Assembly (NCBI GenBank): GCA_007694885.1
Contig: REEW01000050.1
Location: forward strand, 62,001-126,000
Length of the DNA: 64,000 bases
Direction: 5' to 3'
From: Wenzhouxiangella sp.
GTDB lineage: Bacteria > Pseudomonadota > Gammaproteobacteria > Xanthomonadales > Wenzhouxiangellaceae
The notes under the pieces were generated by a model that was not told the DNA's origin, did no database searches, and saw only the letters and a list, made by a program, of their open reading frames with translations. Position 1 is the stretch's first letter. The number at the start of each line of letters is the position of its first letter. Both the position numbers and the translations under genes were made by a program. Shown one piece after another: positions 1-64,000 of the stretch.

Positions 1-308
1 TGCGCGGCGGCTCGGTCGCCATCGGCCACCCGTTTGCCGCCACCGGCGCTCGAATCCTCTCGACCCTGGCTGCGATCCTGGAACAGGCCGGCTCGGGGCG
101 TGGGCTGATCTCGGTGTGCACGGCCGGCGGCATGGGCGTTGCCGCGATTCTTGAACGGCCCAGCGCGACGCCGAACGGCGGTGGCAAGACGCAAGCCTCG
201 GAAGCAAAAACGGCTTCCAGTGAAGCTGCCGCATCCAAACAGAAACGAGCCGGGAAGAAGAAAACCGCCAAAACGGCCGACCCGGCCGAAGGCGCTGAGC
301 CTGAATGA
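1..308 (+). CDS. thiolase (acetyl-CoA C-acyltransferase, FadI-like), C-terminal fragment with Lys/Ala-rich tail; 5' end outside window
   Basis: Frame 3 reads RGGSVAIGHPFAATGARILSTLAAILEQAGSGRGLISVCTAGGMGVAAILER, the thiolase C-terminal GHP...GR and CxGGGxG-type motifs; stop TGA at 306-308. Confidence 0.9.
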   Translation, partial: RGGSVAIGHPFAATGARILSTLAAILEQAGSGRGLISVCTAGGMGVAAILERPSATPNGGGKTQASEAKTASSEAAASKQKRAGKKKTAKTADPAEGAEPE

Positions 309-315
309 CGAAAGG

Positions 316-1545
316 CTAGTGCGCGATCAGCGCGGGTAGCCACAGCGTAAAAGCGGGCCATAGGGCCACGGCGGCGAGCCCCAGGAGCGAAACCGCTTCG
401 ACCGGCGAGGGTCGAAAGTCCGCCCTGACCGCAGGCCAGGTGCCTCCGATGGCCAGCGCGAGCACGGTCAGCACAACCAGCTGCTCAGGCGCCAGTCCTC
501 CTCTCAAGGCCATCGGAAACAGGATCGGAGCGCACAGGATCAGGGCAGGAAGCGGTCTCAGCAGCGCGGCTGCCGAGAGCCAGGCCGCGGCAACCGCCAG
601 GGCCAGCGCAGTCTGACCTTGTCCCGACGCGACCCGGTTGCTGATCCAGGCATCACTCAGGCCCGAGTCGGCCATCACGGCCGACCAGACCAGCCCCAGT
701 GCGAACAGCAAACCGATCGCGCCGAAAGGCAGAAGCGCGCGTGCCGTCGCGGCCGGCCAGTCAATCCCGCGCAGCTGCCCTGCAAGCAAAAGATTCAGTC
801 CGAGAGCAAGGGCGATCGCGCAGGCTGCAGCAAACGGCGGCCAGAATCCGGCATACAGGCCAATGACCAGCAGCAACGGCAGCAAACGCGCCAGCACGAT
901 CCCGCGCCATTCCAGGTCGACAACCGACGGCGAAAACCGGTAACCGACAGCACCGCTGCGAGGCAGCAGCACCGATGCCGCCAGCAGGGTCAGGGCCGGC
1001 AGCAGGCCGGCCAGCAGCAGCGCCTGGAGACTCCGCGCCTGCGCGGGTGCGACAACTTCCAGCATCGAGGCGACCAGCAGCAGGTAGATACTGGGCGCAA
1101 ACAAGCGCCCGGCCACGGCCTGCACCGACCGAACCGGCACCCGGTCGCCGACGGTTGCGCCCTGCTCCCTGGCGGCAGCGAGGTCAATGGGCCCGCCGGG
1201 CCGCCCCAGGAGGTTTTTGGTCCCGCTGAGCATGGGAGACAGGAAAATTGCATCAGCGACCCGGAGCATCACGTTCAAGGCGCGCAAACCGGAACTCGCA
1301 CCGGTTCCGGCTTGCCTGCCGGCGCGGCAACGTTGACCGGCCGCCGAACCCGACAGCTGCCCGCCCAGGAGAAGCAGGGCCACGATCGCCAGCAGTTCGA
1401 ACTCTCCGATTCGGCGCATTTCCATGGCGATCACCGCCGGATCGATGTCGAAAACGAAGTAAAAGCCGAAGGCTGCCAGAACCAGTGCGGCAAACCAGGA
1501 CAGGCGCGCGGCCGCCAGCACGGCCAGAATCAGCAACAAGTTCAT
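316..1545 (-). CDS. TRAP transporter large permease, DctM-like (divergent)
   Basis: Very hydrophobic ~410 aa protein starting MNLLLILAVLAAARLSW; DctM-like FAPSIYLLLVASMLEV...LLLAGLLPALTLL segment; start overlaps the upstream DctQ-like stop (ATGA). Confidence 0.65.
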   Translation of the reverse strand: MNLLLILAVLAAARLSWFAALVLAAFGFYFVFDIDPAVIAMEMRRIGEFELLAIVALLLLGGQLSGSAAGQRCRAGRQAGTGASSGLRALNVMLRVADAIFLSPMLSGTKNLLGRPGGPIDLAAAREQGATVGDRVPVRSVQAVAGRLFAPSIYLLLVASMLEVVAPAQARSLQALLLAGLLPALTLLAASVLLPRSGAVGYRFSPSVVDLEWRGIVLARLLPLLLVIGLYAGFWPPFAAACAIALALGLNLLLAGQLRGIDWPAATARALLPFGAIGLLFALGLVWSAVMADSGLSDAWISNRVASGQGQTALALAVAAAWLSAAALLRPLPALILCAPILFPMALRGGLAPEQLVVLTVLALAIGGTWPAVRADFRPSPVEAVSLLGLAAVALWPAFTLWLPALIAH

Positions 1546-2051
1546 GCCGCGGTCGCGTGCTTCGGGTCCACCAGTGCCCGGGCCAGAACACGGGCGCTCA
1601 TCAGCGAAAAGCCGTAGGGGAGAATGAGCAGCTGGACCCAGCCTGGCGACCCCAGCGGCCCTGCCGAACCGAGCCGAAGATCCACAATCAGGTAGCGCAG
1701 ACTCGCCCAGGCCAGGAACAGACAACAGCCGGCGGAAATCAAAAGACCCGGAACCCGGGCCGTCCCGGCCGCAACTTCGGGCAGCCATCGAAGCGGCTGG
1801 TTCGACGGCCGGAAACTCGCTTCGGACGTGGCCAGCATGGCCGACAGCATGACCATCCAGAGCAGTACCGCCCGAAACAGCGCGCCGTCAGTTCCGTGGC
1901 CCGTGGTTGGGCCGAAGACCAAAACCAGCTCGACAAGGCCAAGGATCAGCATGATCAGCAACAGGGAAAACAGCAGCATCCGCTCGACCCATTGCAGCAT
2001 CTGATCCAGGTCCAGCCAGGCCCGACGCCAGGTCGTTGGCTCGATACTCAA
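1542..2051 (-). CDS. TRAP transporter small permease, DctQ-like (divergent)
   Basis: 169 aa four-TM-like protein directly upstream of and overlapping the DctM-like gene. Confidence 0.55.
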   Translation of the reverse strand: MSIEPTTWRRAWLDLDQMLQWVERMLLFSLLLIMLILGLVELVLVFGPTTGHGTDGALFRAVLLWMVMLSAMLATSEASFRPSNQPLRWLPEVAAGTARVPGLLISAGCCLFLAWASLRYLIVDLRLGSAGPLGSPGWVQLLILPYGFSLMSARVLARALVDPKHATAA

Positions 2052-2103
2052 CGGGCAGGCCTGCAGTGGAGACGGCCAAACCCGCCCGACCTGCCGCAGG
2101 CCA

Positions 2104-2982
2104 TCAAGGTGCCATCACCACCAGACCGGCCGCCTCGGCGGTATTCTGCATCAGGGTTGCGACCGTCATCGGGCCTACCCCGCCCGGTACCGGGGTGATC
2201 CAGGCGGCGCGCCCGGCACAGGCCTCAAAGTCCAGATCGCCGCGAATGCGCCCGCGCGCGTCGCGGGAAATGCCGATATCCACGACAATCGAGTCCTCGG
2301 CAATCCATTCGGACTGGACGATATCGGGTTTGCCCACCGCCACGCAAACCATCTCTGCCTTCTCGACGTGTCTTTTCAGGTTCCGGGTAAAGCGATGAGC
2401 AACGTTGACCGTCGCACCGGCCAGCAGCATCTCGAGCGCCAGTGGCCGGCCGACGATATTGGAGGCGCCGACGACCAGCACATCCCGGCTCTTGACGTCG
2501 ATGCCGTTGGCCCGCAGCAGGGTCATGACGCCGCGCGGCGTGCACGGTCGCAGACCCGGATCGCGCAGGGCCAGTCGCCCCATGTTGACCGGGTGAAAGC
2601 CGTCAACGTCCTTCGACGGGACGATTCTGGCCGTTACCGCCTTTTCGTCCAGGTGAGCCGGCAAAGGCAGCTGGACCAGGATGCCGTCAATCTCCGGATC
2701 CTCGTTCAGAGCATCAATCAGGGCCAGCAATTCACCGCGGCCGACGCCGTGCTGCAGGGGATACGAGCGCGACAGGATGCCGGCGCGCTTGCAGGCCTTG
2801 ATCTTGTTGCCCACATACACCCTGGATGCCGGATCGTCACCGACCAGCACAACCGCCAGTCCCGGAGGTCGACCGCCACGGTTCACGTGACTGGCGACGG
2901 CGTCGGCAACGTTGCCGACCAGGCGATCGGCGACGCTGCGTCCATCCAGAATCCTTGCGCCTGCATTTTCCATGTTGTGCAC
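2104..2982 (-). CDS. folD: bifunctional methylenetetrahydrofolate dehydrogenase/methenyltetrahydrofolate cyclohydrolase
   Basis: DGILVQLPLPAHLDE, KDVDGFHPVNMGRL, VVGASNIVGRPLALEML, ITPVPGGVGPMTVATLMQNT motifs. Confidence 0.98.
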   Translation of the reverse strand: MHNMENAGARILDGRSVADRLVGNVADAVASHVNRGGRPPGLAVVLVGDDPASRVYVGNKIKACKRAGILSRSYPLQHGVGRGELLALIDALNEDPEIDGILVQLPLPAHLDEKAVTARIVPSKDVDGFHPVNMGRLALRDPGLRPCTPRGVMTLLRANGIDVKSRDVLVVGASNIVGRPLALEMLLAGATVNVAHRFTRNLKRHVEKAEMVCVAVGKPDIVQSEWIAEDSIVVDIGISRDARGRIRGDLDFEACAGRAAWITPVPGGVGPMTVATLMQNTAEAAGLVVMAP

Positions 2983-3030
2983 ATTCTAGCCGTTACGGGT
3001 TAGCATGAGGACTGAACCTCGCTGCGGGAG

Positions 3031-3525
3031 ATGGTCATGAATCTGTTCGAATATTCCTTTGCCGCACTCGGCGGCGGCGCGCTCTCGATGGAGCGCTTTC
3101 GCAATCAACCAATCCTGCTGGTCAATACCGCATCCGAATGCGGTTTCACCCCCCAGTACAAACAACTGCAGGCAATGTACAACGACTACAGACAGTCAGG
3201 CCTGGTCGTGGTCGGCATCCCCTGCAATGACTTCGGCGAGCAAGAGCCGGGTGATGACGAAGAGATCGCCCGTTTCACTCGCGAGGAGTACCGGGTCACG
3301 TTTCCCATGACGAGCAAGTATTCCGTCATTGGTCCGGAATCGCACCCGCTGTTCAAGACCATGGCCGAGGAGTTCGGCGGCGACGTCCTGCCGCGCTGGA
3401 ATTTCCACAAATACCTGTTCAACCGCAAGGGCCAACTGGTCGATCACTGGCCGTCCAAGGTGCCCCCCGACGACCCGGCCGTGATTCACCAGGTAACGCG
3501 CAACCTGCAATCCTGGTCGCTGTAA
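3031..3525 (+). CDS. glutathione peroxidase family protein
   Basis: LVNTASECGFTPQYKQLQ, PCNDFGEQEPG, WNFHKYLFNRKGQLV. Confidence 0.95.
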   Translation: MVMNLFEYSFAALGGGALSMERFRNQPILLVNTASECGFTPQYKQLQAMYNDYRQSGLVVVGIPCNDFGEQEPGDDEEIARFTREEYRVTFPMTSKYSVIGPESHPLFKTMAEEFGGDVLPRWNFHKYLFNRKGQLVDHWPSKVPPDDPAVIHQVTRNLQSWSL

Positions 3526-3543
3526 AAATCGGAACAGCGCTCT

Positions 3544-4953
3544 TCAGCTCCGCCCCCGCTGGGTGAATTTCTTCAGGCGACGGCGTTTCTGGATCTGGCG
3601 CGGGGTCAAGGGATTGCGCCGGCCGGCATAGGGATTGTCGGATTCGCGGAAAACCAGCCTGACCGACACTCCGGTCAGGTCGAAGGCGCGCCGCAAGCTG
3701 TTGACCAGGTAGCGTTGATACTGCTCACTGACCTGTTTGGTGCGGCTGCCGTGGATCACGATGCGGGTGGGAAAAACGCCTCCGGCGTGGGCATAGCGCA
3801 GTTTCGGCGTCGCCTGCTTGCCCCCGGGTGGGGCATGGGCCTCGACAGCTGACCGCAAGGCCCGGGTCAGTTTGGGTGTCGACAACTCCGTCGTCGCGCA
3901 ACGGTGGACATGGGTCACCGCATCGATCAGTTCGCCAAGCCCGCTGCCGTGCAGCGCCGAAATCGTGACCACCGGCGCAAACAAGGCAAAATAGAGCCGG
4001 TCCGAGGCGGACTGGAGCAACGAGTGGCGCTGCTTCTCGGACAATCCATCCCACTTGTTGAGGGCCAGAACCAGTCCGCGTCCGGCCTCGACCACGTGTC
4101 CGGCCAGGCGCGCATCCTGGTCGGTAATGCCTTCGACAGCATCCATCATCAAGACCACGACCTGGGCCTGTTCCATCGCCTGCAGCGCCTTGATCGTACT
4201 GAACCGCTCTATGCCCTCGTGGCTGCCGCGCCGCCGTCGAATGCCGGCGGTATCGACCAGATGGAAGACTTGACCATCGCGTTCGACTTGAGCATGAACG
4301 GGATCGCGCGTCGTGCCGGGTACCGATGTCGCCAGGGCACGCTCGTAGCCCAGGATACGGTTGAGCAGGGTCGACTTGCCCGCGTTCGGCCGACCGATCA
4401 GGGCCAGGTGGATGCCGTCCTCGACAAACCTCGGGCCGGCATCGTCCGGCTCCGGCAGGGAGTCCACGACGGCCTGGGCGAGTTGATCAAGTCCGCGTCG
4501 GTGACTGGAAGAAATCAGACAAAACGGGGAAATGCCCAACTCGAGGTTTTCGCCGAGCACGGCATCGGGATCGAGGCCGTCGCTTTTGTTGATGGCATGG
4601 ATGAGTGGCTTGCCCAGTGCCCGAAGCCAGCCGGTGATTTCGAGATCGGCCGGAACGATACCGGAGCGGGCATCGGTCAGGAAAATGACCGTATCGGCCT
4701 CGTCAATGGCCATCCGGGTCTGGCGCTCGCGACCGCTCTCGATCTCGTCGCCGGCCGCTTCCAGGCCACCCGTATCGATCAGGATCATGCGCTGCCCGCC
4801 CAGCTCTGCCCGACCGTAAATCCGGTCTCGCGTGACCCCGGGCATGTCCGCTACCAGGGCATCGCGCGTTCGCGTCAGGGCATTGAAAAGCGTTGACTTT
4901 CCGACGTTGGGCCGCCCGACGATGGCCACCACGGGCAAGCCGCCGCCAGTCAT
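3544..4953 (-). CDS. der: ribosome biogenesis GTPase Der
   Basis: Two GTPase domains: IVGRPNVGKSTLFNALTRTRDALV and LIGRPNAGKSTLLNRILGYERA. Confidence 0.98.
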   Translation of the reverse strand: MTGGGLPVVAIVGRPNVGKSTLFNALTRTRDALVADMPGVTRDRIYGRAELGGQRMILIDTGGLEAAGDEIESGRERQTRMAIDEADTVIFLTDARSGIVPADLEITGWLRALGKPLIHAINKSDGLDPDAVLGENLELGISPFCLISSSHRRGLDQLAQAVVDSLPEPDDAGPRFVEDGIHLALIGRPNAGKSTLLNRILGYERALATSVPGTTRDPVHAQVERDGQVFHLVDTAGIRRRRGSHEGIERFSTIKALQAMEQAQVVVLMMDAVEGITDQDARLAGHVVEAGRGLVLALNKWDGLSEKQRHSLLQSASDRLYFALFAPVVTISALHGSGLGELIDAVTHVHRCATTELSTPKLTRALRSAVEAHAPPGGKQATPKLRYAHAGGVFPTRIVIHGSRTKQVSEQYQRYLVNSLRRAFDLTGVSVRLVFRESDNPYAGRRNPLTPRQIQKRRRLKKFTQRGRS

Positions 4954-4954
4954 C

Positions 4955-6121
4955 CTAGGAGTCCAGCCGCCAGGCGGTCAGGCCTCCGTCCACGTCCAGA
5001 ACATACAGCGTATTGCCGACCACCAGCGGCGCATCAGCCGGCGCATTTCGACCGATTCGGCTGCGGGCGGCAAATTCTCCGTTGGCGGTATCGAACCAGT
5101 GCATGTAGCCTTCCTTGTCGACGGTGACCAGGAACTGCCCGAAAAACACCGGCCGCGTGATCTGCCGGCGCGCCAGCCGCTCGTCTCGCCAGACGGTCGA
5201 GCCGTTGCGCCGATCGACCAGCCAGACCGCGTCGTCGCGGTCTGTCGTCGCCAGTTGGGTGCGCTGCAAGCTTACGCCCAGGTGCGAGGAAACGTCCTTG
5301 ACCCAGAGCACTCGGCCGCCATCCAGGGTCAGGCTGGCCATCTGTCCGCGATAGGTGACAAGATAGAGTTCCGAGCCCACGATTACCATGGGACCGTCGA
5401 TGTCCGACAGGCGGTCGAGCTCGGTACGTCCCTCGGGTACGCTGACCCTTTGCTCCCAGACAATGCTGCCGTCGCTGGCGCGCAAGGCGCTGACCATGCC
5501 GTCGTCGTAGCCGATGAACACCTGGCCGGCTCGCCCCAGCGGATCACTGGTACCGCGCAGGGTCAACAGCGGCACGCTGCGATCGTGAACCCAGATTCGC
5601 GCCCCGGTCTGGCGGTCCAGGCCGAACACTCTGCCGTCGATGCAGCGCACGACGATGACGTCGTCCTGGATCACCGGCAGGGCGAGGACTTCCGAGGACA
5701 GCTGGGCGCGCCAGACAATGTCGCCGCTGTCGCGCTGCATCACGACCAGTTCGCCGTCGAAGGTACCGAAATAGGCATGCTCGGCATCGAGGGTAGGACC
5801 GGCCGACAAGGGCAAACCGGTATCGTGGCGACGCAGTTCGCGCCCGGAGTCGGCGTCGACAACGCTGACCCTGCCCCGATAATCCGCAACCCAGATTTCC
5901 TGGCGGTCGTAGACTGGTGTCAACCGCGGCTTGCTGTTGCCCAGGCCGCGGCCGGTATTTGCAGACCAGAGGCGTTCGGGCTGGGCGGTCGCATCGAACT
6001 CGACCAGGGGGGCCGGCCCGTCCTCGACATCGCCGCGCCCGAACCAGCCACCGACGGTCTGGCAGCCGGCAAGCGTCAGGGAGAGACCAAGGACGACGAT
6101 TATTCGGGAGTTGAGTGTCAC
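4955..6121 (-). CDS. bamB: outer membrane protein assembly factor BamB (PQQ-like beta-propeller lipoprotein)
   Basis: Lipobox LSLTLAGCQTV, repeated PQQ-type blades, position next to der. Confidence 0.95.
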   Translation of the reverse strand: MTLNSRIIVVLGLSLTLAGCQTVGGWFGRGDVEDGPAPLVEFDATAQPERLWSANTGRGLGNSKPRLTPVYDRQEIWVADYRGRVSVVDADSGRELRRHDTGLPLSAGPTLDAEHAYFGTFDGELVVMQRDSGDIVWRAQLSSEVLALPVIQDDVIVVRCIDGRVFGLDRQTGARIWVHDRSVPLLTLRGTSDPLGRAGQVFIGYDDGMVSALRASDGSIVWEQRVSVPEGRTELDRLSDIDGPMVIVGSELYLVTYRGQMASLTLDGGRVLWVKDVSSHLGVSLQRTQLATTDRDDAVWLVDRRNGSTVWRDERLARRQITRPVFFGQFLVTVDKEGYMHWFDTANGEFAARSRIGRNAPADAPLVVGNTLYVLDVDGGLTAWRLDS

Positions 6122-6771
6122 GAGCGCTCCTCTCCGCCCGGACCGGTCGCATCGATTTTCATTTGCAGCAGGCGCTCAGTCGGGCCGCTGCCTTCGGCAA
6201 GCTCGAGTGCTTCCTGGAAAGCCAGACGAGCCGCGTCCGTATCGCCCAGGTTGATGAGCAAATCCCCGCGCAGTTCGGCCCAGGCCTGGCCAAAGCCCGG
6301 CGGCGCGGAATGATCCTCGATCAGGGCGAGCGCTTCGCGCACGTCGCCCTGGGCTTCCAGAACCCGGGCCAGGCGCAGCCTGGTCACCGGCCAAAGCGTT
6401 GACAGGCGACGATCATCGAGCACATCCCGGTACAGCCTGGCGGCCGGTTCCAGCCGACCCTCGTCGACGTAGGCCGAAGCCAGCGCCAGACCGGCAAGCC
6501 CGACGTAGGCACTGCGCGGGACCTGCTCGCGCATCAGCTCCAGCTGCTCCGCGGCCAGTTCGGTGCGCCCGGCCTCGACTTCGTTCTGGACCACGTTGAA
6601 AAAATCGGCGGCCAGCAGGCTTTGCGCCGTCTGGTGGTCCTGCCAGTAGCGAAAGCCGAAAATCCCGCCGAAGGCAAGAATCAGGCCGGCGGCAATGGCA
6701 GTGCCGTATTCGCGAATCCACTTGCGGACGCGCTCGCCTTGTTCGTGTTCGTCGTACAGCTCAACAGCCAT
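6118..6771 (-). CDS. YfgM-like TPR inner-membrane protein
   Basis: MAVELYDEHEQGERVRKWIREYGTAIAAGLILAFGGIFGFRYWQ; between hisS and bamB. Confidence 0.9.
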   Translation of the reverse strand: MAVELYDEHEQGERVRKWIREYGTAIAAGLILAFGGIFGFRYWQDHQTAQSLLAADFFNVVQNEVEAGRTELAAEQLELMREQVPRSAYVGLAGLALASAYVDEGRLEPAARLYRDVLDDRRLSTLWPVTRLRLARVLEAQGDVREALALIEDHSAPPGFGQAWAELRGDLLINLGDTDAARLAFQEALELAEGSGPTERLLQMKIDATGPGGEERS

Positions 6772-6820
6772 GAGTTCTTTTCCCGGAGATCATGAAAGGA
6801 TTTCAACCCGCAATGGTAAA

Positions 6821-8098
6821 TCAGACCGAGGCCAGATCGGGCACCAGGCGTGCAAGCCGACCCGGGAGCTCCGCGACGACGACGCTTTCCTGCGCTCGTT
6901 CGCCGCGCAGGTCCTTGATCTGGCACAGTCCAGCGGCAACTTCGTCCGGCCCCAGGATCAGGGCCAGTTCGGCCCCGCTGCGATCGGCACGCTTGAACTG
7001 CGCCTTGAAGCTGCCACCGGCGAGTGAACACTCTAACCTGAGTGCGGGCAAGGCGTCGCGCAGGTTTTCGGCCAGCTTCAGCGCCAACTCAGGTTCGGTC
7101 TGGTAAACCAGGTAGACATGCGGATCGCGTCGACGTTCCATACCGCTGGCGCGGACAAGCTCGACCAGCCGCTCTACACCCAGCGCAAAGCCAATACCGG
7201 GCGTCGGCTTTCCGCCCTGGATTTCAACCAGCCCGTCGTAGCGTCCGCCGGCGCATACCGTCCCCTGGGCGCCCAGGTCTTCGGTGATCCACTCGAACAC
7301 GGTTCGGGAGTAGTAGTCCAGGCCGCGCACCAGGCCGGGATTGATCCGATACTTGATGCCCAGATGATCGAGCATGTCGCAAACCGCCTGGAAGTGCGCT
7401 CTGGCCGGTTCGGCCAGAACATCGTTGAGGCGCGGTGCGTCGGCCATGATCTTGCGAGTCTCCGGATGCTTGCTGTCGAAGATTCGCAGCGGGTTGCTGC
7501 GCAGGCGGCGCTGACTGTCCGCGTCGAGCCGGTCCGCATGGGGCTCGAGATAGTCGATCAACTGCGCGCGGTAGCGCTGGCGGTCGTCGGGGTCTCCAAG
7601 CGTGTTGATTTCCAGCCGGATACCCTGCCCCAGCCCGAGCACTCGCCATATACGCTCGCCCAACGCGATCATTTCCACATCTGCCTGGGGTTCGGCCAGC
7701 CCGAAGACCTCGGCCCCGAACTGGTGGAACTGGCGCTGACGGCCGCGCTGGGGGCGTTCATGGCGAAACATCGGCCCGCGATACCAGACCTTGAGTCCCG
7801 GCGCCTGCAATAGCCCGTGCTGAATGGCTGCGCGCACGACGCCCGCCGTTCCCTCCGGTCGCAGGCTCAGCAGGTCGCCGTTGCGGTCTTCGAAGGCGTA
7901 CATCTCCTTTTCGACCACATCGGTGGCCTGCCCGATGGCGCGGGTGAAGACCTCGGCCTTCTCGACAATGGGTATGCGGATTTCGGCAAACCCGTAGGCA
8001 TCGAAAATACTGGCCAACTGTTCATCCAGCCAACGCCAGATCGGTGTGTCCACGGGCAGGACGTCGTGCATCCCGCGAACGGACTGGATATTGTTCAT
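6821..8098 (-). CDS. hisS: histidine--tRNA ligase
   Basis: SVRGMHDVLPVDTPIWRWLD, CAGGRYDGLVEIQGGKPTPGIGFALGVERLVEL. Confidence 0.98.
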   Translation of the reverse strand: MNNIQSVRGMHDVLPVDTPIWRWLDEQLASIFDAYGFAEIRIPIVEKAEVFTRAIGQATDVVEKEMYAFEDRNGDLLSLRPEGTAGVVRAAIQHGLLQAPGLKVWYRGPMFRHERPQRGRQRQFHQFGAEVFGLAEPQADVEMIALGERIWRVLGLGQGIRLEINTLGDPDDRQRYRAQLIDYLEPHADRLDADSQRRLRSNPLRIFDSKHPETRKIMADAPRLNDVLAEPARAHFQAVCDMLDHLGIKYRINPGLVRGLDYYSRTVFEWITEDLGAQGTVCAGGRYDGLVEIQGGKPTPGIGFALGVERLVELVRASGMERRRDPHVYLVYQTEPELALKLAENLRDALPALRLECSLAGGSFKAQFKRADRSGAELALILGPDEVAAGLCQIKDLRGERAQESVVVAELPGRLARLVPDLASV

Positions 8099-8206
8099 GC
8101 TGTGCTCGTCGTTTTAGAATTCGTGATCGGACGATGCGCGCTCGCGGGCACGCACCGACGCACGGTGTGCGGGAGACTGGTCGCGCGCAGCGGGATCGCT
8201 AGTGGC

Positions 8207-9175
8207 TCACCGACGTTGAACTGCGCCGTCGGCCAGAAGTTCAAAACTGGAGACATCTCCACGATCCTGCCCTTCGTACTCGACCGCCTTGCCGTCCAGA
8301 CTAAGAGTGATCGCGTTGGCCCGGCCCAGCAACAGGCGAAAGGGAGCCTCGGCGATGTATACCCGCCGCTCGCCGGCGCGCAACAGATCATATTCGAGAC
8401 GCTGACCGTCGGCGTCATACACTTCCAGCCAGCTGTCGTCAACCAATTCGATTACCAGACTTGAGCGGGGATCCGGCGCGGCCGAAGCGGCAGTCTCGTC
8501 TGCCGGCTCCGCATCAGCGCCGACTTGAGCGGTTGGATCGACCAGGTCACGCATCGGTCGGATGCTGCTCAGGGGCAGAGCCGATGCGGTAACGGGAACG
8601 GTCGCGGGCTGGCTGTCACCAGCATCGGCCGGATCGGGCCGAGTCGAGCCCGTCGTCACCGTGGAGCGTGGCCCGGCCCGCTCCGCCAGGACCGAAGCGC
8701 CGCGCTCTGTGCCGCTATCGCGATCCATCAGATGCCAGCCACCCTGGATATAAATCCAAACAATGGGCGGGATAATTACTGTAGTTACAATTGCATATGT
8801 GGCAATTTTTAGAAAACGGTCCAACTTTACTGCCCGGCGTTGCGCCGGCAATACGGGACGCAACGGCGGCGCCTCATCCTCTTCAATCAGGCGCAATAAA
8901 GGCGCCGGGTCCAGACCCAGAAAGCGCGCATAATTGCGGACGTAACCGCGTCGGTAGAGATGCGGATGACGGTCCAGCGTGCCCTTTTCCAGGTCGTCGA
9001 GAATCACGGAGGAGAGCTTCAGTGCCGCGGCCGCCCGCTCGATCGAAATCCTCCGTTTCAATCTCTGCTCGCGCAGGGTCAGGCCCACTTGTTCTTCAGC
9101 GCGTCCGACACTCAGCGTCAGCTGGCTGGGCCGCTGGTCGGCCACTTCCGCGCCCGGTGCTGGTTTAGTGATCAT
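8207..9175 (-). CDS. rodZ: RodZ-like HTH/DUF4115 cytoskeletal protein
   Basis: N-terminal HTH LREQRLKRRISIERAAAALKLSSVILDDLEKG...RGYVRNYARFLGLD, TM helix, C-terminal SWLEVYDADGQRLEYDLLRAGE. Confidence 0.85.
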   Translation of the reverse strand: MITKPAPGAEVADQRPSQLTLSVGRAEEQVGLTLREQRLKRRISIERAAAALKLSSVILDDLEKGTLDRHPHLYRRGYVRNYARFLGLDPAPLLRLIEEDEAPPLRPVLPAQRRAVKLDRFLKIATYAIVTTVIIPPIVWIYIQGGWHLMDRDSGTERGASVLAERAGPRSTVTTGSTRPDPADAGDSQPATVPVTASALPLSSIRPMRDLVDPTAQVGADAEPADETAASAAPDPRSSLVIELVDDSWLEVYDADGQRLEYDLLRAGERRVYIAEAPFRLLLGRANAITLSLDGKAVEYEGQDRGDVSSFELLADGAVQRR

Positions 9176-9953
9176 CTCGGCGGAGACTCCGTAGCTCTCT
9201 TGCCTGAGTGGAATTGGGGAATTGTGATTCCAGGCGATTTGCATACCGCTCTGCTTGTTCAAGATTGCCGGTGCGGGTTTCAACCCGGTATCCCAGCATC
9301 AAAGTGACTTCGTCTGCCTCGGCCACGCTCTCAAAGCGCTGCAGAAAGGCCCGGGCCCGAAACGGATCATCGAGTTCCAGATACAGTTCGGAGAGCTGAA
9401 AAAGCCCGTCGGAATAGTCCGGATTGAGCTCGATCGCTTCGCGCAGCAGTTCTTCGGCCTGGTCCAGGCGGCCGTTGCGCCGGGCACAGGTGCCCGCATT
9501 GGTGTAGGCAACCTCGGGAGTATCGTAAAACGGGTCGGCGAAGGCTCGCTCGAAATGCGCTTGCGCCGTATCGAAGTCGCCCTGCCGGCACAGGAAGACT
9601 GCGTAGGCATTCTGGGTTGCACCCTCGTTCGGGGCCAGCCGCGAGGCTTGCCGATAATGTCGTTCTGCCGAGCGCATATTGCCCAGCCGCTCGTGGATCA
9701 AGGCCAGGGCCAAATGCGCGGGCGTATGCTGAGGATCATGACGAAGAGCGGTTTCGAGCTTTTCCATGGCAATCTGCATTTGCCCCCGCTCCAGGTAACC
9801 CAGACCCAGCCGGGTGTTGACCTCGGCTGCACGAACCGGGCTGATCCGGTCGACTCCCGCACGCGCGTGGGTGGCTTCTTCCGGCGTGGTCGCACAGCCG
9901 GTCAGAAAGGCACCGGCCAGGAGCAAGGCAAACCCGGAAAGCCGCAGTCTCAT
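9165..9953 (-). CDS. pilW: type IV pilus biogenesis/stability protein PilW/PilF (TPR lipoprotein)
   Basis: Lipobox LTGCATTPEE, TPR repeats (AEVNTRLGLGYLERGQMQIAMEKLETALRHDPQH), next to rlmN. Confidence 0.92.
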   Translation of the reverse strand: MRLRLSGFALLLAGAFLTGCATTPEEATHARAGVDRISPVRAAEVNTRLGLGYLERGQMQIAMEKLETALRHDPQHTPAHLALALIHERLGNMRSAERHYRQASRLAPNEGATQNAYAVFLCRQGDFDTAQAHFERAFADPFYDTPEVAYTNAGTCARRNGRLDQAEELLREAIELNPDYSDGLFQLSELYLELDDPFRARAFLQRFESVAEADEVTLMLGYRVETRTGNLEQAERYANRLESQFPNSTQARELRSLRRDDH

Positions 9954-11083
9954 GCGTTCACGGCCTGCCTGGCAAGTTGCTCCTGAACAACCCGCCGCCG
10001 CTCGCTGGGGCTGAGCAACTTGCCGACCAACTGGCCGCAGGCGGCATCGATGTCATCGCCCCGGGTCTTGCGGACCGTGGTGATGATGCCCGCGGCTCGA
10101 GTCACTTTCTGAAACTCGTAGATGGCCTCGTCGCTGGACGGCCGAAACGGGGTGCCCGGAAACGGGTTGAAGGGAATCAGGTTGAGCTTGCAGGGCAGAC
10201 CATTGAGCAGGCGAACCACGCCGCGGGCAAGACGCCGCTCATCGTTGACCCCGTCGATCATGGTGTACTCAAAAGTGATCGAGCGGCGATGGTGGCGGCC
10301 GGTAAAACGTTTGCATGCGGCCATCAGATCAGCCAGCGGATACTTTCGGTTGAGCGGAACCAGTCGGCTCCGCAGTTCGTCGTCCGGCGCATGCAGGGAC
10401 ACGGCCAGGGCAAACTCTTCGCCTTCGGCCAGGTCGTCGATTCCGGGGATCACGCCGGCCGTCGAGATCGTGACTCGACGCGACGCCAGACCGTAGGCGA
10501 GGTCGTCGCGAAGCAGCCCCAGGGCGGGTTTGACCGCGCTCAGGTTGAGCAGCGGCTCGCCCATGCCCATGAACACGACATTGGTGACCCGACGCTGACC
10601 GAAACGCTCGTCGGCCAGTGCATTGACCGCATACCAGACCTGGCCGATGATCTCGGACGCATCGAGGTTGCGTTTGAAGCCCTGGGTCGCAGTGGAGCAG
10701 AAAGTGCAGTTCAGCATGCAACCAACTTGCGAGGAAATACAAAGGGTTCCACGATTTTCCTCGGGAATGAATACGGTCTCGATCGCGCTGCCGCCGCGCT
10801 CGCTCAAAAGCCACTTGACGGTGCCGTCCGAGGAGATCTGCTCGCGGATCACTCGAGGCGGCCGGATTTCGGCCACCGTCTGCAGCCGTTCTCGCAGTTT
10901 TCCCGACAGGTCCGTCATCCGCGCGAAGTCAGAGACTCCGCGCTGGTGGATCCACTGCAGAAGCTGACGGGCTCGGTAGGGTTTTTCGCCCAGGGCGGAA
11001 AAGAACGCCTCCAGGCCAGCCCGGTCCAGCCCGAGAAGATTACTTTTGAGATCAGGCGCTTCGGGCACGATGGGGAACGGCAT
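9950..11083 (-). CDS. rlmN: 23S rRNA (adenine2503-C2)-methyltransferase / dual-specificity RNA methyltransferase
   Basis: Radical SAM CMLNCTFCSTATQGFKRNL; VVFMGMGEPLLNL; GDDIDAACGQL; start set at MPFPIVPEAP rather than the longer ORF start. Confidence 0.97.
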   Translation of the reverse strand: MPFPIVPEAPDLKSNLLGLDRAGLEAFFSALGEKPYRARQLLQWIHQRGVSDFARMTDLSGKLRERLQTVAEIRPPRVIREQISSDGTVKWLLSERGGSAIETVFIPEENRGTLCISSQVGCMLNCTFCSTATQGFKRNLDASEIIGQVWYAVNALADERFGQRRVTNVVFMGMGEPLLNLSAVKPALGLLRDDLAYGLASRRVTISTAGVIPGIDDLAEGEEFALAVSLHAPDDELRSRLVPLNRKYPLADLMAACKRFTGRHHRRSITFEYTMIDGVNDERRLARGVVRLLNGLPCKLNLIPFNPFPGTPFRPSSDEAIYEFQKVTRAAGIITTVRKTRGDDIDAACGQLVGKLLSPSERRRVVQEQLARQAVNA

Positions 11084-11090
11084 TATTCGA

Positions 11091-11510
11091 CTACCGGGAG
11101 TATATCTCATCAGCACCGAAAAAGAACTCGATCTCCTGCTTGGCGGTCTCGGCCGCATCGGACCCATGGACCGCGTTGGCGTCGATACTGGAGGCGAATT
11201 CCGCCCGGATGGTGCCCGGTGCGGCCTGGCGCGGGTCGGTCGTCCCCATCAGTTCACGGTTGCGGGCAACGGCGTTCTTGCCCTCCAGGACCTGGATCAT
11301 GACCGGTCCGGAGGTCATGAACTTGACCAGATCGGCAAAAAAAGGCCGCTCCTTGTGAACAGCGTAGAAACCTTCGGCCTCCTCGCGCGACAGGTGTTTC
11401 ATGCGCGCGGCCACGATCTTCAGGCCGGCCCGCTCGAAGCGTGAATAAATCTCCCCGATGACGTTCTTGGCGACGGCATCAGGCTTGATGATGGACAGTG
11501 TTCGTTCCAT
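11091..11510 (-). CDS. ndk: nucleoside diphosphate kinase
   Basis: [46 protein letters not shown]. Confidence 0.98.
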
Positions 11511-11813
11511 GAGGGATCCTCGATCAGAGCAAAAGACAAATAAGGAAACGGCGTCTGGGCGCGCCCGGAAGCGCAAAGTCAGCGAATCTGACGCTCAACA
11601 GTTGCGAGCAGCATGGCGCCAGCGCATTATTGTACGCCCGATCCGCTTGCATGCGGGGCGCGCGTCCGCCAGGCAGGTACTTGAGGTCACTGTCCAGGCC
11701 ACCAGTCGGCTTATCATCGCAGACCCCATCGAGGCCGGCCAGGCCCTGGTCACTCTGACCAATCGAGAACAGCTCGCTGCACAGAACTGGCCGGCACTGC
11801 TCCCGGACGGATT

Positions 11814-12923
11814 TCAGGTGTTCGGGTTGATCTCCCAGGTATCCGGCGTATCGTGCGGGGATTGCTCCCGGGACAGGCGGATGTTGAGGCCGAGGTCGTT
11901 GCGCGAATCGGCGTGCTCCAGGGCGTCTTCTTCGCTGATCTTGCCTTCCTCGAAAAGCTTGTAGAGCGACTGGTCGAAGGTCAGCATGCCGTGCTGGGCG
12001 CCGTCTTTCATTGCGTCCTTGATGCCATGAATCTCGCCCTTCTGAACCAGGTCGGCGATATACGGGGTGCGCAGCAGGAGCTCGACGGCGGGTACGCGCT
12101 TGCCGTCGACACTGGGGACCAAGCGCTGACTGATGATGGCCTGAAGGTGCAGCGACAGGTCGACAAACAATTGCCGATGGGCGGTTTCGGGGAAAAAGTT
12201 GATGATTCGATCGAGCGTCTGGTTGGCATTGTTGGCGTGCAGTGTCGACAGGCACAAGTGGCCGGTTTCGGCGTAGGCAAGTGCGTGTTGCATGGTCTGG
12301 CGATCACGAATCTCCCCGATCAGAATGACATCCGGTGCCTCGCGCATTGCATTTTTCAGGGCGATCTCGTAGCTCTTGGTATCCAGCCCGACCTCGCGCT
12401 GATCGACGATGGAACGCTTGTGCTGATGAAGGAACTCAACCGGGTCTTCGATCGTCAGAATGTGTCCCGAACGCTTGCTGTTGCGATGATCGATCATGGA
12501 TGCCAGGGTGGTTGATTTGCCCGAGCCGGTCGACCCGACGACCAGCACCAGCCCGCGCGGCACCATGACCAGCTCGCGCAGTTTCGACGGCAGATTCAGC
12601 TCGTCAATCGAGGGAACCGCGCTTTTGATGTGGCGAACCACCATGGCCACCGAGCCGCGCTGGCGGAAGATATTGACCCGGAAGCGGCCGATACCGTCGA
12701 GCGCGAGGGCAAGATTCATCTCCATTTCGTGCTCGAATTCCGCACTTTGCTTGTCGTTCATGACCGAGTAGGCAATCTGGCGGGTTTCGGCCGCAGACAG
12801 ACGATGCTCGCCCAGAAAGCGAGTACGCCCTTCGATATTGATACCGACGGGAGCACCCGCGCTGAAGAACAGATCCGACGCGCCATGTTTGATCATGGCC
12901 TGCAGAAACTTTTCCAACGTCAC
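11814..12923 (-). CDS. pilU: type IV pilus ATPase PilU (PilT/PilU family)
   Basis: VVGSTGSGKSTTLASMID, PDVILIGEIRDRQTMQHALAYAETGHLCLSTLHANN; probable GTG start at 12923 preceded by AGGGG. Confidence 0.93.
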   Translation of the reverse strand: MTLEKFLQAMIKHGASDLFFSAGAPVGINIEGRTRFLGEHRLSAAETRQIAYSVMNDKQSAEFEHEMEMNLALALDGIGRFRVNIFRQRGSVAMVVRHIKSAVPSIDELNLPSKLRELVMVPRGLVLVVGSTGSGKSTTLASMIDHRNSKRSGHILTIEDPVEFLHQHKRSIVDQREVGLDTKSYEIALKNAMREAPDVILIGEIRDRQTMQHALAYAETGHLCLSTLHANNANQTLDRIINFFPETAHRQLFVDLSLHLQAIISQRLVPSVDGKRVPAVELLLRTPYIADLVQKGEIHGIKDAMKDGAQHGMLTFDQSLYKLFEEGKISEEDALEHADSRNDLGLNIRLSREQSPHDTPDTWEINPNT

Positions 12924-13022
12924 GAAAGACCCCTTTTTAGACAATGTGTTATGAGTGGCAAGGTCTATCTTGCCGGACACCGGCAAGTGTAACAGCCTCG
13001 CCGTTTCCAGGGCCCCTGCCGT

Positions 13023-13427
13023 TCAGCCGGGCCGCCGCAACTGGCGCAGGTTGACCGAGATGCGGCGAAACTCATCGTCTGCGACCTGGCCGCGGAACAC
13101 TCCCACAGCGCGCCGACTGCGGTCGCGCCAGCCGATGTAGAAGGACGAAACAAAGCACTGCGCCTGATCGTCCAGACTGCTCCAGCCGGACAGGCGATGA
13201 CGACGATATTCGAGCCGGCCGTCGAGCAAACGCAGGTTTAAGGAAGGAAACAGCAAGTGCCGGGCAGCGCGCACGCCGACCAACAAGGCCAGGGCCGCCA
13301 TCGTGATTTGCAAAAACAGCGTCAGCGAACTGGCAAGAATCGCTGCGATTGCACCCATCGTCATGACCGACACGAGGCCGGTCAGGACACGCGCAGGCGC
13401 CAGTTCAATCCGGTTCTGCCCGGCCAT
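13023..13427 (-). CDS. YgfX/CptA-like membrane protein
   Basis: Two-TM small protein overlapping the sdhE gene in the conserved sdhE-ygfX arrangement. Confidence 0.6.
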   Translation of the reverse strand: MAGQNRIELAPARVLTGLVSVMTMGAIAAILASSLTLFLQITMAALALLVGVRAARHLLFPSLNLRLLDGRLEYRRHRLSGWSSLDDQAQCFVSSFYIGWRDRSRRAVGVFRGQVADDEFRRISVNLRQLRRPG

Positions 13428-13671
13428 TGACGCCACGGATGTCCCGGACCAGGGCCTGGAGGGCGGGCGATTCGGGATCGGAACGACCGAGCAGCCAGTC
13501 CCATAGATCGTCGTCCTCGCAGTCCAGCAGCAACGGGTAGGCGGTGCGCAGTTCACTCGTTGCCTCTGGCCAGCGCTGCTCCAGCCAGCGCGAGAGCAGC
13601 ATATCAAGTTCGCGCATCCCGCGGCGGCTGCGCCAGCGCAGGTCGCGCGGAATCCCCTCGACGGCCTTCAT
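13405..13671 (-). CDS. sdhE: FAD assembly factor SdhE
   Basis: RDLRWRSRRGMRELDMLLSRWLEQ...YPLLLDCEDDDLWDWLLGRSDP; follows sdhB. Confidence 0.93.
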   Translation of the reverse strand: MKAVEGIPRDLRWRSRRGMRELDMLLSRWLEQRWPEATSELRTAYPLLLDCEDDDLWDWLLGRSDPESPALQALVRDIRGVNGRAEPD

Positions 13672-13684
13672 GGGTCCGAACTGC

Positions 13685-14470
13685 TCAGAGGCTGCGCCGG
13701 GCCAGCATCATCTTCTTGATCTCCGCGATCGCCTTGGCCGGGTTCAGGCCCTTGGGGCAGGTTTTCGCACAGTTCATGATGGTGTGGCAGCGGTACAGTC
13801 GGAACGGATCTTCGAGGTCGTCCAGACGCTCCCCGGTGGCCTCATCGCGTGAGTCAACCAGCCAGCGATAAGCTTGCAGGAGGACGGCCGGCCCGAGGTA
13901 GCGCTCGCCGTTCCACCAGTAGCTCGGACAGGATGTCGAGCAGCAAGCGCACAGTATGCATTCGTACAGTCCATCCATTTGCGCCCGGTCTTCGCGTGAC
14001 TGCAACCGTTCCTTGTCCGGTGGTGCTGGACTCTGGGTCCGTATCCAGGGCTTGATCGACGCATACTGGGCGTAGAAATGGGTCAGATCGGGGACCAGAT
14101 CCTTGATCACCGGCATATGCGGCAGAGGGTAGATTTTCACATCCCCCTTGATGTCCTCGATCGACTGGGTGCAGGCGAGGGTATTGATTCCGTCGATGTT
14201 GAACGCACAGGAACCGCAAATACCCTCGCGACAGGAGCGCCGGAAGGTCAGGGTCGGGTCAATCTCGTTTTTGATCTTCACCACCGCATCGAGAACCATC
14301 GGCCCGCACTGGTCCAGGTCCAGATCGTAGGTGTCTATGCGCGGATTCTCGCCGCTGTCCGGATCCCAGCGATAAATTCGGAAACTCCGGACCTTGCCGG
14401 CGTTTTCGGGCGCCGGGAAGTGGCGCCCCTTCTGGATTCGAGAGTTCTTCGGAAGTCTGAATTCAGCCAT
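13685..14470 (-). CDS. sdhB: succinate dehydrogenase iron-sulfur subunit
   Basis: [50 protein letters not shown]. Confidence 0.98.
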
Positions 14471-14515
14471 GTCTACAGTCCATGTCCAGCCAGTGTCGGT
14501 GGCGTTGCACGCGCT

Positions 14516-16305
14516 TCAATAGGTTCGAGCTTTCGCCGGGAACACCTCGACATCGTCGGTCAAGGTGTACATGTGCACCGGTCGATAGTCGATCCGCACA
14601 TCGCCCTGCTCGTCCATCCAGGTCAGGGTGTGTTTCATCCAGTTGTCGTCGTCACGGTCGGGAAAGTCCTCGCGGGCATGGGCGCCGCGGCTTTCCTTGC
14701 GATTCTCGGCCGCCACCATCGTCGTTACCGCGTTTCCGATGAGGTTTCTCAGCTCGAGCGTCTCGACCAGGTCGGAATTCCAGATCATGGATCGGTCGGT
14801 GACCTTGATGTCGTCGAAAGCGGCTCGTACTTTCGCGATTCGATCGCAGCCCTGGGAGAGCGTCTCCCCGGTGCGAAAAACTGCCGCGTCCTGCTGCATG
14901 ACTTGCTGCATCTGGTCGCGAATGTCGGCAGTGGCATGGCTGCCGTTCGAATGCCGCAAACGGTCGAACTCACCGACCAGTTGATCGATTCTTTCCCGAG
15001 GCAGGGCTTTTTGCGACTGCCCGGGCTTGATCGTCTCGCCACAGCGTTTGGCCACGGCCCGGCCGAATACGATCAGGTCGAGCAGGGAGTTCGAGCCGAG
15101 GCGGTTGGCGCCGTGAACCGACACACAGGCAGCCTCTCCGATCGAGTAAAGTCCAGGGACCACGGAATCGGGTTCGCCATCTTTCAGCGTCACGACTTCA
15201 CCGTGGAAGTTGGTGGGAATCCCGCCCATGTTGTAGTGCACTGTCGGCAGTACCGGAATGGGCTCCCTGGAGACGTCCACCCCGGCGAAAATCTTGGCCG
15301 TCTCGGCAATGCCCGGCAGACGCTCGTTGATGACTTCGCTGCCCAGGTGCTGGAGATTGAGATGGATGTGATCGCCGCGGTCCCCAACCCCCCGGCCTTC
15401 ACGGATTTCGATCGTCATGGACCTCGAAACCACATCGCGGGAGGCCAGATCCTTGGCATTCGGAGCGTAGCGCTCCATGAAACGCTCGCCCTGGGAGTTG
15501 GTCAGGTAGCCCCCTTCGCCGCGCACCCCTTCGGTGATCAGGCAGCCGGCGCCGTAGACACCGGTGGGATGAAACTGGACGAATTCCATGTCCTGCAGGG
15601 GCAGCCCCGCGCGCAGCACCATGCCGTTGCCGTCGCCGGTACAGGTATGGGCTGATGTCGCCGAAAAGTACGCCCGACCGTAGCCGCCGGTCGCGAGAAT
15701 GACCGCATGCGCCCGGAACTCGTGCAGCGTGCCGCTGGCCAGATCCCACGCCAGGCAGCCGCGGCAGGAGCCGTCATCGTCCATCAGCAAGTCCAGGGCG
15801 AAGTATTCGATGAAGAATTGCGCCTCGTGCTTGAGCGACTGCTGGTACAAGGTGTGAAGAATGGCATGCCCGGTCCGGTCGGCCGCAGCGCAGGTTCTCT
15901 GGGCCGTGCCTTCACCAAAGCGCGTGGTCATGCCGCCGAAGGGCCGCTGGTAGATCTTGCCGTCTTCGGTGCGCGAGAAAGGCACCCCGAAATGCTCAAG
16001 CTCGATGACCGAAGGAATCGCCTCTCGACACATGTATTCAATGGCGTCCTGATCGCCCAGCCAGTCCGACCCCTTGATCGTGTCGTACATGTGCCAGCGC
16101 CAGTCGTCTTCGCCCATGTTGCCCAGGGCGGCACTCATCCCGCCCTGGGCGGCCACGGTGTGCGACCGGGTCGGGAACACCTTGGTGATGCATGCCGTGG
16201 TCAGCCCGGTGGCAGCAAGCCCCATCGTGGCACGCAGGCCGGCGCCGCCGGCACCGATGACGAGGACGTCGTACTCGTGTTTCGTGATCTCGTATGCCTT
16301 GCTCA
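14516..16305 (-). CDS. sdhA: succinate dehydrogenase flavoprotein subunit (probable TTG start)
   Basis: [59 protein letters not shown]. Confidence 0.97.
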
Positions 16306-16308
16306 ATT

Positions 16309-16689
16309 TTAAGCTCCGAATGCCACTTTCAGGATGGCCATGACGGCCAGGACAGCGCCGAGGAGGGCCAGGATCTTGACCAACAACTGCAGCACAACCT
16401 CGGCCACCCGCTGATGCACGTAGTCCTCGATGATGACCTGCAACCCCAGTTTGGCGTGATAGATGGAGGTGATGGTGAACAGTACCGCCATGGCCGCATG
16501 GAAAGGCCGGCCCAGCCAGGCGACGGCTTCGGCATGGCTGGCGCCTGCCAGCGCCAGCAACGCCCAGACAAACCAGATGGTGAGGCCGACCAGAAGAATC
16601 GCGCTGAATCGCTGCGCCCACCAGTGGGTCACGCCATCACCGGCAGAACCGTGGTTGTGAGCCAGCGCGAGGGGGTTTCTCAGGTTCAC
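16309..16689 (-). CDS. sdhD: succinate dehydrogenase membrane anchor subunit (probable GTG start)
   Basis: [51 protein letters not shown]. Confidence 0.93.
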
Positions 16690-17063
16690 AATGCCACCCC
16701 CCAGATCACTGCCGTCAGGATGAACGCCAACGCGACCACGACCCATCCGGACGCATAGGCCCCACGCAGGTCGAGCAGCCAGCCGGCGTCCCAGCAAAGA
16801 TGCCGAATGCCGTTGAGCAGATGGTAAAACATGGCCAGGGTCCAGGCCGCGAGCAGGATCAGGCCCGGTGCCGTTGCCAGCAAGGAATTGAAGCTGGCAA
16901 ACGCCTCGGCTCCGGCCGCCAGGGCCAGCAGCCAGGCAACGACGACAACCAATCCGGCGCTCAGCACGACGCCGGTGATTCGATGGGTAATCGACAACAC
17001 CGAGGTCAGCTGGGGCCGATAAACCTGAAGATGCGGCGACATCGGTCGCTTGGTACTGGACAT
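16686..17063 (-). CDS. sdhC: succinate dehydrogenase cytochrome b556 subunit
   Basis: RPMSPHLQVYRPQLTSVLSITHRITGVVLS; FYHLLNGIRHLCWD. Confidence 0.95.
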   Translation of the reverse strand: MSSTKRPMSPHLQVYRPQLTSVLSITHRITGVVLSAGLVVVVAWLLALAAGAEAFASFNSLLATAPGLILLAAWTLAMFYHLLNGIRHLCWDAGWLLDLRGAYASGWVVVALAFILTAVIWGVAL

Positions 17064-17092
17064 CACGGTTCCCTCAATCAATAGGCGGTAAG

Positions 17093-17263
17093 TCAGAAGT
17101 CAATGCAGCGACCGTTCTTTTCCCAGTCGCCGTAACGGGTCGGATCCAATCCCCTGGACCGCCCCCCGATCTCGCGCGGCACACTCGGCCTGGGCTCCGG
17201 TGCCACACTCTCGTCGCTGCCGTCTGGATTTTTCGGCGGCTGTTTGTCGTTTCGCTTGATCAT
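17093..17263 (-). CDS. DUF1674 protein (SDHAF4-like succinate dehydrogenase assembly factor)
   Basis: C-terminal PREIGGRSRGLDPTRYGDWEKNGRCIDF matches the DUF1674 signature; directly upstream of sdhC. Confidence 0.85.
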   Translation of the reverse strand: MIKRNDKQPPKNPDGSDESVAPEPRPSVPREIGGRSRGLDPTRYGDWEKNGRCIDF

Positions 17264-17303
17264 TGTAGAATTGTACCTCGCCACTCTTGTTGATCCGGTG
17301 TAG

Positions 17304-18098
17304 ATGTCGAATTGGATCTTGCTGCCTCATCTGGCCGGTCTGCGTATTGCAGGTCCGGATTCCCTGGCCTTTTCCCATGCCCAGTTCACCAGCCCGTTTT
17401 CCGAGGAGATGCCCGCCGGCTGGGGTCTGACGGCCTGGTGCAATCCAAAAGGAAAAGTCTTGGCCACCATTCTCGCGCGGGGCAATGAACATGGTGTCGA
17501 CCTGATTGTGCCCCGTCAACAGGTGGAATCGCTGGCCCGTTCCTTGCGTCTGTACGCGATTGGCCGGAAACTTGAGTTCGGCCCTGACCTGACGGTCTCG
17601 GGTAGCTTTACCGCGCCCGATCCGCAGTCCGTGATGAACGTCGACTCAGGGCGCGGGCTCGACCTGGGCAGACCGGGCAGCGGGACGAATGACGAGGCGA
17701 GTGCCGCCTGGCGTGTCCGGGACGTTTGCGCCGGCATCGCCTGGCTCTCGCCCGAACACAGTGGCCAGTTCTTGCCCCAGGCGCTCGGACTCGAAGAGCG
17801 CGGCGGACTGAGCTACCGGAAAGGCTGCTATCCGGGCCAGGAAGTGATCGCCCGGGTTCATTTCCTGGGCCGCGCCAAGCAACGACTGTCCGGTTTTCGA
17901 CTGCGCGGACGGGACCGGCCGGAGCAGGCGACCGTCGCTACCGAGCAAGGAGACAACTGCGGGGTCGTGCTGACCAGCGAGGCCGCGGACGAGGGACGCG
18001 TTGGGCTGGCGGTGGTGGCGGCCGGGCTGGAGGACGGACAAGTCGTGTCCTGCTGCCAGCGCGAAATGACTCTTTTGCCGCCCTCGTCCTTGTGCTAG
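17304..18098 (+). CDS. ygfZ: YgfZ/GcvT-like folate-binding Fe-S maintenance protein
   Basis: YRKGCYPGQEVIARVHFLGRAKQRL (YgfZ signature KGCYxGQE). Confidence 0.92.
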   Translation: MSNWILLPHLAGLRIAGPDSLAFSHAQFTSPFSEEMPAGWGLTAWCNPKGKVLATILARGNEHGVDLIVPRQQVESLARSLRLYAIGRKLEFGPDLTVSGSFTAPDPQSVMNVDSGRGLDLGRPGSGTNDEASAAWRVRDVCAGIAWLSPEHSGQFLPQALGLEERGGLSYRKGCYPGQEVIARVHFLGRAKQRLSGFRLRGRDRPEQATVATEQGDNCGVVLTSEAADEGRVGLAVVAAGLEDGQVVSCCQREMTLLPPSSLC

Positions 18099-18144
18099 GA
18101 TTCGAGACAGTTCAATAATTCAATAAGTTATCGGGGAAAATTCA

Positions 18145-18960
18145 ATGGGTTGCTTATCCCTTCGCGCACGCCTGGCGGCCTTGATCGTACTGGCCGGCCT
18201 GGCGGCCGGCTCGAGCGCGCAAACCGAGCGAACGTATTCGCTTCTGGTACACCCCATTTTTACGCCCGGGCAGGCGGAACTGGTCTATCAGCCGCTGGTC
18301 GACTTTCTCAACCAGCAAACACCGCACCGCTTCGAACTCCAGACCGCCCGTGACTTTCACCGCTACTGGCTTGACATCCGGCGCGGGGAACAACCGGACT
18401 TCGTCCTGGAAGACGCTCACCTGATCGCTCTTCGCATGCAGCGCCACGGCTACGTCCCGCTGGTCCGGGCCAGCGATCCCACGACCTTTTCCTTGCTCAG
18501 CTCGGACATGGGCGAACCGGGACTCGGCGATTTCATCGGCCGTCCGGTCTCGAGCATGCCTGCGCCCAGCCTGGGTTACCTGGTTCTTGCCAGCTGGTTC
18601 ACCAACCCGATGCAGCAGCCGGTCCTCGAATCCAGCGCAGCCTCCTGGCTGGATGCCGTGGAAATCGTTTTCGCGATGGAGGCGGATGCGGCCATTGTTC
18701 CTCACAACCTGGTCCGGCGCTACGTCAACCTCAACGTGGTGGCGACATCGGCCGAGTTTCCGCATGTCACCATCGCGGCTTCACCCGAGCTGCCGGAAAA
18801 CGTCCGCCTGGATGTCCTCGCCGCGCTGCTTGAACTCCACGATGATCCCGAGCATTTCGCTGTCCTCCACGAACTCGACATCGAGGAATTCGTGTCCGCC
18901 ACGCCCGACGAATACGTCGGCCTGGAGAGCTGGCTGGACTGGGTGTTCTCGGGTTTTTGA
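18145..18960 (+). CDS. PhnD-like periplasmic phosphate/phosphonate-type substrate-binding protein
   Basis: Signal peptide; YSLLVHPIFTPGQAELVYQPLVDFLNQQTPHRFEL...DFVLEDAHLIAL layout of PhnD-family binding proteins. Confidence 0.7.
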   Translation: MGCLSLRARLAALIVLAGLAAGSSAQTERTYSLLVHPIFTPGQAELVYQPLVDFLNQQTPHRFELQTARDFHRYWLDIRRGEQPDFVLEDAHLIALRMQRHGYVPLVRASDPTTFSLLSSDMGEPGLGDFIGRPVSSMPAPSLGYLVLASWFTNPMQQPVLESSAASWLDAVEIVFAMEADAAIVPHNLVRRYVNLNVVATSAEFPHVTIAASPELPENVRLDVLAALLELHDDPEHFAVLHELDIEEFVSATPDEYVGLESWLDWVFSGF

Positions 18961-19023
18961 GGCGGCTTCCAGCCGCCCATCGCTGCCCCTGTTCCCGCTG
19001 TCCACTTGTTGACCGACCAAACC

Positions 19024-20403
19024 ATGATTTCTCCTGAACTTACCGCCTTGTCGCCCCTCGATGGGCGCTACGCAAAGCGTCTTGGCGGTCTGCGCGAGCT
19101 GTGTTCGGAAGCGGGCCTGATCCGCCGTCGTCTCGAGGTCGAGGTGACCTGGTTCAAAGCCTTGTCCGATCATCCCGACTTTGCCGCCCTGCCCGCTCTT
19201 GGTGCCGGGGAACGTCGTTTCCTGGATCGACTCGTTGCCGATTTCAGCCCCGCTCAGGCCGCCGAAATCAAACAGATCGAGAGCGTGACCAACCACGACG
19301 TCAAGGCCGTGGAGTACTGGCTCAAGCAGCGCATGGCCGAGCACTCCAGCCTGGCTGAACGTCGCGAATTCGTTCATTTCGCCTGCACCTCGGAAGACAT
19401 CAACAATCTGGCCTGGGCCCTGATCGTGAAAGCCGCGCTGGAAGAACAGCTGGATCCGTTGCTGACCCGTCTCGACGACGCTTTGCAGCAACTCGCCCTG
19501 GATTGCGCCGCACTGCCCATGTTGTCGCGCACCCACGGCCAGACCGCCTCGCCGACGACCCTGGGCAAGGAAATCGCCAATACGGCTTTTCGCCTGCGCC
19601 GTCAGAGGCGCTCTCTGGCCAGGATCGAGATCACCGGAAAGATCAACGGCGCGGTCGGGAATTTCAATGCCCATATGGCAGCCTGCCCTGAAGTCGACTG
19701 GTCCTCGCTGGCATCACGCATGGTCGAGGATCTGGGCCTGGTCTGGAACCCCTACACGACCCAGATCGAGCCGCACGACATGCTCGCAGAAATTGCCCAT
19801 GCGCTGGTTCGCATCAACACCATTGCCCTGGATTTTGCCCGCGATGTCTGGGGTTACGTCTCGCTCGGCTATTTCCGTCAACGCCTGATCGACGGCGAAG
19901 TCGGCTCGTCGACCATGCCCCACAAGGTCAACCCGATCGACTTCGAGAACGGCGAAGGCAACCTCGGACTGGCCAACGCCCTGCTCGAACATCTGGCCGC
20001 AAAGCTCCCCGTCTCGCGCTGGCAGCGCGATCTGAGCGATTCGACCGTTCAGCGCAGCCTCGGGACGGCCTTCGGCTACAGCGCCCTGGCCTGGACATCG
20101 ATCCTGCGCGGACTGGAGCGGATCGAGCCTGACGAGGTGCGACTGGCCAACGACCTCGATCAGGCCTGGGAGGTTCTGGGCGAGGCGGTCCAGACGGTCA
20201 TGCGCCTGCACGGCCTGCCCGAGCCATACGAGCAGCTCAAGCGATTGACCCGGGGGCGAACGATGGATCAACAATCCCTGCGTGAATTCATCCAGTCGCT
20301 CGACCTGCCCGACCAGGACCGCTCGCGTTTGCTGAGTCTGACGCCGGCCAGCTACACCGGAAACGCCGAGGCGATGGCCCGGGCGATTGTCCGGTTTGTC
20401 TGA
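19024..20403 (+). CDS. purB: adenylosuccinate lyase
   Basis: LTALSPLDGRYAKRL; GSSTMPHKVNPIDFENGEGN. Confidence 0.98.
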   Translation: MISPELTALSPLDGRYAKRLGGLRELCSEAGLIRRRLEVEVTWFKALSDHPDFAALPALGAGERRFLDRLVADFSPAQAAEIKQIESVTNHDVKAVEYWLKQRMAEHSSLAERREFVHFACTSEDINNLAWALIVKAALEEQLDPLLTRLDDALQQLALDCAALPMLSRTHGQTASPTTLGKEIANTAFRLRRQRRSLARIEITGKINGAVGNFNAHMAACPEVDWSSLASRMVEDLGLVWNPYTTQIEPHDMLAEIAHALVRINTIALDFARDVWGYVSLGYFRQRLIDGEVGSSTMPHKVNPIDFENGEGNLGLANALLEHLAAKLPVSRWQRDLSDSTVQRSLGTAFGYSALAWTSILRGLERIEPDEVRLANDLDQAWEVLGEAVQTVMRLHGLPEPYEQLKRLTRGRTMDQQSLREFIQSLDLPDQDRSRLLSLTPASYTGNAEAMARAIVRFV

Positions 20404-20443
20404 CTGGCCCAGCAGCGTCCGCCCGACGCCACCCGGACGGTGC

Positions 20444-20491
20444 CGGATTCAGCTGCCGGGCACCACTGAATCCGTTGGCCGCGGTTATAAT
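20444..20491 (+). promoter_or_regulatory. candidate sucA promoter: 9-bp inverted repeat (CGGATTCAG-N13-CTGAATCCG) followed by TATAAT
   Basis: Exact IR at 20444-20452/20466-20474; TATAAT at 20486-20491 upstream of sucA ATG 20533. Confidence 0.45.
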
Positions 20492-20532
20492 CAGCCCTTC
20501 GCCCTGACCACCGTCATTCCGAACCCCTAGCC

Positions 20533-23346
20533 ATGAGCGATTACCTTCAGCAAGAATACCGGGCATCGCACCTGTCCGGCGGCAACATCGCCTACGTGGA
20601 AGAATTGTACGAGGCCTGGCTGGAAAGTCCCGACTCGGTCTCCGAGCACTGGCAGGGCGTGTTTTCCAAGCTCAATCAGAGCGGCGAGGACAGTCGCCAT
20701 CTCGCCCTGCTGGAAAATTTCCGACTGCTTGGCAGTAACGGCCCCATGGCCGGGATCGCTGCTGTCCCGGCCGATGATTTCAAGCAGGCCGGGGTCTTGC
20801 GCATGATCAACGCGTTTCGCGTGCGCGGGCATCAGGCGGCCAGGCTCGACCCGCTGGGTCTGAGCGAGCGCCCCCGGTTTCCTGACCTCGGGCTGGAGTT
20901 TTACGGACTCAGCGAGGCCGACCTCAAGACCTCGTTCCATACCGGCACCCTCGCCGGCCCGGACCACCTGCCGCTCAAGGACGTCATCGATATCTGCCGT
21001 AGCACCTATTGCGGCAGCATCGGCACGGAATACATGCACATCACCGACACCAACCAGCGGCGCTGGTTGCAGCAGCGGCTGGAGTCGGCCCGGGGCGATC
21101 ACACGCCCTCGCGCGAGGAGCGCCTGCGCCTGCTCGACAAGCTCTCGGCAGCCGAGGGCATGGAAAAATACCTCCACTCGAAGTACGTCGGCCAGAAGCG
21201 TTTCTCGCTCGAAGGCGCCGAAAGCCTGATCCCGCTGTTCGATACCCTGATTCGCCACTCGGGTAGCCAGGGCGTGAAGGAAATGGTGATCGGGATGGCG
21301 CACCGGGGGCGCCTGAACCTGCTGGTCAATATCCTCGGCAAAAGCCCGCGCGATCTGTTCGCCGAGTTCGAAGGCTCGATCGCCAAGGACGACCCCAACC
21401 GATCCGGTGACGTCAAATACCACCTGGGCTTCAGTTCGGACGTGCGCACTCCGGGCGGGGTCATGCACCTGGCGCTGGCGTTCAACCCTTCGCACCTGGA
21501 GATCGTCAATCCGGTCGTAGCCGGCTCGGCGCGCGCTCGCCAGACGCGCCTCGGAGACCAGCAGCGCGACCAGGTGATGCCGGTCCTGGTCCACGGTGAC
21601 GCCGCAATCGCCGGACAGGGCGTGGTCATGGAGCTTCTGAACATGTCCCAGGCGCGCGGCTTCGCCGTCGGCGGCACCTTCCATATCGTCGTCAACAACC
21701 AGATCGGCTTTACCACGTCCAACCCGATCGATGCGCGCTCGACCCTGTACTGCACCGAAGTGGCCAAGATGGTCCAGGCGCCGATTTTTCATGTCAACGG
21801 CGACGATCCGGAAGCAGTTCTGTTCGTTACCCGCCTGGCGACGGATTTCCGTCGGGAATTCAAAAAAGACGTTGTCATCGATCTGATCTGCTACCGCCGG
21901 CACGGTCACAACGAAGCCGATGAACCGGCGGCCACGCAGCCTCGCATGTACGAAGTGATCCGCAAGCTGGACTCGACCCGGCAGCAGTATGCCGAACGCC
22001 TGATCGAGGAAGGACTGGTCGACTCCGACCAGATCGCTGCGGCCGCCGCCGAGTATAGAGACAGGCTGGATTCGGGTGAGCCCGTGGTGGAACTGGTCGG
22101 CGAAGAAGATGCGCTGGTTACGGTGGACTGGGAGCCCTACCTGGACGGCGACTGGCGAGATGCAGCCGACACCTCGCTGAGTCTCGAGGAGATCCGTGCG
22201 CTGAATAAAACGCTGACCACGCTGCCAGAAGACTTCGTCCTGCACCGCCAGGTCGACAGAATCGTCCAGGCCCGCCGGCAGATGGGCGCCGGCGAGATTC
22301 CCATGGACTGGGGCTTTGCCGAAACGCTTGCCTATGCCGGGCTGATCAAGGCCGGCCATGGTTTGCGTCTGGTCGGACAGGACTCCGGGCGCGGCACCTT
22401 CTTTCACCGCCACGCCGTTTTGCACAACCAGCAGGACGGCAGTTCGTTCATCCCGCTGTCCCGCCTGACCGACAACGAACGCAAGGTCACGATCATCGAT
22501 TCGCTGCTCTCGGAAGAGGCCGTGCTCGGTTTCGAATACGGCTACGCGACGGCCGATCCGGGATCACTGGTGATCTGGGAAGCCCAGTTCGGCGACTTCG
22601 TCAACGGCGCCCAGGTGGTCATTGATCAGTTCATTGCTTCCGGCGAGACCAAATGGGGCCGGCTGTGCGGTCTGGTCATGTTCTTGCCCCACGGCTACGA
22701 GGGCCAGGGGCCGGAGCACTCCTCGGCGCGCCTGGAGCGGTTCATGCAGTTGAGCTCGGGCAACAATATCCAGGTCTGTGTCCCTTCGCTTCCCAGCCAG
22801 ATGTTTCACATGCTAAGGCGCCAGGTGCTGCGGCCGTTCCGAAAGCCGCTGATCGTCATGACGCCGAAGTCGCTGCTGCGCCACAAGGCCTCGACCTCTT
22901 CCCTGAGCGACCTGACCGACGGCGGATTCCGGGTATTGATCGACGACCCCGCCAGCCCCGAACCGAACAAGGTCAAGCGCCTGGTGTTCTGCGCCGGCAA
23001 GGTCTATTTCGATCTCGCCGCCGAGCGCGACAAGCGCGAAATCGATGACGTCGCCCTGGTACGGATCGAGCAGCTCTACCCGTTTCCACGCGAGGAGCTG
23101 CAAGCGCTGATCGAGCGTTACGGCAAGGCCGGAGAAGTGATCTGGTGCCAGGAAGAGCCGCTCAACCAGGGCGCCTGGTTCCAGATCCGGCATCATATCC
23201 AGGCCTGTGTGGGCAACGACCAGCGTCTGAGATACGTGGGCCGCGATGCATCAGCGTCGCCCGCCGTGGGCTACTACCAGGTTCATCAAGAGCAACAAAA
23301 ACGACTCGTGAGCGATGCGCTGACTCACGGTACGGGAATGGAGTAA
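20533..23346 (+). CDS. sucA: 2-oxoglutarate dehydrogenase E1 component
   Basis: [55 protein letters not shown]. Confidence 0.99.
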
Positions 23347-23356
23347 GGAGCAACGC

Positions 23357-24571
23357 ATGAGTATTGAAGTCAAAGTGCCTAATCTGCCGGAGTCGGTTTC
23401 CGACGCCACCGTGGCCAAATGGCACAAAAAACCGGGTGAATCGGTCGCCCGCGACGAGAACCTGGTCGACCTGGAAACCGACAAGGTTGTCCTCGAGGTC
23501 CCTGCGCCGGCCGACGGCGTGCTCAAGGACATCAGCGCCGAAGAGGGCCAGACCGTGTCCGAGGGCGAAATCCTGGGCCTGCTTGAAGAAGGCAAAGCCC
23601 AGGCGCCCGCTGAAAAATCGGGCGAAGACGGCGACAGCCGAAAAAACGAGGAAGACAGCGGAGGAAAACCCGCGGAATCTTCGGCGCCTTCCAGGCCGGC
23701 GCAGGCGGACGAGTCCGCTGCTCGCAAGACCGGAAGCGACGACAAGCTCGCCCCATCGGTGCGCCGCCTGGTGGCCGAAAACGACGTCGACCCGTCGGCA
23801 GTCGAAGGCAGCGGCCGCGGCGGCCGTCTGACCAAGGGCGACGTGCTCGCGCACCTGCAGGGCGCCGGTGCACGGCCGCAGGAGCGGGTCAAGATGTCGC
23901 GCCTGCGCTCGCGCATCGCCGAGCGGATGAAAGACGCTCAGAACACGGCCGCCATCCTGACCTCGTTCAACGAGGTCAACCTGCAGGCGGTCATGGACAT
24001 CCGGGCGCGCTACAAGGACGACTTCCTCAAGCGCCACGACGTCAAGCTCGGCTTCATGTCGTTTTTCGTCAAGGCCTGCTGCGAGGCATTGCGCAAACAT
24101 CCGGTGGTCAATGCGTCCATCGACGGCGACGAAATCGTCTACCACGGCTACCAGGACATCGGTATCGCCGTATCGACCGAACGGGGGCTGCTCGTTCCCA
24201 TCCTGCGCAATGTCGAGCAAATGGGACTGGCCCAGATCGAAGGGGCCATCGCCGAGTATGCCGAAAAGGCGCGAAAGGGCTCGATCCAGCTCGAAGACCT
24301 GCAGGGCGGCACGTTCACCATCACCAACGGCGGCGTGTTCGGCTCGCTGCTGTCGACGCCGCTGCTGAACATGCCGCAAAGCGCGATCCTGGGCATGCAC
24401 GCGATCAAGGAGCGGCCGGTCGCCGAAAACGGCCAGGTTGTGGTCCGGCCGATGATGTACATCGCGCTGTCGTACGACCACCGCATCATCGATGGAAAGG
24501 ACGCAGTCCAGTTCCTGGTCGCGGTCAAGCAGGCCCTCGAGGACCCGGCGCGGATGCTGCTCGGGCTGTAA
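23357..24571 (+). CDS. sucB: 2-oxoglutarate dehydrogenase E2 (dihydrolipoyl succinyltransferase)
   Basis: Lipoyl motif [38 protein letters not shown]. Confidence 0.98.
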
Positions 24572-24580
24572 CAATGGAAA

Positions 24581-24701
24581 ACCGCAGATGAACGCGGATA
24601 AACGCAGATGAAAATAAACCGAAAAGCAGATCGGCCAGGCGTTGCACTCGCCGGAAAAACCCCGTCTTTTTGATCTGCGTGCATCTGCGTTCATCTGCGG
24701 T
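24581..24701. repeat. inverted repeat element copy 1, arms made of 10-bp units (GCRGATNAAC)
   Basis: Left arm accgcagatgaacgcggataaacgcagatgaaaa (24581-24614); right arm tttttgatctgcgtgcatctgcgttcatctgcggt (24667-24701) is its near-perfect reverse complement. Confidence 0.85.
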
Positions 24702-24722
24702 AACAACCTACCGACCCAAGGA

Positions 24723-26156
24723 ATGGCAATGTCTGACAAGGAATTCGATCTGATCATCATCGGCGGCGGACCCGGCGGGTATGTCGCCGCGATTCGCGCC
24801 GCACAGCTGGAGATGAAGGTACTGCTGATCGATGATCGCCAGGCCGACGACGGCAAGCCGGCCCCGGGCGGGACCTGCCTGAACGTCGGCTGCGTGCCGT
24901 CCAAGGCCCTGCTCGACTCTTCCAAGCATTACCACCACGTCCAGCACGACTATGCTGCCCACGGCATCAGTGTCGACGGCGTATCCATGGACGTAGGCAC
25001 CATGATCGAGCGCAAGCGCAAGGTCGTCAAACAGCTCAACGGTGGCCTGATGCAGCTGTTCAAGGCCAACAAGATCGAGTTTGCCAACGGCCGCGGCAAG
25101 CTGCTTGCCGACCGCGAGGTCGAGGTCCATCCCTGCGACGGCGACAGCTACCGGGCCCGCGGCAAGCACGTGATCCTGGCGGCCGGTTCAGTGCCGTTCA
25201 CCATTCCCAACGTGGAGATCGACGGCGAGCACATCGTCGACAACGTCGGCGTGCTGGAATTCGGCGCCGTGCCCGAACGCATGGGGGTGATCGGCGCCGG
25301 CGTGATCGGGCTGGAAATGGGCAGCGTCTGGAAGCGCCTGGGCAGTGAGGTGATCCTGTTCGAGGCCATGGACGAGCTGCTGCCGGTGGTCGACAAGGAC
25401 ATGAGCCGGGCGGCAGCGCGCGAATTCAAGAAGCAGGGTCTCGACATCCGCCTGGGGAGCAAGGTTGCCGGTGCCGAGGTGGTCGACGGCAAGGTCAAGG
25501 TGACGTTCACAGAGGGCGACGAGGAAAAGACCGAGACCTTCGACAAGCTGCTGGTTTCGGTTGGACGGCGCGCCGCCAGCGACGACCTGCTGGCCGAGGA
25601 TTCCGGCGTGGAGTTGACCGAACGCGGTCAGGTCAAGGTCGACCAACACTGCCGCACTTCGGCCGGCAACGTCTGGGCCATCGGCGATCTGGTGCGCGGC
25701 CCGATGCTGGCCCACAAGGCGTCCGAAGAAGGGGTGGCCGTAGTCGAGACCATTGCCGGTCAGCACGGTCACATCAACCTCGATCACGTGCCCTGGGTGA
25801 TTTATACCGACCCCGAGATTGCCTGGGTCGGAAAGAACGAAAAAGAGCTCACCGAAGCCGGCGTCGACTACAAGAGCGGCAGCTTTCCGTTCGCCGCGAC
25901 CGGGCGAGGGCTGGCCATGGGCGAGGCCGCCGGGCACGTGAAGATCCTGGCCGATGCCGAAACCGACCGTATTCTGGGCGCCCAGATCATCGGTCCCAGC
26001 GCCTCGGAGATGATCGCCGAGATTGTCGTGGCGATGGAATTCGCCGGTGCCAGCGAAGACCTGGCCCGGATCATCCATGCCCACCCGACCCTGTCGGAGG
26101 CCATTCATGAGGCCGCGCTCGCCGTCGACAAACGCGCCATCCACAAGGCCAACTAG
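24723..26156 (+). CDS. lpdA: dihydrolipoyl dehydrogenase (E3)
   Basis: EFDLIIIGGGPGGYVAAIRAAQL; GGTCLNVGCVPSKALLDSS; HAHPTLSEAIHEAAL; start taken as MAMSDKEFD. Confidence 0.98.
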   Translation: MAMSDKEFDLIIIGGGPGGYVAAIRAAQLEMKVLLIDDRQADDGKPAPGGTCLNVGCVPSKALLDSSKHYHHVQHDYAAHGISVDGVSMDVGTMIERKRKVVKQLNGGLMQLFKANKIEFANGRGKLLADREVEVHPCDGDSYRARGKHVILAAGSVPFTIPNVEIDGEHIVDNVGVLEFGAVPERMGVIGAGVIGLEMGSVWKRLGSEVILFEAMDELLPVVDKDMSRAAAREFKKQGLDIRLGSKVAGAEVVDGKVKVTFTEGDEEKTETFDKLLVSVGRRAASDDLLAEDSGVELTERGQVKVDQHCRTSAGNVWAIGDLVRGPMLAHKASEEGVAVVETIAGQHGHINLDHVPWVIYTDPEIAWVGKNEKELTEAGVDYKSGSFPFAATGRGLAMGEAAGHVKILADAETDRILGAQIIGPSASEMIAEIVVAMEFAGASEDLARIIHAHPTLSEAIHEAALAVDKRAIHKAN

Positions 26157-26159
26157 ACC

Positions 26160-27176
26160 ATGACCATGATCCCCGACAAGTTCAGATCGTTCCGGATCTT
26201 CGACGACGAAAACGGCTATCGAGCCGAAATCGTCGACCAGGGAATCGATGAACAGTCCGACGGCGATGTCGTGATTCGCACCGAGTGGTCCAGCGTCAAC
26301 TACAAGGACGCTCTGGCCGGAACGGGTAAGGGAAAAATCCTGCGTCGCTTCCCGCTCAACGGCGGCATCGATGTTGCCGGGGTCGTGGTCGAGTCGACGG
26401 CAGGCGAGTTCAACGAAGGCGATCCGGTCATCATGACCGGGGGCGGGCTGTCGGAAACCCGCGACGGCGGCTACAGCGAGTATCTGCGAGTGCCGTCTGA
26501 ATCGCTGGTGCCGCTGCCGGAAGGGCTTTCCCTGTACGAGGCGATGTGCCTGGGTACGGCCGGATTCACCGCCGCTCTGGGCCTGTATCGAATGGAAGCC
26601 AACGGCCAGCGCCCGGACATGGGGCCGCTGTGCGTTACCGGCGCGACCGGCGGTGTCGGCTCGCTGGCCGTGGACATGTATTCAAGAGCCGGTTATGAAG
26701 TCTGTGCAATCAGCGGAAAAGTAGAGGAATTCAGCTGGCTGCGCGAACTCGGCGCCGTGCAGTGCATCTCGCGTCAGGATCTTCACTGGCCGGACAGCCC
26801 GATGGCTTCGGCACGATTTGCCGGGGCGCTGGACAGCGTCGGCGGCGACATGCTCAGCGGCCTGACTCGTGTGATCGAGCCCTGGGGCAGCATCGCGTCG
26901 TGCGGCATGGCCGGCGGTATCGGCTTGCAAACCACGGTCATGCCGTTCATCATTCGCGGCATCAGCCTGCTTGGAATCAACTCGGCCGGATGCCCTTATC
27001 CGCTGCGCAAGACCATCTGGGAGCGCCTGGCTTCGGACTGGAAGCCGGCCCACCTGGAATCGATTGCCGGGGCACCGATCGGTCTGGAAGAACTGCCCGG
27101 GGCGTTTGATCGCCTGCTGTCGGGCGGTGGGCACGGCCGCACCCCGGTCCGGATCGGCAGCGACCCGTCGGGGTAA
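26160..27176 (+). CDS. acrylyl-CoA reductase AcuI/YhdH-type MDR oxidoreductase
   Basis: WSSVNYKDALAGTGKGKILRRFPLNGGIDVAGVV; VTGATGGVGSLAVDM. Confidence 0.93.
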   Translation: MTMIPDKFRSFRIFDDENGYRAEIVDQGIDEQSDGDVVIRTEWSSVNYKDALAGTGKGKILRRFPLNGGIDVAGVVVESTAGEFNEGDPVIMTGGGLSETRDGGYSEYLRVPSESLVPLPEGLSLYEAMCLGTAGFTAALGLYRMEANGQRPDMGPLCVTGATGGVGSLAVDMYSRAGYEVCAISGKVEEFSWLRELGAVQCISRQDLHWPDSPMASARFAGALDSVGGDMLSGLTRVIEPWGSIASCGMAGGIGLQTTVMPFIIRGISLLGINSAGCPYPLRKTIWERLASDWKPAHLESIAGAPIGLEELPGAFDRLLSGGGHGRTPVRIGSDPSG

Positions 27177-27242
27177 GGCTCGTTTGCAGTATCATGGCCA
27201 GACCATACGCTTCGGAATGTTCCGCACACGGGATTTGCGACC

Positions 27243-27614
27243 ATGACCAAAATACTCCTTGTCGACGATTCGGACACACAGCTGTATTCGCTGCGCAAAG
27301 TCCTTGAAGACGCCGGACACGATGTCGTTACGGCCGCCGACGGACAGGAAGGGGTCGAAAAAGCCGGCTCCGAGACACCCGATCTGATCTTGATGGACGT
27401 GGTCATGCCCGGTCTCAACGGATTCCAGGCGACCCGGAAAATCCGGCGCAACCCGGCCACCAAGGACATACCGGTGATTTTCGTCACCACGAAGGACCAG
27501 GAGACCGACCGGATCTGGGGCATGCGCCAGGGAGCGGCGGCCTACATCACCAAACCGGTCGACAAGCAGGCGCTTCTGGCGGCCATCAACGAAACTCTGG
27601 AGACCAACCCATGA
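27243..27614 (+). CDS. PilH-like single-domain response regulator
   Basis: ILLVDDSDTQLYSLRKVLEDAGH; LILMDVVMPGLNGFQATRKIRRNPATKDIPVIFVTTKDQETDRIWGMRQGAAAYITKPVD. Confidence 0.93.
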   Translation: MTKILLVDDSDTQLYSLRKVLEDAGHDVVTAADGQEGVEKAGSETPDLILMDVVMPGLNGFQATRKIRRNPATKDIPVIFVTTKDQETDRIWGMRQGAAAYITKPVDKQALLAAINETLETNP

Positions 27615-28096
27615 CCATTGCCGCAGGCGACGCCATTCCGTCGGCCCAGCTGACCATCATGACCGAGAATGGCCCGACGCCGGTCGATTCCAGGGAACTG
27701 CTCGGGAAAGGACGGACCGTGCTTTTTGCCGTACCCGGACCTTTCACGCCGACCTGTTCGGCCGAGCATCTACCCGGCTTCATCGACCATTACTCCGCGC
27801 TGGTCGAACGCGGCGTCGAGCGAATCGTCTGCATGGCGGTCAGCGACATTTTCGTCATGGACGCCTGGGCAAAAGCCTCCGGAGTGACCGATCAGATTGT
27901 CATGGCCGCCGACGGCAACGGCGATTTCACCGCCGCTCTGGGCCTGGCGCTTGATGCACGCGCCTTCGGCATGGGTTCTCGCAGCCAGCGTTTCGCCCTG
28001 ATTGTTGAAGACGGAATCGTGGTGGAAACTCTGATAGAGCCTGCCGGCGAGTTCCGGGTGTCCAGCGCTGATTACGTGCTGGAACGGCTCGCCTAG
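27611..28096 (+). CDS. peroxiredoxin (Prx5 family)
   Basis: TVLFAVPGPFTPTCSAEHLPGFIDHY catalytic motif; 4-bp overlap (ATGA) with the receiver gene. Confidence 0.93.
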   Translation: MTIAAGDAIPSAQLTIMTENGPTPVDSRELLGKGRTVLFAVPGPFTPTCSAEHLPGFIDHYSALVERGVERIVCMAVSDIFVMDAWAKASGVTDQIVMAADGNGDFTAALGLALDARAFGMGSRSQRFALIVEDGIVVETLIEPAGEFRVSSADYVLERLA

Positions 28097-28115
28097 TCCA
28101 GAATCGGCTTCCGGG

Positions 28116-28352
28116 TCAATCCGGGCCTGCCACGGGGTAACGCACGGGATTGACGCCCTGCGGCTCGATGATGCCGAGCTGAAATCCACCCCAAAGGGCC
28201 AGCAGCAGGGCAAGTGAGAGCCCTACCCGCCATGTGAGCCGTCGCACCGCGCGATCACTGTCGCTGTCATCACTGACCAGAAAGTAAAAGCTCGACGCCA
28301 GGGTGTAGAGAATGCCGAGAAACACCCCGATGATTACGATTTTGCTCAACAA
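28116..28352 (-). CDS. DUF2909 twin-transmembrane protein
   Basis: Two-TM small protein MLSKIVIIGVFLGILYTLASSFYFLVSD...RRLTWRVGLSLALLLALWGGFQLG next to SURF1. Confidence 0.8.
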   Translation of the reverse strand: MLSKIVIIGVFLGILYTLASSFYFLVSDDSDSDRAVRRLTWRVGLSLALLLALWGGFQLGIIEPQGVNPVRYPVAGPD

Positions 28353-28402
28353 CGCTTGACGACCTCACCTTGACTGGGCACGCAGTATAACGAGGCGCCG
28401 TG

Positions 28403-29119
28403 ATGAAATTGAACCTCGCCCTCACCGTCCGCCGGTCCCTGCCCCACCTTGCCGCATTGCTCGTCTTGTTCGGCTGCGTCCGGCTTGCCCTCTGGCAGAT
28501 CGAGCGGGCCGACGAAAAGCAGCGGATGCTGGACCAGTGGGATACCGCCGCTGCCGCTGAACTGATCGACCCCGATGAGCTCGACCTGTTTGCGCCGGTA
28601 ACGGGTCGAGGCCGGTTCGATCCGGAGCGGCATGTGCTGCTCGATAACCAGATTCGCAACAATCACCCCGGGGTTCACGTTTTCACGCCGTTTCAACCCG
28701 AAGGATCCCGACAGCTGATCATGGTCAACCGCGGCTGGCACCCCTGGGATCGCCGCTCCACCGACCGACTCCAGATCGATACCCCGTCGAAGACCGTGAC
28801 CATCGACGGCAGGATCAGCGACCCGCCGCGCGTCGGCCTCCAGCTTGGCGAAGCCGGACCCCTGGACTCCTCGCAATGGCCGAATCTGACGACCTATTAC
28901 GACACTGACCGGATTCGCGAAGCCCTGGGCTCCCAAACCGCCGACCGGGTCGTTCTGCTCGACCCCGATCATCCGGCCCACCTGACCGGGGACGACTGGC
29001 AAATGATGAACATGGGGCCTGAACGCCATGTCGGTTACGCTTTCCAGTGGGCCAGCATCGGACTTGCGGTGTTCCTGATCTGGATCATTCTCACCTTTCG
29101 GAGCCTTCGCCGTCGATGA
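28403..29119 (+). CDS. SURF1 family cytochrome oxidase biogenesis protein
   Basis: LALWQIERADEKQRMLDQW; GRFDPERHVLLDNQIRNNHPGVHVFTPF; VNRGWHPW; YAFQWASIGLAVFLIWI. Confidence 0.93.
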   Translation: MKLNLALTVRRSLPHLAALLVLFGCVRLALWQIERADEKQRMLDQWDTAAAAELIDPDELDLFAPVTGRGRFDPERHVLLDNQIRNNHPGVHVFTPFQPEGSRQLIMVNRGWHPWDRRSTDRLQIDTPSKTVTIDGRISDPPRVGLQLGEAGPLDSSQWPNLTTYYDTDRIREALGSQTADRVVLLDPDHPAHLTGDDWQMMNMGPERHVGYAFQWASIGLAVFLIWIILTFRSLRRR

Positions 29120-29688
29120 ACAAAGTTGCCATTGTTGCCGTATTCGCGGTCTTCCTGCTGCCCGTGGTGACCGCGACCCTGATGCACAGCGAGTGGTTCG
29201 ACTGGCAGCCGGGCGGGACGCGCAATCACGGAGACCTGGTTCAGCCGGTCATCGAGCTCGAGCCGTTCCGGATCGAAACGTCGAACGGGGAAGAAGTCGT
29301 ACTTGACGATCTTCTCGAGCGCTGGCAGTTGCTGTACTACCAGCCCACGGCCTGCAACGAGGCGTGCATGGAAAATCTTTACTGGTTGCGCCAGGTACGA
29401 CGGGCACAGGACCGGCACCAGCCGGATGTGGGACTGGTGTTTCTCACTCGATCGCCGCTGAGCGCAGAAAGCGCTGCAGCGATTACCGCACTGGCAGACG
29501 ATTTCGTCGTTCTCGCCGGCACCCGCGCCGAACCGCTGATTTCGCAGCTTCCGGACGACGGCGTGAACGCCGCCTACTACATCGTAGACCCCATGGCCAA
29601 TATAATACTGAGATTCGCCGAAGACAGCGACCACAACCACATTCGTCGAGATCTTCGCCGCCTCCTTACCTGGACCCAACGAGACTGA
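29116..29688 (+). CDS. membrane-anchored thioredoxin-fold/SCO-like cytochrome oxidase assembly protein
   Basis: Single N-terminal TM; LLYYQPTACNEACMENLYWLRQVRRA resembles the CxxxC-containing protein found between surf1 and ctaA. Confidence 0.7.
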   Translation: MNKVAIVAVFAVFLLPVVTATLMHSEWFDWQPGGTRNHGDLVQPVIELEPFRIETSNGEEVVLDDLLERWQLLYYQPTACNEACMENLYWLRQVRRAQDRHQPDVGLVFLTRSPLSAESAAAITALADDFVVLAGTRAEPLISQLPDDGVNAAYYIVDPMANIILRFAEDSDHNHIRRDLRRLLTWTQRD

Positions 29689-29696
29689 TTCACGGC

Positions 29697-30701
29697 ATGA
29701 ACGGCAGCATTTACAACCGGCTCGCGCTGGTGGCATGCATTCTCACCTTCATCGTGGTGGTGCTTGGCGCCTGGGTGCGCCTGACCGATGCCGGCCTGGG
29801 TTGCCCGGACTGGCCGGGATGCTACGGGCATCTGTCGTGGCCATCGACCGAACAAAGCATTGCCGTAGCCGACCAGGTCCGGGCCGATCGTGCCGTGGAC
29901 GTCGGCGCCGCGGTCCGTGAAATGGTCCACCGCTATGCCGCCGGGCTGCTCGGGCTGCTCGTCCTCGCCCTTGCCGTCATGGCCTGGCGGCGACGCCGGG
30001 ATCCGGATCAGCCGGTAGGGCTGCCGCTGCTGCTGCTGGGACTGATCATTTTCCAGTCCGCTCTCGGGGCGTGGACTGTGACCATGCTGCTCAAACCCGC
30101 CATCGTGCTCGCTCACCTGACGGGTGGATTGCTGACCTTCAGCCTCCTGATTCTGCTGTACCTGCGTACCCGGCCTGAAAAGCCGCGTCCGAACCTGCCG
30201 CAACGCAAGCTCAAAACCGCATTGGGGGCGGCGACCGTCGTCCTCGTTGTCCAGATTCTTCTGGGTGGCTGGGTCAGCACCAACTACGCCGCCCTGGCCT
30301 GTCCGGACTTTCCGACCTGCACCGGCCAATGGTGGCCGGATTCCGATTTCCGGGAGGGGTTTACCCTGTGGCGCGGCGTTGGCGTCGACTACGAAGGCGG
30401 CATTCTTGACCAGGAAGGCCGGGTTGCCATCCACATGGCCCACAGAATCGGGGCCGTGGCTGTGATCGGGGTTTTTGCCTGGCTCCTGATGAAGCTGTTT
30501 TCCACCCCGGGCATGACCGCTCCGGGGCTGATTCTGGCAGCGCTGCTGGCCACGCAGATCGCGCTTGGTATCCTCAACGTGGTTTGGGGCCTGCCGCTGT
30601 ACATTGCCGTCGCCCACAACGGGGTGGCGGCGCTGTTGCTCGCCTGCATGGTTTATCTTCTTCACCGCACACGCCTGCCAAGGCCATCACCCAGCCCATG
30701 A
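29697..30701 (+). CDS. ctaA: heme A synthase (CtaA/COX15)
   Basis: [70 protein letters not shown]. Confidence 0.97.
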
Positions 30702-31600
30702 CAACTCAAGCCCTGACTCAAATCCGCGTTAGCCATCTGCTCGCAGTCTGCAAGCTTCGGGTTGTCAGCCTGATCGTGTTTACCGCCATTGTCGGGATGG
30801 CGCTGGCCACACCGGGCATTGTTCCGCTCGATATCCTGTTCTGGGGAAGCCTGGGAATCGGCATGGCGGCCTCTGGTGCCGCCGCCGTCAATCATCTGCT
30901 CGACGCCCGAACCGACGGTTTGATGCTGCGCACCCGAAACCGCCCGCTGCCGCAGGGGCAGCTCAATGAAGGTCAGGTGCTCGCCTTCGCCATGCTGCTG
31001 GCCGGAACCTCGATGCTGATCCTGACGTATTTCGTCAACCCGCTGACCGCGGTCCTGACCTTTTTCAGCCTGATCGGCTACGCCGTGATCTACACGGTGT
31101 TCCTGAAACGCGCGACGCCGCAGAACATCGTCATCGGCGGAGCCGCCGGTGCCGCGCCGCCGTTGCTCGGCTGGGTCGCCGTGACCGGCGAAGTCCATGC
31201 CTTCGCCCTGGTTCTCTTTCTGATCATTTTCGTCTGGACACCGCCGCATTTCTGGGCGCTCGCGATTTATCGGCGGCACGACTACGCGGCAGCCGATGTG
31301 CCCATGTTGCCGGTCACCCACGGCCCCCGCTACACCCGTTGGCAAATCCTGTTCTACAGCATCATTCTTTTCCTGGTTTGCCTCCTGCCCTGGTTGATCG
31401 GCATGAGTGGCCTGGTCTATCTGGCCGGCTCCACGGTCCTGAATCTCGGTTTTCTGGGCTATGCCGTGGCCCTGCTGCGATCGGACAACGAGACCTTGCC
31501 GATGCGCATGTTCAATTATTCGATCATCCACCTGATGATGCTGTTTGTGTTCCTGCTGCTGGATCACTACCTGCCCGCATCCCTAACCCTGATGTCCTGA
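30698..31600 (+). CDS. ctaB: protoheme IX farnesyltransferase
   Basis: [59 protein letters not shown] overlap with ctaA. Confidence 0.97.
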
Positions 31601-31604
31601 GCTC

Positions 31605-34514
<2,910 letters not shown>

Positions 34515-34521
34515 CGCAGCA

Positions 34522-34546
34522 AATGCCCCGCGCGCTGCGGGGCATT
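34522..34546. terminator. candidate hairpin between convergent gcvP and S41 protease (no strong T-tract)
   Basis: AATGCCCCGC-GCGCT-GCGGGGCATT perfect 10-bp stem. Confidence 0.5.
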
Positions 34547-34568
34547 GCTCCGGCGAGCCGCCGCCGAT

Positions 34569-37500
34569 CTAGTCGAGTTTGACCGGATCGGCAGGCCGAT
34601 CCGGGAAGCGCGGTGGGTCGGCCTCGATCTTGTTCTTGACTTCTTCGATGGCTCGTTCCAGCTGCGGGTCGCGACCGGCAAGTACGCTGGCCGGGTCATT
34701 GGCGACCTCGATGTCGGGCACCACGCCCTCGCCTTCGATGACATAGTTGCCGTCGACATCGGCAAAGCCGAACTCCGGCACGTTGACGCCACCGCCGTCG
34801 ATCAGCGGGCCGTGGCTGGTGATGCCGACCACGCCACCCCAGGAGGTCTTGCCGATCAGTGGACCGAGGCCGGCGTTGCGGAACTGCCACGGGAAAATAT
34901 CGCCGTCGGATGCGGAGTTTTCGTCCAGTAGCGCGGCCAGGTGACCGTTGAAAGCCTGGTTGGGATAGGTGGAGGTGTAGGGCATGGTGCGCGAGTAGCC
35001 CAGCGCCAGCGGCCGGCGCGACAGACGCTCGATCAGCATCTGCGAGACGTTGCCGCCGCCGTTGGAGCGCACGTCGATGACCAGGCCGTCCAGGTGCCGC
35101 TGACCGTAGAACCACTTGATGAATTCACGTATGCCGTTGGCTCCCATGTCGGGAATGTGCAGGTAGCCGACCCGGCCGTCGCTGGCCTCGCTGACCCGGC
35201 GCCGATTGTCCAGCACCCAGGCCAGGTAATGCAGCGGCGTTTCATCCGAGATCGGATCGACCCGGACGGTGCGCGGGTCGCTGCCGTCGGCGTTGGCGCT
35301 GACGGTCAGTTCCACCGGCTGCCCGGCCGGCAGGTGCAGACGCCGATAGATGTTGTCCCCGGCGCGCAGTTCACGGCCGTTGACGGCAATGAGGTAATCG
35401 CCTTCGCGCACATCAACCCCGACTTCGGTCAGCGGCGAGCGGTAGCGCGGCTCGTCGTTCTGCCCTTCCAGAATGCGGGCGATGCGATAGCGCTCGTCAT
35501 CGATCTCGAAGCGCGCGCCCAGCAGGGACACGTTCGGTCGCTCCGGCAAGCCCTCGTCGCCGCCGCTGACGTAGGCGTGGCTGACGTTGAGCTCGGCGAT
35601 CATTTCACCCATCAGGTAATTGAGGTCTGAACGGTGGGCCACGTGCTCCAGCCACGGACGGTAGTCCTCGCGCAGCGCCTCCCAGTCGTAGCCGTGCATG
35701 TTCTCGACGTAGAAATGGTCGCGGAACCGCCGCCAGACCTCATCGAATGCGGTCGCCCATTCGGCCACCGGGTCGACGGTGGCCTGCAGCCCGGAAGTCG
35801 ATACGTCGGTCGGATCACTGCCCTCGCGGGCGATGTCAAAGACTTGCCACTGGCTGCCGCGCCGGGCCAGCAGACGTTTGCCGTCGGCGCTGACGTCGCT
35901 GAGCTGAATCCCGGAAGGGAAGTCAACCACCTCCTTGTCTTCAAACTTGAACAAACGCAGGCGCGGCGGACGCTCCGCTCCGCGACCGTAATAGAAGGCA
36001 TCGGTTTCGACAAACAGCAGACCGCCTTCGACCACGCCCAGGCCGCCGATGTTGGCGTTGTCCACCGGAACCCGGATCACGCGCTGGCTGAGTCCTTCGA
36101 AATCGATCGCCGTGCGCCGATCATCGGCCGCGTCCTCGTTGGCATCGTTTTCCTCGGCATTGTCGTCGGCAAGCAGGCCCTTCTCTTCGGCGTCTTCCGG
36201 TGCGAACGGATTGGCCGCCGAGCGGGTCAGTCCGAACGCAAAGATGCCGGTCATGCGATTGGTCGCATAATTCCATTCGCGTCGGGCAATCTGGGGCGCG
36301 AATGCACGGTCGCCGAGAAAGAACAGATGCTCGCCGTCGGCCGAAAAGCGCGGCATGTATTCCGAAAACAGGCCTTCGCTGATCTGTCGTTTTTCATCAT
36401 CGGCGACGCTGTACAGGTACAGTGCGCGCAAGCCGCTTTCCTGGACCTGGCTGAAAGCCAGGTAGTCGCCGGCCGGAGACCAGGCGTAGTCGCGATTGCG
36501 CCAGCCCGGATCACGTCCGGCCTCGCGCATTTCACCATCGCCGTCGGCAGGCACAACCAGAATGCGGCCGTCCTTGTCGGACAGGGCGATGTGCTCGCCG
36601 TCGGGCGCGAAAACCGGCCGATAAAAGCGGGTCTGGTTGCCTGAGGTCAACTGGCGCGGCGCCTCCCTGCCGTCGGCCGGCGCGATGTAGAGCTCTTCCT
36701 CGCCGGAAATATCGGAAATGAAGGCGATGCGGCCGCCGTCGGGCGCCCACGCCGCTTCACGATCATGGGCCGTCGAGCGGTCGGTCAGGTCGCGCGCGAT
36801 GCCGTCGCCTACCGGCGCGTTGAACAGATTGCCGCGGGCTTCGAACAGCACGCGCTGGCCGGTCGGGCTGAGGCGCGCCGCGTTGATCCGGTCGGCGACG
36901 TTGACGGTGCGCACCCTTCGGTTGATGCCGTCATCGGGGACACGGATGGAAATCGGGCTGTCGTCACCGCTGCGGGTATCGAATATGCGCAACTCGCCGT
37001 TGAATTCGTAGACGATGCGGCCGTCGTTGCCGGCGCTGGCCCAGCGCACGTCCCAGTCGTCGTGGAACGTCAGCTGCTCGACGTCCAGGCTTTCCGGGTC
37101 GACCCGGTACAGGTTGAGCTTGCCGTCGCGATCGGACACGAAGTAGCCCATGCCGTCGATCCACATCGGGTCGCGGTCGGTGCGCGGGTGATCGGTCAGC
37201 TGGCGGGCGTCGCCGGCTTCGAGGTCGAACAGCCACAGGCTCTGGGCCCAGCCACCCTGGTAACGCTTCCAGGTCCGGAAATCGCGAAACAACGGAGAAT
37301 AGAACAGCTTGCCGCCGTCTTCGGTAAAGGTTCCGGCACCGGAAACGGGCATCGGCAACGCCTCGGGCAGCCCGCCTTCTGCAGCCACCGTGAACAGGGT
37401 CGCGGTGCTCGAACCCCAGGCCTCGCGTTGCGAGCGAAACAGCACGCGCTCGCCGTCCGGCGTCCAGCCGTAGACCTGGTTGTCGTAACCCCAGCGGGCC

Positions 37501-37847
37501 GGTAGCGGGCCGGTGGCCGGATACCAGGTCAGCTGACGCGGCTCGCCGCCGGCGGCCGGGATGACAAAGACCTGTTCGTCGCCGCCGTACTGCCCGGTAA
37601 AGGCAATTTGAGCGCCGTCCGGGGAGAATTTCGGAAACAACTCCTTGCCGGGATGGCTGGTCAGGCGCCAGGCCGTCCCGCCGCTGTCCGGCGCCATCCA
37701 CAGATCGCCGCCGTAGCTGAACACCACGCGCTCGTCGTGCAGGTCCGGGAAGCGCAGCAGCTTGGTCTCGGCCACGGCCTGGGTAGAAAAAAGCGCCAAC
37801 AGCACGAGCGCGGCCAGCGCGCGAAAGCGAAAACTCTTCATTTCCAT
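34569..37847 (-). CDS. tricorn-like S41 peptidase with PD40/beta-propeller repeats, secreted
   Basis: Signal peptide; WD40-like PD40 blades ([37 protein letters not shown]); S41 part [48 protein letters not shown]. Confidence 0.92.
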
Positions 37848-37867
37848 TCCTTTCTGATTGCTTGGGT

Positions 37868-40435
37868 TCAGTTCTCGGGCTCGACGAAATCTTCGCCTTC
37901 TTCGTCCTCGGAGGCGGCAACCCGGGCCATTCCGATCAGTTCCTCACCTTCGGCCAGGCGGATCAGCGTCACGCCCTGGGTGTTGCGTCCCAGTCGTGAA
38001 ATCTCGCCGGCCGAAGTCCGGACCAGGGTGCCGGCATTGGATGTCAGCATCACGTCGTCGTCTTCGCGCACCGCCAGTGCGGCCACCACATCCCCGTTGC
38101 GTTCGGAGACCTGGATGCCGATTACCCCCTGGCCGCCGCGCTTGTAGACCGGAAATTCGTCCAGGCTGGTGCGCTTGCCGAAGCCGTTGGCCGTTGCCAG
38201 CAAGACGTCGTCGGGTTCATCGCCGGTGATCAGCATCGACACCACCTGCTGCCCTTTCCTGAGACGGATGCCGTTGACGCCACGGGTCTGGCGACCCATG
38301 GGGCGGGCGTCGGTTTCGTGAAAGCGCATGGTCTTGCCGGCCGACGAAAACAACAGCACATCGCGGCTGCCGTCGGTAAAGGCCACGTTGACCAGCTCGT
38401 CGCCGTCTTCGAGCAGCACCGCCCAGATGCCGTTGGAGCGGATATTGGCGAAATCCGACAGCGGCGTCTTCTTGACCCGGCCCTTGCGCGTGGCGAAGAA
38501 CACGAACCAGTCGTCGGGGAATTCGCGCGTCGGCAGCACGGCGTTGATGCGCTCGCCATCGTCCAGAGGAAGCAGGTTGACCATCGGCCGGCCGCGGCTG
38601 TTGTGACCGGCCTGCGGCAGCTCGTAAACCTTGGTCTTGTAGACCTTGCCGGCGCTGGTAAAGACCAGCAGCGTGTCATGGGTGTTGGTCACCCAGAAAC
38701 GTTCGACGAAGTCCTCGTCCTTGGTGCGCGTGGCCGTGCGCCCGCGCCCGCCGCGCTTTTGCGCCCGGTAGCGATCCAGCGGCTGATACTTGGCATAGCC
38801 GGCATGGGACAGGGTCACGACCACGTCTTCCGGCGTGATCAGGTCTTCCATGGTCAGGTTCAGGTGATCCCGGACGATCTCGGAACGGCGCTCGTCGGCG
38901 TAGCGTTCTTTCAGGTCGGTCAGCTCGTCACGAATGACCTGCATCAGCGCGTCCGGCTCGGACAGTATGCGCATCAGCTCGGTGATCTGACCGAGAATTT
39001 CCTTGTACTCGTCGGAAAGCTTTTCCTGTTCCAGCCCGGTCAGCTTCTGCAGCCTGAGGTCCAGAATCGCCTGAGCCTGGGCCGGCGAGAGCTGGTAGCC
39101 GTCCTCGCTGAGCCCGTATTCCGGCAGCAGCTCCTCGGGCCGCGAGAGTTCGGCCCCGGCCTGGCCGAGCAGCGCCCGTACCAGGCCGGCATCCCATTGC
39201 CGCACCTGGAGTTTCTCGCGTGCTTCGGCCGGGCTGGGCGAGGTCTTGATCAGCTGGATGACTTCGTCCAGATTGGCCAGGGCGACAGTCAGTCCTTCCA
39301 GGATGTGGGCACGCTCACGCGCCTTGCGCAACTCGAACAGGCTGCGCCGGGTCACCACCTCGCGCCGATGGGCCAGGAAATAGGTCAGCATGTCGCGGAT
39401 ATTGAGCAGTCGCGGCTGATTGTTGACCAGGGCGACCATGTTGATCCCGAACACGGTCTGCAGCTGGGTCTGCTGGTACAGGTTGTTCAACAAGACCTCG
39501 GGCACCTCGCCGCGCTTGAGCTCGATGACCATGCGCATGCCGTCCTTGTCGGACTCGTCGCGCAACTCCGAGATGCCCTCGAGCTTCTTGGTCTTGACCA
39601 GTTCGGCGATTTTTTCCAGCAGACGCGCCTTGTTGACCTGATAGGGCAACTCGGTCACGACGATGCGGTTGCGGCCGTTGTCCTCGGTTTCGACGTGCGA
39701 GCGCGCGCGCAGGTAAATCCGTCCCCGCCCGGTGCGGTAGGCCTCGTCGATGCCGTCGGCGCCGTTGATGATGGCCGCGGTCGGAAAATCGGGACCCGGC
39801 ATGTAGCCCATGATGCCGTCAATCGACAGGTCCGGGTCCTCGACCAGGGCCAGCAAGGCGCTGATGACCTCGCCGAGGTTGTGCGGCGGGATATTGGTGG
39901 CCATGCCGACGGCGATACCGGATGATCCGTTGACCAGCAGGTTGGGCACCCGCGTCGGCAACACCGAGGGCTCCTGCTCGGATTCGTCGTAGTTGGGCGT
40001 GAAGTTGACCGTCTGCTTGTCGATGTCGGCGAGCATTTCGTGCGCCAGCCGGGACATGCGTACCTCGGTGTAGCGCATCGCCGCCGGCGAGTCACCGTCG
40101 ACCGAACCGAAGTTGCCCTGACCGTCGACGAGCATGTAGCGCAGGGAAAACGGCTGGGCCATGCGCACGATGGTGTCGTAGACGGCCGTGTCGCCGTGCG
40201 GATGGTATTTACCGATCACGTCACCGACGACGCGGGCGGATTTCTTGTAGGGCTTGTTGTAGTCGTTACCCAGAACCTGCATGGCGAACAGCACCCGCCG
40301 ATGGACCGGCTTCAGGCCATCGCGAACATCCGGCAGGGCCCGCCCGACGATCACGCTCATGGCGTAATCGAGGTAGGACTGTCGCATCTCGTCTTCCAGG
40401 TTGACCTGGAGCACTTCCCTTGCCATTTCCGCCAT
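37868..40435 (-). CDS. gyrA: DNA gyrase subunit A
   Basis: [53 protein letters not shown]. Confidence 0.99.
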
Positions 40436-40670
40436 TATTCTGACCCGTGATTGATTCTGTATTTAATGCGCAAAGTATTGTTATCGCTGATTTATTTAGC
40501 GCTGATTGACTTGGGCTACAGTCGCCGATCAGGCGGCTTGATCAACTCGTAATTCTACCACAGGCAGGCCCTTTACCACCCGTTTCCAGAAGGCGCGAAT
40601 GGCGCCGGCCGACGCCTCGGGCGATGGGTTCCCGCCTTCCCGAATCCAGCCGGCGCCGGTACCCGGCCGT

Positions 40671-43040
40671 TCAGTGGCCGACCGGACCCAGCCAGCGGTC
40701 CGCCCACTCCAGATAGGCCCGGATCACTTCGGAGTAGTTCGGTGGCAAGTGGCCCCACTCCAGCACCAGGTGCTCCTTGTGCTCGGGTGGGGTGGCGAGC
40801 AGCTCGAAAAAAGGCCGCTGCGAGGTATCGACCGGAAAATTGTAGTCCTGCGAGCCGTTGATCATCAGCAGGGGCAGCCGCACTCGCGGCAGGTAGTTCT
40901 GCGGCTGGATTTCCGGCGGCGCCTGGGTCCACAGGCCCAAGCCGCCCGACATGATGATAGCGGCACGAAAACGCTGATCCAATGCCAGCGGAAACGGGGC
41001 CCGGTTCGCGCCGTAACTCACGCCGTGGTAGAGCAGTCGGTCCACGTCAAGATCCGATCGTGTCTCCAGGTAATCGATGGTGCGCCGCAAGTCCTTGACC
41101 TGATTGACCAGCAATTGCCGATGCCCCATCGGTCCGGAAATGGCAGGCAGCTTGCGCTCGAAAGTACCCTGGTAGACTGGATAGACCACGGCCCGGCCGC
41201 TGCGCAGGAATGGCTCGACATGATGCAGCCCGGCATCCCGGCTGGAGTCGAGCAGCAGCGCATCACCTCCAGGAAAGTGGACCACCGTCTGATAGGGGGG
41301 CACGGCTGAGCGGGGAATGAGCACCTGCACGATGATCCGATCATTGGCATAGGGTGCGGCAAAGCTGATTCGCTCGCGCCGCCAGTCCCTGTGCGAGTCG
41401 TCGATCTCCTCGACCCGGACATCCAGCGCCACGGGATCGTAGTCGAACAGGCGAGCAAACAGGGCGAAAGTATCATCATCGACCGGCGCCGGCAGGCTCC
41501 GGTCAGGCGCGACAACCTCGGCAAGCAAGTCCTCGGCCAGGACCGCGTCCTGCAACATCAGACGAAAACCGAAGCCGGGACCCCGTTCCAGGGGACTGCG
41601 GGCCTCTACGTCAACGAAGCGATAGCCGCTTTCCTGGTAAAAGCCACCGAGGAAATGGCGTAGTCCTCCGTCGGCAGTCAGGCACCACTCGCCCACGTTG
41701 CCGCTCATGTCGTAGGTGCCGTGACTGCCGAGGCTTTCCATGGAGCCGACCGGAACCGATCCGTTACGATTGAAGTTGCTGAGCAACAAGACATCGGAAA
41801 AGTTCTGATGCTGGGGTATGCCGAGACCGGCCGCGCGGCGCCAGTGGAACACCGTAGGCAACTGGCGGCCGACAAAGTCCGCATAAGCCGCAGCTTCGAA
41901 CCAGCTGACCCCCTCGACCGGATGCTCGCCCTGGCCCGGCGGGTATGTACCCATGTGCCAGGTTGAAGGGCCCGGCAGGCCGGTCTTGTCGACGAACAGG
42001 GCCATGGTCTGTTCCGGTGACATGCCGCTTTCGGTCTCGAGCAGGTGGCGCCAGAATTCCAGCCTTCGGTAACCTCCGGCCTCGACGAACTCGCGAAACT
42101 GATCATTGGTGACCTCGAACCGATCAATCCAGAAACCGGGCAGCTCGCGCGTTTGCTGGAGGTAGGTAACAGGCCCCGGCGGCACAAAAACCATCCTGCT
42201 CGGCGTTTCATCTTCCGCCTGCAGAACGAACGTGGCTGCCAGCGGAAGAATCGCGGGCGCGGCCTCGATGGCCGAATACCCATCCAGCGTGACCCGGAAC
42301 CGCATCTGGGCCAGCGGCAGCCGGACCTCCTCCAGCGGCGTCGTTCCCAGCACGATCCACTCCGCGTTGCCTTCGCGGAGGCCGCGTACCGCCACTTCAG
42401 CACCCGGTGGATCGCTGATGATCCGGTTCGGAAGAGTGATATCCAGCCACATCTGTTCCAGGCGGGCATCCCTTGGGGCGCGTTCTCGCACCTCACGCAA
42501 AAGCCGCCAGGCCCGGGCAAGATCCTCCTCCATCAGTTCCCGGATCTCCGGGATGGCCTGCTCGGTCAGCCACCTTTGCACCGAGACCTGCTTCCACCAG
42601 AGCCCGCTGACTATCGCCAGAACCACCAGCAGCCCCAGGGTGCCGCTGAGCAGGAACCGATTGACCGGTTCGGCCGAAGAATCGGCCATTTTCGTGGCCA
42701 CGTCGTCTCTGTCATCCCGGAGTAGTGGCTCCAGTCGCTCGACCGGGCAGATGATGCGGTAGCCTCGCCGATGGAGAGTTTCGATGTAGCGTGGCGACTG
42801 GGCCTGGTCGCCCAGTGCCTGGCGCAGTTCGCTGATCGCTTGCGGCAGAACATTGGGCGACAGTGCCGTTCGTCCCCAGGCGGCATCCAGCAGCGAGTTG
42901 TGGTCCTGCATCTCCGGCGCGCGCTCCAGCAAAACCTCGAGCAGGCGACAAGTCTGCTTGCGCAAGGTCCTGTCACCGGCCGGGCCGCGCAGGATGCCCA
43001 GCCGTGGGTCTAGCTCGAAGTCACCGAATCGATAACGCAT
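40671..43040 (-). CDS. multidomain membrane protein: OmpR/CadC-type winged helix, TM helix, PEGA-like region, FGE/SUMF-like domain, alpha/beta hydrolase
   Basis: FGDFELDPRLGILRG...LPQAISELRQALGD...YIETLHRRGYRIICPV (wHTH); FLLSGTLGLLVVLAIVSGLWW (TM); SDPPGAEVAVRG (PEGA-like); GFWIDRFEVTNDQFREFVEAGGY...HPVEGVSWFEAAAYADFVGRQLPT...YDMSGNVGEWCL (SUMF); LLYHGVSYGANRAPFPLALD (GxSxG). Confidence 0.85.
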   Translation of the reverse strand: MRYRFGDFELDPRLGILRGPAGDRTLRKQTCRLLEVLLERAPEMQDHNSLLDAAWGRTALSPNVLPQAISELRQALGDQAQSPRYIETLHRRGYRIICPVERLEPLLRDDRDDVATKMADSSAEPVNRFLLSGTLGLLVVLAIVSGLWWKQVSVQRWLTEQAIPEIRELMEEDLARAWRLLREVRERAPRDARLEQMWLDITLPNRIISDPPGAEVAVRGLREGNAEWIVLGTTPLEEVRLPLAQMRFRVTLDGYSAIEAAPAILPLAATFVLQAEDETPSRMVFVPPGPVTYLQQTRELPGFWIDRFEVTNDQFREFVEAGGYRRLEFWRHLLETESGMSPEQTMALFVDKTGLPGPSTWHMGTYPPGQGEHPVEGVSWFEAAAYADFVGRQLPTVFHWRRAAGLGIPQHQNFSDVLLLSNFNRNGSVPVGSMESLGSHGTYDMSGNVGEWCLTADGGLRHFLGGFYQESGYRFVDVEARSPLERGPGFGFRLMLQDAVLAEDLLAEVVAPDRSLPAPVDDDTFALFARLFDYDPVALDVRVEEIDDSHRDWRRERISFAAPYANDRIIVQVLIPRSAVPPYQTVVHFPGGDALLLDSSRDAGLHHVEPFLRSGRAVVYPVYQGTFERKLPAISGPMGHRQLLVNQVKDLRRTIDYLETRSDLDVDRLLYHGVSYGANRAPFPLALDQRFRAAIIMSGGLGLWTQAPPEIQPQNYLPRVRLPLLMINGSQDYNFPVDTSQRPFFELLATPPEHKEHLVLEWGHLPPNYSEVIRAYLEWADRWLGPVGH

Positions 43041-43229
43041 CCCGTCTGTATACGCCAACTTTGCTCTTTCAGGCAATGCCTGTGATGCACCGCAAGTTTT
43101 CATGCAGGAGGAAACCTTGAGGATCTTTTGAGGGATTTTGCAAGTCTTTGCAGGCCCGTATCCGCAATCTGGGGTTCGAGCAGCACTGCAATCGCTGCAT
43201 CATCCCCAACCTTCCTGCGAGGAACCGAC

Positions 43230-43856
43230 ATGAACCAAATGACATCCACACTGCGGCTGTGCACCCTGAGCGCAGCCGTGATGGCAGCCTTCGCCCTGGG
43301 CGTCGACGATGCCCAGGCCCACCGTGACCACGGCGGCCCTCTCCACCAGGACCAGTCTTGCGAAACCTGGCTGGACGGGCGGCCGGAACGCAACGTCCCG
43401 CCGCGCTGCCGCGCCCTGGCCAGCCAGCTCAACCAGGTGCGCCGTGCGACCAGCGCTTTTTTCAGCTTCGACGTAGCGGTTGCGGCCGGCTGGGATGCAT
43501 TCATCAGCCCGTGCGTGGAAAGCCCGATGGGCGGGATGGGATACCACCTGGCCAACATCGAGCAACTGGGCAATGGCATCGTGTCGCTGCTGCGACCGGA
43601 GGTCCTGCTGTATGCGCCGACCGAAGACGGCTCGATGGAGTTTCTCGGCGTGGAGTACATCGTCCCGGCCCCGCTGTGGGCGTCCAGTGAGCCGCCGGAA
43701 ATCATGGGTCAGTCCTTTCACTTCAACCCGGGGCAGAACATCTGGGCCCTGCATGTCTGGATCGGCAAGCCCAACCCTGCGGGTGTTTTTGCAGACTGGA
43801 ACCCCGAGGTCAGCTGCGAGTTCGCACCTCCTCCGGCCCCGCCGAGCGCTGACTGA
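43230..43856 (+). CDS. secreted protein of unknown function
   Basis: Signal peptide-like N-terminus ending AQA, then HRDHGG; conserved-looking GMGYHLANIEQL...LRPEVLLYAPTEDGSMEFLGVEYIVP...ALHVWIGKPNPAGVFADWNPEVSC; divergent from the wHTH fusion. Confidence 0.75.
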   Translation: MNQMTSTLRLCTLSAAVMAAFALGVDDAQAHRDHGGPLHQDQSCETWLDGRPERNVPPRCRALASQLNQVRRATSAFFSFDVAVAAGWDAFISPCVESPMGGMGYHLANIEQLGNGIVSLLRPEVLLYAPTEDGSMEFLGVEYIVPAPLWASSEPPEIMGQSFHFNPGQNIWALHVWIGKPNPAGVFADWNPEVSCEFAPPPAPPSAD

Positions 43857-43878
43857 ACACCTCACCCATCGGGCTTTT

Positions 43879-43905
43879 CGGCCGGGCATCGCCCGGCCGT
43901 TTTTT
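43879..43905 (+). terminator. Rho-independent terminator
   Basis: CGGCCGGGC-ATC-GCCCGGCCG stem-loop followed by TTTTTT. Confidence 0.9.
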
Positions 43906-43907
43906 GT

Positions 43908-44933
43908 TCAAAATTGGCTGAAATCGTACGGCGGGCGAAACACTCCGCGCTCGGTGACGATACAGTCGACCAGCTCGGCCGGAGTCAGGTCGAACACCGG
44001 ATTCCAGGCCGCGAAACCCGGCGGCTGAGCTTCCAGGCCTGCCGCTCGCCAGATCTCCGCCGAATCGCGCTGTTCGATGGCAATACCCTGCCCGCTGGCC
44101 ATGGCCGGATCCAGGGTCGAGGACGGCGCGGCCACCATCATCTGCACGCCGTGGTAGCGGGCGAGCACGGCCAGGGCATAGGTGCCGATCTTGTTGGCCA
44201 CGTCACCATTGGCGGCAATCCGGTCAGCCCCGGTGATCACCCACTGGACCGCGCCGCTGGCCATCAGCGCGGCCGCAGCCCCTTCCACGATCACCTGGAA
44301 ATCCACCCCGGCCCGGGCCAGTTCCCAGGCCGTCAGGCGCGAGCCCTGCAGCCAGGGCCGGGTCTCGTCGGCGTAAACCCGCTCAACGCGCCCGGCGCGC
44401 ACGCCCTCGATCACGATCCCGAGTGCGGTGCCGATACCGCCGGTGGCCAGGGATCCGGTGTTGCAGTGGGTCAGCACCCCGCTGCCGGGCTCGATCCATT
44501 CGCTTCCGGCCCGGGCCATGGCGAGGTTGGCGGCAATGTCGGCGCGGTGAATGGCCAGCGCCTCCGCGGCCAATCGTTCCGGTTCAAGGCAGCCGGACTC
44601 GGAAACCACGGCCCGCATCCGCTCCACTGCCCAGACCAGGTTGACCGCGGTCGGTCTAGCCTGGGCCAGGCGCTGCATGTCGCGCTGCCAGCCGGCCAGG
44701 TCGTTGCCGCGGCTGCGGGCGGCAATCACCGCGCCGTAGGCCGCGGCCACGCCGATGGCCGGCGCGCCGCGCACGACCAGATCGGCAATGGCGGTGATGA
44801 CCCCGTCGATATCGGTGAGCCGGAGCCAGCGCTCCTCGGCCGGCAGGAGACGCTGGTCGATCAGGCCCAGCGCCGTTCCGTCAAAGCGCAGCGCCTGGAA
44901 GCCGTCGCGTATTTCTTCGAAGCTGGTATGCAT
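43908..44933 (-). CDS. mtnA: S-methyl-5-thioribose-1-phosphate isomerase
   Basis: [80 protein letters not shown]. Confidence 0.97.
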
Positions 44934-45038
44934 GGCACCATTCTATGAGACTCGGCGCCGGCTGCGGGCGCGACAGCAAGCAGACCGCAAAACCCGTATC
45001 ATTAGCGCCCCTACCCCGAACCAAAGTGGACCGGAACC

Positions 45039-45620
45039 ATGAGACTGTTGCTTTCGCTCTGCCTGCTGCTGCCCATCCTGGCTGCGGCCGAAACTACTGA
45101 AAATCAGACCACGGAGAATCCCACAGTGATCCTGCACACCAACCACGGCGCCATCACCCTGGAACTGTTCGAGGACGAAGCGCCCCAGTCCGTCGCCAAT
45201 TTCCTCCAGTACGCGCGCGATGGCCACTATGACGGCACTCTGTTCCACCGCGTGATCCCGAACTTCATGATCCAGGGCGGCGGCTTCGATACCGATTTCG
45301 AGCAAAAAAGCACCCGCGATCCGATCGAGAACGAAGCCGACAACGGTCTGGCCAACGAGCGCGGCACCGTCGCCATGGCGCGGACCAACGATCCGCACTC
45401 GGCCACCTCGCAGTTTTTCATCAACGTCACCGACAACGAGTTCCTGAACCATCGCAGCAAGGCGTCGGGTCAGACCTGGGGCTATGCCGTCTTTGGCCGG
45501 GTGGTCGACGGCATGGACGTGGTCGAGACCATCCGTCAGGTCGACACCGGCCGTCGCGGAGGGCACCAGGACGTGCCGGTCGAGGACGTGATCATCGAGC
45601 GGGTCGAAATCCCTGAGTGA
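45039..45620 (+). CDS. ppiA: periplasmic cyclophilin-type peptidyl-prolyl isomerase
   Basis: Signal peptide [63 protein letters not shown]. Confidence 0.93.
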
Positions 45621-46380
45621 TCGCCTGATCTACTGCATCGCCGACCTGCACCTGGAGGCAGGCCGGCCGGAGACCACCCGTCTCCTGCTCGACTTTCTGA
45701 GCGGCCCGGCGCGCCGGGCCCGCTCGCTCTGCATCCTCGGCGATCTGTTCGAGGCCTGGGTTGGTGACGACGGGGCCGACGAAATGGCCCGCACCGTCGC
45801 TAGAGCGCTCCGGGACCTGGCCGATTCAGGCACCGCCTTGTACTACCTGCACGGCAACCGTGACTTCCTGCTCGGCGAGCAGTTCTGTCGATCCGCCGGG
45901 ATGGAGCGACTGGACGAGCCGGTGATTTGCAAAGACTGGCACCCGCCAACGGCCCTGATGCACGGCGACAGCCTGTGCACCGACGATGAGGATTACCAGC
46001 GCTTTCGGACCCGGGTTCGAAGCCCGGCCTGGCAGGCGCGCGTGCTCTCGCGCCCGCTGTGGTGGCGACGCATACTGGCCGGAATCGCGCGCCTGATCAG
46101 CCGGCGTCGCAACCGCGGCAAGCCTGCCGAGATCATGGACGTCAACGCCGATGCGGTTCGAGCCTGTTTCCATCGCCTGGGTGTACAGAGATTGATACAC
46201 GGCCACACCCACCGCCCCGGCGTGCAGCGCCTGGAGGTGGATGGTCAGCCCTGCGAACGCATCACTCTGGGCGACTGGCACGGCGAGCGCGGCAGCGTGC
46301 TGCAGATCCTCGGCGATCAGGCGCGTCTGATGATCTTGCGTCGGGATGCTGACGGCGACGTGGTGACCGTGCCTGCCTGA
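45613..46380 (+). CDS. lpxH: UDP-2,3-diacylglucosamine diphosphatase (probable CTG start)
   Basis: [20 protein letters not shown]...[12 protein letters not shown]...[11 protein letters not shown]...[12 protein letters not shown]; only CTG codons give an N-terminus that keeps the DxH metal motif. Confidence 0.88.
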
Positions 46381-46385
46381 GGGTT

Positions 46386-47375
46386 TCAGGTTTCGGCCGG
46401 ATACCAGGCCAGAATCTGCTCAGCGGCTGCCCGGCCACTCGACCAGGCCCCCTCGATGCGGTTGCCCGCGCACCAGTCTCCCGCCAGGACCAGGCCGTTG
46501 GCCTCGTCGATCAGGCAGGCCCGCTTCAGCGGTTCCGCGGCCAGCGCGTAGCGCCAGCGATGGGCCTTGATCACGCCGGGGGCCTGCGACGTCGCGGCCG
46601 GGACACGCTGCCGGAAGGCGGCCAGCAATTCATCAGTGACGGCTTGGGCATCGCTTTCCAGATGCCGTTCCGACCACTCCTGGCTGGCATGCGCCACCCA
46701 GGCCTCCCCGCAACGGCCCGGCTTGGAGGAGTTGCGGGCCAGCCAGCCCAGCGGGCCTTCGTTGTCGAACGCGGCGTCGAAATCCACCGCCAGAGTCTGC
46801 TCGAAACCAAGCATCAGCGCCCAGGAAGGGCGCATGGGCACGCCGGCGGCAATCTCGGCCAGTGGCGTCGTTCCGGCAAGCAGATCGAAGGCTTGCCGTG
46901 GCGGTGCCGTCACCAGCAGGTGGCGGGCCCGGATCGCGGGCGGCGATTGGAATTCCTCGATCGCCCAGCCATTGTCTTCACGCTGCGGGTTTGCTGCCCG
47001 CCAGCCATATCGGCAGTCCAGTCCCTGGGCCAGATGCTTGAGCACTGCGTTCATGCTCGGGGTCGCGACCAGGCGCTGGTCGGGCGGGGTGCCCGCGTTG
47101 CGCGGCCGGTCACCGAACACGGTCATTCTCGGCTTCCAGGCGGCGATCAATCCGGCGCGTTTCCACTCCTCGACCTTTGCCGCAAAATCAGTCGAGCGCG
47201 CGGTGAAGTACTGCGCGCCGTGATCGAACGCGAAGCCGTCCTGGCGCCGGGTCGAGCAGCGACCACCGGGTCCGCGGGCTTTCTCGACCACAACCACGTC
47301 CAGCCCGGCTTCGCGCAGATCGACAGCGGCCGTCAGGCCGGCCCAGCCGGCGCCGATCACACAGACATCATGCAT
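46386..47375 (-). CDS. renalase/amine-oxidase-like NAD(P)/FAD-dependent oxidoreductase
   Basis: VCVIGAGWAGLTAAVDLREAGLDVVVVEKARGPGGRCSTRR...FDHGAQYFTAR; GLVLAGDWCAGNRIEGAWSSGRAAA. Confidence 0.92.
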   Translation of the reverse strand: MHDVCVIGAGWAGLTAAVDLREAGLDVVVVEKARGPGGRCSTRRQDGFAFDHGAQYFTARSTDFAAKVEEWKRAGLIAAWKPRMTVFGDRPRNAGTPPDQRLVATPSMNAVLKHLAQGLDCRYGWRAANPQREDNGWAIEEFQSPPAIRARHLLVTAPPRQAFDLLAGTTPLAEIAAGVPMRPSWALMLGFEQTLAVDFDAAFDNEGPLGWLARNSSKPGRCGEAWVAHASQEWSERHLESDAQAVTDELLAAFRQRVPAATSQAPGVIKAHRWRYALAAEPLKRACLIDEANGLVLAGDWCAGNRIEGAWSSGRAAAEQILAWYPAET

Positions 47376-47922
47376 CGCCGAGGTGTTCGGTGCGTTCGAG
47401 TTGGTCGACATCGAAACCCTGGGCCGCGGCCTGCTCGCGCAGTCTATCCATCGTCTCGGAGTCCAGCCGCGGCTCGCGCGCCAGGATCCACAGGTAGCGC
47501 CGGTTCTCGGAGCCGACCATGGCGTAGTCGTAGTCTTCGCCCAGTGCGATCACCCGATAATCACCCCAGACAAAGGACAGGAAGGACAACCAGCGCGGCG
47601 CAAAGCGAACCTCCAGCGCACTGGTCGGCCCGTCAGGGTCGGCCAGGCGCGCCGTTCCCTCGACCTGGCGCCACTCGCCATCGGCCTGGCGGCAGCGGTT
47701 GGTCACGGCAATAGTCCCATCGTCGCGCTTATCGTAGTAGGCGCTGGTGTCGGACGCGCAGCGTCGCTGAAACCGGTTGGGCAGCAAGGCAATCTCGTAC
47801 CAGCGTCCCTGGTAGCGTTCCAGGTCAACCGAGTCGACCAGTTCCAGTGGTGGTTTGGCAAAGCCCATGCTGGTCAACATGAGTGCCGCCAGCGCCAAAG
47901 GCAAGCCCCGCACAAGTCTCAT
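47368..47922 (-). CDS. lipocalin family protein (Blc-like)
   Basis: [73 protein letters not shown]. Confidence 0.93.
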
Positions 47923-49448
47923 TCAGCCTCCGGGCGCAGGTAAGGAAACAGCAGCACGTCGCGGATCGAGGGGGAGTCGGTCAGCAACATGACCAAACGA
48001 TCGATGCCGATGCCCTCGCCTGCTGCCGGCGGCATGCCGTATTCCAGCGCGCGGATGTAGTCATGATCGAAATGCATGGCCTCCTTGTCGCCGGCATCCC
48101 GCGCCGCGACCTGGTCCGCGAAACGCTCGGCCTGATCTTCCGGATCGTTCAACTCGGAAAAGCCGTTGGCAATCTCGCGGCCGGCCACGAACAGCTCGAA
48201 GCGGTCGGCCAGTTCCGGGTCTTGATCATTGCGCCGGGACAGCGGCGAAACCTCGATCGGATAACCGGTCACGAAGGTCGGCTGGACCAGCAGCGGCTCG
48301 ACCCGGTGCTCGAACAACTCCATCAGCAGTCGGCCCCAGCCCCAGTCGTTCTCGATGTGGATGCCCTCACTCTGACAGGCCGAGCGCAGCAGATCGCGGT
48401 CGCGCAGGTCGCCGTCGGCCAGGTCGGGGTAGTGCTCGGCCACAGCCTCGGCCACGCTCACGCGCCGGTACTGTCCGCCGAAGTCCAGTTCGACGTCCTG
48501 GTAGAACACGCGGCCGTCCTTGAGCCCCGGCAGAAGGGTCACGACCTCGTGCAGCATCGCCTCGGTCAGACGGATGAGGTCGTTGTAGTCGGCGTGGGCC
48601 CAGTAGAACTCGAGCATGGTGAACTCGGGGTTGTGCCGAGTCGACACGCCCTCGTTGCGGAAATTCCGGTTGATTTCGTAGACCTTTTCCAGGCCGCCCA
48701 CCAGCAGGCGCTTGAGGTGCAACTCGGGTGCGACACGCAGGTACAGGTCCAGATCGAGCGCGTTGTGGTGGGTAACAAAGGGCCGGGCCGTGGCGCCGCC
48801 GGGAATGTGGTGCATCATCGGCGTCTCGACCTCGAGAAACCCGCGCCGATCGAAAAAATCGCGAATGGCCCGTATGATTCGGCTTCTGCGCACAAAGGTT
48901 TCGCGAACTTCCGGATTGACGATCAGGTCGACGTAGCGCCGGCGGTAGCGCGTTTCCTGGTCGGTCAGACCATGCCACTTTTCCGGCAGGGGGCGCAGCG
49001 ACTTGCTCAGCAGACACAGTTGGTCGGCGTGCACGCTCAGCTCGCCGGTTCGGGTGCGCATCAACCCACCCGCCACACCGATCAGGTCGCCGATGTCCCA
49101 CTGCTTGAAGGCCCGGTAAACACCGTCAGGCAGATCGTCGCGACGCAGGTACAGCTGGATGCGTGCGCCCGACCCGTCCTGGATGTGGACGAAGCTGGCT
49201 TTGCCCATGATCCGCCGGCTCATGATCCGGCCGGCCAGACAGAAGCGCTCTTCCAGTTCCTCCAGCGCGGCCTGGTGCCAGGCCTCCTCGTTGGCGAAAC
49301 GCTCAAGCAGCATCGCCGCATCGGTGTCCGGTCGCCAGTCATTCGGGTAGGCGGCACCGGCCGCGCGCAGATCCTGCAGTTTCGCTCGGCGCTCGGCAAT
49401 CAGCCGGTTCTCGTCAGCGGCTTGCGCGGGATGATTGTCGTCAGTCAT
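47919..49448 (-). CDS. lysS: lysine--tRNA ligase (class II)
   Basis: [58 protein letters not shown]; start reset to MTDDNHPAQ. Confidence 0.98.
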
Positions 49449-49479
49449 GATCGTCGGCTTGTCCTGGCTTGATTTCGAT

Positions 49480-49583
49480 ACCGCGGATGAACGCAGATTA
49501 ACGCAGATAAAGGCGGATCGAGACGCTCTCTTTTCTTGCTTTTCATCCGCGTTGATCCGCGTTGATCCGCGTTCATCTGCGGT
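49480..49583. repeat. inverted repeat element copy 2, arms made of 10-bp units (GCRGATNAAC)
   Basis: Left arm accgcggatgaacgcagattaacgcagataaaggcggat (49480-49518); right arm catccgcgttgatccgcgttgatccgcgttcatctgcggt (49544-49583). Confidence 0.85.
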
Positions 49584-49605
49584 CGGAAAAACGAACCCCG
49601 GCGGG

Positions 49606-50704
49606 TCATGCCAGTCCGGCCTGTAGCTGCGCGGCCACGAACTCGTCCAGGTCGCCATCCAGCACTTTCTGCGTATCCGAACGCTCCACGCCGGTGCGCA
49701 GGTCCTTGATCCGCGACTGGTCGAGCACGTAGTTGCGAATCTGGCTGCCCCAGCCGATGTCGGCCTTTTCGTCCTCGGCGGCCTGGGACTTCTCGCGCTG
49801 CTTCTGCAACTCCAGCTCGTAGAGCTTGGCTCGCAGCTGACTCATGGCCCGGTCCTTGTTCTTGTGCTGCGAGCGATCGGTCTGGCACTGGACGACCGTG
49901 CCGGTCGGTTCATGGGTGATGCGCACCGCCGACTCGGTCCGGTTGACGTGTTGACCGCCGGCACCCGAGGCGCGGTAGACATCAATGCGCAGATCGGACG
50001 GGTCGATGTCGATTTCGATGCTGTCGTCGACTTCCGGGGCGACGAACACGCTGGCAAACGAGGTGTGGCGGCGATTGCCCGAATCGAACGGTGACTTGCG
50101 CACCAGCCGATGAACCCCGGTTTCGGTCCGGCACCAGCCGAAGGCGTAGTCGCCCTCGACGCGGATCGTGGCGCTCTTGATCCCGGCCACGTCACCGGCC
50201 GACACCTCGACCAGCTCGGATTTCCAGCCGCGCTGTTCGGCCCAGCGCAGGTACATGCGCAGCAGCATGTCTGCCCAGTCCTGGGCTTCGGTGCCGCCGG
50301 AGCCGGCCTGGATGTCGATAAAACACGGGCGATTGTCCATCTCGCCGGAAAACATGCGCTGGAACTCCAGGTCGGCCACGCTGCGCTCCAGGCGCTGAAG
50401 ATCTGCGGCCACACTGGCCAGCGTCTGTTCATCGTCCTCGGCCAGGGCCATTTCCAGCAGTTCGCCGGCATCGGCCAGACCCTCGAACACGGCCTTTTGC
50501 GCGCTCACCGAGCGGTCCAGGTCCGAGCGCTCCTTGCCCAGCTTCTGGGCATGTTCGGGGTCGTCCCAGACCGATGGATCTTCAAGTTCGCGGCTGACTT
50601 CTTCCAGTCGCTCTACCCGGCCATCGTAGTCAAAGATACCCCCTGAGCGCCGCCGCGCGGCGCTGCAGATCGTCGAGAAGATGCTTGATGGCAGTCTGTT
50701 CCAT
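49606..50704 (-). CDS. prfB: peptide chain release factor 2 with programmed +1 frameshift
   Basis: N-terminal frame [24 protein letters not shown]-stop, then [18 protein letters not shown]...; AGGGGGTATCTTTGAC frameshift site; [22 protein letters not shown]. Confidence 0.97.
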
Positions 50705-50801
50705 GAAAGTTGGTCGATTGCTGGGAAAGTCCGCCATTCTACTGCCAAGGCCGACAAGCTGCTCTGATACAGTACCGCCTGAAGCTTTCAGGAACCCTGT
50801 C

Positions 50802-52094
50802 ATGGGCAAAAGCTCCCCGTTCGAAAGAGCACTGGCCCGTCTCGATGAGGCGGCCAGGCTGGTTGACATCACGGAAGAAACCTACATCCGCCTGCACCAC
50901 CCCAAGGCGGTGCTGAGCGTGTCCGTTCCGCTGCGGATGGACGACGGCCGGCTCGAGATGTTTGCCGCGCACCGGGTTCACCACAACGACCTGCGCGGGC
51001 CGGGCAAGGGGGGCATCCGTTACCACCCCGACCTCGACCTGGAGGAAATCAAGGCCCTGGCGTTCTGGATGACCTGCAAGTGTGCGGTCATGGACCTGCC
51101 CTACGGCGGCGCGAAAGGCGGCATCACGGTCGATCCGAAGAAGCTGTCGCAAATGGAGCTCGAGCGCCTCAGTCGCGGGCTGATTCGTCGCATCGCCGAA
51201 TTTATCGGTCCCAAAGTCGATATACCCGCCCCCGATGTCTATACCAACGAACGCATCATGGGCTGGATGATGGATGAATACGCCCACGTTGTTCGTCGCC
51301 ACGAGCCGGCCGTCATTACCGGCAAGCCGATTGCCCTGGGCGGCAGCCAGGGGCGCAGTAACGCGACCGCCCGGGGCGGTCTGGTGTGCGTGAAAAAGCT
51401 GGCCGAACGCCACGGCTGGTCTGCCGGCGAGACCACCGTGGCGATCCAGGGCTTCGGCAACGCCGGACAGGGGATCGCCCGATTGCTTTTCGACGCCGGC
51501 TACCGGGTCGTTGCGGTCAGCGACTCCCAGGGCGCGATTTACTCAGACGACGGATTCGACGTACCCAGCCTGATTCAATTCAAGAATGAGAGTCGATCGC
51601 TGAAGGCCGTTTACTGCGAGGAATCGGTCTGCGATGCGGTTCAGGCCGAACGCCTGAGCAACAGGGAACTGCTCGAACTGGATGTGGACGTGCTGGTGCC
51701 GGCCGCCCTGGCCGACGTGATTACCGACGACAACGCCGGCGCGGTCAAGGCCCGCGCCGTGATCGAGCTTGCCAACGGCCCGATCACCGCCGAAGCCGAC
51801 GAGGTATTGAACGAGGCCGGCGTTATCGTGATCCCGGACATCCTGGCCAATGCCGGCGGCGTCACGGTCAGCTACTACGAGTGGATCCAGAACCTGACCG
51901 GCGATTACTGGTCAGCGGCCAAGGTCGAAAAACGCCTGGACAAGCGCATGAGCCAGCAGTTTGACCGAATCCGGGACCTGGCCGAGGAGCATGACACCTC
52001 CTTCCGGGTCGCCGCCTACGCGCTGGCCCTGCAACGTCTGGGCGCGGCAGCCGAGGCCGTTGGCACCCGCGATCTGTTCACCGGCTCTGGCTGA
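50802..52094 (+). CDS. Glu/Leu/Phe/Val-family dehydrogenase (glutamate dehydrogenase)
   Basis: GPGKGGIRYHPDLDLEEIKALAFWMTCKCAVMDLPYGGAKGGI; PAPDVYTNERIMGWMMDEY. Confidence 0.95.
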   Translation: MGKSSPFERALARLDEAARLVDITEETYIRLHHPKAVLSVSVPLRMDDGRLEMFAAHRVHHNDLRGPGKGGIRYHPDLDLEEIKALAFWMTCKCAVMDLPYGGAKGGITVDPKKLSQMELERLSRGLIRRIAEFIGPKVDIPAPDVYTNERIMGWMMDEYAHVVRRHEPAVITGKPIALGGSQGRSNATARGGLVCVKKLAERHGWSAGETTVAIQGFGNAGQGIARLLFDAGYRVVAVSDSQGAIYSDDGFDVPSLIQFKNESRSLKAVYCEESVCDAVQAERLSNRELLELDVDVLVPAALADVITDDNAGAVKARAVIELANGPITAEADEVLNEAGVIVIPDILANAGGVTVSYYEWIQNLTGDYWSAAKVEKRLDKRMSQQFDRIRDLAEEHDTSFRVAAYALALQRLGAAAEAVGTRDLFTGSG

Positions 52095-52238
52095 ACCGGT
52101 CGACCAACCCGGCGGCACCCCCGGCCAGCAGCGGTTCGGGCAGATTCGGGACAACGAACGGATCGACTTCCACTTCATCGTTCATGCATCCGCGTCCGTT
52201 AGGATGTGAAGGTTATTGAAAGAAACGGGAGTGTAGCG

Positions 52239-53135
52239 ATGAAAGTACTCGTAACCGGCGGCAGCGGATTTGTCGGCCAACGACTGTGCCAGGCGCTGGT
52301 CGAAGCCGACCATATTCCGCTGGTCGTCTCGCGCGCGCCGGACAAGGCGCGCAGCCGGCTTCCGGAACAGGCCCTGGTTCGCCAATCCGTGGCTGACTTC
52401 GCCGATCAATCCCCGTCGGCGATCGTCAACCTGGCCGGCGAACCCATCGCCGAGGGACGCTGGACCGAGAAGAAGAAGAAAGAGCTGCTGCAGTCCCGGA
52501 TCGAGATAACGCGTGATGTCGTCAAGCTTTGCGAGCAACTGGAAACGCCGCCGGCGGTTCTGGTTTCGGCCTCGGCGGTTGGCTACTACGGCGATCAGGG
52601 CAGCCGCGACGTCACCGAACAGACCACCCCGCACGACGAGTTTGGCCACCGGCTGTGCCGGGCGTGGGAAGCAGAGGCCGTCAAGGCCGAATCGTTTGGC
52701 GTCCGGGTGGCGATCCTGCGCATCGGCCTGGTCCTGGACGCCGGCGGCGGCATGCTGGCCAAGACGACGCCGGTATTCAAGCTCGGCCTGGGCGGCAAGT
52801 TGGGCGACGGCAAGCAATACATGCCCTGGGTGCATCGCGAAGACATTGTCGGCATGATCATGTTCTTGCTCGAGCGTGAGGATTTGTCCGGACCATTCAA
52901 CGCCTCGGCGCCGAACCCGGTCACCAACGCCGAGTTCACCCGCGCTCTCGGCCGGGCACTGAATCGACCGGCGATTTTGCCGGCCCCTGCCCCGGCCCTG
53001 AAGCTGGCCTTCGGCGAAATGTCCAGGCTCTTGCTGACCGGGGCGAAAATGCTCCCCAGGCGCTTCGAGGAAGCGGGCTTCCGTTTCCGCTACGAGCGCC
53101 TGGATGAGGCGCTTGCCGCCATTTTTCGATCCTGA
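52239..53135 (+). CDS. TIGR01777 family epimerase (YfcH-like)
   Basis: MKVLVTGGSGFVGQRLCQAL; VNLAGEPIAEGRWTEKKKKELLQSRIEITR; SASAVGYYGDQGSRDVTEQT. Confidence 0.93.
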   Translation: MKVLVTGGSGFVGQRLCQALVEADHIPLVVSRAPDKARSRLPEQALVRQSVADFADQSPSAIVNLAGEPIAEGRWTEKKKKELLQSRIEITRDVVKLCEQLETPPAVLVSASAVGYYGDQGSRDVTEQTTPHDEFGHRLCRAWEAEAVKAESFGVRVAILRIGLVLDAGGGMLAKTTPVFKLGLGGKLGDGKQYMPWVHREDIVGMIMFLLEREDLSGPFNASAPNPVTNAEFTRALGRALNRPAILPAPAPALKLAFGEMSRLLLTGAKMLPRRFEEAGFRFRYERLDEALAAIFRS

Positions 53136-53153
53136 CGAGAGAATCGCTCGACC

Positions 53154-53369
53154 ATGCTGACCGCGAATGAAATTTTCTATCTTGTGATCCTGATGATTCC
53201 ATTCATTCTGATCCCGACAGCGATTGGCTGGTATCGCCAGCATCCCAGGCTGGGTGCGCTCGCGGCGCTGAACATCCTCGGACTGGTGTTTTTCGGCGTC
53301 GGCTGGGTGCTGGCCCTGGTCTGGGCGGTCACCGAACCGGCCAGGGCTTCCGAGCAGCAGCGCGGTTGA
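53154..53369 (+). CDS. superinfection-immunity-like small membrane protein
   Basis: Two-TM 71 aa protein IPTAIGWYRQHPRLGALAALNILGLVFFGVGWVLALVWAVTEP resembles the Imm_superinfect family. Confidence 0.6.
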   Translation: MLTANEIFYLVILMIPFILIPTAIGWYRQHPRLGALAALNILGLVFFGVGWVLALVWAVTEPARASEQQRG

Positions 53370-53451
53370 CTTCGGGACGGAATGAAGCCCTCTCGGTCAA
53401 GTGTCGGGGTCGGTGATGGCGCCAGCTGGATCCGGATCGGCAAGACCGCGC

Positions 53452-55479
53452 TCAGGCAGCGCTGACCGAGGCGGACCGAAAACCCGACTCCCGGATCTGG
53501 ACAATCTGGTCGCGTAGCGCGGCGGCGTTTTCGAATTCGAGGTTTTCGGCGGCCTTGAACATCTCCTTTTCAAGGCGTGCGATTTCCCTGGCCGCCTGCT
53601 CCGGCGAGCGAATCTCGGCAGCGTAGGCGGCCGATTTCTCGGCCGCTTTCCGTGCGGGTTTTTTCTTGCCCGGCGTCTGGTGGGCGTCGGCCATGATGTC
53701 GGCAATGTTCTTGACGATGGTTTGCGGCGTGATGCCGTGTTGTTTGTTGTGGACCAGTTGTTTCTCGCGACGGCGTTCGGTTTCGTCGATCGCCCGGCGC
53801 ATGGATTCGGTCACCCGCTCGGCGTACAAAATGGCCGTGCCGCGCAGGTTGCGTGCCGCCCGGCCGATGGTCTGGATCAGGGAACCCTCCGATCGCAAAA
53901 AGCCTTCTTTGTCCGCATCCAGGATTGCAACCAGAGAAACCTCTGGTAAATCAAGCCCCTCCCTCAGCAAGTTAATTCCGACTAGCACATCAAACGTGCC
54001 CAAGCGCAGGTCGCGGATGATCTCGACGCGCTCGACGGTGTCGATATCGGAGTGCAAGTAGCGCACCCGGACATCGTGCTCTGCCAGGTATTCGGTGAGG
54101 TTTTCGGCCATGCGCTTGGTCAGGGTGGTGACCAGAACCCGGTCACCGTACCCGACCCGCTCGCGGATCTCGGACAGCAGGTCGTCGACCTGGGTACTCA
54201 CCGGCCGCACGATCACTTGCGGGTCGACCAGGCCGGTCGGGCGCACCACCTGCTCGGCCACCACCGATGAACGCTCCAGTTCCCACGGACGCGGAGTCGC
54301 GGAAACCAGAATCATCTGCGGAGCACGCTCCTCGAACTCCTCGAACTTCAGCGGCCGATTGTCCAGCGCCGAGGGCAGACGAAAGCCGAAGTCGACCAGG
54401 GTTTCCTTGCGCGCCCGGTCCCCCCGGTACATGCCGCCGATCTGGGGAATGGTCACGTGCGACTCGTCGGCGATCAGAATGGCGTCGCGCGGCAGGTAGT
54501 CAAACAGGGTCGGCGGCGCCTCGCCGGGCTGACGGCCGGTCAGGTGACGTGAATAGTTTTCGATGCCCTGGCAATAGCCCAGCTCCAGCATCATCTCGAT
54601 ATCGAACTGGGTGCGCTGCCTGATCCGTTGCGCCTCCAGCAGCTTGCCGGCGTCTTCGAGCTGCGGCAGACGCTCGGCCAGTTCGGCCTTGATCGCCTCG
54701 ATCGCGTCCAGCACGACCTGGCGTGGCGTCACGTAATGGGTCTTCGGGAAGATGGTCAGCTCATCGAGCTTGGCCCGGATTTCTCCGGTCAGCGGGTCGA
54801 AATAACTGATCCGCTCGATCTCGTCGTCGAACAGCTCGACGCGCACCGCTTCGATCTCGGAATCGCCGGGGAAGATGTCGATGACCTCGCCGCGCACCCG
54901 GTAGGTCCCGCGTCGCAGTTCGAAATCGTTGCGCGCGTACTGCATCTCGGCCAGCCGGCGCAGGATCCGGCGCTGGCTCATGCGCTCGCCGACCGCGAGC
55001 GGCAAGGTCATTTTGAGAAAGGCGCTCGGATCGCCAAGGCCGTAGATCGCCGACACCGTTGCCACGATCAGGGTGTCGCGCCTTTCCAGAAGCGATTTGG
55101 TCGCCGACAGCCTCATCTGCTCGATGTGCTCGTTGATCGAGGCATCCTTCTCGATGAAGGTGTCGGTCGAGGGCACATAGGCCTCGGGCTGATAGTAGTC
55201 GTAGTAGGAAACGAAGTACTCGACGGCATTGTCGGGGAAAAACGCCTTGAACTCCCCGTACAGCTGCGCAGCCAGGGTCTTGTTCGGGGCCATGACCAGG
55301 GCCGGGCGCTGGATGCGCTCGATGACATTGGCCATGGTGAAGGTCTTGCCCGAACCGGTGACACCGAGCAGCGTCTGGTGGCGATGGCCTGAAGCCAGGC
55401 TTTCGACCAGTTGCTGGATGGCCGCCGGCTGATCACCCGCCGGTTCGTATCCCGACACCATGCGAAATCGGCGGCTCAT
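53452..55479 (-). CDS. uvrB: excinuclease ABC subunit B
   Basis: [88 protein letters not shown]. Confidence 0.99.
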
Positions 55480-55590
55480 GGCAGGTTTTGGGCAGCGAAA
55501 AACACGACGATCAGTATACTAGTGCGCTGGCAACGTCGATGTCGTAACGGCATGGGCGATCTCCGCCACCATTCAAACGGGGAAAACATT

Positions 55591-56775
55591 GTGACGATTC
55601 GACTATCCACGCGAGTTGCCCAGGTCAAGCCATCGGCAACGATTGCGATGAGCATGAAAGCGGCCGAACTGCGCGCCCAGGGCAAGGACATCATCTCTCT
55701 GAGCATGGGCGAACCGGATTTCGACACGCCGGAGCATATCCGCTCGGCCGCCATTGCGGCCATCCATGCCGGCCAGACCCGCTACACGGCGGTCGACGGC
55801 ACGCCGGGGCTGAAAAAAGCGGTCATCGACAAACTCGAGCGCGACAACAAGCTGACCTATGAAGCGGACGAAGTGCTCGTTTCCAACGGCGCCAAGCAGG
55901 CGATCTACAACCTGCTGCAGGCCACCATCAACGACGGCGACGAGGTTCTGATCCCGGCGCCCTACTGGGTTTCCTACCCGGACATGGTTCGGCTGGCCGA
56001 CGGCGAACCGGTGATCTTGTCGACCTCGCCCAAAACCGATTATCTGATCACCCCGGCCCAGCTGGCCGCCTCGATCACCGATCGGACCCGCATGATCATG
56101 CTCAACTCGCCGAGCAACCCGACCGGCCAGGTATACAGCCGGCAGTGGCTGAGCGACATCGGCGCGGTCTTGCTCGAGCACCCGCGCATCCTGATCTGCT
56201 CGGACGACATCTACGAGCACATCTGGTGGTCGCAAGAGCCTTTCGCGAGCATCGGCGAGGTGGTTCCGGAACTCAAGCAGCGCCTGGTCGTGGTCAACGG
56301 CGTGTCCAAGGGTTACGCAATGACCGGCTGGCGCATCGGCTACGCCGCCGGCCCGGCTGCGATCATCAAGGAAATGCGCAAGGTCCAGGGCCAGAGCACG
56401 TCCAACCCCTGCTCCATCAGCCAGGCCGCGGCCGAGGCCGCGCTGGCCGGCGACCAGTCGTGCGTAGCCGAAATGTGCAAGGCCTTCCGCAAGCGCCACG
56501 ACTGGCTGGTGCCGGCGCTGGACGCGCTCCCAGGGATCAACTGCATCCCGGGCAACGGCGCCTTTTACGTCTTCGCCGACTGCTCGGGGGTAATCGAAGA
56601 ACTGGGCCTGAAAGACGACCTGGCGCTGGCCGAGCATCTTCTCGAACACGCCGGTGTGGCAACCGTGCCGGGCACGGCCTTCGGTGCCGCGGGCCACTTG
56701 CGCCTGTCGTTCGCCTGCGATCTGGAAACCCTGCAAAGCGCGGTGCAGCGGATCGAGCAGGCGCTGAAAAGCTGA
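55591..56775 (+). CDS. class I/II aminotransferase, aspartate aminotransferase-like (GTG start)
   Basis: ISLSMGEPDFDTPEHIRSAAI; LNSPSNPTGQVYS; VVNGVSKGYAMTGWRIGYAAGP. Confidence 0.95.
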   Translation: MTIRLSTRVAQVKPSATIAMSMKAAELRAQGKDIISLSMGEPDFDTPEHIRSAAIAAIHAGQTRYTAVDGTPGLKKAVIDKLERDNKLTYEADEVLVSNGAKQAIYNLLQATINDGDEVLIPAPYWVSYPDMVRLADGEPVILSTSPKTDYLITPAQLAASITDRTRMIMLNSPSNPTGQVYSRQWLSDIGAVLLEHPRILICSDDIYEHIWWSQEPFASIGEVVPELKQRLVVVNGVSKGYAMTGWRIGYAAGPAAIIKEMRKVQGQSTSNPCSISQAAAEAALAGDQSCVAEMCKAFRKRHDWLVPALDALPGINCIPGNGAFYVFADCSGVIEELGLKDDLALAEHLLEHAGVATVPGTAFGAAGHLRLSFACDLETLQSAVQRIEQALKS

Positions 56776-56905
56776 CCCTCGCAAGCGCGATTCCGACAAG
56801 AATGCGGGACTGATTCCGACAAAAGGTCTGGACGTCGGCTGATTGGCCGGCGGGACGCCCGCCGCCAGACTGTTTCCGAACTCGATTCAACAAGAGGACG
56901 GAGAC

Positions 56906-57430
56906 ATGCGCCACCACGCTCGCGGGCTGACCATTGTCGAACTGATGATCACGCTGGCCGTCGCCGCGATTCTGGCCAGCGTCGGCGTGCCGGCGATGGG
57001 CGGATTCATTGCCGAAAGCCGGATCACGACCAAATCCAATGTCTTGATGGCGCATGTGCAGTTCGCGCGTAACGCGGCGATCACGATGCGCAGCAACGTG
57101 GTCGCCTGTCCCAGCGCCGATCAGCAGGGTTGCAGCGGCGACAATCGCTGGGACCAGGGCTGGATTGTCTTTATCGACCGAGAAAACCAGGGCGCTCCAT
57201 CTTCGCCCGAGGACGTGCTTCGGGTAATCGCTCCGGAAACCCGGCTCTTGCTTCACTCTGCCGGCCGCACGCGCGTTCGATTTCAGCCCGGCGGCGGCGC
57301 CTTCGGCACCAATCTGACCATCCGGGTGTGCGACCCGACGGGTCGGGCCAGTCCGCGAGCCGTGATCGTCTCCAACCCCGGCCGGGCCCGGGTCAGTTCG
57401 GCGGTCAATCCCTCGGAGTGCCTGATCTAG
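56906..57430 (+). CDS. GspH/FimT-family type IV pseudopilin
   Basis: Prepilin motif RGLTIVELMITLAVAAILASVGVPAM; GspH-like QFARNAAITMRSNVVACPS. Confidence 0.9.
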   Translation: MRHHARGLTIVELMITLAVAAILASVGVPAMGGFIAESRITTKSNVLMAHVQFARNAAITMRSNVVACPSADQQGCSGDNRWDQGWIVFIDRENQGAPSSPEDVLRVIAPETRLLLHSAGRTRVRFQPGGGAFGTNLTIRVCDPTGRASPRAVIVSNPGRARVSSAVNPSECLI

Positions 57431-57490
57431 AAAGCGGCTGTTTTCCCGGCCCTGACCGGTCCGTCGCTCACTTGAGGCCGCGCGGCGTGC

Positions 57491-57524
57491 TATGATTCAA
57501 ACACCCGTTTCAATCGAACGTTTG
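57491..57524 (+). promoter_or_regulatory. candidate TetR/PsrA-type operator over a TATGAT -10 element
   Basis: TATGAT 57491-57496; CAAAC-ACCC-GTTTC 57498-57511; GAACGTTTG 57516-57524, just upstream of the TetR gene of a fad operon. Confidence 0.5.
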
Positions 57525-57526
57525 TT

Positions 57527-58186
57527 TTGAGTCAGAAAACGACCTGCGACCGAATTCTCGACGCCGCCGAGGCCCTGTTCGCCGAACAGGGCTTTCACGT
57601 GGCCACGCTGCGCCAGATCACCCAGGCGGCCGGCGTCAACCTGGCCGCGGTCAACTACCACTTCGGTTCCAAGCAGGCCCTGCTGCTGGCCGTGTTCCGA
57701 CGCCGGCTGGACGCCTTGAACCAGGCTCGGCTGGTTCGCCTGGAACAGGCGCTGGCCAGGCCGCAGGGGCCGCAACTGGAAGACGTGCTCGACGCGTTTG
57801 TCTATCCGGCGCTGGCCTTTTCGCGCGGCTCCGACGCCGACGGCCATCGCTTCATGCAACTGTTGATGCGCGCTTTCGCCGACCGCGACGAAGACCTGCA
57901 CGCCGCCATCAGCGCCGAATACGCGTTCGTCATGCGCCGTTTCGGCGATGCCATTGCCCGCACGGTGCCCGGACGTCAACCCGAACTGCTGCGTCGCCAG
58001 CTGGATTTCATTGTCGGCGCACTGACCTACACCATGGCCGAAAGCAGCCTCGCCGACACCCGGTCCATCGCCTCTGACCTGGTTCGATTCGCCGCTGCCG
58101 GCCTGCGCGGCAGCGTTGACAGCGCCGCAACTTCAAATTCAACCGCTCGTACCGGTGCCCGCGGCACCATGGAGACTTCCTCATGA
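57527..58186 (+). CDS. TetR/AcrR family transcriptional regulator (PsrA-like; TTG start)
   Basis: [52 protein letters not shown]; upstream of and overlapping fadE. Confidence 0.92.
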
Positions 58187-60621
58187 CCCTGAGCTTTTTG
58201 ATCGCCTTTGTCGTCGTCGTGCTGGTCCTGGCCTACCTGCGCGCACCTGCGTGGAGCGCGGCTGCGGCCTCCGCGCTGGGCGTGGTTCTTGCCGCCGTGG
58301 CCGCGGTGGCCTGGCCGGTCGTGGCGATATGGGCCATTGCGACCATCGCCTTTGCCGTCATGGCCTTCCATCCGCTGCGGCGGGCGCTGATTTCCGCTCC
58401 CCTGTTTGCCTGGTTCAAAACGGTCTTGCCGGCGATGTCGGCAACCGAGAAAGAAGCCCTGGATGCCGGCACCGTGTGGTGGGATGCCGAACTGTTTTCC
58501 GGCAAGCCGGACTGGAAAAAACTCTTCGACATGCCACCGCCCAGCCTGACCGAAGAAGAACAGGCTTTCGTCGACGGTCCCGTGGAAGAACTGTGCGCCA
58601 TGCTCGACGACTGGCAGATCAATCGCGAGCTCAAGGATTTGCCGCCGGAGGTATGGACCTTCATTCGCGAAAAGCGCTTCCTGAGCATGATCATTCCGAA
58701 GCAGTACGGCGGGCTGGACTTCAGCGCCCAGGGCAACGCAGCCGTGGTGACCAAGATCTCGACCCGCAGTCTGACCGCCGCGGTCACCGTGATGGTGCCG
58801 AACTCGCTCGGCCCCGGCGAGCTATTGATGCACTTCGGCACCGAAGAGCAAAAAGATCACTACCTGCCGCGCCTGGCCTGCGGCGAGGAAATCCCCTGCT
58901 TCGCCCTGACCTCTCCACAGGCAGGCTCGGACGCCGCCTCGATGCCCGATGAAGGCATCGTGTGCAAGAAAACCATCGACGGCGAAGAGGTTCTTGGCCT
59001 GTCGGTCAGCTGGGACAAGCGCTACATCACCCTGGCGCCGGTCGCCACGGTGCTTGGCCTGGCATTCAAGACGCGCGACCCGGACGGCCTGCTCGGCGGC
59101 AAGGAACACCTGGGCATCAGTTGCGCACTGATTCCCACCAGCACGCCGGGCGTGGAAATCGGCAGCCGGCATCTGCCCGGCGGCAGCCTGTTCATGAACG
59201 GGCCGACCCGCGGCAAGGACGTGTTCATCCCGATGGACTGGCTGATCGGAGGCCGCGAGCGAATCGGCCAGGGCTGGAGAATGCTGATGCATTGCCTGGC
59301 CGCAGGACGCGCCATCTCCTTGCCGGCACAGGGTGTGGCCGGCGGCAAGGCCGCGAGCATGCTGACCGGCGCCTATGCCCGGATCCGCTACCAGTTCAAG
59401 CAGCCAATCGGCCATTTCGAGGGTATCGAAGAGCCGCTGGCCCGCATCGGCGCGGAAGCCTACCGCATGGAAGCCGCCCACAAGCTGACCCTGAGCGCAC
59501 TCGATCGGGGCGACAAGCCGGTCGTCCTGTCGGCCATCCTCAAGGCCTATCTGACCGAGGCCAATCGCCGGGTCGTCAACGACGCGATGGACATCCACGG
59601 CGGCAAGGCCGTGGTCGAAGGGCCGGGCAATTACCTGTCGATGGGCTACCAGGCCCTGCCGGTTTCGATCACGGTCGAGGGCGCCAACATCCTGACCCGC
59701 TCGATGATCGTCTTCGGCCAGGGCGCGATCCGCTGCCATCCCTACCTGATCAAGGAAATGACCGCGGCCGCCGACAATGACCTGGTCGGTTTCGACAAGG
59801 CGCTGTGGGCCCATGTCGGCTTTCTGATCTCCAACGCCGTGCGCTCGCCGGTGCTGGCCCTGACCGGCGCCCGCTTCAGCGCCAGCCCGGTCAGCGGCCC
59901 GACCGCGCGCTACTACCGCCAGATCAACCGCCTGAGCGCGGCCTTCACCTTCACCGCCGACCTGAGCCTGCTCATCCTGGGCGGCAAGTTCAAGTTCGCC
60001 GAAAAGCTGTCGGGCCGCTTTGCCGACGCCCTGGCCAACCTGTACCTGGCCTCGGCCACGCTGCGTCGCTTCGAAGACGACGGCCGGCCGGACGAGGATC
60101 TGGCCGTTGTGCGTTTCGCCGTCCACGACAGTCTCAACAAGGTCGAAGAAGCCCTCTACGGGGTCTACCGAAATTTCCCGATCCCGGCCCTGGGGCCGAT
60201 CCTGCGCCTGATCTGCTTCCCGCTGGGCCGGCGCAATGCGCCGGCCGACGACCGCACCGGCCGGGTCATTGCCCGTCAGCTGCTGGAAAAGAGCACGACC
60301 CGGGAACGCCTGATCCACGGTGCCTACGTCTCGCAGGAAGAAGACGGCGCCGGCCTCGTCCTCAAGGCCTTCGATGCCGTGCTCAAGGCCGAACCGGCCG
60401 AACATGCCCTGCGCAACGCCCTCAAGGTCGTACCCAGCCCGACCAACGTATACGAGGTAGCGGCCAAGGCGGTCGAGGCCGGGGTGATCACCGAAGACCA
60501 GGCATCCGACCTGGTCCGCGCCCAGGAGCTCAGCGCGCGCGTCATCGCGGTCGACGAGTTCACCCCGGAAGAGCTCGGCACCAGCCGCGACGAGGCGCCG
60601 AAGCTGGCCGCGGCCGGCTGA
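58183..60621 (+). CDS. fadE: long-chain acyl-CoA dehydrogenase FadE
   Basis: 812 aa; two N-terminal TMs then acyl-CoA dehydrogenase motifs [33 protein letters not shown]. Confidence 0.97.
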
Positions 60622-60662
60622 AAACCGATTCTTTTGCCAAGCATTCAACCCAAGGACAAGAC

Positions 60663-63032
60663 ATGACAGATCACAAACTTCTGGTTCGTCGCGCGGCCGT
60701 GCTCGGCGCCGGCGTGATGGGCGCCCAGATCGCCGCCCACCTGACCGCCGCCGGCATTGCGGTCGACCTCTACGACCTGCCATCCAGGGAAGGCAAGCGT
60801 TCCGGCATTGCCGCCGGCGCCATCGGCAATCTGCTCAAGCTCAAGCCGGCGCCGCTGGCGAGCAAGGATCTGGTCCAGTTCATCACCCCGCGCAACTTCG
60901 ACGACGACCTGGAACAACTCGCCCACTGCGATTTCATCATCGAAGCCATCGTCGAGCGGATGGACATCAAGAAGTCGCTGTACGAAAAAATCGGGCCGCA
61001 CATTCACGCCGACGCCTTCTTCGTCACCAACACCTCCGGTCTGTCGATTACCGAACTGGCCGGCGTGGTACCGGACGCATTGAAGGATCGCTTCTGCGGC
61101 GTGCATTTTTTCAACCCGCCGCGCTACATGCACCTGGTTGAACTGATCCCGCACCCGGGCACCGACGACAGGGTGCTCGATCTGCTCGAGGACTTTCTGA
61201 CCCGCAATCTGGGCAAGGGCGTGGTGCGCTGTCGCGACACCGCCAACTTCATCGCCAACCGCGTGGGCGTGTTCACGATGTGGTCGACCATGCACCATGC
61301 CCAGCGCCTGGGGCTGGGGTTCGATACCGTCGACGCCCTCACCGGCCCGGCCATTGGCCGTCCCAAGAGCGCAACGTTCCGCCTGGCCGACGTAGTCGGA
61401 CTCGACACCATGGCCAACGTCATCCGGACCATGGACTCCAAGCTCGGCGACGACCCCTGGCACCACCTGTTCCAGGCACCGGACTGGCTGGCCGGGCTGA
61501 TCGACGCCGGTGCCCTGGGCCAGAAGGCCGGCGCGGGTGTGTTCCGCAAGGAAGGCAAGGAGATCAAGGTATTCGATCCCGAAAGCGGCGAGTACCGGGC
61601 CACCGATTACAGCGTACGCGACGAGGTCAAGGCCATTCTGGCGATCAAGGATCCGGGCGAGAAGCTGGCCGAACTCGCCAAGGCGGAATACCCGGAAACC
61701 GAATTCCTCTGGGCCATCCACCGCGACCTGTTCCACTACTGCGCCTACCACCTGGCCGAGATCGCCGAATCCGCCCGCGAAATCGACCTGGCCATGCGCT
61801 GGGGCTACGGCTGGAAGCTCGGCCCGTTCGAGCAGTGGCAGGCCGCCGGCTGGCAGCGCGTGGCCGAGCTGATCCAGGCCGACATCGATGCCGGCAAGAC
61901 CGGCGTTGAAGCCCACTTGCCCCAGTGGGTCACCGAAATCGACCGCGCCCATGCCTCGGGCGGGTCTTTTTCAGCGGCCGAGGGCAAGCTCAGCCCGCGT
62001 CCCGATCTGCCCGTTTACCAGCGCCAGTACCAGCCGGTCCGCCTGATCGGCGAGGCCTCGCACGATGGCCAGACCGTCCATGAAACCGACGGCATCCGCC
62101 TGTGGACGCTTGACGACGATGTCCTCATCGCCAGCCTGAAGACCAAGATGGGCGTGATCGACAACAGCGCAGTCGACGGCCTCAACGCGGCCCTGGACCG
62201 GGCCGAAGCCGATTTCGATGGCCTGGTGCTGTGGCAACCCAGGGGCCCGTTCTCGGCCGGCGCCAACCTGAAGGCAGCCGCCGAAGCCATCCAGCGCGGC
62301 GACTACGACAGCGTGCGCGAACTCGTTCAGGGATTTCAGGAAGTCAACCTGCGGATGCGCTACTCGGGCATTCCCTCGGTTGCCGCGGTGCGCGGCCTGG
62401 CCCTGGGCGGCGGTCTGGAACTGGCCATGCATGCAAGCCGCCGGGTCGCCCACCTGGAAAGCTACATGGGCCTGGTCGAGGCCGGGGTCGGCCTGCTGCC
62501 GGCCGGTGGCGGCCTGGCCACGCTGGCCCTGCAGATCAACGCCGATGTAGCCGCCGGCGACACCTGGCCGCTGCTGGAGAAGCGCTACAAGCAGGTCGCC
62601 ATGGGCCAGGTCGCAGGATCGGCCATGGAAGCGAAGGAAATGGGCTACCTGCGACCCGAAGACCTGATCGTCCTGCACGAGCAGGAACTGCTGCATGCCG
62701 CGCACGGCCTGGTTCGTTCACTGAGTGCCGCGGGCTATCGCCCGCCGCTGCCCAACCGAACCATTCCGGCCGCCGGCGACGTCGGCATTGCCACCCTGAA
62801 GATGCTGCTGGTCAACATGCTCGAGGGTCATTTCATCTCCGAGCACGACTTCGAGATCGGCAGTCGCATCGCCACCGCCATCTCCGGCGGCGAAATCGAC
62901 CGCGGCACCCCGGTCAACGAGGAATGGCTGCACCACCTGGAGCGCGAGCATTTCCTCGAGCTGTGCGCGATGCCGAAAACGCAGGAGCGTATCGGCCATA
63001 TGTTGAAGACCGGCAAGCCTTTACGGAACTGA
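60663..63032 (+). CDS. 3-hydroxyacyl-CoA dehydrogenase/enoyl-CoA hydratase
   Basis: VRRAAVLGAGVMGAQIAAHLTAAGI; GVHFFNPPRYMHLVELIP; C-terminal enoyl-CoA hydratase part GPFSAGANLKAAAEAI and ALGGGLELAMHASRR. Confidence 0.95.
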   Translation: MTDHKLLVRRAAVLGAGVMGAQIAAHLTAAGIAVDLYDLPSREGKRSGIAAGAIGNLLKLKPAPLASKDLVQFITPRNFDDDLEQLAHCDFIIEAIVERMDIKKSLYEKIGPHIHADAFFVTNTSGLSITELAGVVPDALKDRFCGVHFFNPPRYMHLVELIPHPGTDDRVLDLLEDFLTRNLGKGVVRCRDTANFIANRVGVFTMWSTMHHAQRLGLGFDTVDALTGPAIGRPKSATFRLADVVGLDTMANVIRTMDSKLGDDPWHHLFQAPDWLAGLIDAGALGQKAGAGVFRKEGKEIKVFDPESGEYRATDYSVRDEVKAILAIKDPGEKLAELAKAEYPETEFLWAIHRDLFHYCAYHLAEIAESAREIDLAMRWGYGWKLGPFEQWQAAGWQRVAELIQADIDAGKTGVEAHLPQWVTEIDRAHASGGSFSAAEGKLSPRPDLPVYQRQYQPVRLIGEASHDGQTVHETDGIRLWTLDDDVLIASLKTKMGVIDNSAVDGLNAALDRAEADFDGLVLWQPRGPFSAGANLKAAAEAIQRGDYDSVRELVQGFQEVNLRMRYSGIPSVAAVRGLALGGGLELAMHASRRVAHLESYMGLVEAGVGLLPAGGGLATLALQINADVAAGDTWPLLEKRYKQVAMGQVAGSAMEAKEMGYLRPEDLIVLHEQELLHAAHGLVRSLSAAGYRPPLPNRTIPAAGDVGIATLKMLLVNMLEGHFISEHDFEIGSRIATAISGGEIDRGTPVNEEWLHHLEREHFLELCAMPKTQERIGHMLKTGKPLRN

Positions 63033-63044
63033 CACACCATCTCC

Positions 63045-63132
63045 GTAGGTCGGGGCTACGTCCCCGACGGACGATGGTCCAGTTTGGCGAATACGTCCGC
63101 TTTCGACCGTCGGCCGCGTAGGGCCGACCTAC
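63045..63132. repeat. pair of inverted REP-like hairpins with outward GTAG heads (BIME-like)
   Basis: GTAG-GTCGGGG-CTACGT-CCCCGAC (63045-63068) and, inverted, GTCGGCC-GCGTAG-GGCCGAC-CTAC (63109-63132). Confidence 0.85.
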
Positions 63133-63169
63133 GTAAACCGAACATCTCGATTTTGCTGAGGATTGATCC

Positions 63170-64000
63170 ATGAGTGATGCCTACATCGTTTCCGCCGTCC
63201 GCACCCCGGTTGCCCGGGCGTTCAAGGGCGGCTTTCGCAACGTCCGGCCAGATGATCTGCTGGCCCATGCCCTGAGAACTGCGCTGGCCGAGGTTCCCGA
63301 CCTCGATCCGGCCCGGGTCGAGGACGTCATCGTCGGCTGCGCCATGCCCGAAGCCGAACAGGGCATGAACGTCGCCCGCATCGGCGCGCTGCTGGCCGGC
63401 CTGCCCGACACCGTACCCGGTGTCACCGTCAACCGCTTCTGCTCGTCGGGCCTGCAGACCATCGCCATGGCCGCCGATCGCATCCGCCTGAATGAGGCCG
63501 ACGTCATGATTGCCGCGGGTACCGAGACCATGACCATGGTGCCGATGATGGGCCACAAGGTGGCCATGAATCCCAAGGTGTTCGACGACGAAAACGTCGC
63601 CATCGCCTACGGCATGGGCATCACGGCCGAAAAAGTCGCCCGGAAATGGAGCGTCAGTCGCCAAGACCAGGACCGGTTCGCCTACGGCTCGCACCAGAAG
63701 GCCATCGCCGCCATCGACGGCGGTGAATTCACCGAAATCCGGCCCTATACGGTGACCAGCCGGGTGCCGGATCCCAAAACCGGCCAGGTCCGTGAAATCG
63801 AGACCGTTGTCGACACCGACGAGGGGCCGCGCCGCGATACCTCGCCCGAGGCCCTGGGCAAGCTCCGAACCGTGTTCGACGCCAAGGGTTCGGTCACGGC
63901 CGCGACCAGCTCACAGATGTCGGACGGGGCCGGCGCCCTGGTGCTGGTCTCGGAGCGGGTCCTGAAGGAACTCAACCTCAAGCCGCTGGCCGTCTTCCGC
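63170..64000 (+). CDS. acetyl-CoA C-acyltransferase (FadA-like thiolase), 3' end outside window
   Basis: MSDAYIVSAVRTPVARAFKGGFRNVRPDDLLAHAL; VTVNRFCSSGLQTIAMAADRI; open to window end. Confidence 0.96.
   Translation, partial: MSDAYIVSAVRTPVARAFKGGFRNVRPDDLLAHALRTALAEVPDLDPARVEDVIVGCAMPEAEQGMNVARIGALLAGLPDTVPGVTVNRFCSSGLQTIAMAADRIRLNEADVMIAAGTETMTMVPMMGHKVAMNPKVFDDENVAIAYGMGITAEKVARKWSVSRQDQDRFAYGSHQKAIAAIDGGEFTEIRPYTVTSRVPDPKTGQVREIETVVDTDEGPRRDTSPEALGKLRTVFDAKGSVTAATSSQMSDGAGALVLVSERVLKELNLKPLAVFR

Follow-up and report, generated by a model that had tools for sequence, protein, structure and literature searches.

What could a membrane-bound transcription regulator sense with a lectin-fold domain and an apparently intact hydrolase, and which gene would it control? 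The question is raised by a single reading frame in a 64,000-nucleotide stretch of Wenzhouxiangella sp. DNA (hereafter the window), whose product an earlier note, drawn up from the sequence alone, had read as a sensor regulating transcription. As a prediction this reading holds: the winged helix, transmembrane (TM) helix and sensor cassette are in place, a predicted operator and a new predicted target gene were found and are well supported, and the genomic evidence makes a membrane one-component regulator built on a portable lectin-esterase cassette probable. The parts of the regulator are as follows.

40671..43040 (-): whole regulator gene (789 aa and stop)
42729..43034 (-): OmpR/CadC-type winged-helix DNA-binding domain, residues 3-104, Pfam core 26-96 (Pfam, PDB match, model)
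42600..42656 (-): single TM helix, residues 129-147 (TM prediction, model)
42201..42434 (-): PEGA-like beta segment, residues 203-280 (modelled secondary structure; Pfam PEGA in homologue L038)
41556..42194 (-): FGE/SUMF-type C-type-lectin-fold domain, residues 283-495, lacking the FGE cysteine pair (Pfam, PDB match, alignments)
40674..41495 (-): alpha/beta hydrolase domain, residues 516-789, closest solved folds CE7 acetyl xylan esterases (Pfam, model, Foldseek)
41016..41018 (-): Ser675, predicted nucleophile, in HGVSYGA (invariance, model)
40845..40847 (-): Asp732, predicted catalytic acid (invariance, model)
40749..40751 (-): His764, predicted catalytic base (invariance, model)

Domain layout and catalytic residues

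The frame had been described as a single one of 789 aa, and it translates without an internal stop; full-length orthologues with about 53-75% identity in many genomes rule out a mis-assembled or chance fusion. A longer in-frame start, the ATG at 43103, would give 810 aa, and the orthologue alignment supports 43040 as the probable start. Pfam placed Trans_reg_C at residues 26-96 (2.8e-13, above cut-off), and the best PDB sequence match of this region was CadC (5ju7, 1.5e-9), with ToxR (entry name: cholera toxin transcriptional activator) also among the top matches, in agreement with the OmpR/CadC-type winged helix proposed earlier. The TM helix had likewise been recognised correctly: one is predicted, at residues 129-147, and a single helix lies between the DNA-binding and sensor parts in 12/12 winged-helix orthologues checked, while a divergent paralogue (G007b) shows a second, weak TM peak. 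The regulator has no Pfam match to Pkinase, a domain that is present in relatives.

The AlphaFold model (pLDDT 79.6, pTM 0.58, from an alignment of 18 sequences) runs from the winged helix through a long helix at 129-172 that includes the TM stretch, a beta-rich segment and the FGE region to the hydrolase, which is well predicted; parts of the FGE region are of low confidence. A PEGA-like segment had been proposed after the TM helix, and the claim stands in part, in that residues 203-260 are beta-rich in the model and Pfam detects PEGA in homologue L038, but not in the regulator itself. The FGE-sulfatase domain claimed to follow was recovered at residues 289-456 (1.1e-25, above cut-off). Its only cysteine is Cys453, which is variable, being present in 14/18 orthologues, and the remark that the copper-binding pair of true formylglycine-generating enzymes is missing was thus accurate. 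An active enzyme of that type is rejected since the active-site cysteine pair is absent, as is an EgtB/OvoA-type sulfoxide synthase, for which no match to the N-terminal DinB-type iron-binding domain was found; the EgtB match of the regulator covers residues 298-455 only and falls far below its cut-off.

That the C-terminal part is an alpha/beta hydrolase was confirmed by a marginal Peptidase_S9 match at residues 639-699 (6.7e-5, just above cut-off) and by a CE7-like fold in the model. Foldseek returned CE7 acetyl xylan esterases as nearest and CE15 esterases next, the CE7 matches having a TM-score of about 0.61-0.70 by target length and 14-19% identity. The nucleophile motif of CE7 acetyl xylan esterases is GxSQG. 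The regulator has GVSYG in its place, and the domain is therefore not filed as CE7 despite the fold match. As modelled, the match identifies an esterase-like fold and is silent on substrate; an ester substrate would be a guess from fold similarity to carbohydrate esterases. The serine, aspartate and histidine singled out in the earlier note correspond to Ser675, Asp732 and His764, all invariant in 18/18 close orthologues by alignment and in 30/30 cassette proteins of several phyla in which much of the surrounding sequence varies. In the model they follow strands 664-674, 724-729 and 755-760, respectively, the usual alpha/beta-hydrolase order of a Ser-Asp-His triad, and the predicted nucleophile elbow and strand order are canonical. 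From this conservation, the hydrolase is apparently intact.

A linked secreted-protein gene and its predicted operator

The gene divergent from the regulator gene in the window encodes a small secreted protein, and the intergenic region contains repeats and a promoter-like element.

43230..43856 (+): predicted target gene, 208-aa secreted protein, fold without known match (linkage, co-occurrence, domain and fold searches)
43106..43149 (+): predicted operator, four 11-bp direct repeats AGGAGGAAACC TTGAGGATCTT TTGAGGGATTT TGCAAGTCTTT (matrix and profile searches)
43165..43170 (+): -10-like hexamer CAATCT, 15 bp after repeat 4 (spacing count in 19 genomes)

Neither Pfam nor NCBIfam matches the secreted protein, and its fold finds no counterpart in the PDB at E 0.001, though its mature part is confidently modelled. 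Its gene adjoins the regulator gene in 12 genomes, either divergent from it or downstream of it, and in eight of these the flanking genes differ. Three close genomes (G001, G012, G017) share a conserved neighbourhood from gyrA towards lysS, for which reason adjacency in them is little informative. In the other eight (G016, G028, G034, G035, G043, G053, G735, G792) the pair is kept together, three times divergent and five times in tandem, and the gyrA and mtnA neighbours were not found in the stretch read. Across 250 genomes, 17 hold both genes, three the regulator only and four the secreted gene only, so that the secreted gene occurs in 17/20 regulator genomes vs 4/230 others (Fisher p about 7e-20, shared ancestry ignored). 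It was found in 0/5 genomes holding only other cassette architectures. Taken together with the operator described below, the secreted-protein gene is strongly supported, on genomic grounds, as the gene that the regulator would switch on.

The secreted gene is unlinked from the regulator in five regulator genomes, in several of them beside genes for an M48 peptidase and LemA; among the loci read, the unlinked gene adjoins the M48 peptidase gene in L187, L188, L190, L191 and L193, with LemA too in some, and in L181-L183 an M48-type gene stands beside a winged-helix/TPR regulator instead of the secreted gene. Conserved motifs of the secreted family are GGMGYH and LHVW...NPxGxF...NPxVxC, and plasmid-borne distant homologues, hypothetical or unannotated, occur in rhizobia, Gemmatirosa and haloarchaea.

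A block around CTTGAGGATCTTTTGAGGG proved to be conserved when four close genomes were aligned. A position matrix seeded from seven genomes located 11-bp direct repeats ahead of the secreted gene in 19 genomes, 12 of which were non-seeds. The earlier note had proposed 43041-43229 for binding assays, and this interval does contain the conserved tandem operator. In every case the observed repeat score was above the maximum from 100 shuffles of the same region. Training sites were chosen by score upstream of the target, which inflates their scores. The 19 four-repeat sites align without gaps, with an invariant A at columns 4, 15, 26 and 37, and when the matrix was built without each genome's close relatives the operator still ranked first in 19/19 loci; the held-out score of the window operator was 46.3 vs 7.9 elsewhere in the 64-kb window. 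A profile search of the window's genome returned one site (E 1.1e-8) and no other match up to E=10, in an assembly that is 88% complete and with a loose first pass, such that a site may have been missed. The operator also precedes the target where the regulator is not adjacent (G005, G007, G010, G024, G030), and is absent upstream of the second secreted-protein homologue in G053 and of the homologues in G795 and G823, two genomes in which the secreted family is present while regulator and operator are absent.

A hexamer of the form.A...T follows repeat 4 at a distance of 15 bp (within one base) in 19/19 genomes vs 0-3 at other offsets, and it played no part in finding the repeats. The AAGTCT of repeat 4 stands at 17-bp spacing from this hexamer, in the -35 slot, a position that points to activation more than to repression. 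Scanning the intergenic region for consensus sigma-70 promoters and for terminators gave zero matches.

Exchange of output domains across phyla

A taxonomic survey, put forward earlier as a check, placed full-length winged-helix orthologues in 20/250 sampled genomes of the order and the cassette in other architectures only in 5/250. A wider scan with two peptide patterns over one genome per species (84,980 species) found the cassette in at least eight groups, namely Acidobacteriota, Aminicenantes, Gemmatimonadota, Calditrichota, Bacteroidota, Myxococcota, Verrucomicrobiota and Planctomycetota; this distribution is a lower bound, and the records that carry the cassette are mostly metagenome-assembled genomes. 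Whole-genome protein searches of 369 class and 299 phylum genomes gave no further copy at E 1e-20, the distant copies coming from the pattern scan. Spread on plasmids and carriage on viral contigs were both rejected, with zero matches for the regulator in either.

The C-terminal 640 residues are homologous throughout among the cassette proteins (about 34-40% identity), and a TM helix stands directly ahead of the cassette in winged-helix, kinase and TIR proteins. In relatives such as L039-L042, L044-L046 and L050-L052, a Ser/Thr kinase replaces the winged helix. Since these kinase-PEGA-FGE-hydrolase proteins have the same 640-residue half in several phyla, only the N-terminal output domain differs. 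By sequence homology, the PEGA-FGE-hydrolase unit is thus a portable sensor cassette whose output domain is swapped. The kinase fusions carrying this cassette rule out that the hydrolase was added only in the regulator's lineage, and the earlier suggestion that it was gained as the winged helix replaced the kinase does not survive. A third output type is found in L135 (G721, ORF 376-2961), in which TIR_2, one TM helix and the FGE-hydrolase cassette form one 862-aa protein, and in L136-L139 the cassette is preceded by N-terminal membrane helices only, with no recognised output domain. An Acidobacterium protein (L038, ORF 3303-6566) combines winged helix, kinase, PEGA, FGE and hydrolase in 1088 aa, and is a possible link between the winged-helix and kinase output types.

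The tree unites the 12 main winged-helix orthologues in one group with 100/100 support and nests the TIR protein among the kinase fusions; its deeper branches are weak, and neither the 39% paralogue G007b nor L038 belongs to the main winged-helix group. Weak PADLOC matches of L135 are to ThsB-type TIR. A known phage-defence protein was considered and rejected, the regulator having no PADLOC match and the TIR part alone matching in L135. At L158 of G007 (5977-8424 and 8546-9905), the paralogue of about 39% identity is divergent from two tandem small secreted-protein genes, and a sigma-factor-like gene and a kinase gene lie nearby.

Comparison with known systems

The regulator resembles ToxR/CadC-like regulators (PMC5430869, PMC10269533) in its N-terminal OmpR-type winged helix, one TM helix and C-terminal sensor predicted to be periplasmic, as well as in the tandem repeats at the predicted target promoter that are expected for a PhoB-like DNA-binding domain. 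What sets it apart from them is the sensor, a PEGA-FGE-hydrolase cassette whose triad is intact; the words hydrolase, peptidase, sulfatase and enzyme are all absent from the main text of PMC10269533. Ser/Thr kinases with an FGE/SUMF1 domain are known from planctomycetes (PMC11032199) and from cyanobacterial DGR kinases (PMC7517822), and TIR or kinase proteins with lectin-fold domains from DGR systems (PMC11032199, PMC7517822, PMC10907252). Unlike such kinase-FGE receptors, the regulator has a winged helix in place of the kinase, and hence its predicted output is transcription; the same hydrolase is also found here in kinase fusions of several phyla. As in the FGE-type C-type-lectin variable proteins Mtd and TvpA (PMC5006420), the lectin fold belongs to an FGE subclass used for ligand binding and not catalysis, but in the regulator it is fused to a hydrolase and a DNA-binding regulator.

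The closest solved folds of the hydrolase, CE7 acetyl xylan esterases and cephalosporin C deacetylases (PDB 1ods and others), lack the GVSYG nucleophile motif and the membrane sensor context. Prolyl oligopeptidases fused to transcription-regulator domains (PMC4522959) likewise unite an alpha/beta hydrolase and a DNA-binding domain in one protein, whereas neither FGE nor PEGA appears in the text of that paper. In the papers searched, a scope that mostly excludes subscription papers, the winged-helix-FGE-hydrolase combination is unnamed, and neither the hydrolase within the cassette nor a winged-helix output for it was found.

Proposed mechanism and alternative readings

We hypothesize that the regulator is a membrane activator of the ToxR/CadC type that is gated by its periplasmic lectin-esterase and acts on the neighbouring secreted-protein gene, a reading that the genomic evidence makes probable. 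It would be a one-component activator of transcription, held in the inner membrane by a single helix, whose cytoplasmic winged helix would bind the four-repeat (11-bp) operator, with the last repeat in the -35 slot of the secreted-gene promoter, and would thereby activate that gene. The predicted periplasmic position of the C-terminal half is deduced from just the one TM helix and the DNA-binding N terminus. There, the PEGA, FGE-type lectin-fold and esterase-like hydrolase domains would form the input half, and ligand binding or turnover by this cassette, fused elsewhere to Ser/Thr kinases or a TIR domain, would be the signal. The hydrolase may act on the sensed ligand. More tentatively, and on balance doubtfully, the cassette could be a catalytic sensor, in which an ester-bearing molecule caught by the lectin fold is processed by the fused esterase and a bound or acyl-enzyme state signals across the TM helix, with the same cassette driving transcription, phosphorylation or a TIR effector according to its output domain. 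The regulator offers a test case for whether a membrane regulator can sense by catalysis. For an unannotated sensor family, one short DNA stretch now supplies an input module that can be tested, together with a predicted operator of 44 bp and a predicted target, and identifying the ligand here, in a simple one-component protein, would be informative for the kinase and TIR fusions of other phyla.

Two other readings concern the hydrolase. It could be a pseudoenzyme that binds ligand in a preserved pocket without catalysing a reaction, next to an FGE domain that has itself lost its catalytic cysteines; the weak Pfam scores for hydrolase families would fit, but the invariance of all three triad residues amid variable surroundings over several phyla, together with the canonical modelled elbow and strand order, makes this rather improbable. 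We also regard it as unlikely that the hydrolase is the main working part, with the winged helix serving only to link hydrolase activity with supply of the secreted protein as periplasmic partner or substrate. Retention of the cassette across phyla whatever its output domain, the anchor-only proteins L136-L139, and a partner that is both secreted and gene-linked speak for such a role; against it, five genomes with TIR or anchor-only cassettes are without the secreted protein, and winged helix and operator are both well conserved.

A third alternative, which we judge quite unlikely, assigns the operator at the secreted gene chiefly to another winged-helix protein, for instance the winged-helix/TPR paralogue, with the regulator controlling something else. 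The recognition helix is nearly identical in the winged-helix/TPR paralogues; G015 and G008 (about 90% and about 80% complete) have target and operator with the regulator undetected; and G030, which holds both regulators, has eight matches to a longer profile, several of them weak. Conversely, six genomes with target and operator (G010, G012, G017, G024, G043, G053) have no other winged helix as close as the TPR paralogues elsewhere, the regulator and target are adjacent in 12 pairs, and seven same-genus genomes without regulator and target (G003, G006, G018, G019, G023, G026, G027) show no profile match below E=0.01. The winged-helix/TPR paralogue could use the same operator in some genomes.

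Other sites matching the operator

Across the sample of the order, the profile matched 19/20 regulator genomes, 17 of these 19 being training genomes, vs 11/230 others. In the two regulator genomes outside the training set, G013 and G022, the target gene was not found, yet the sites keep their spacing to a -10-like hexamer. A full operator with -10 spacing also occurs in G040 (L228, about 3001-3042), a genome without the regulator, where its user is likely another winged-helix protein; the family f9 and G040 sites suggest that related repeats are used by other winged-helix proteins. The gene downstream of one of the sites in G013 and in G022, and of a second site in G024, encodes a homologous small membrane protein with an HAHLL(L)VG motif, and this family is a possible second target. 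In L224, L225 and L219, the predicted operator lies upstream of small membrane proteins that carry the HAHLLLVG motif and belong to no confident Pfam family.
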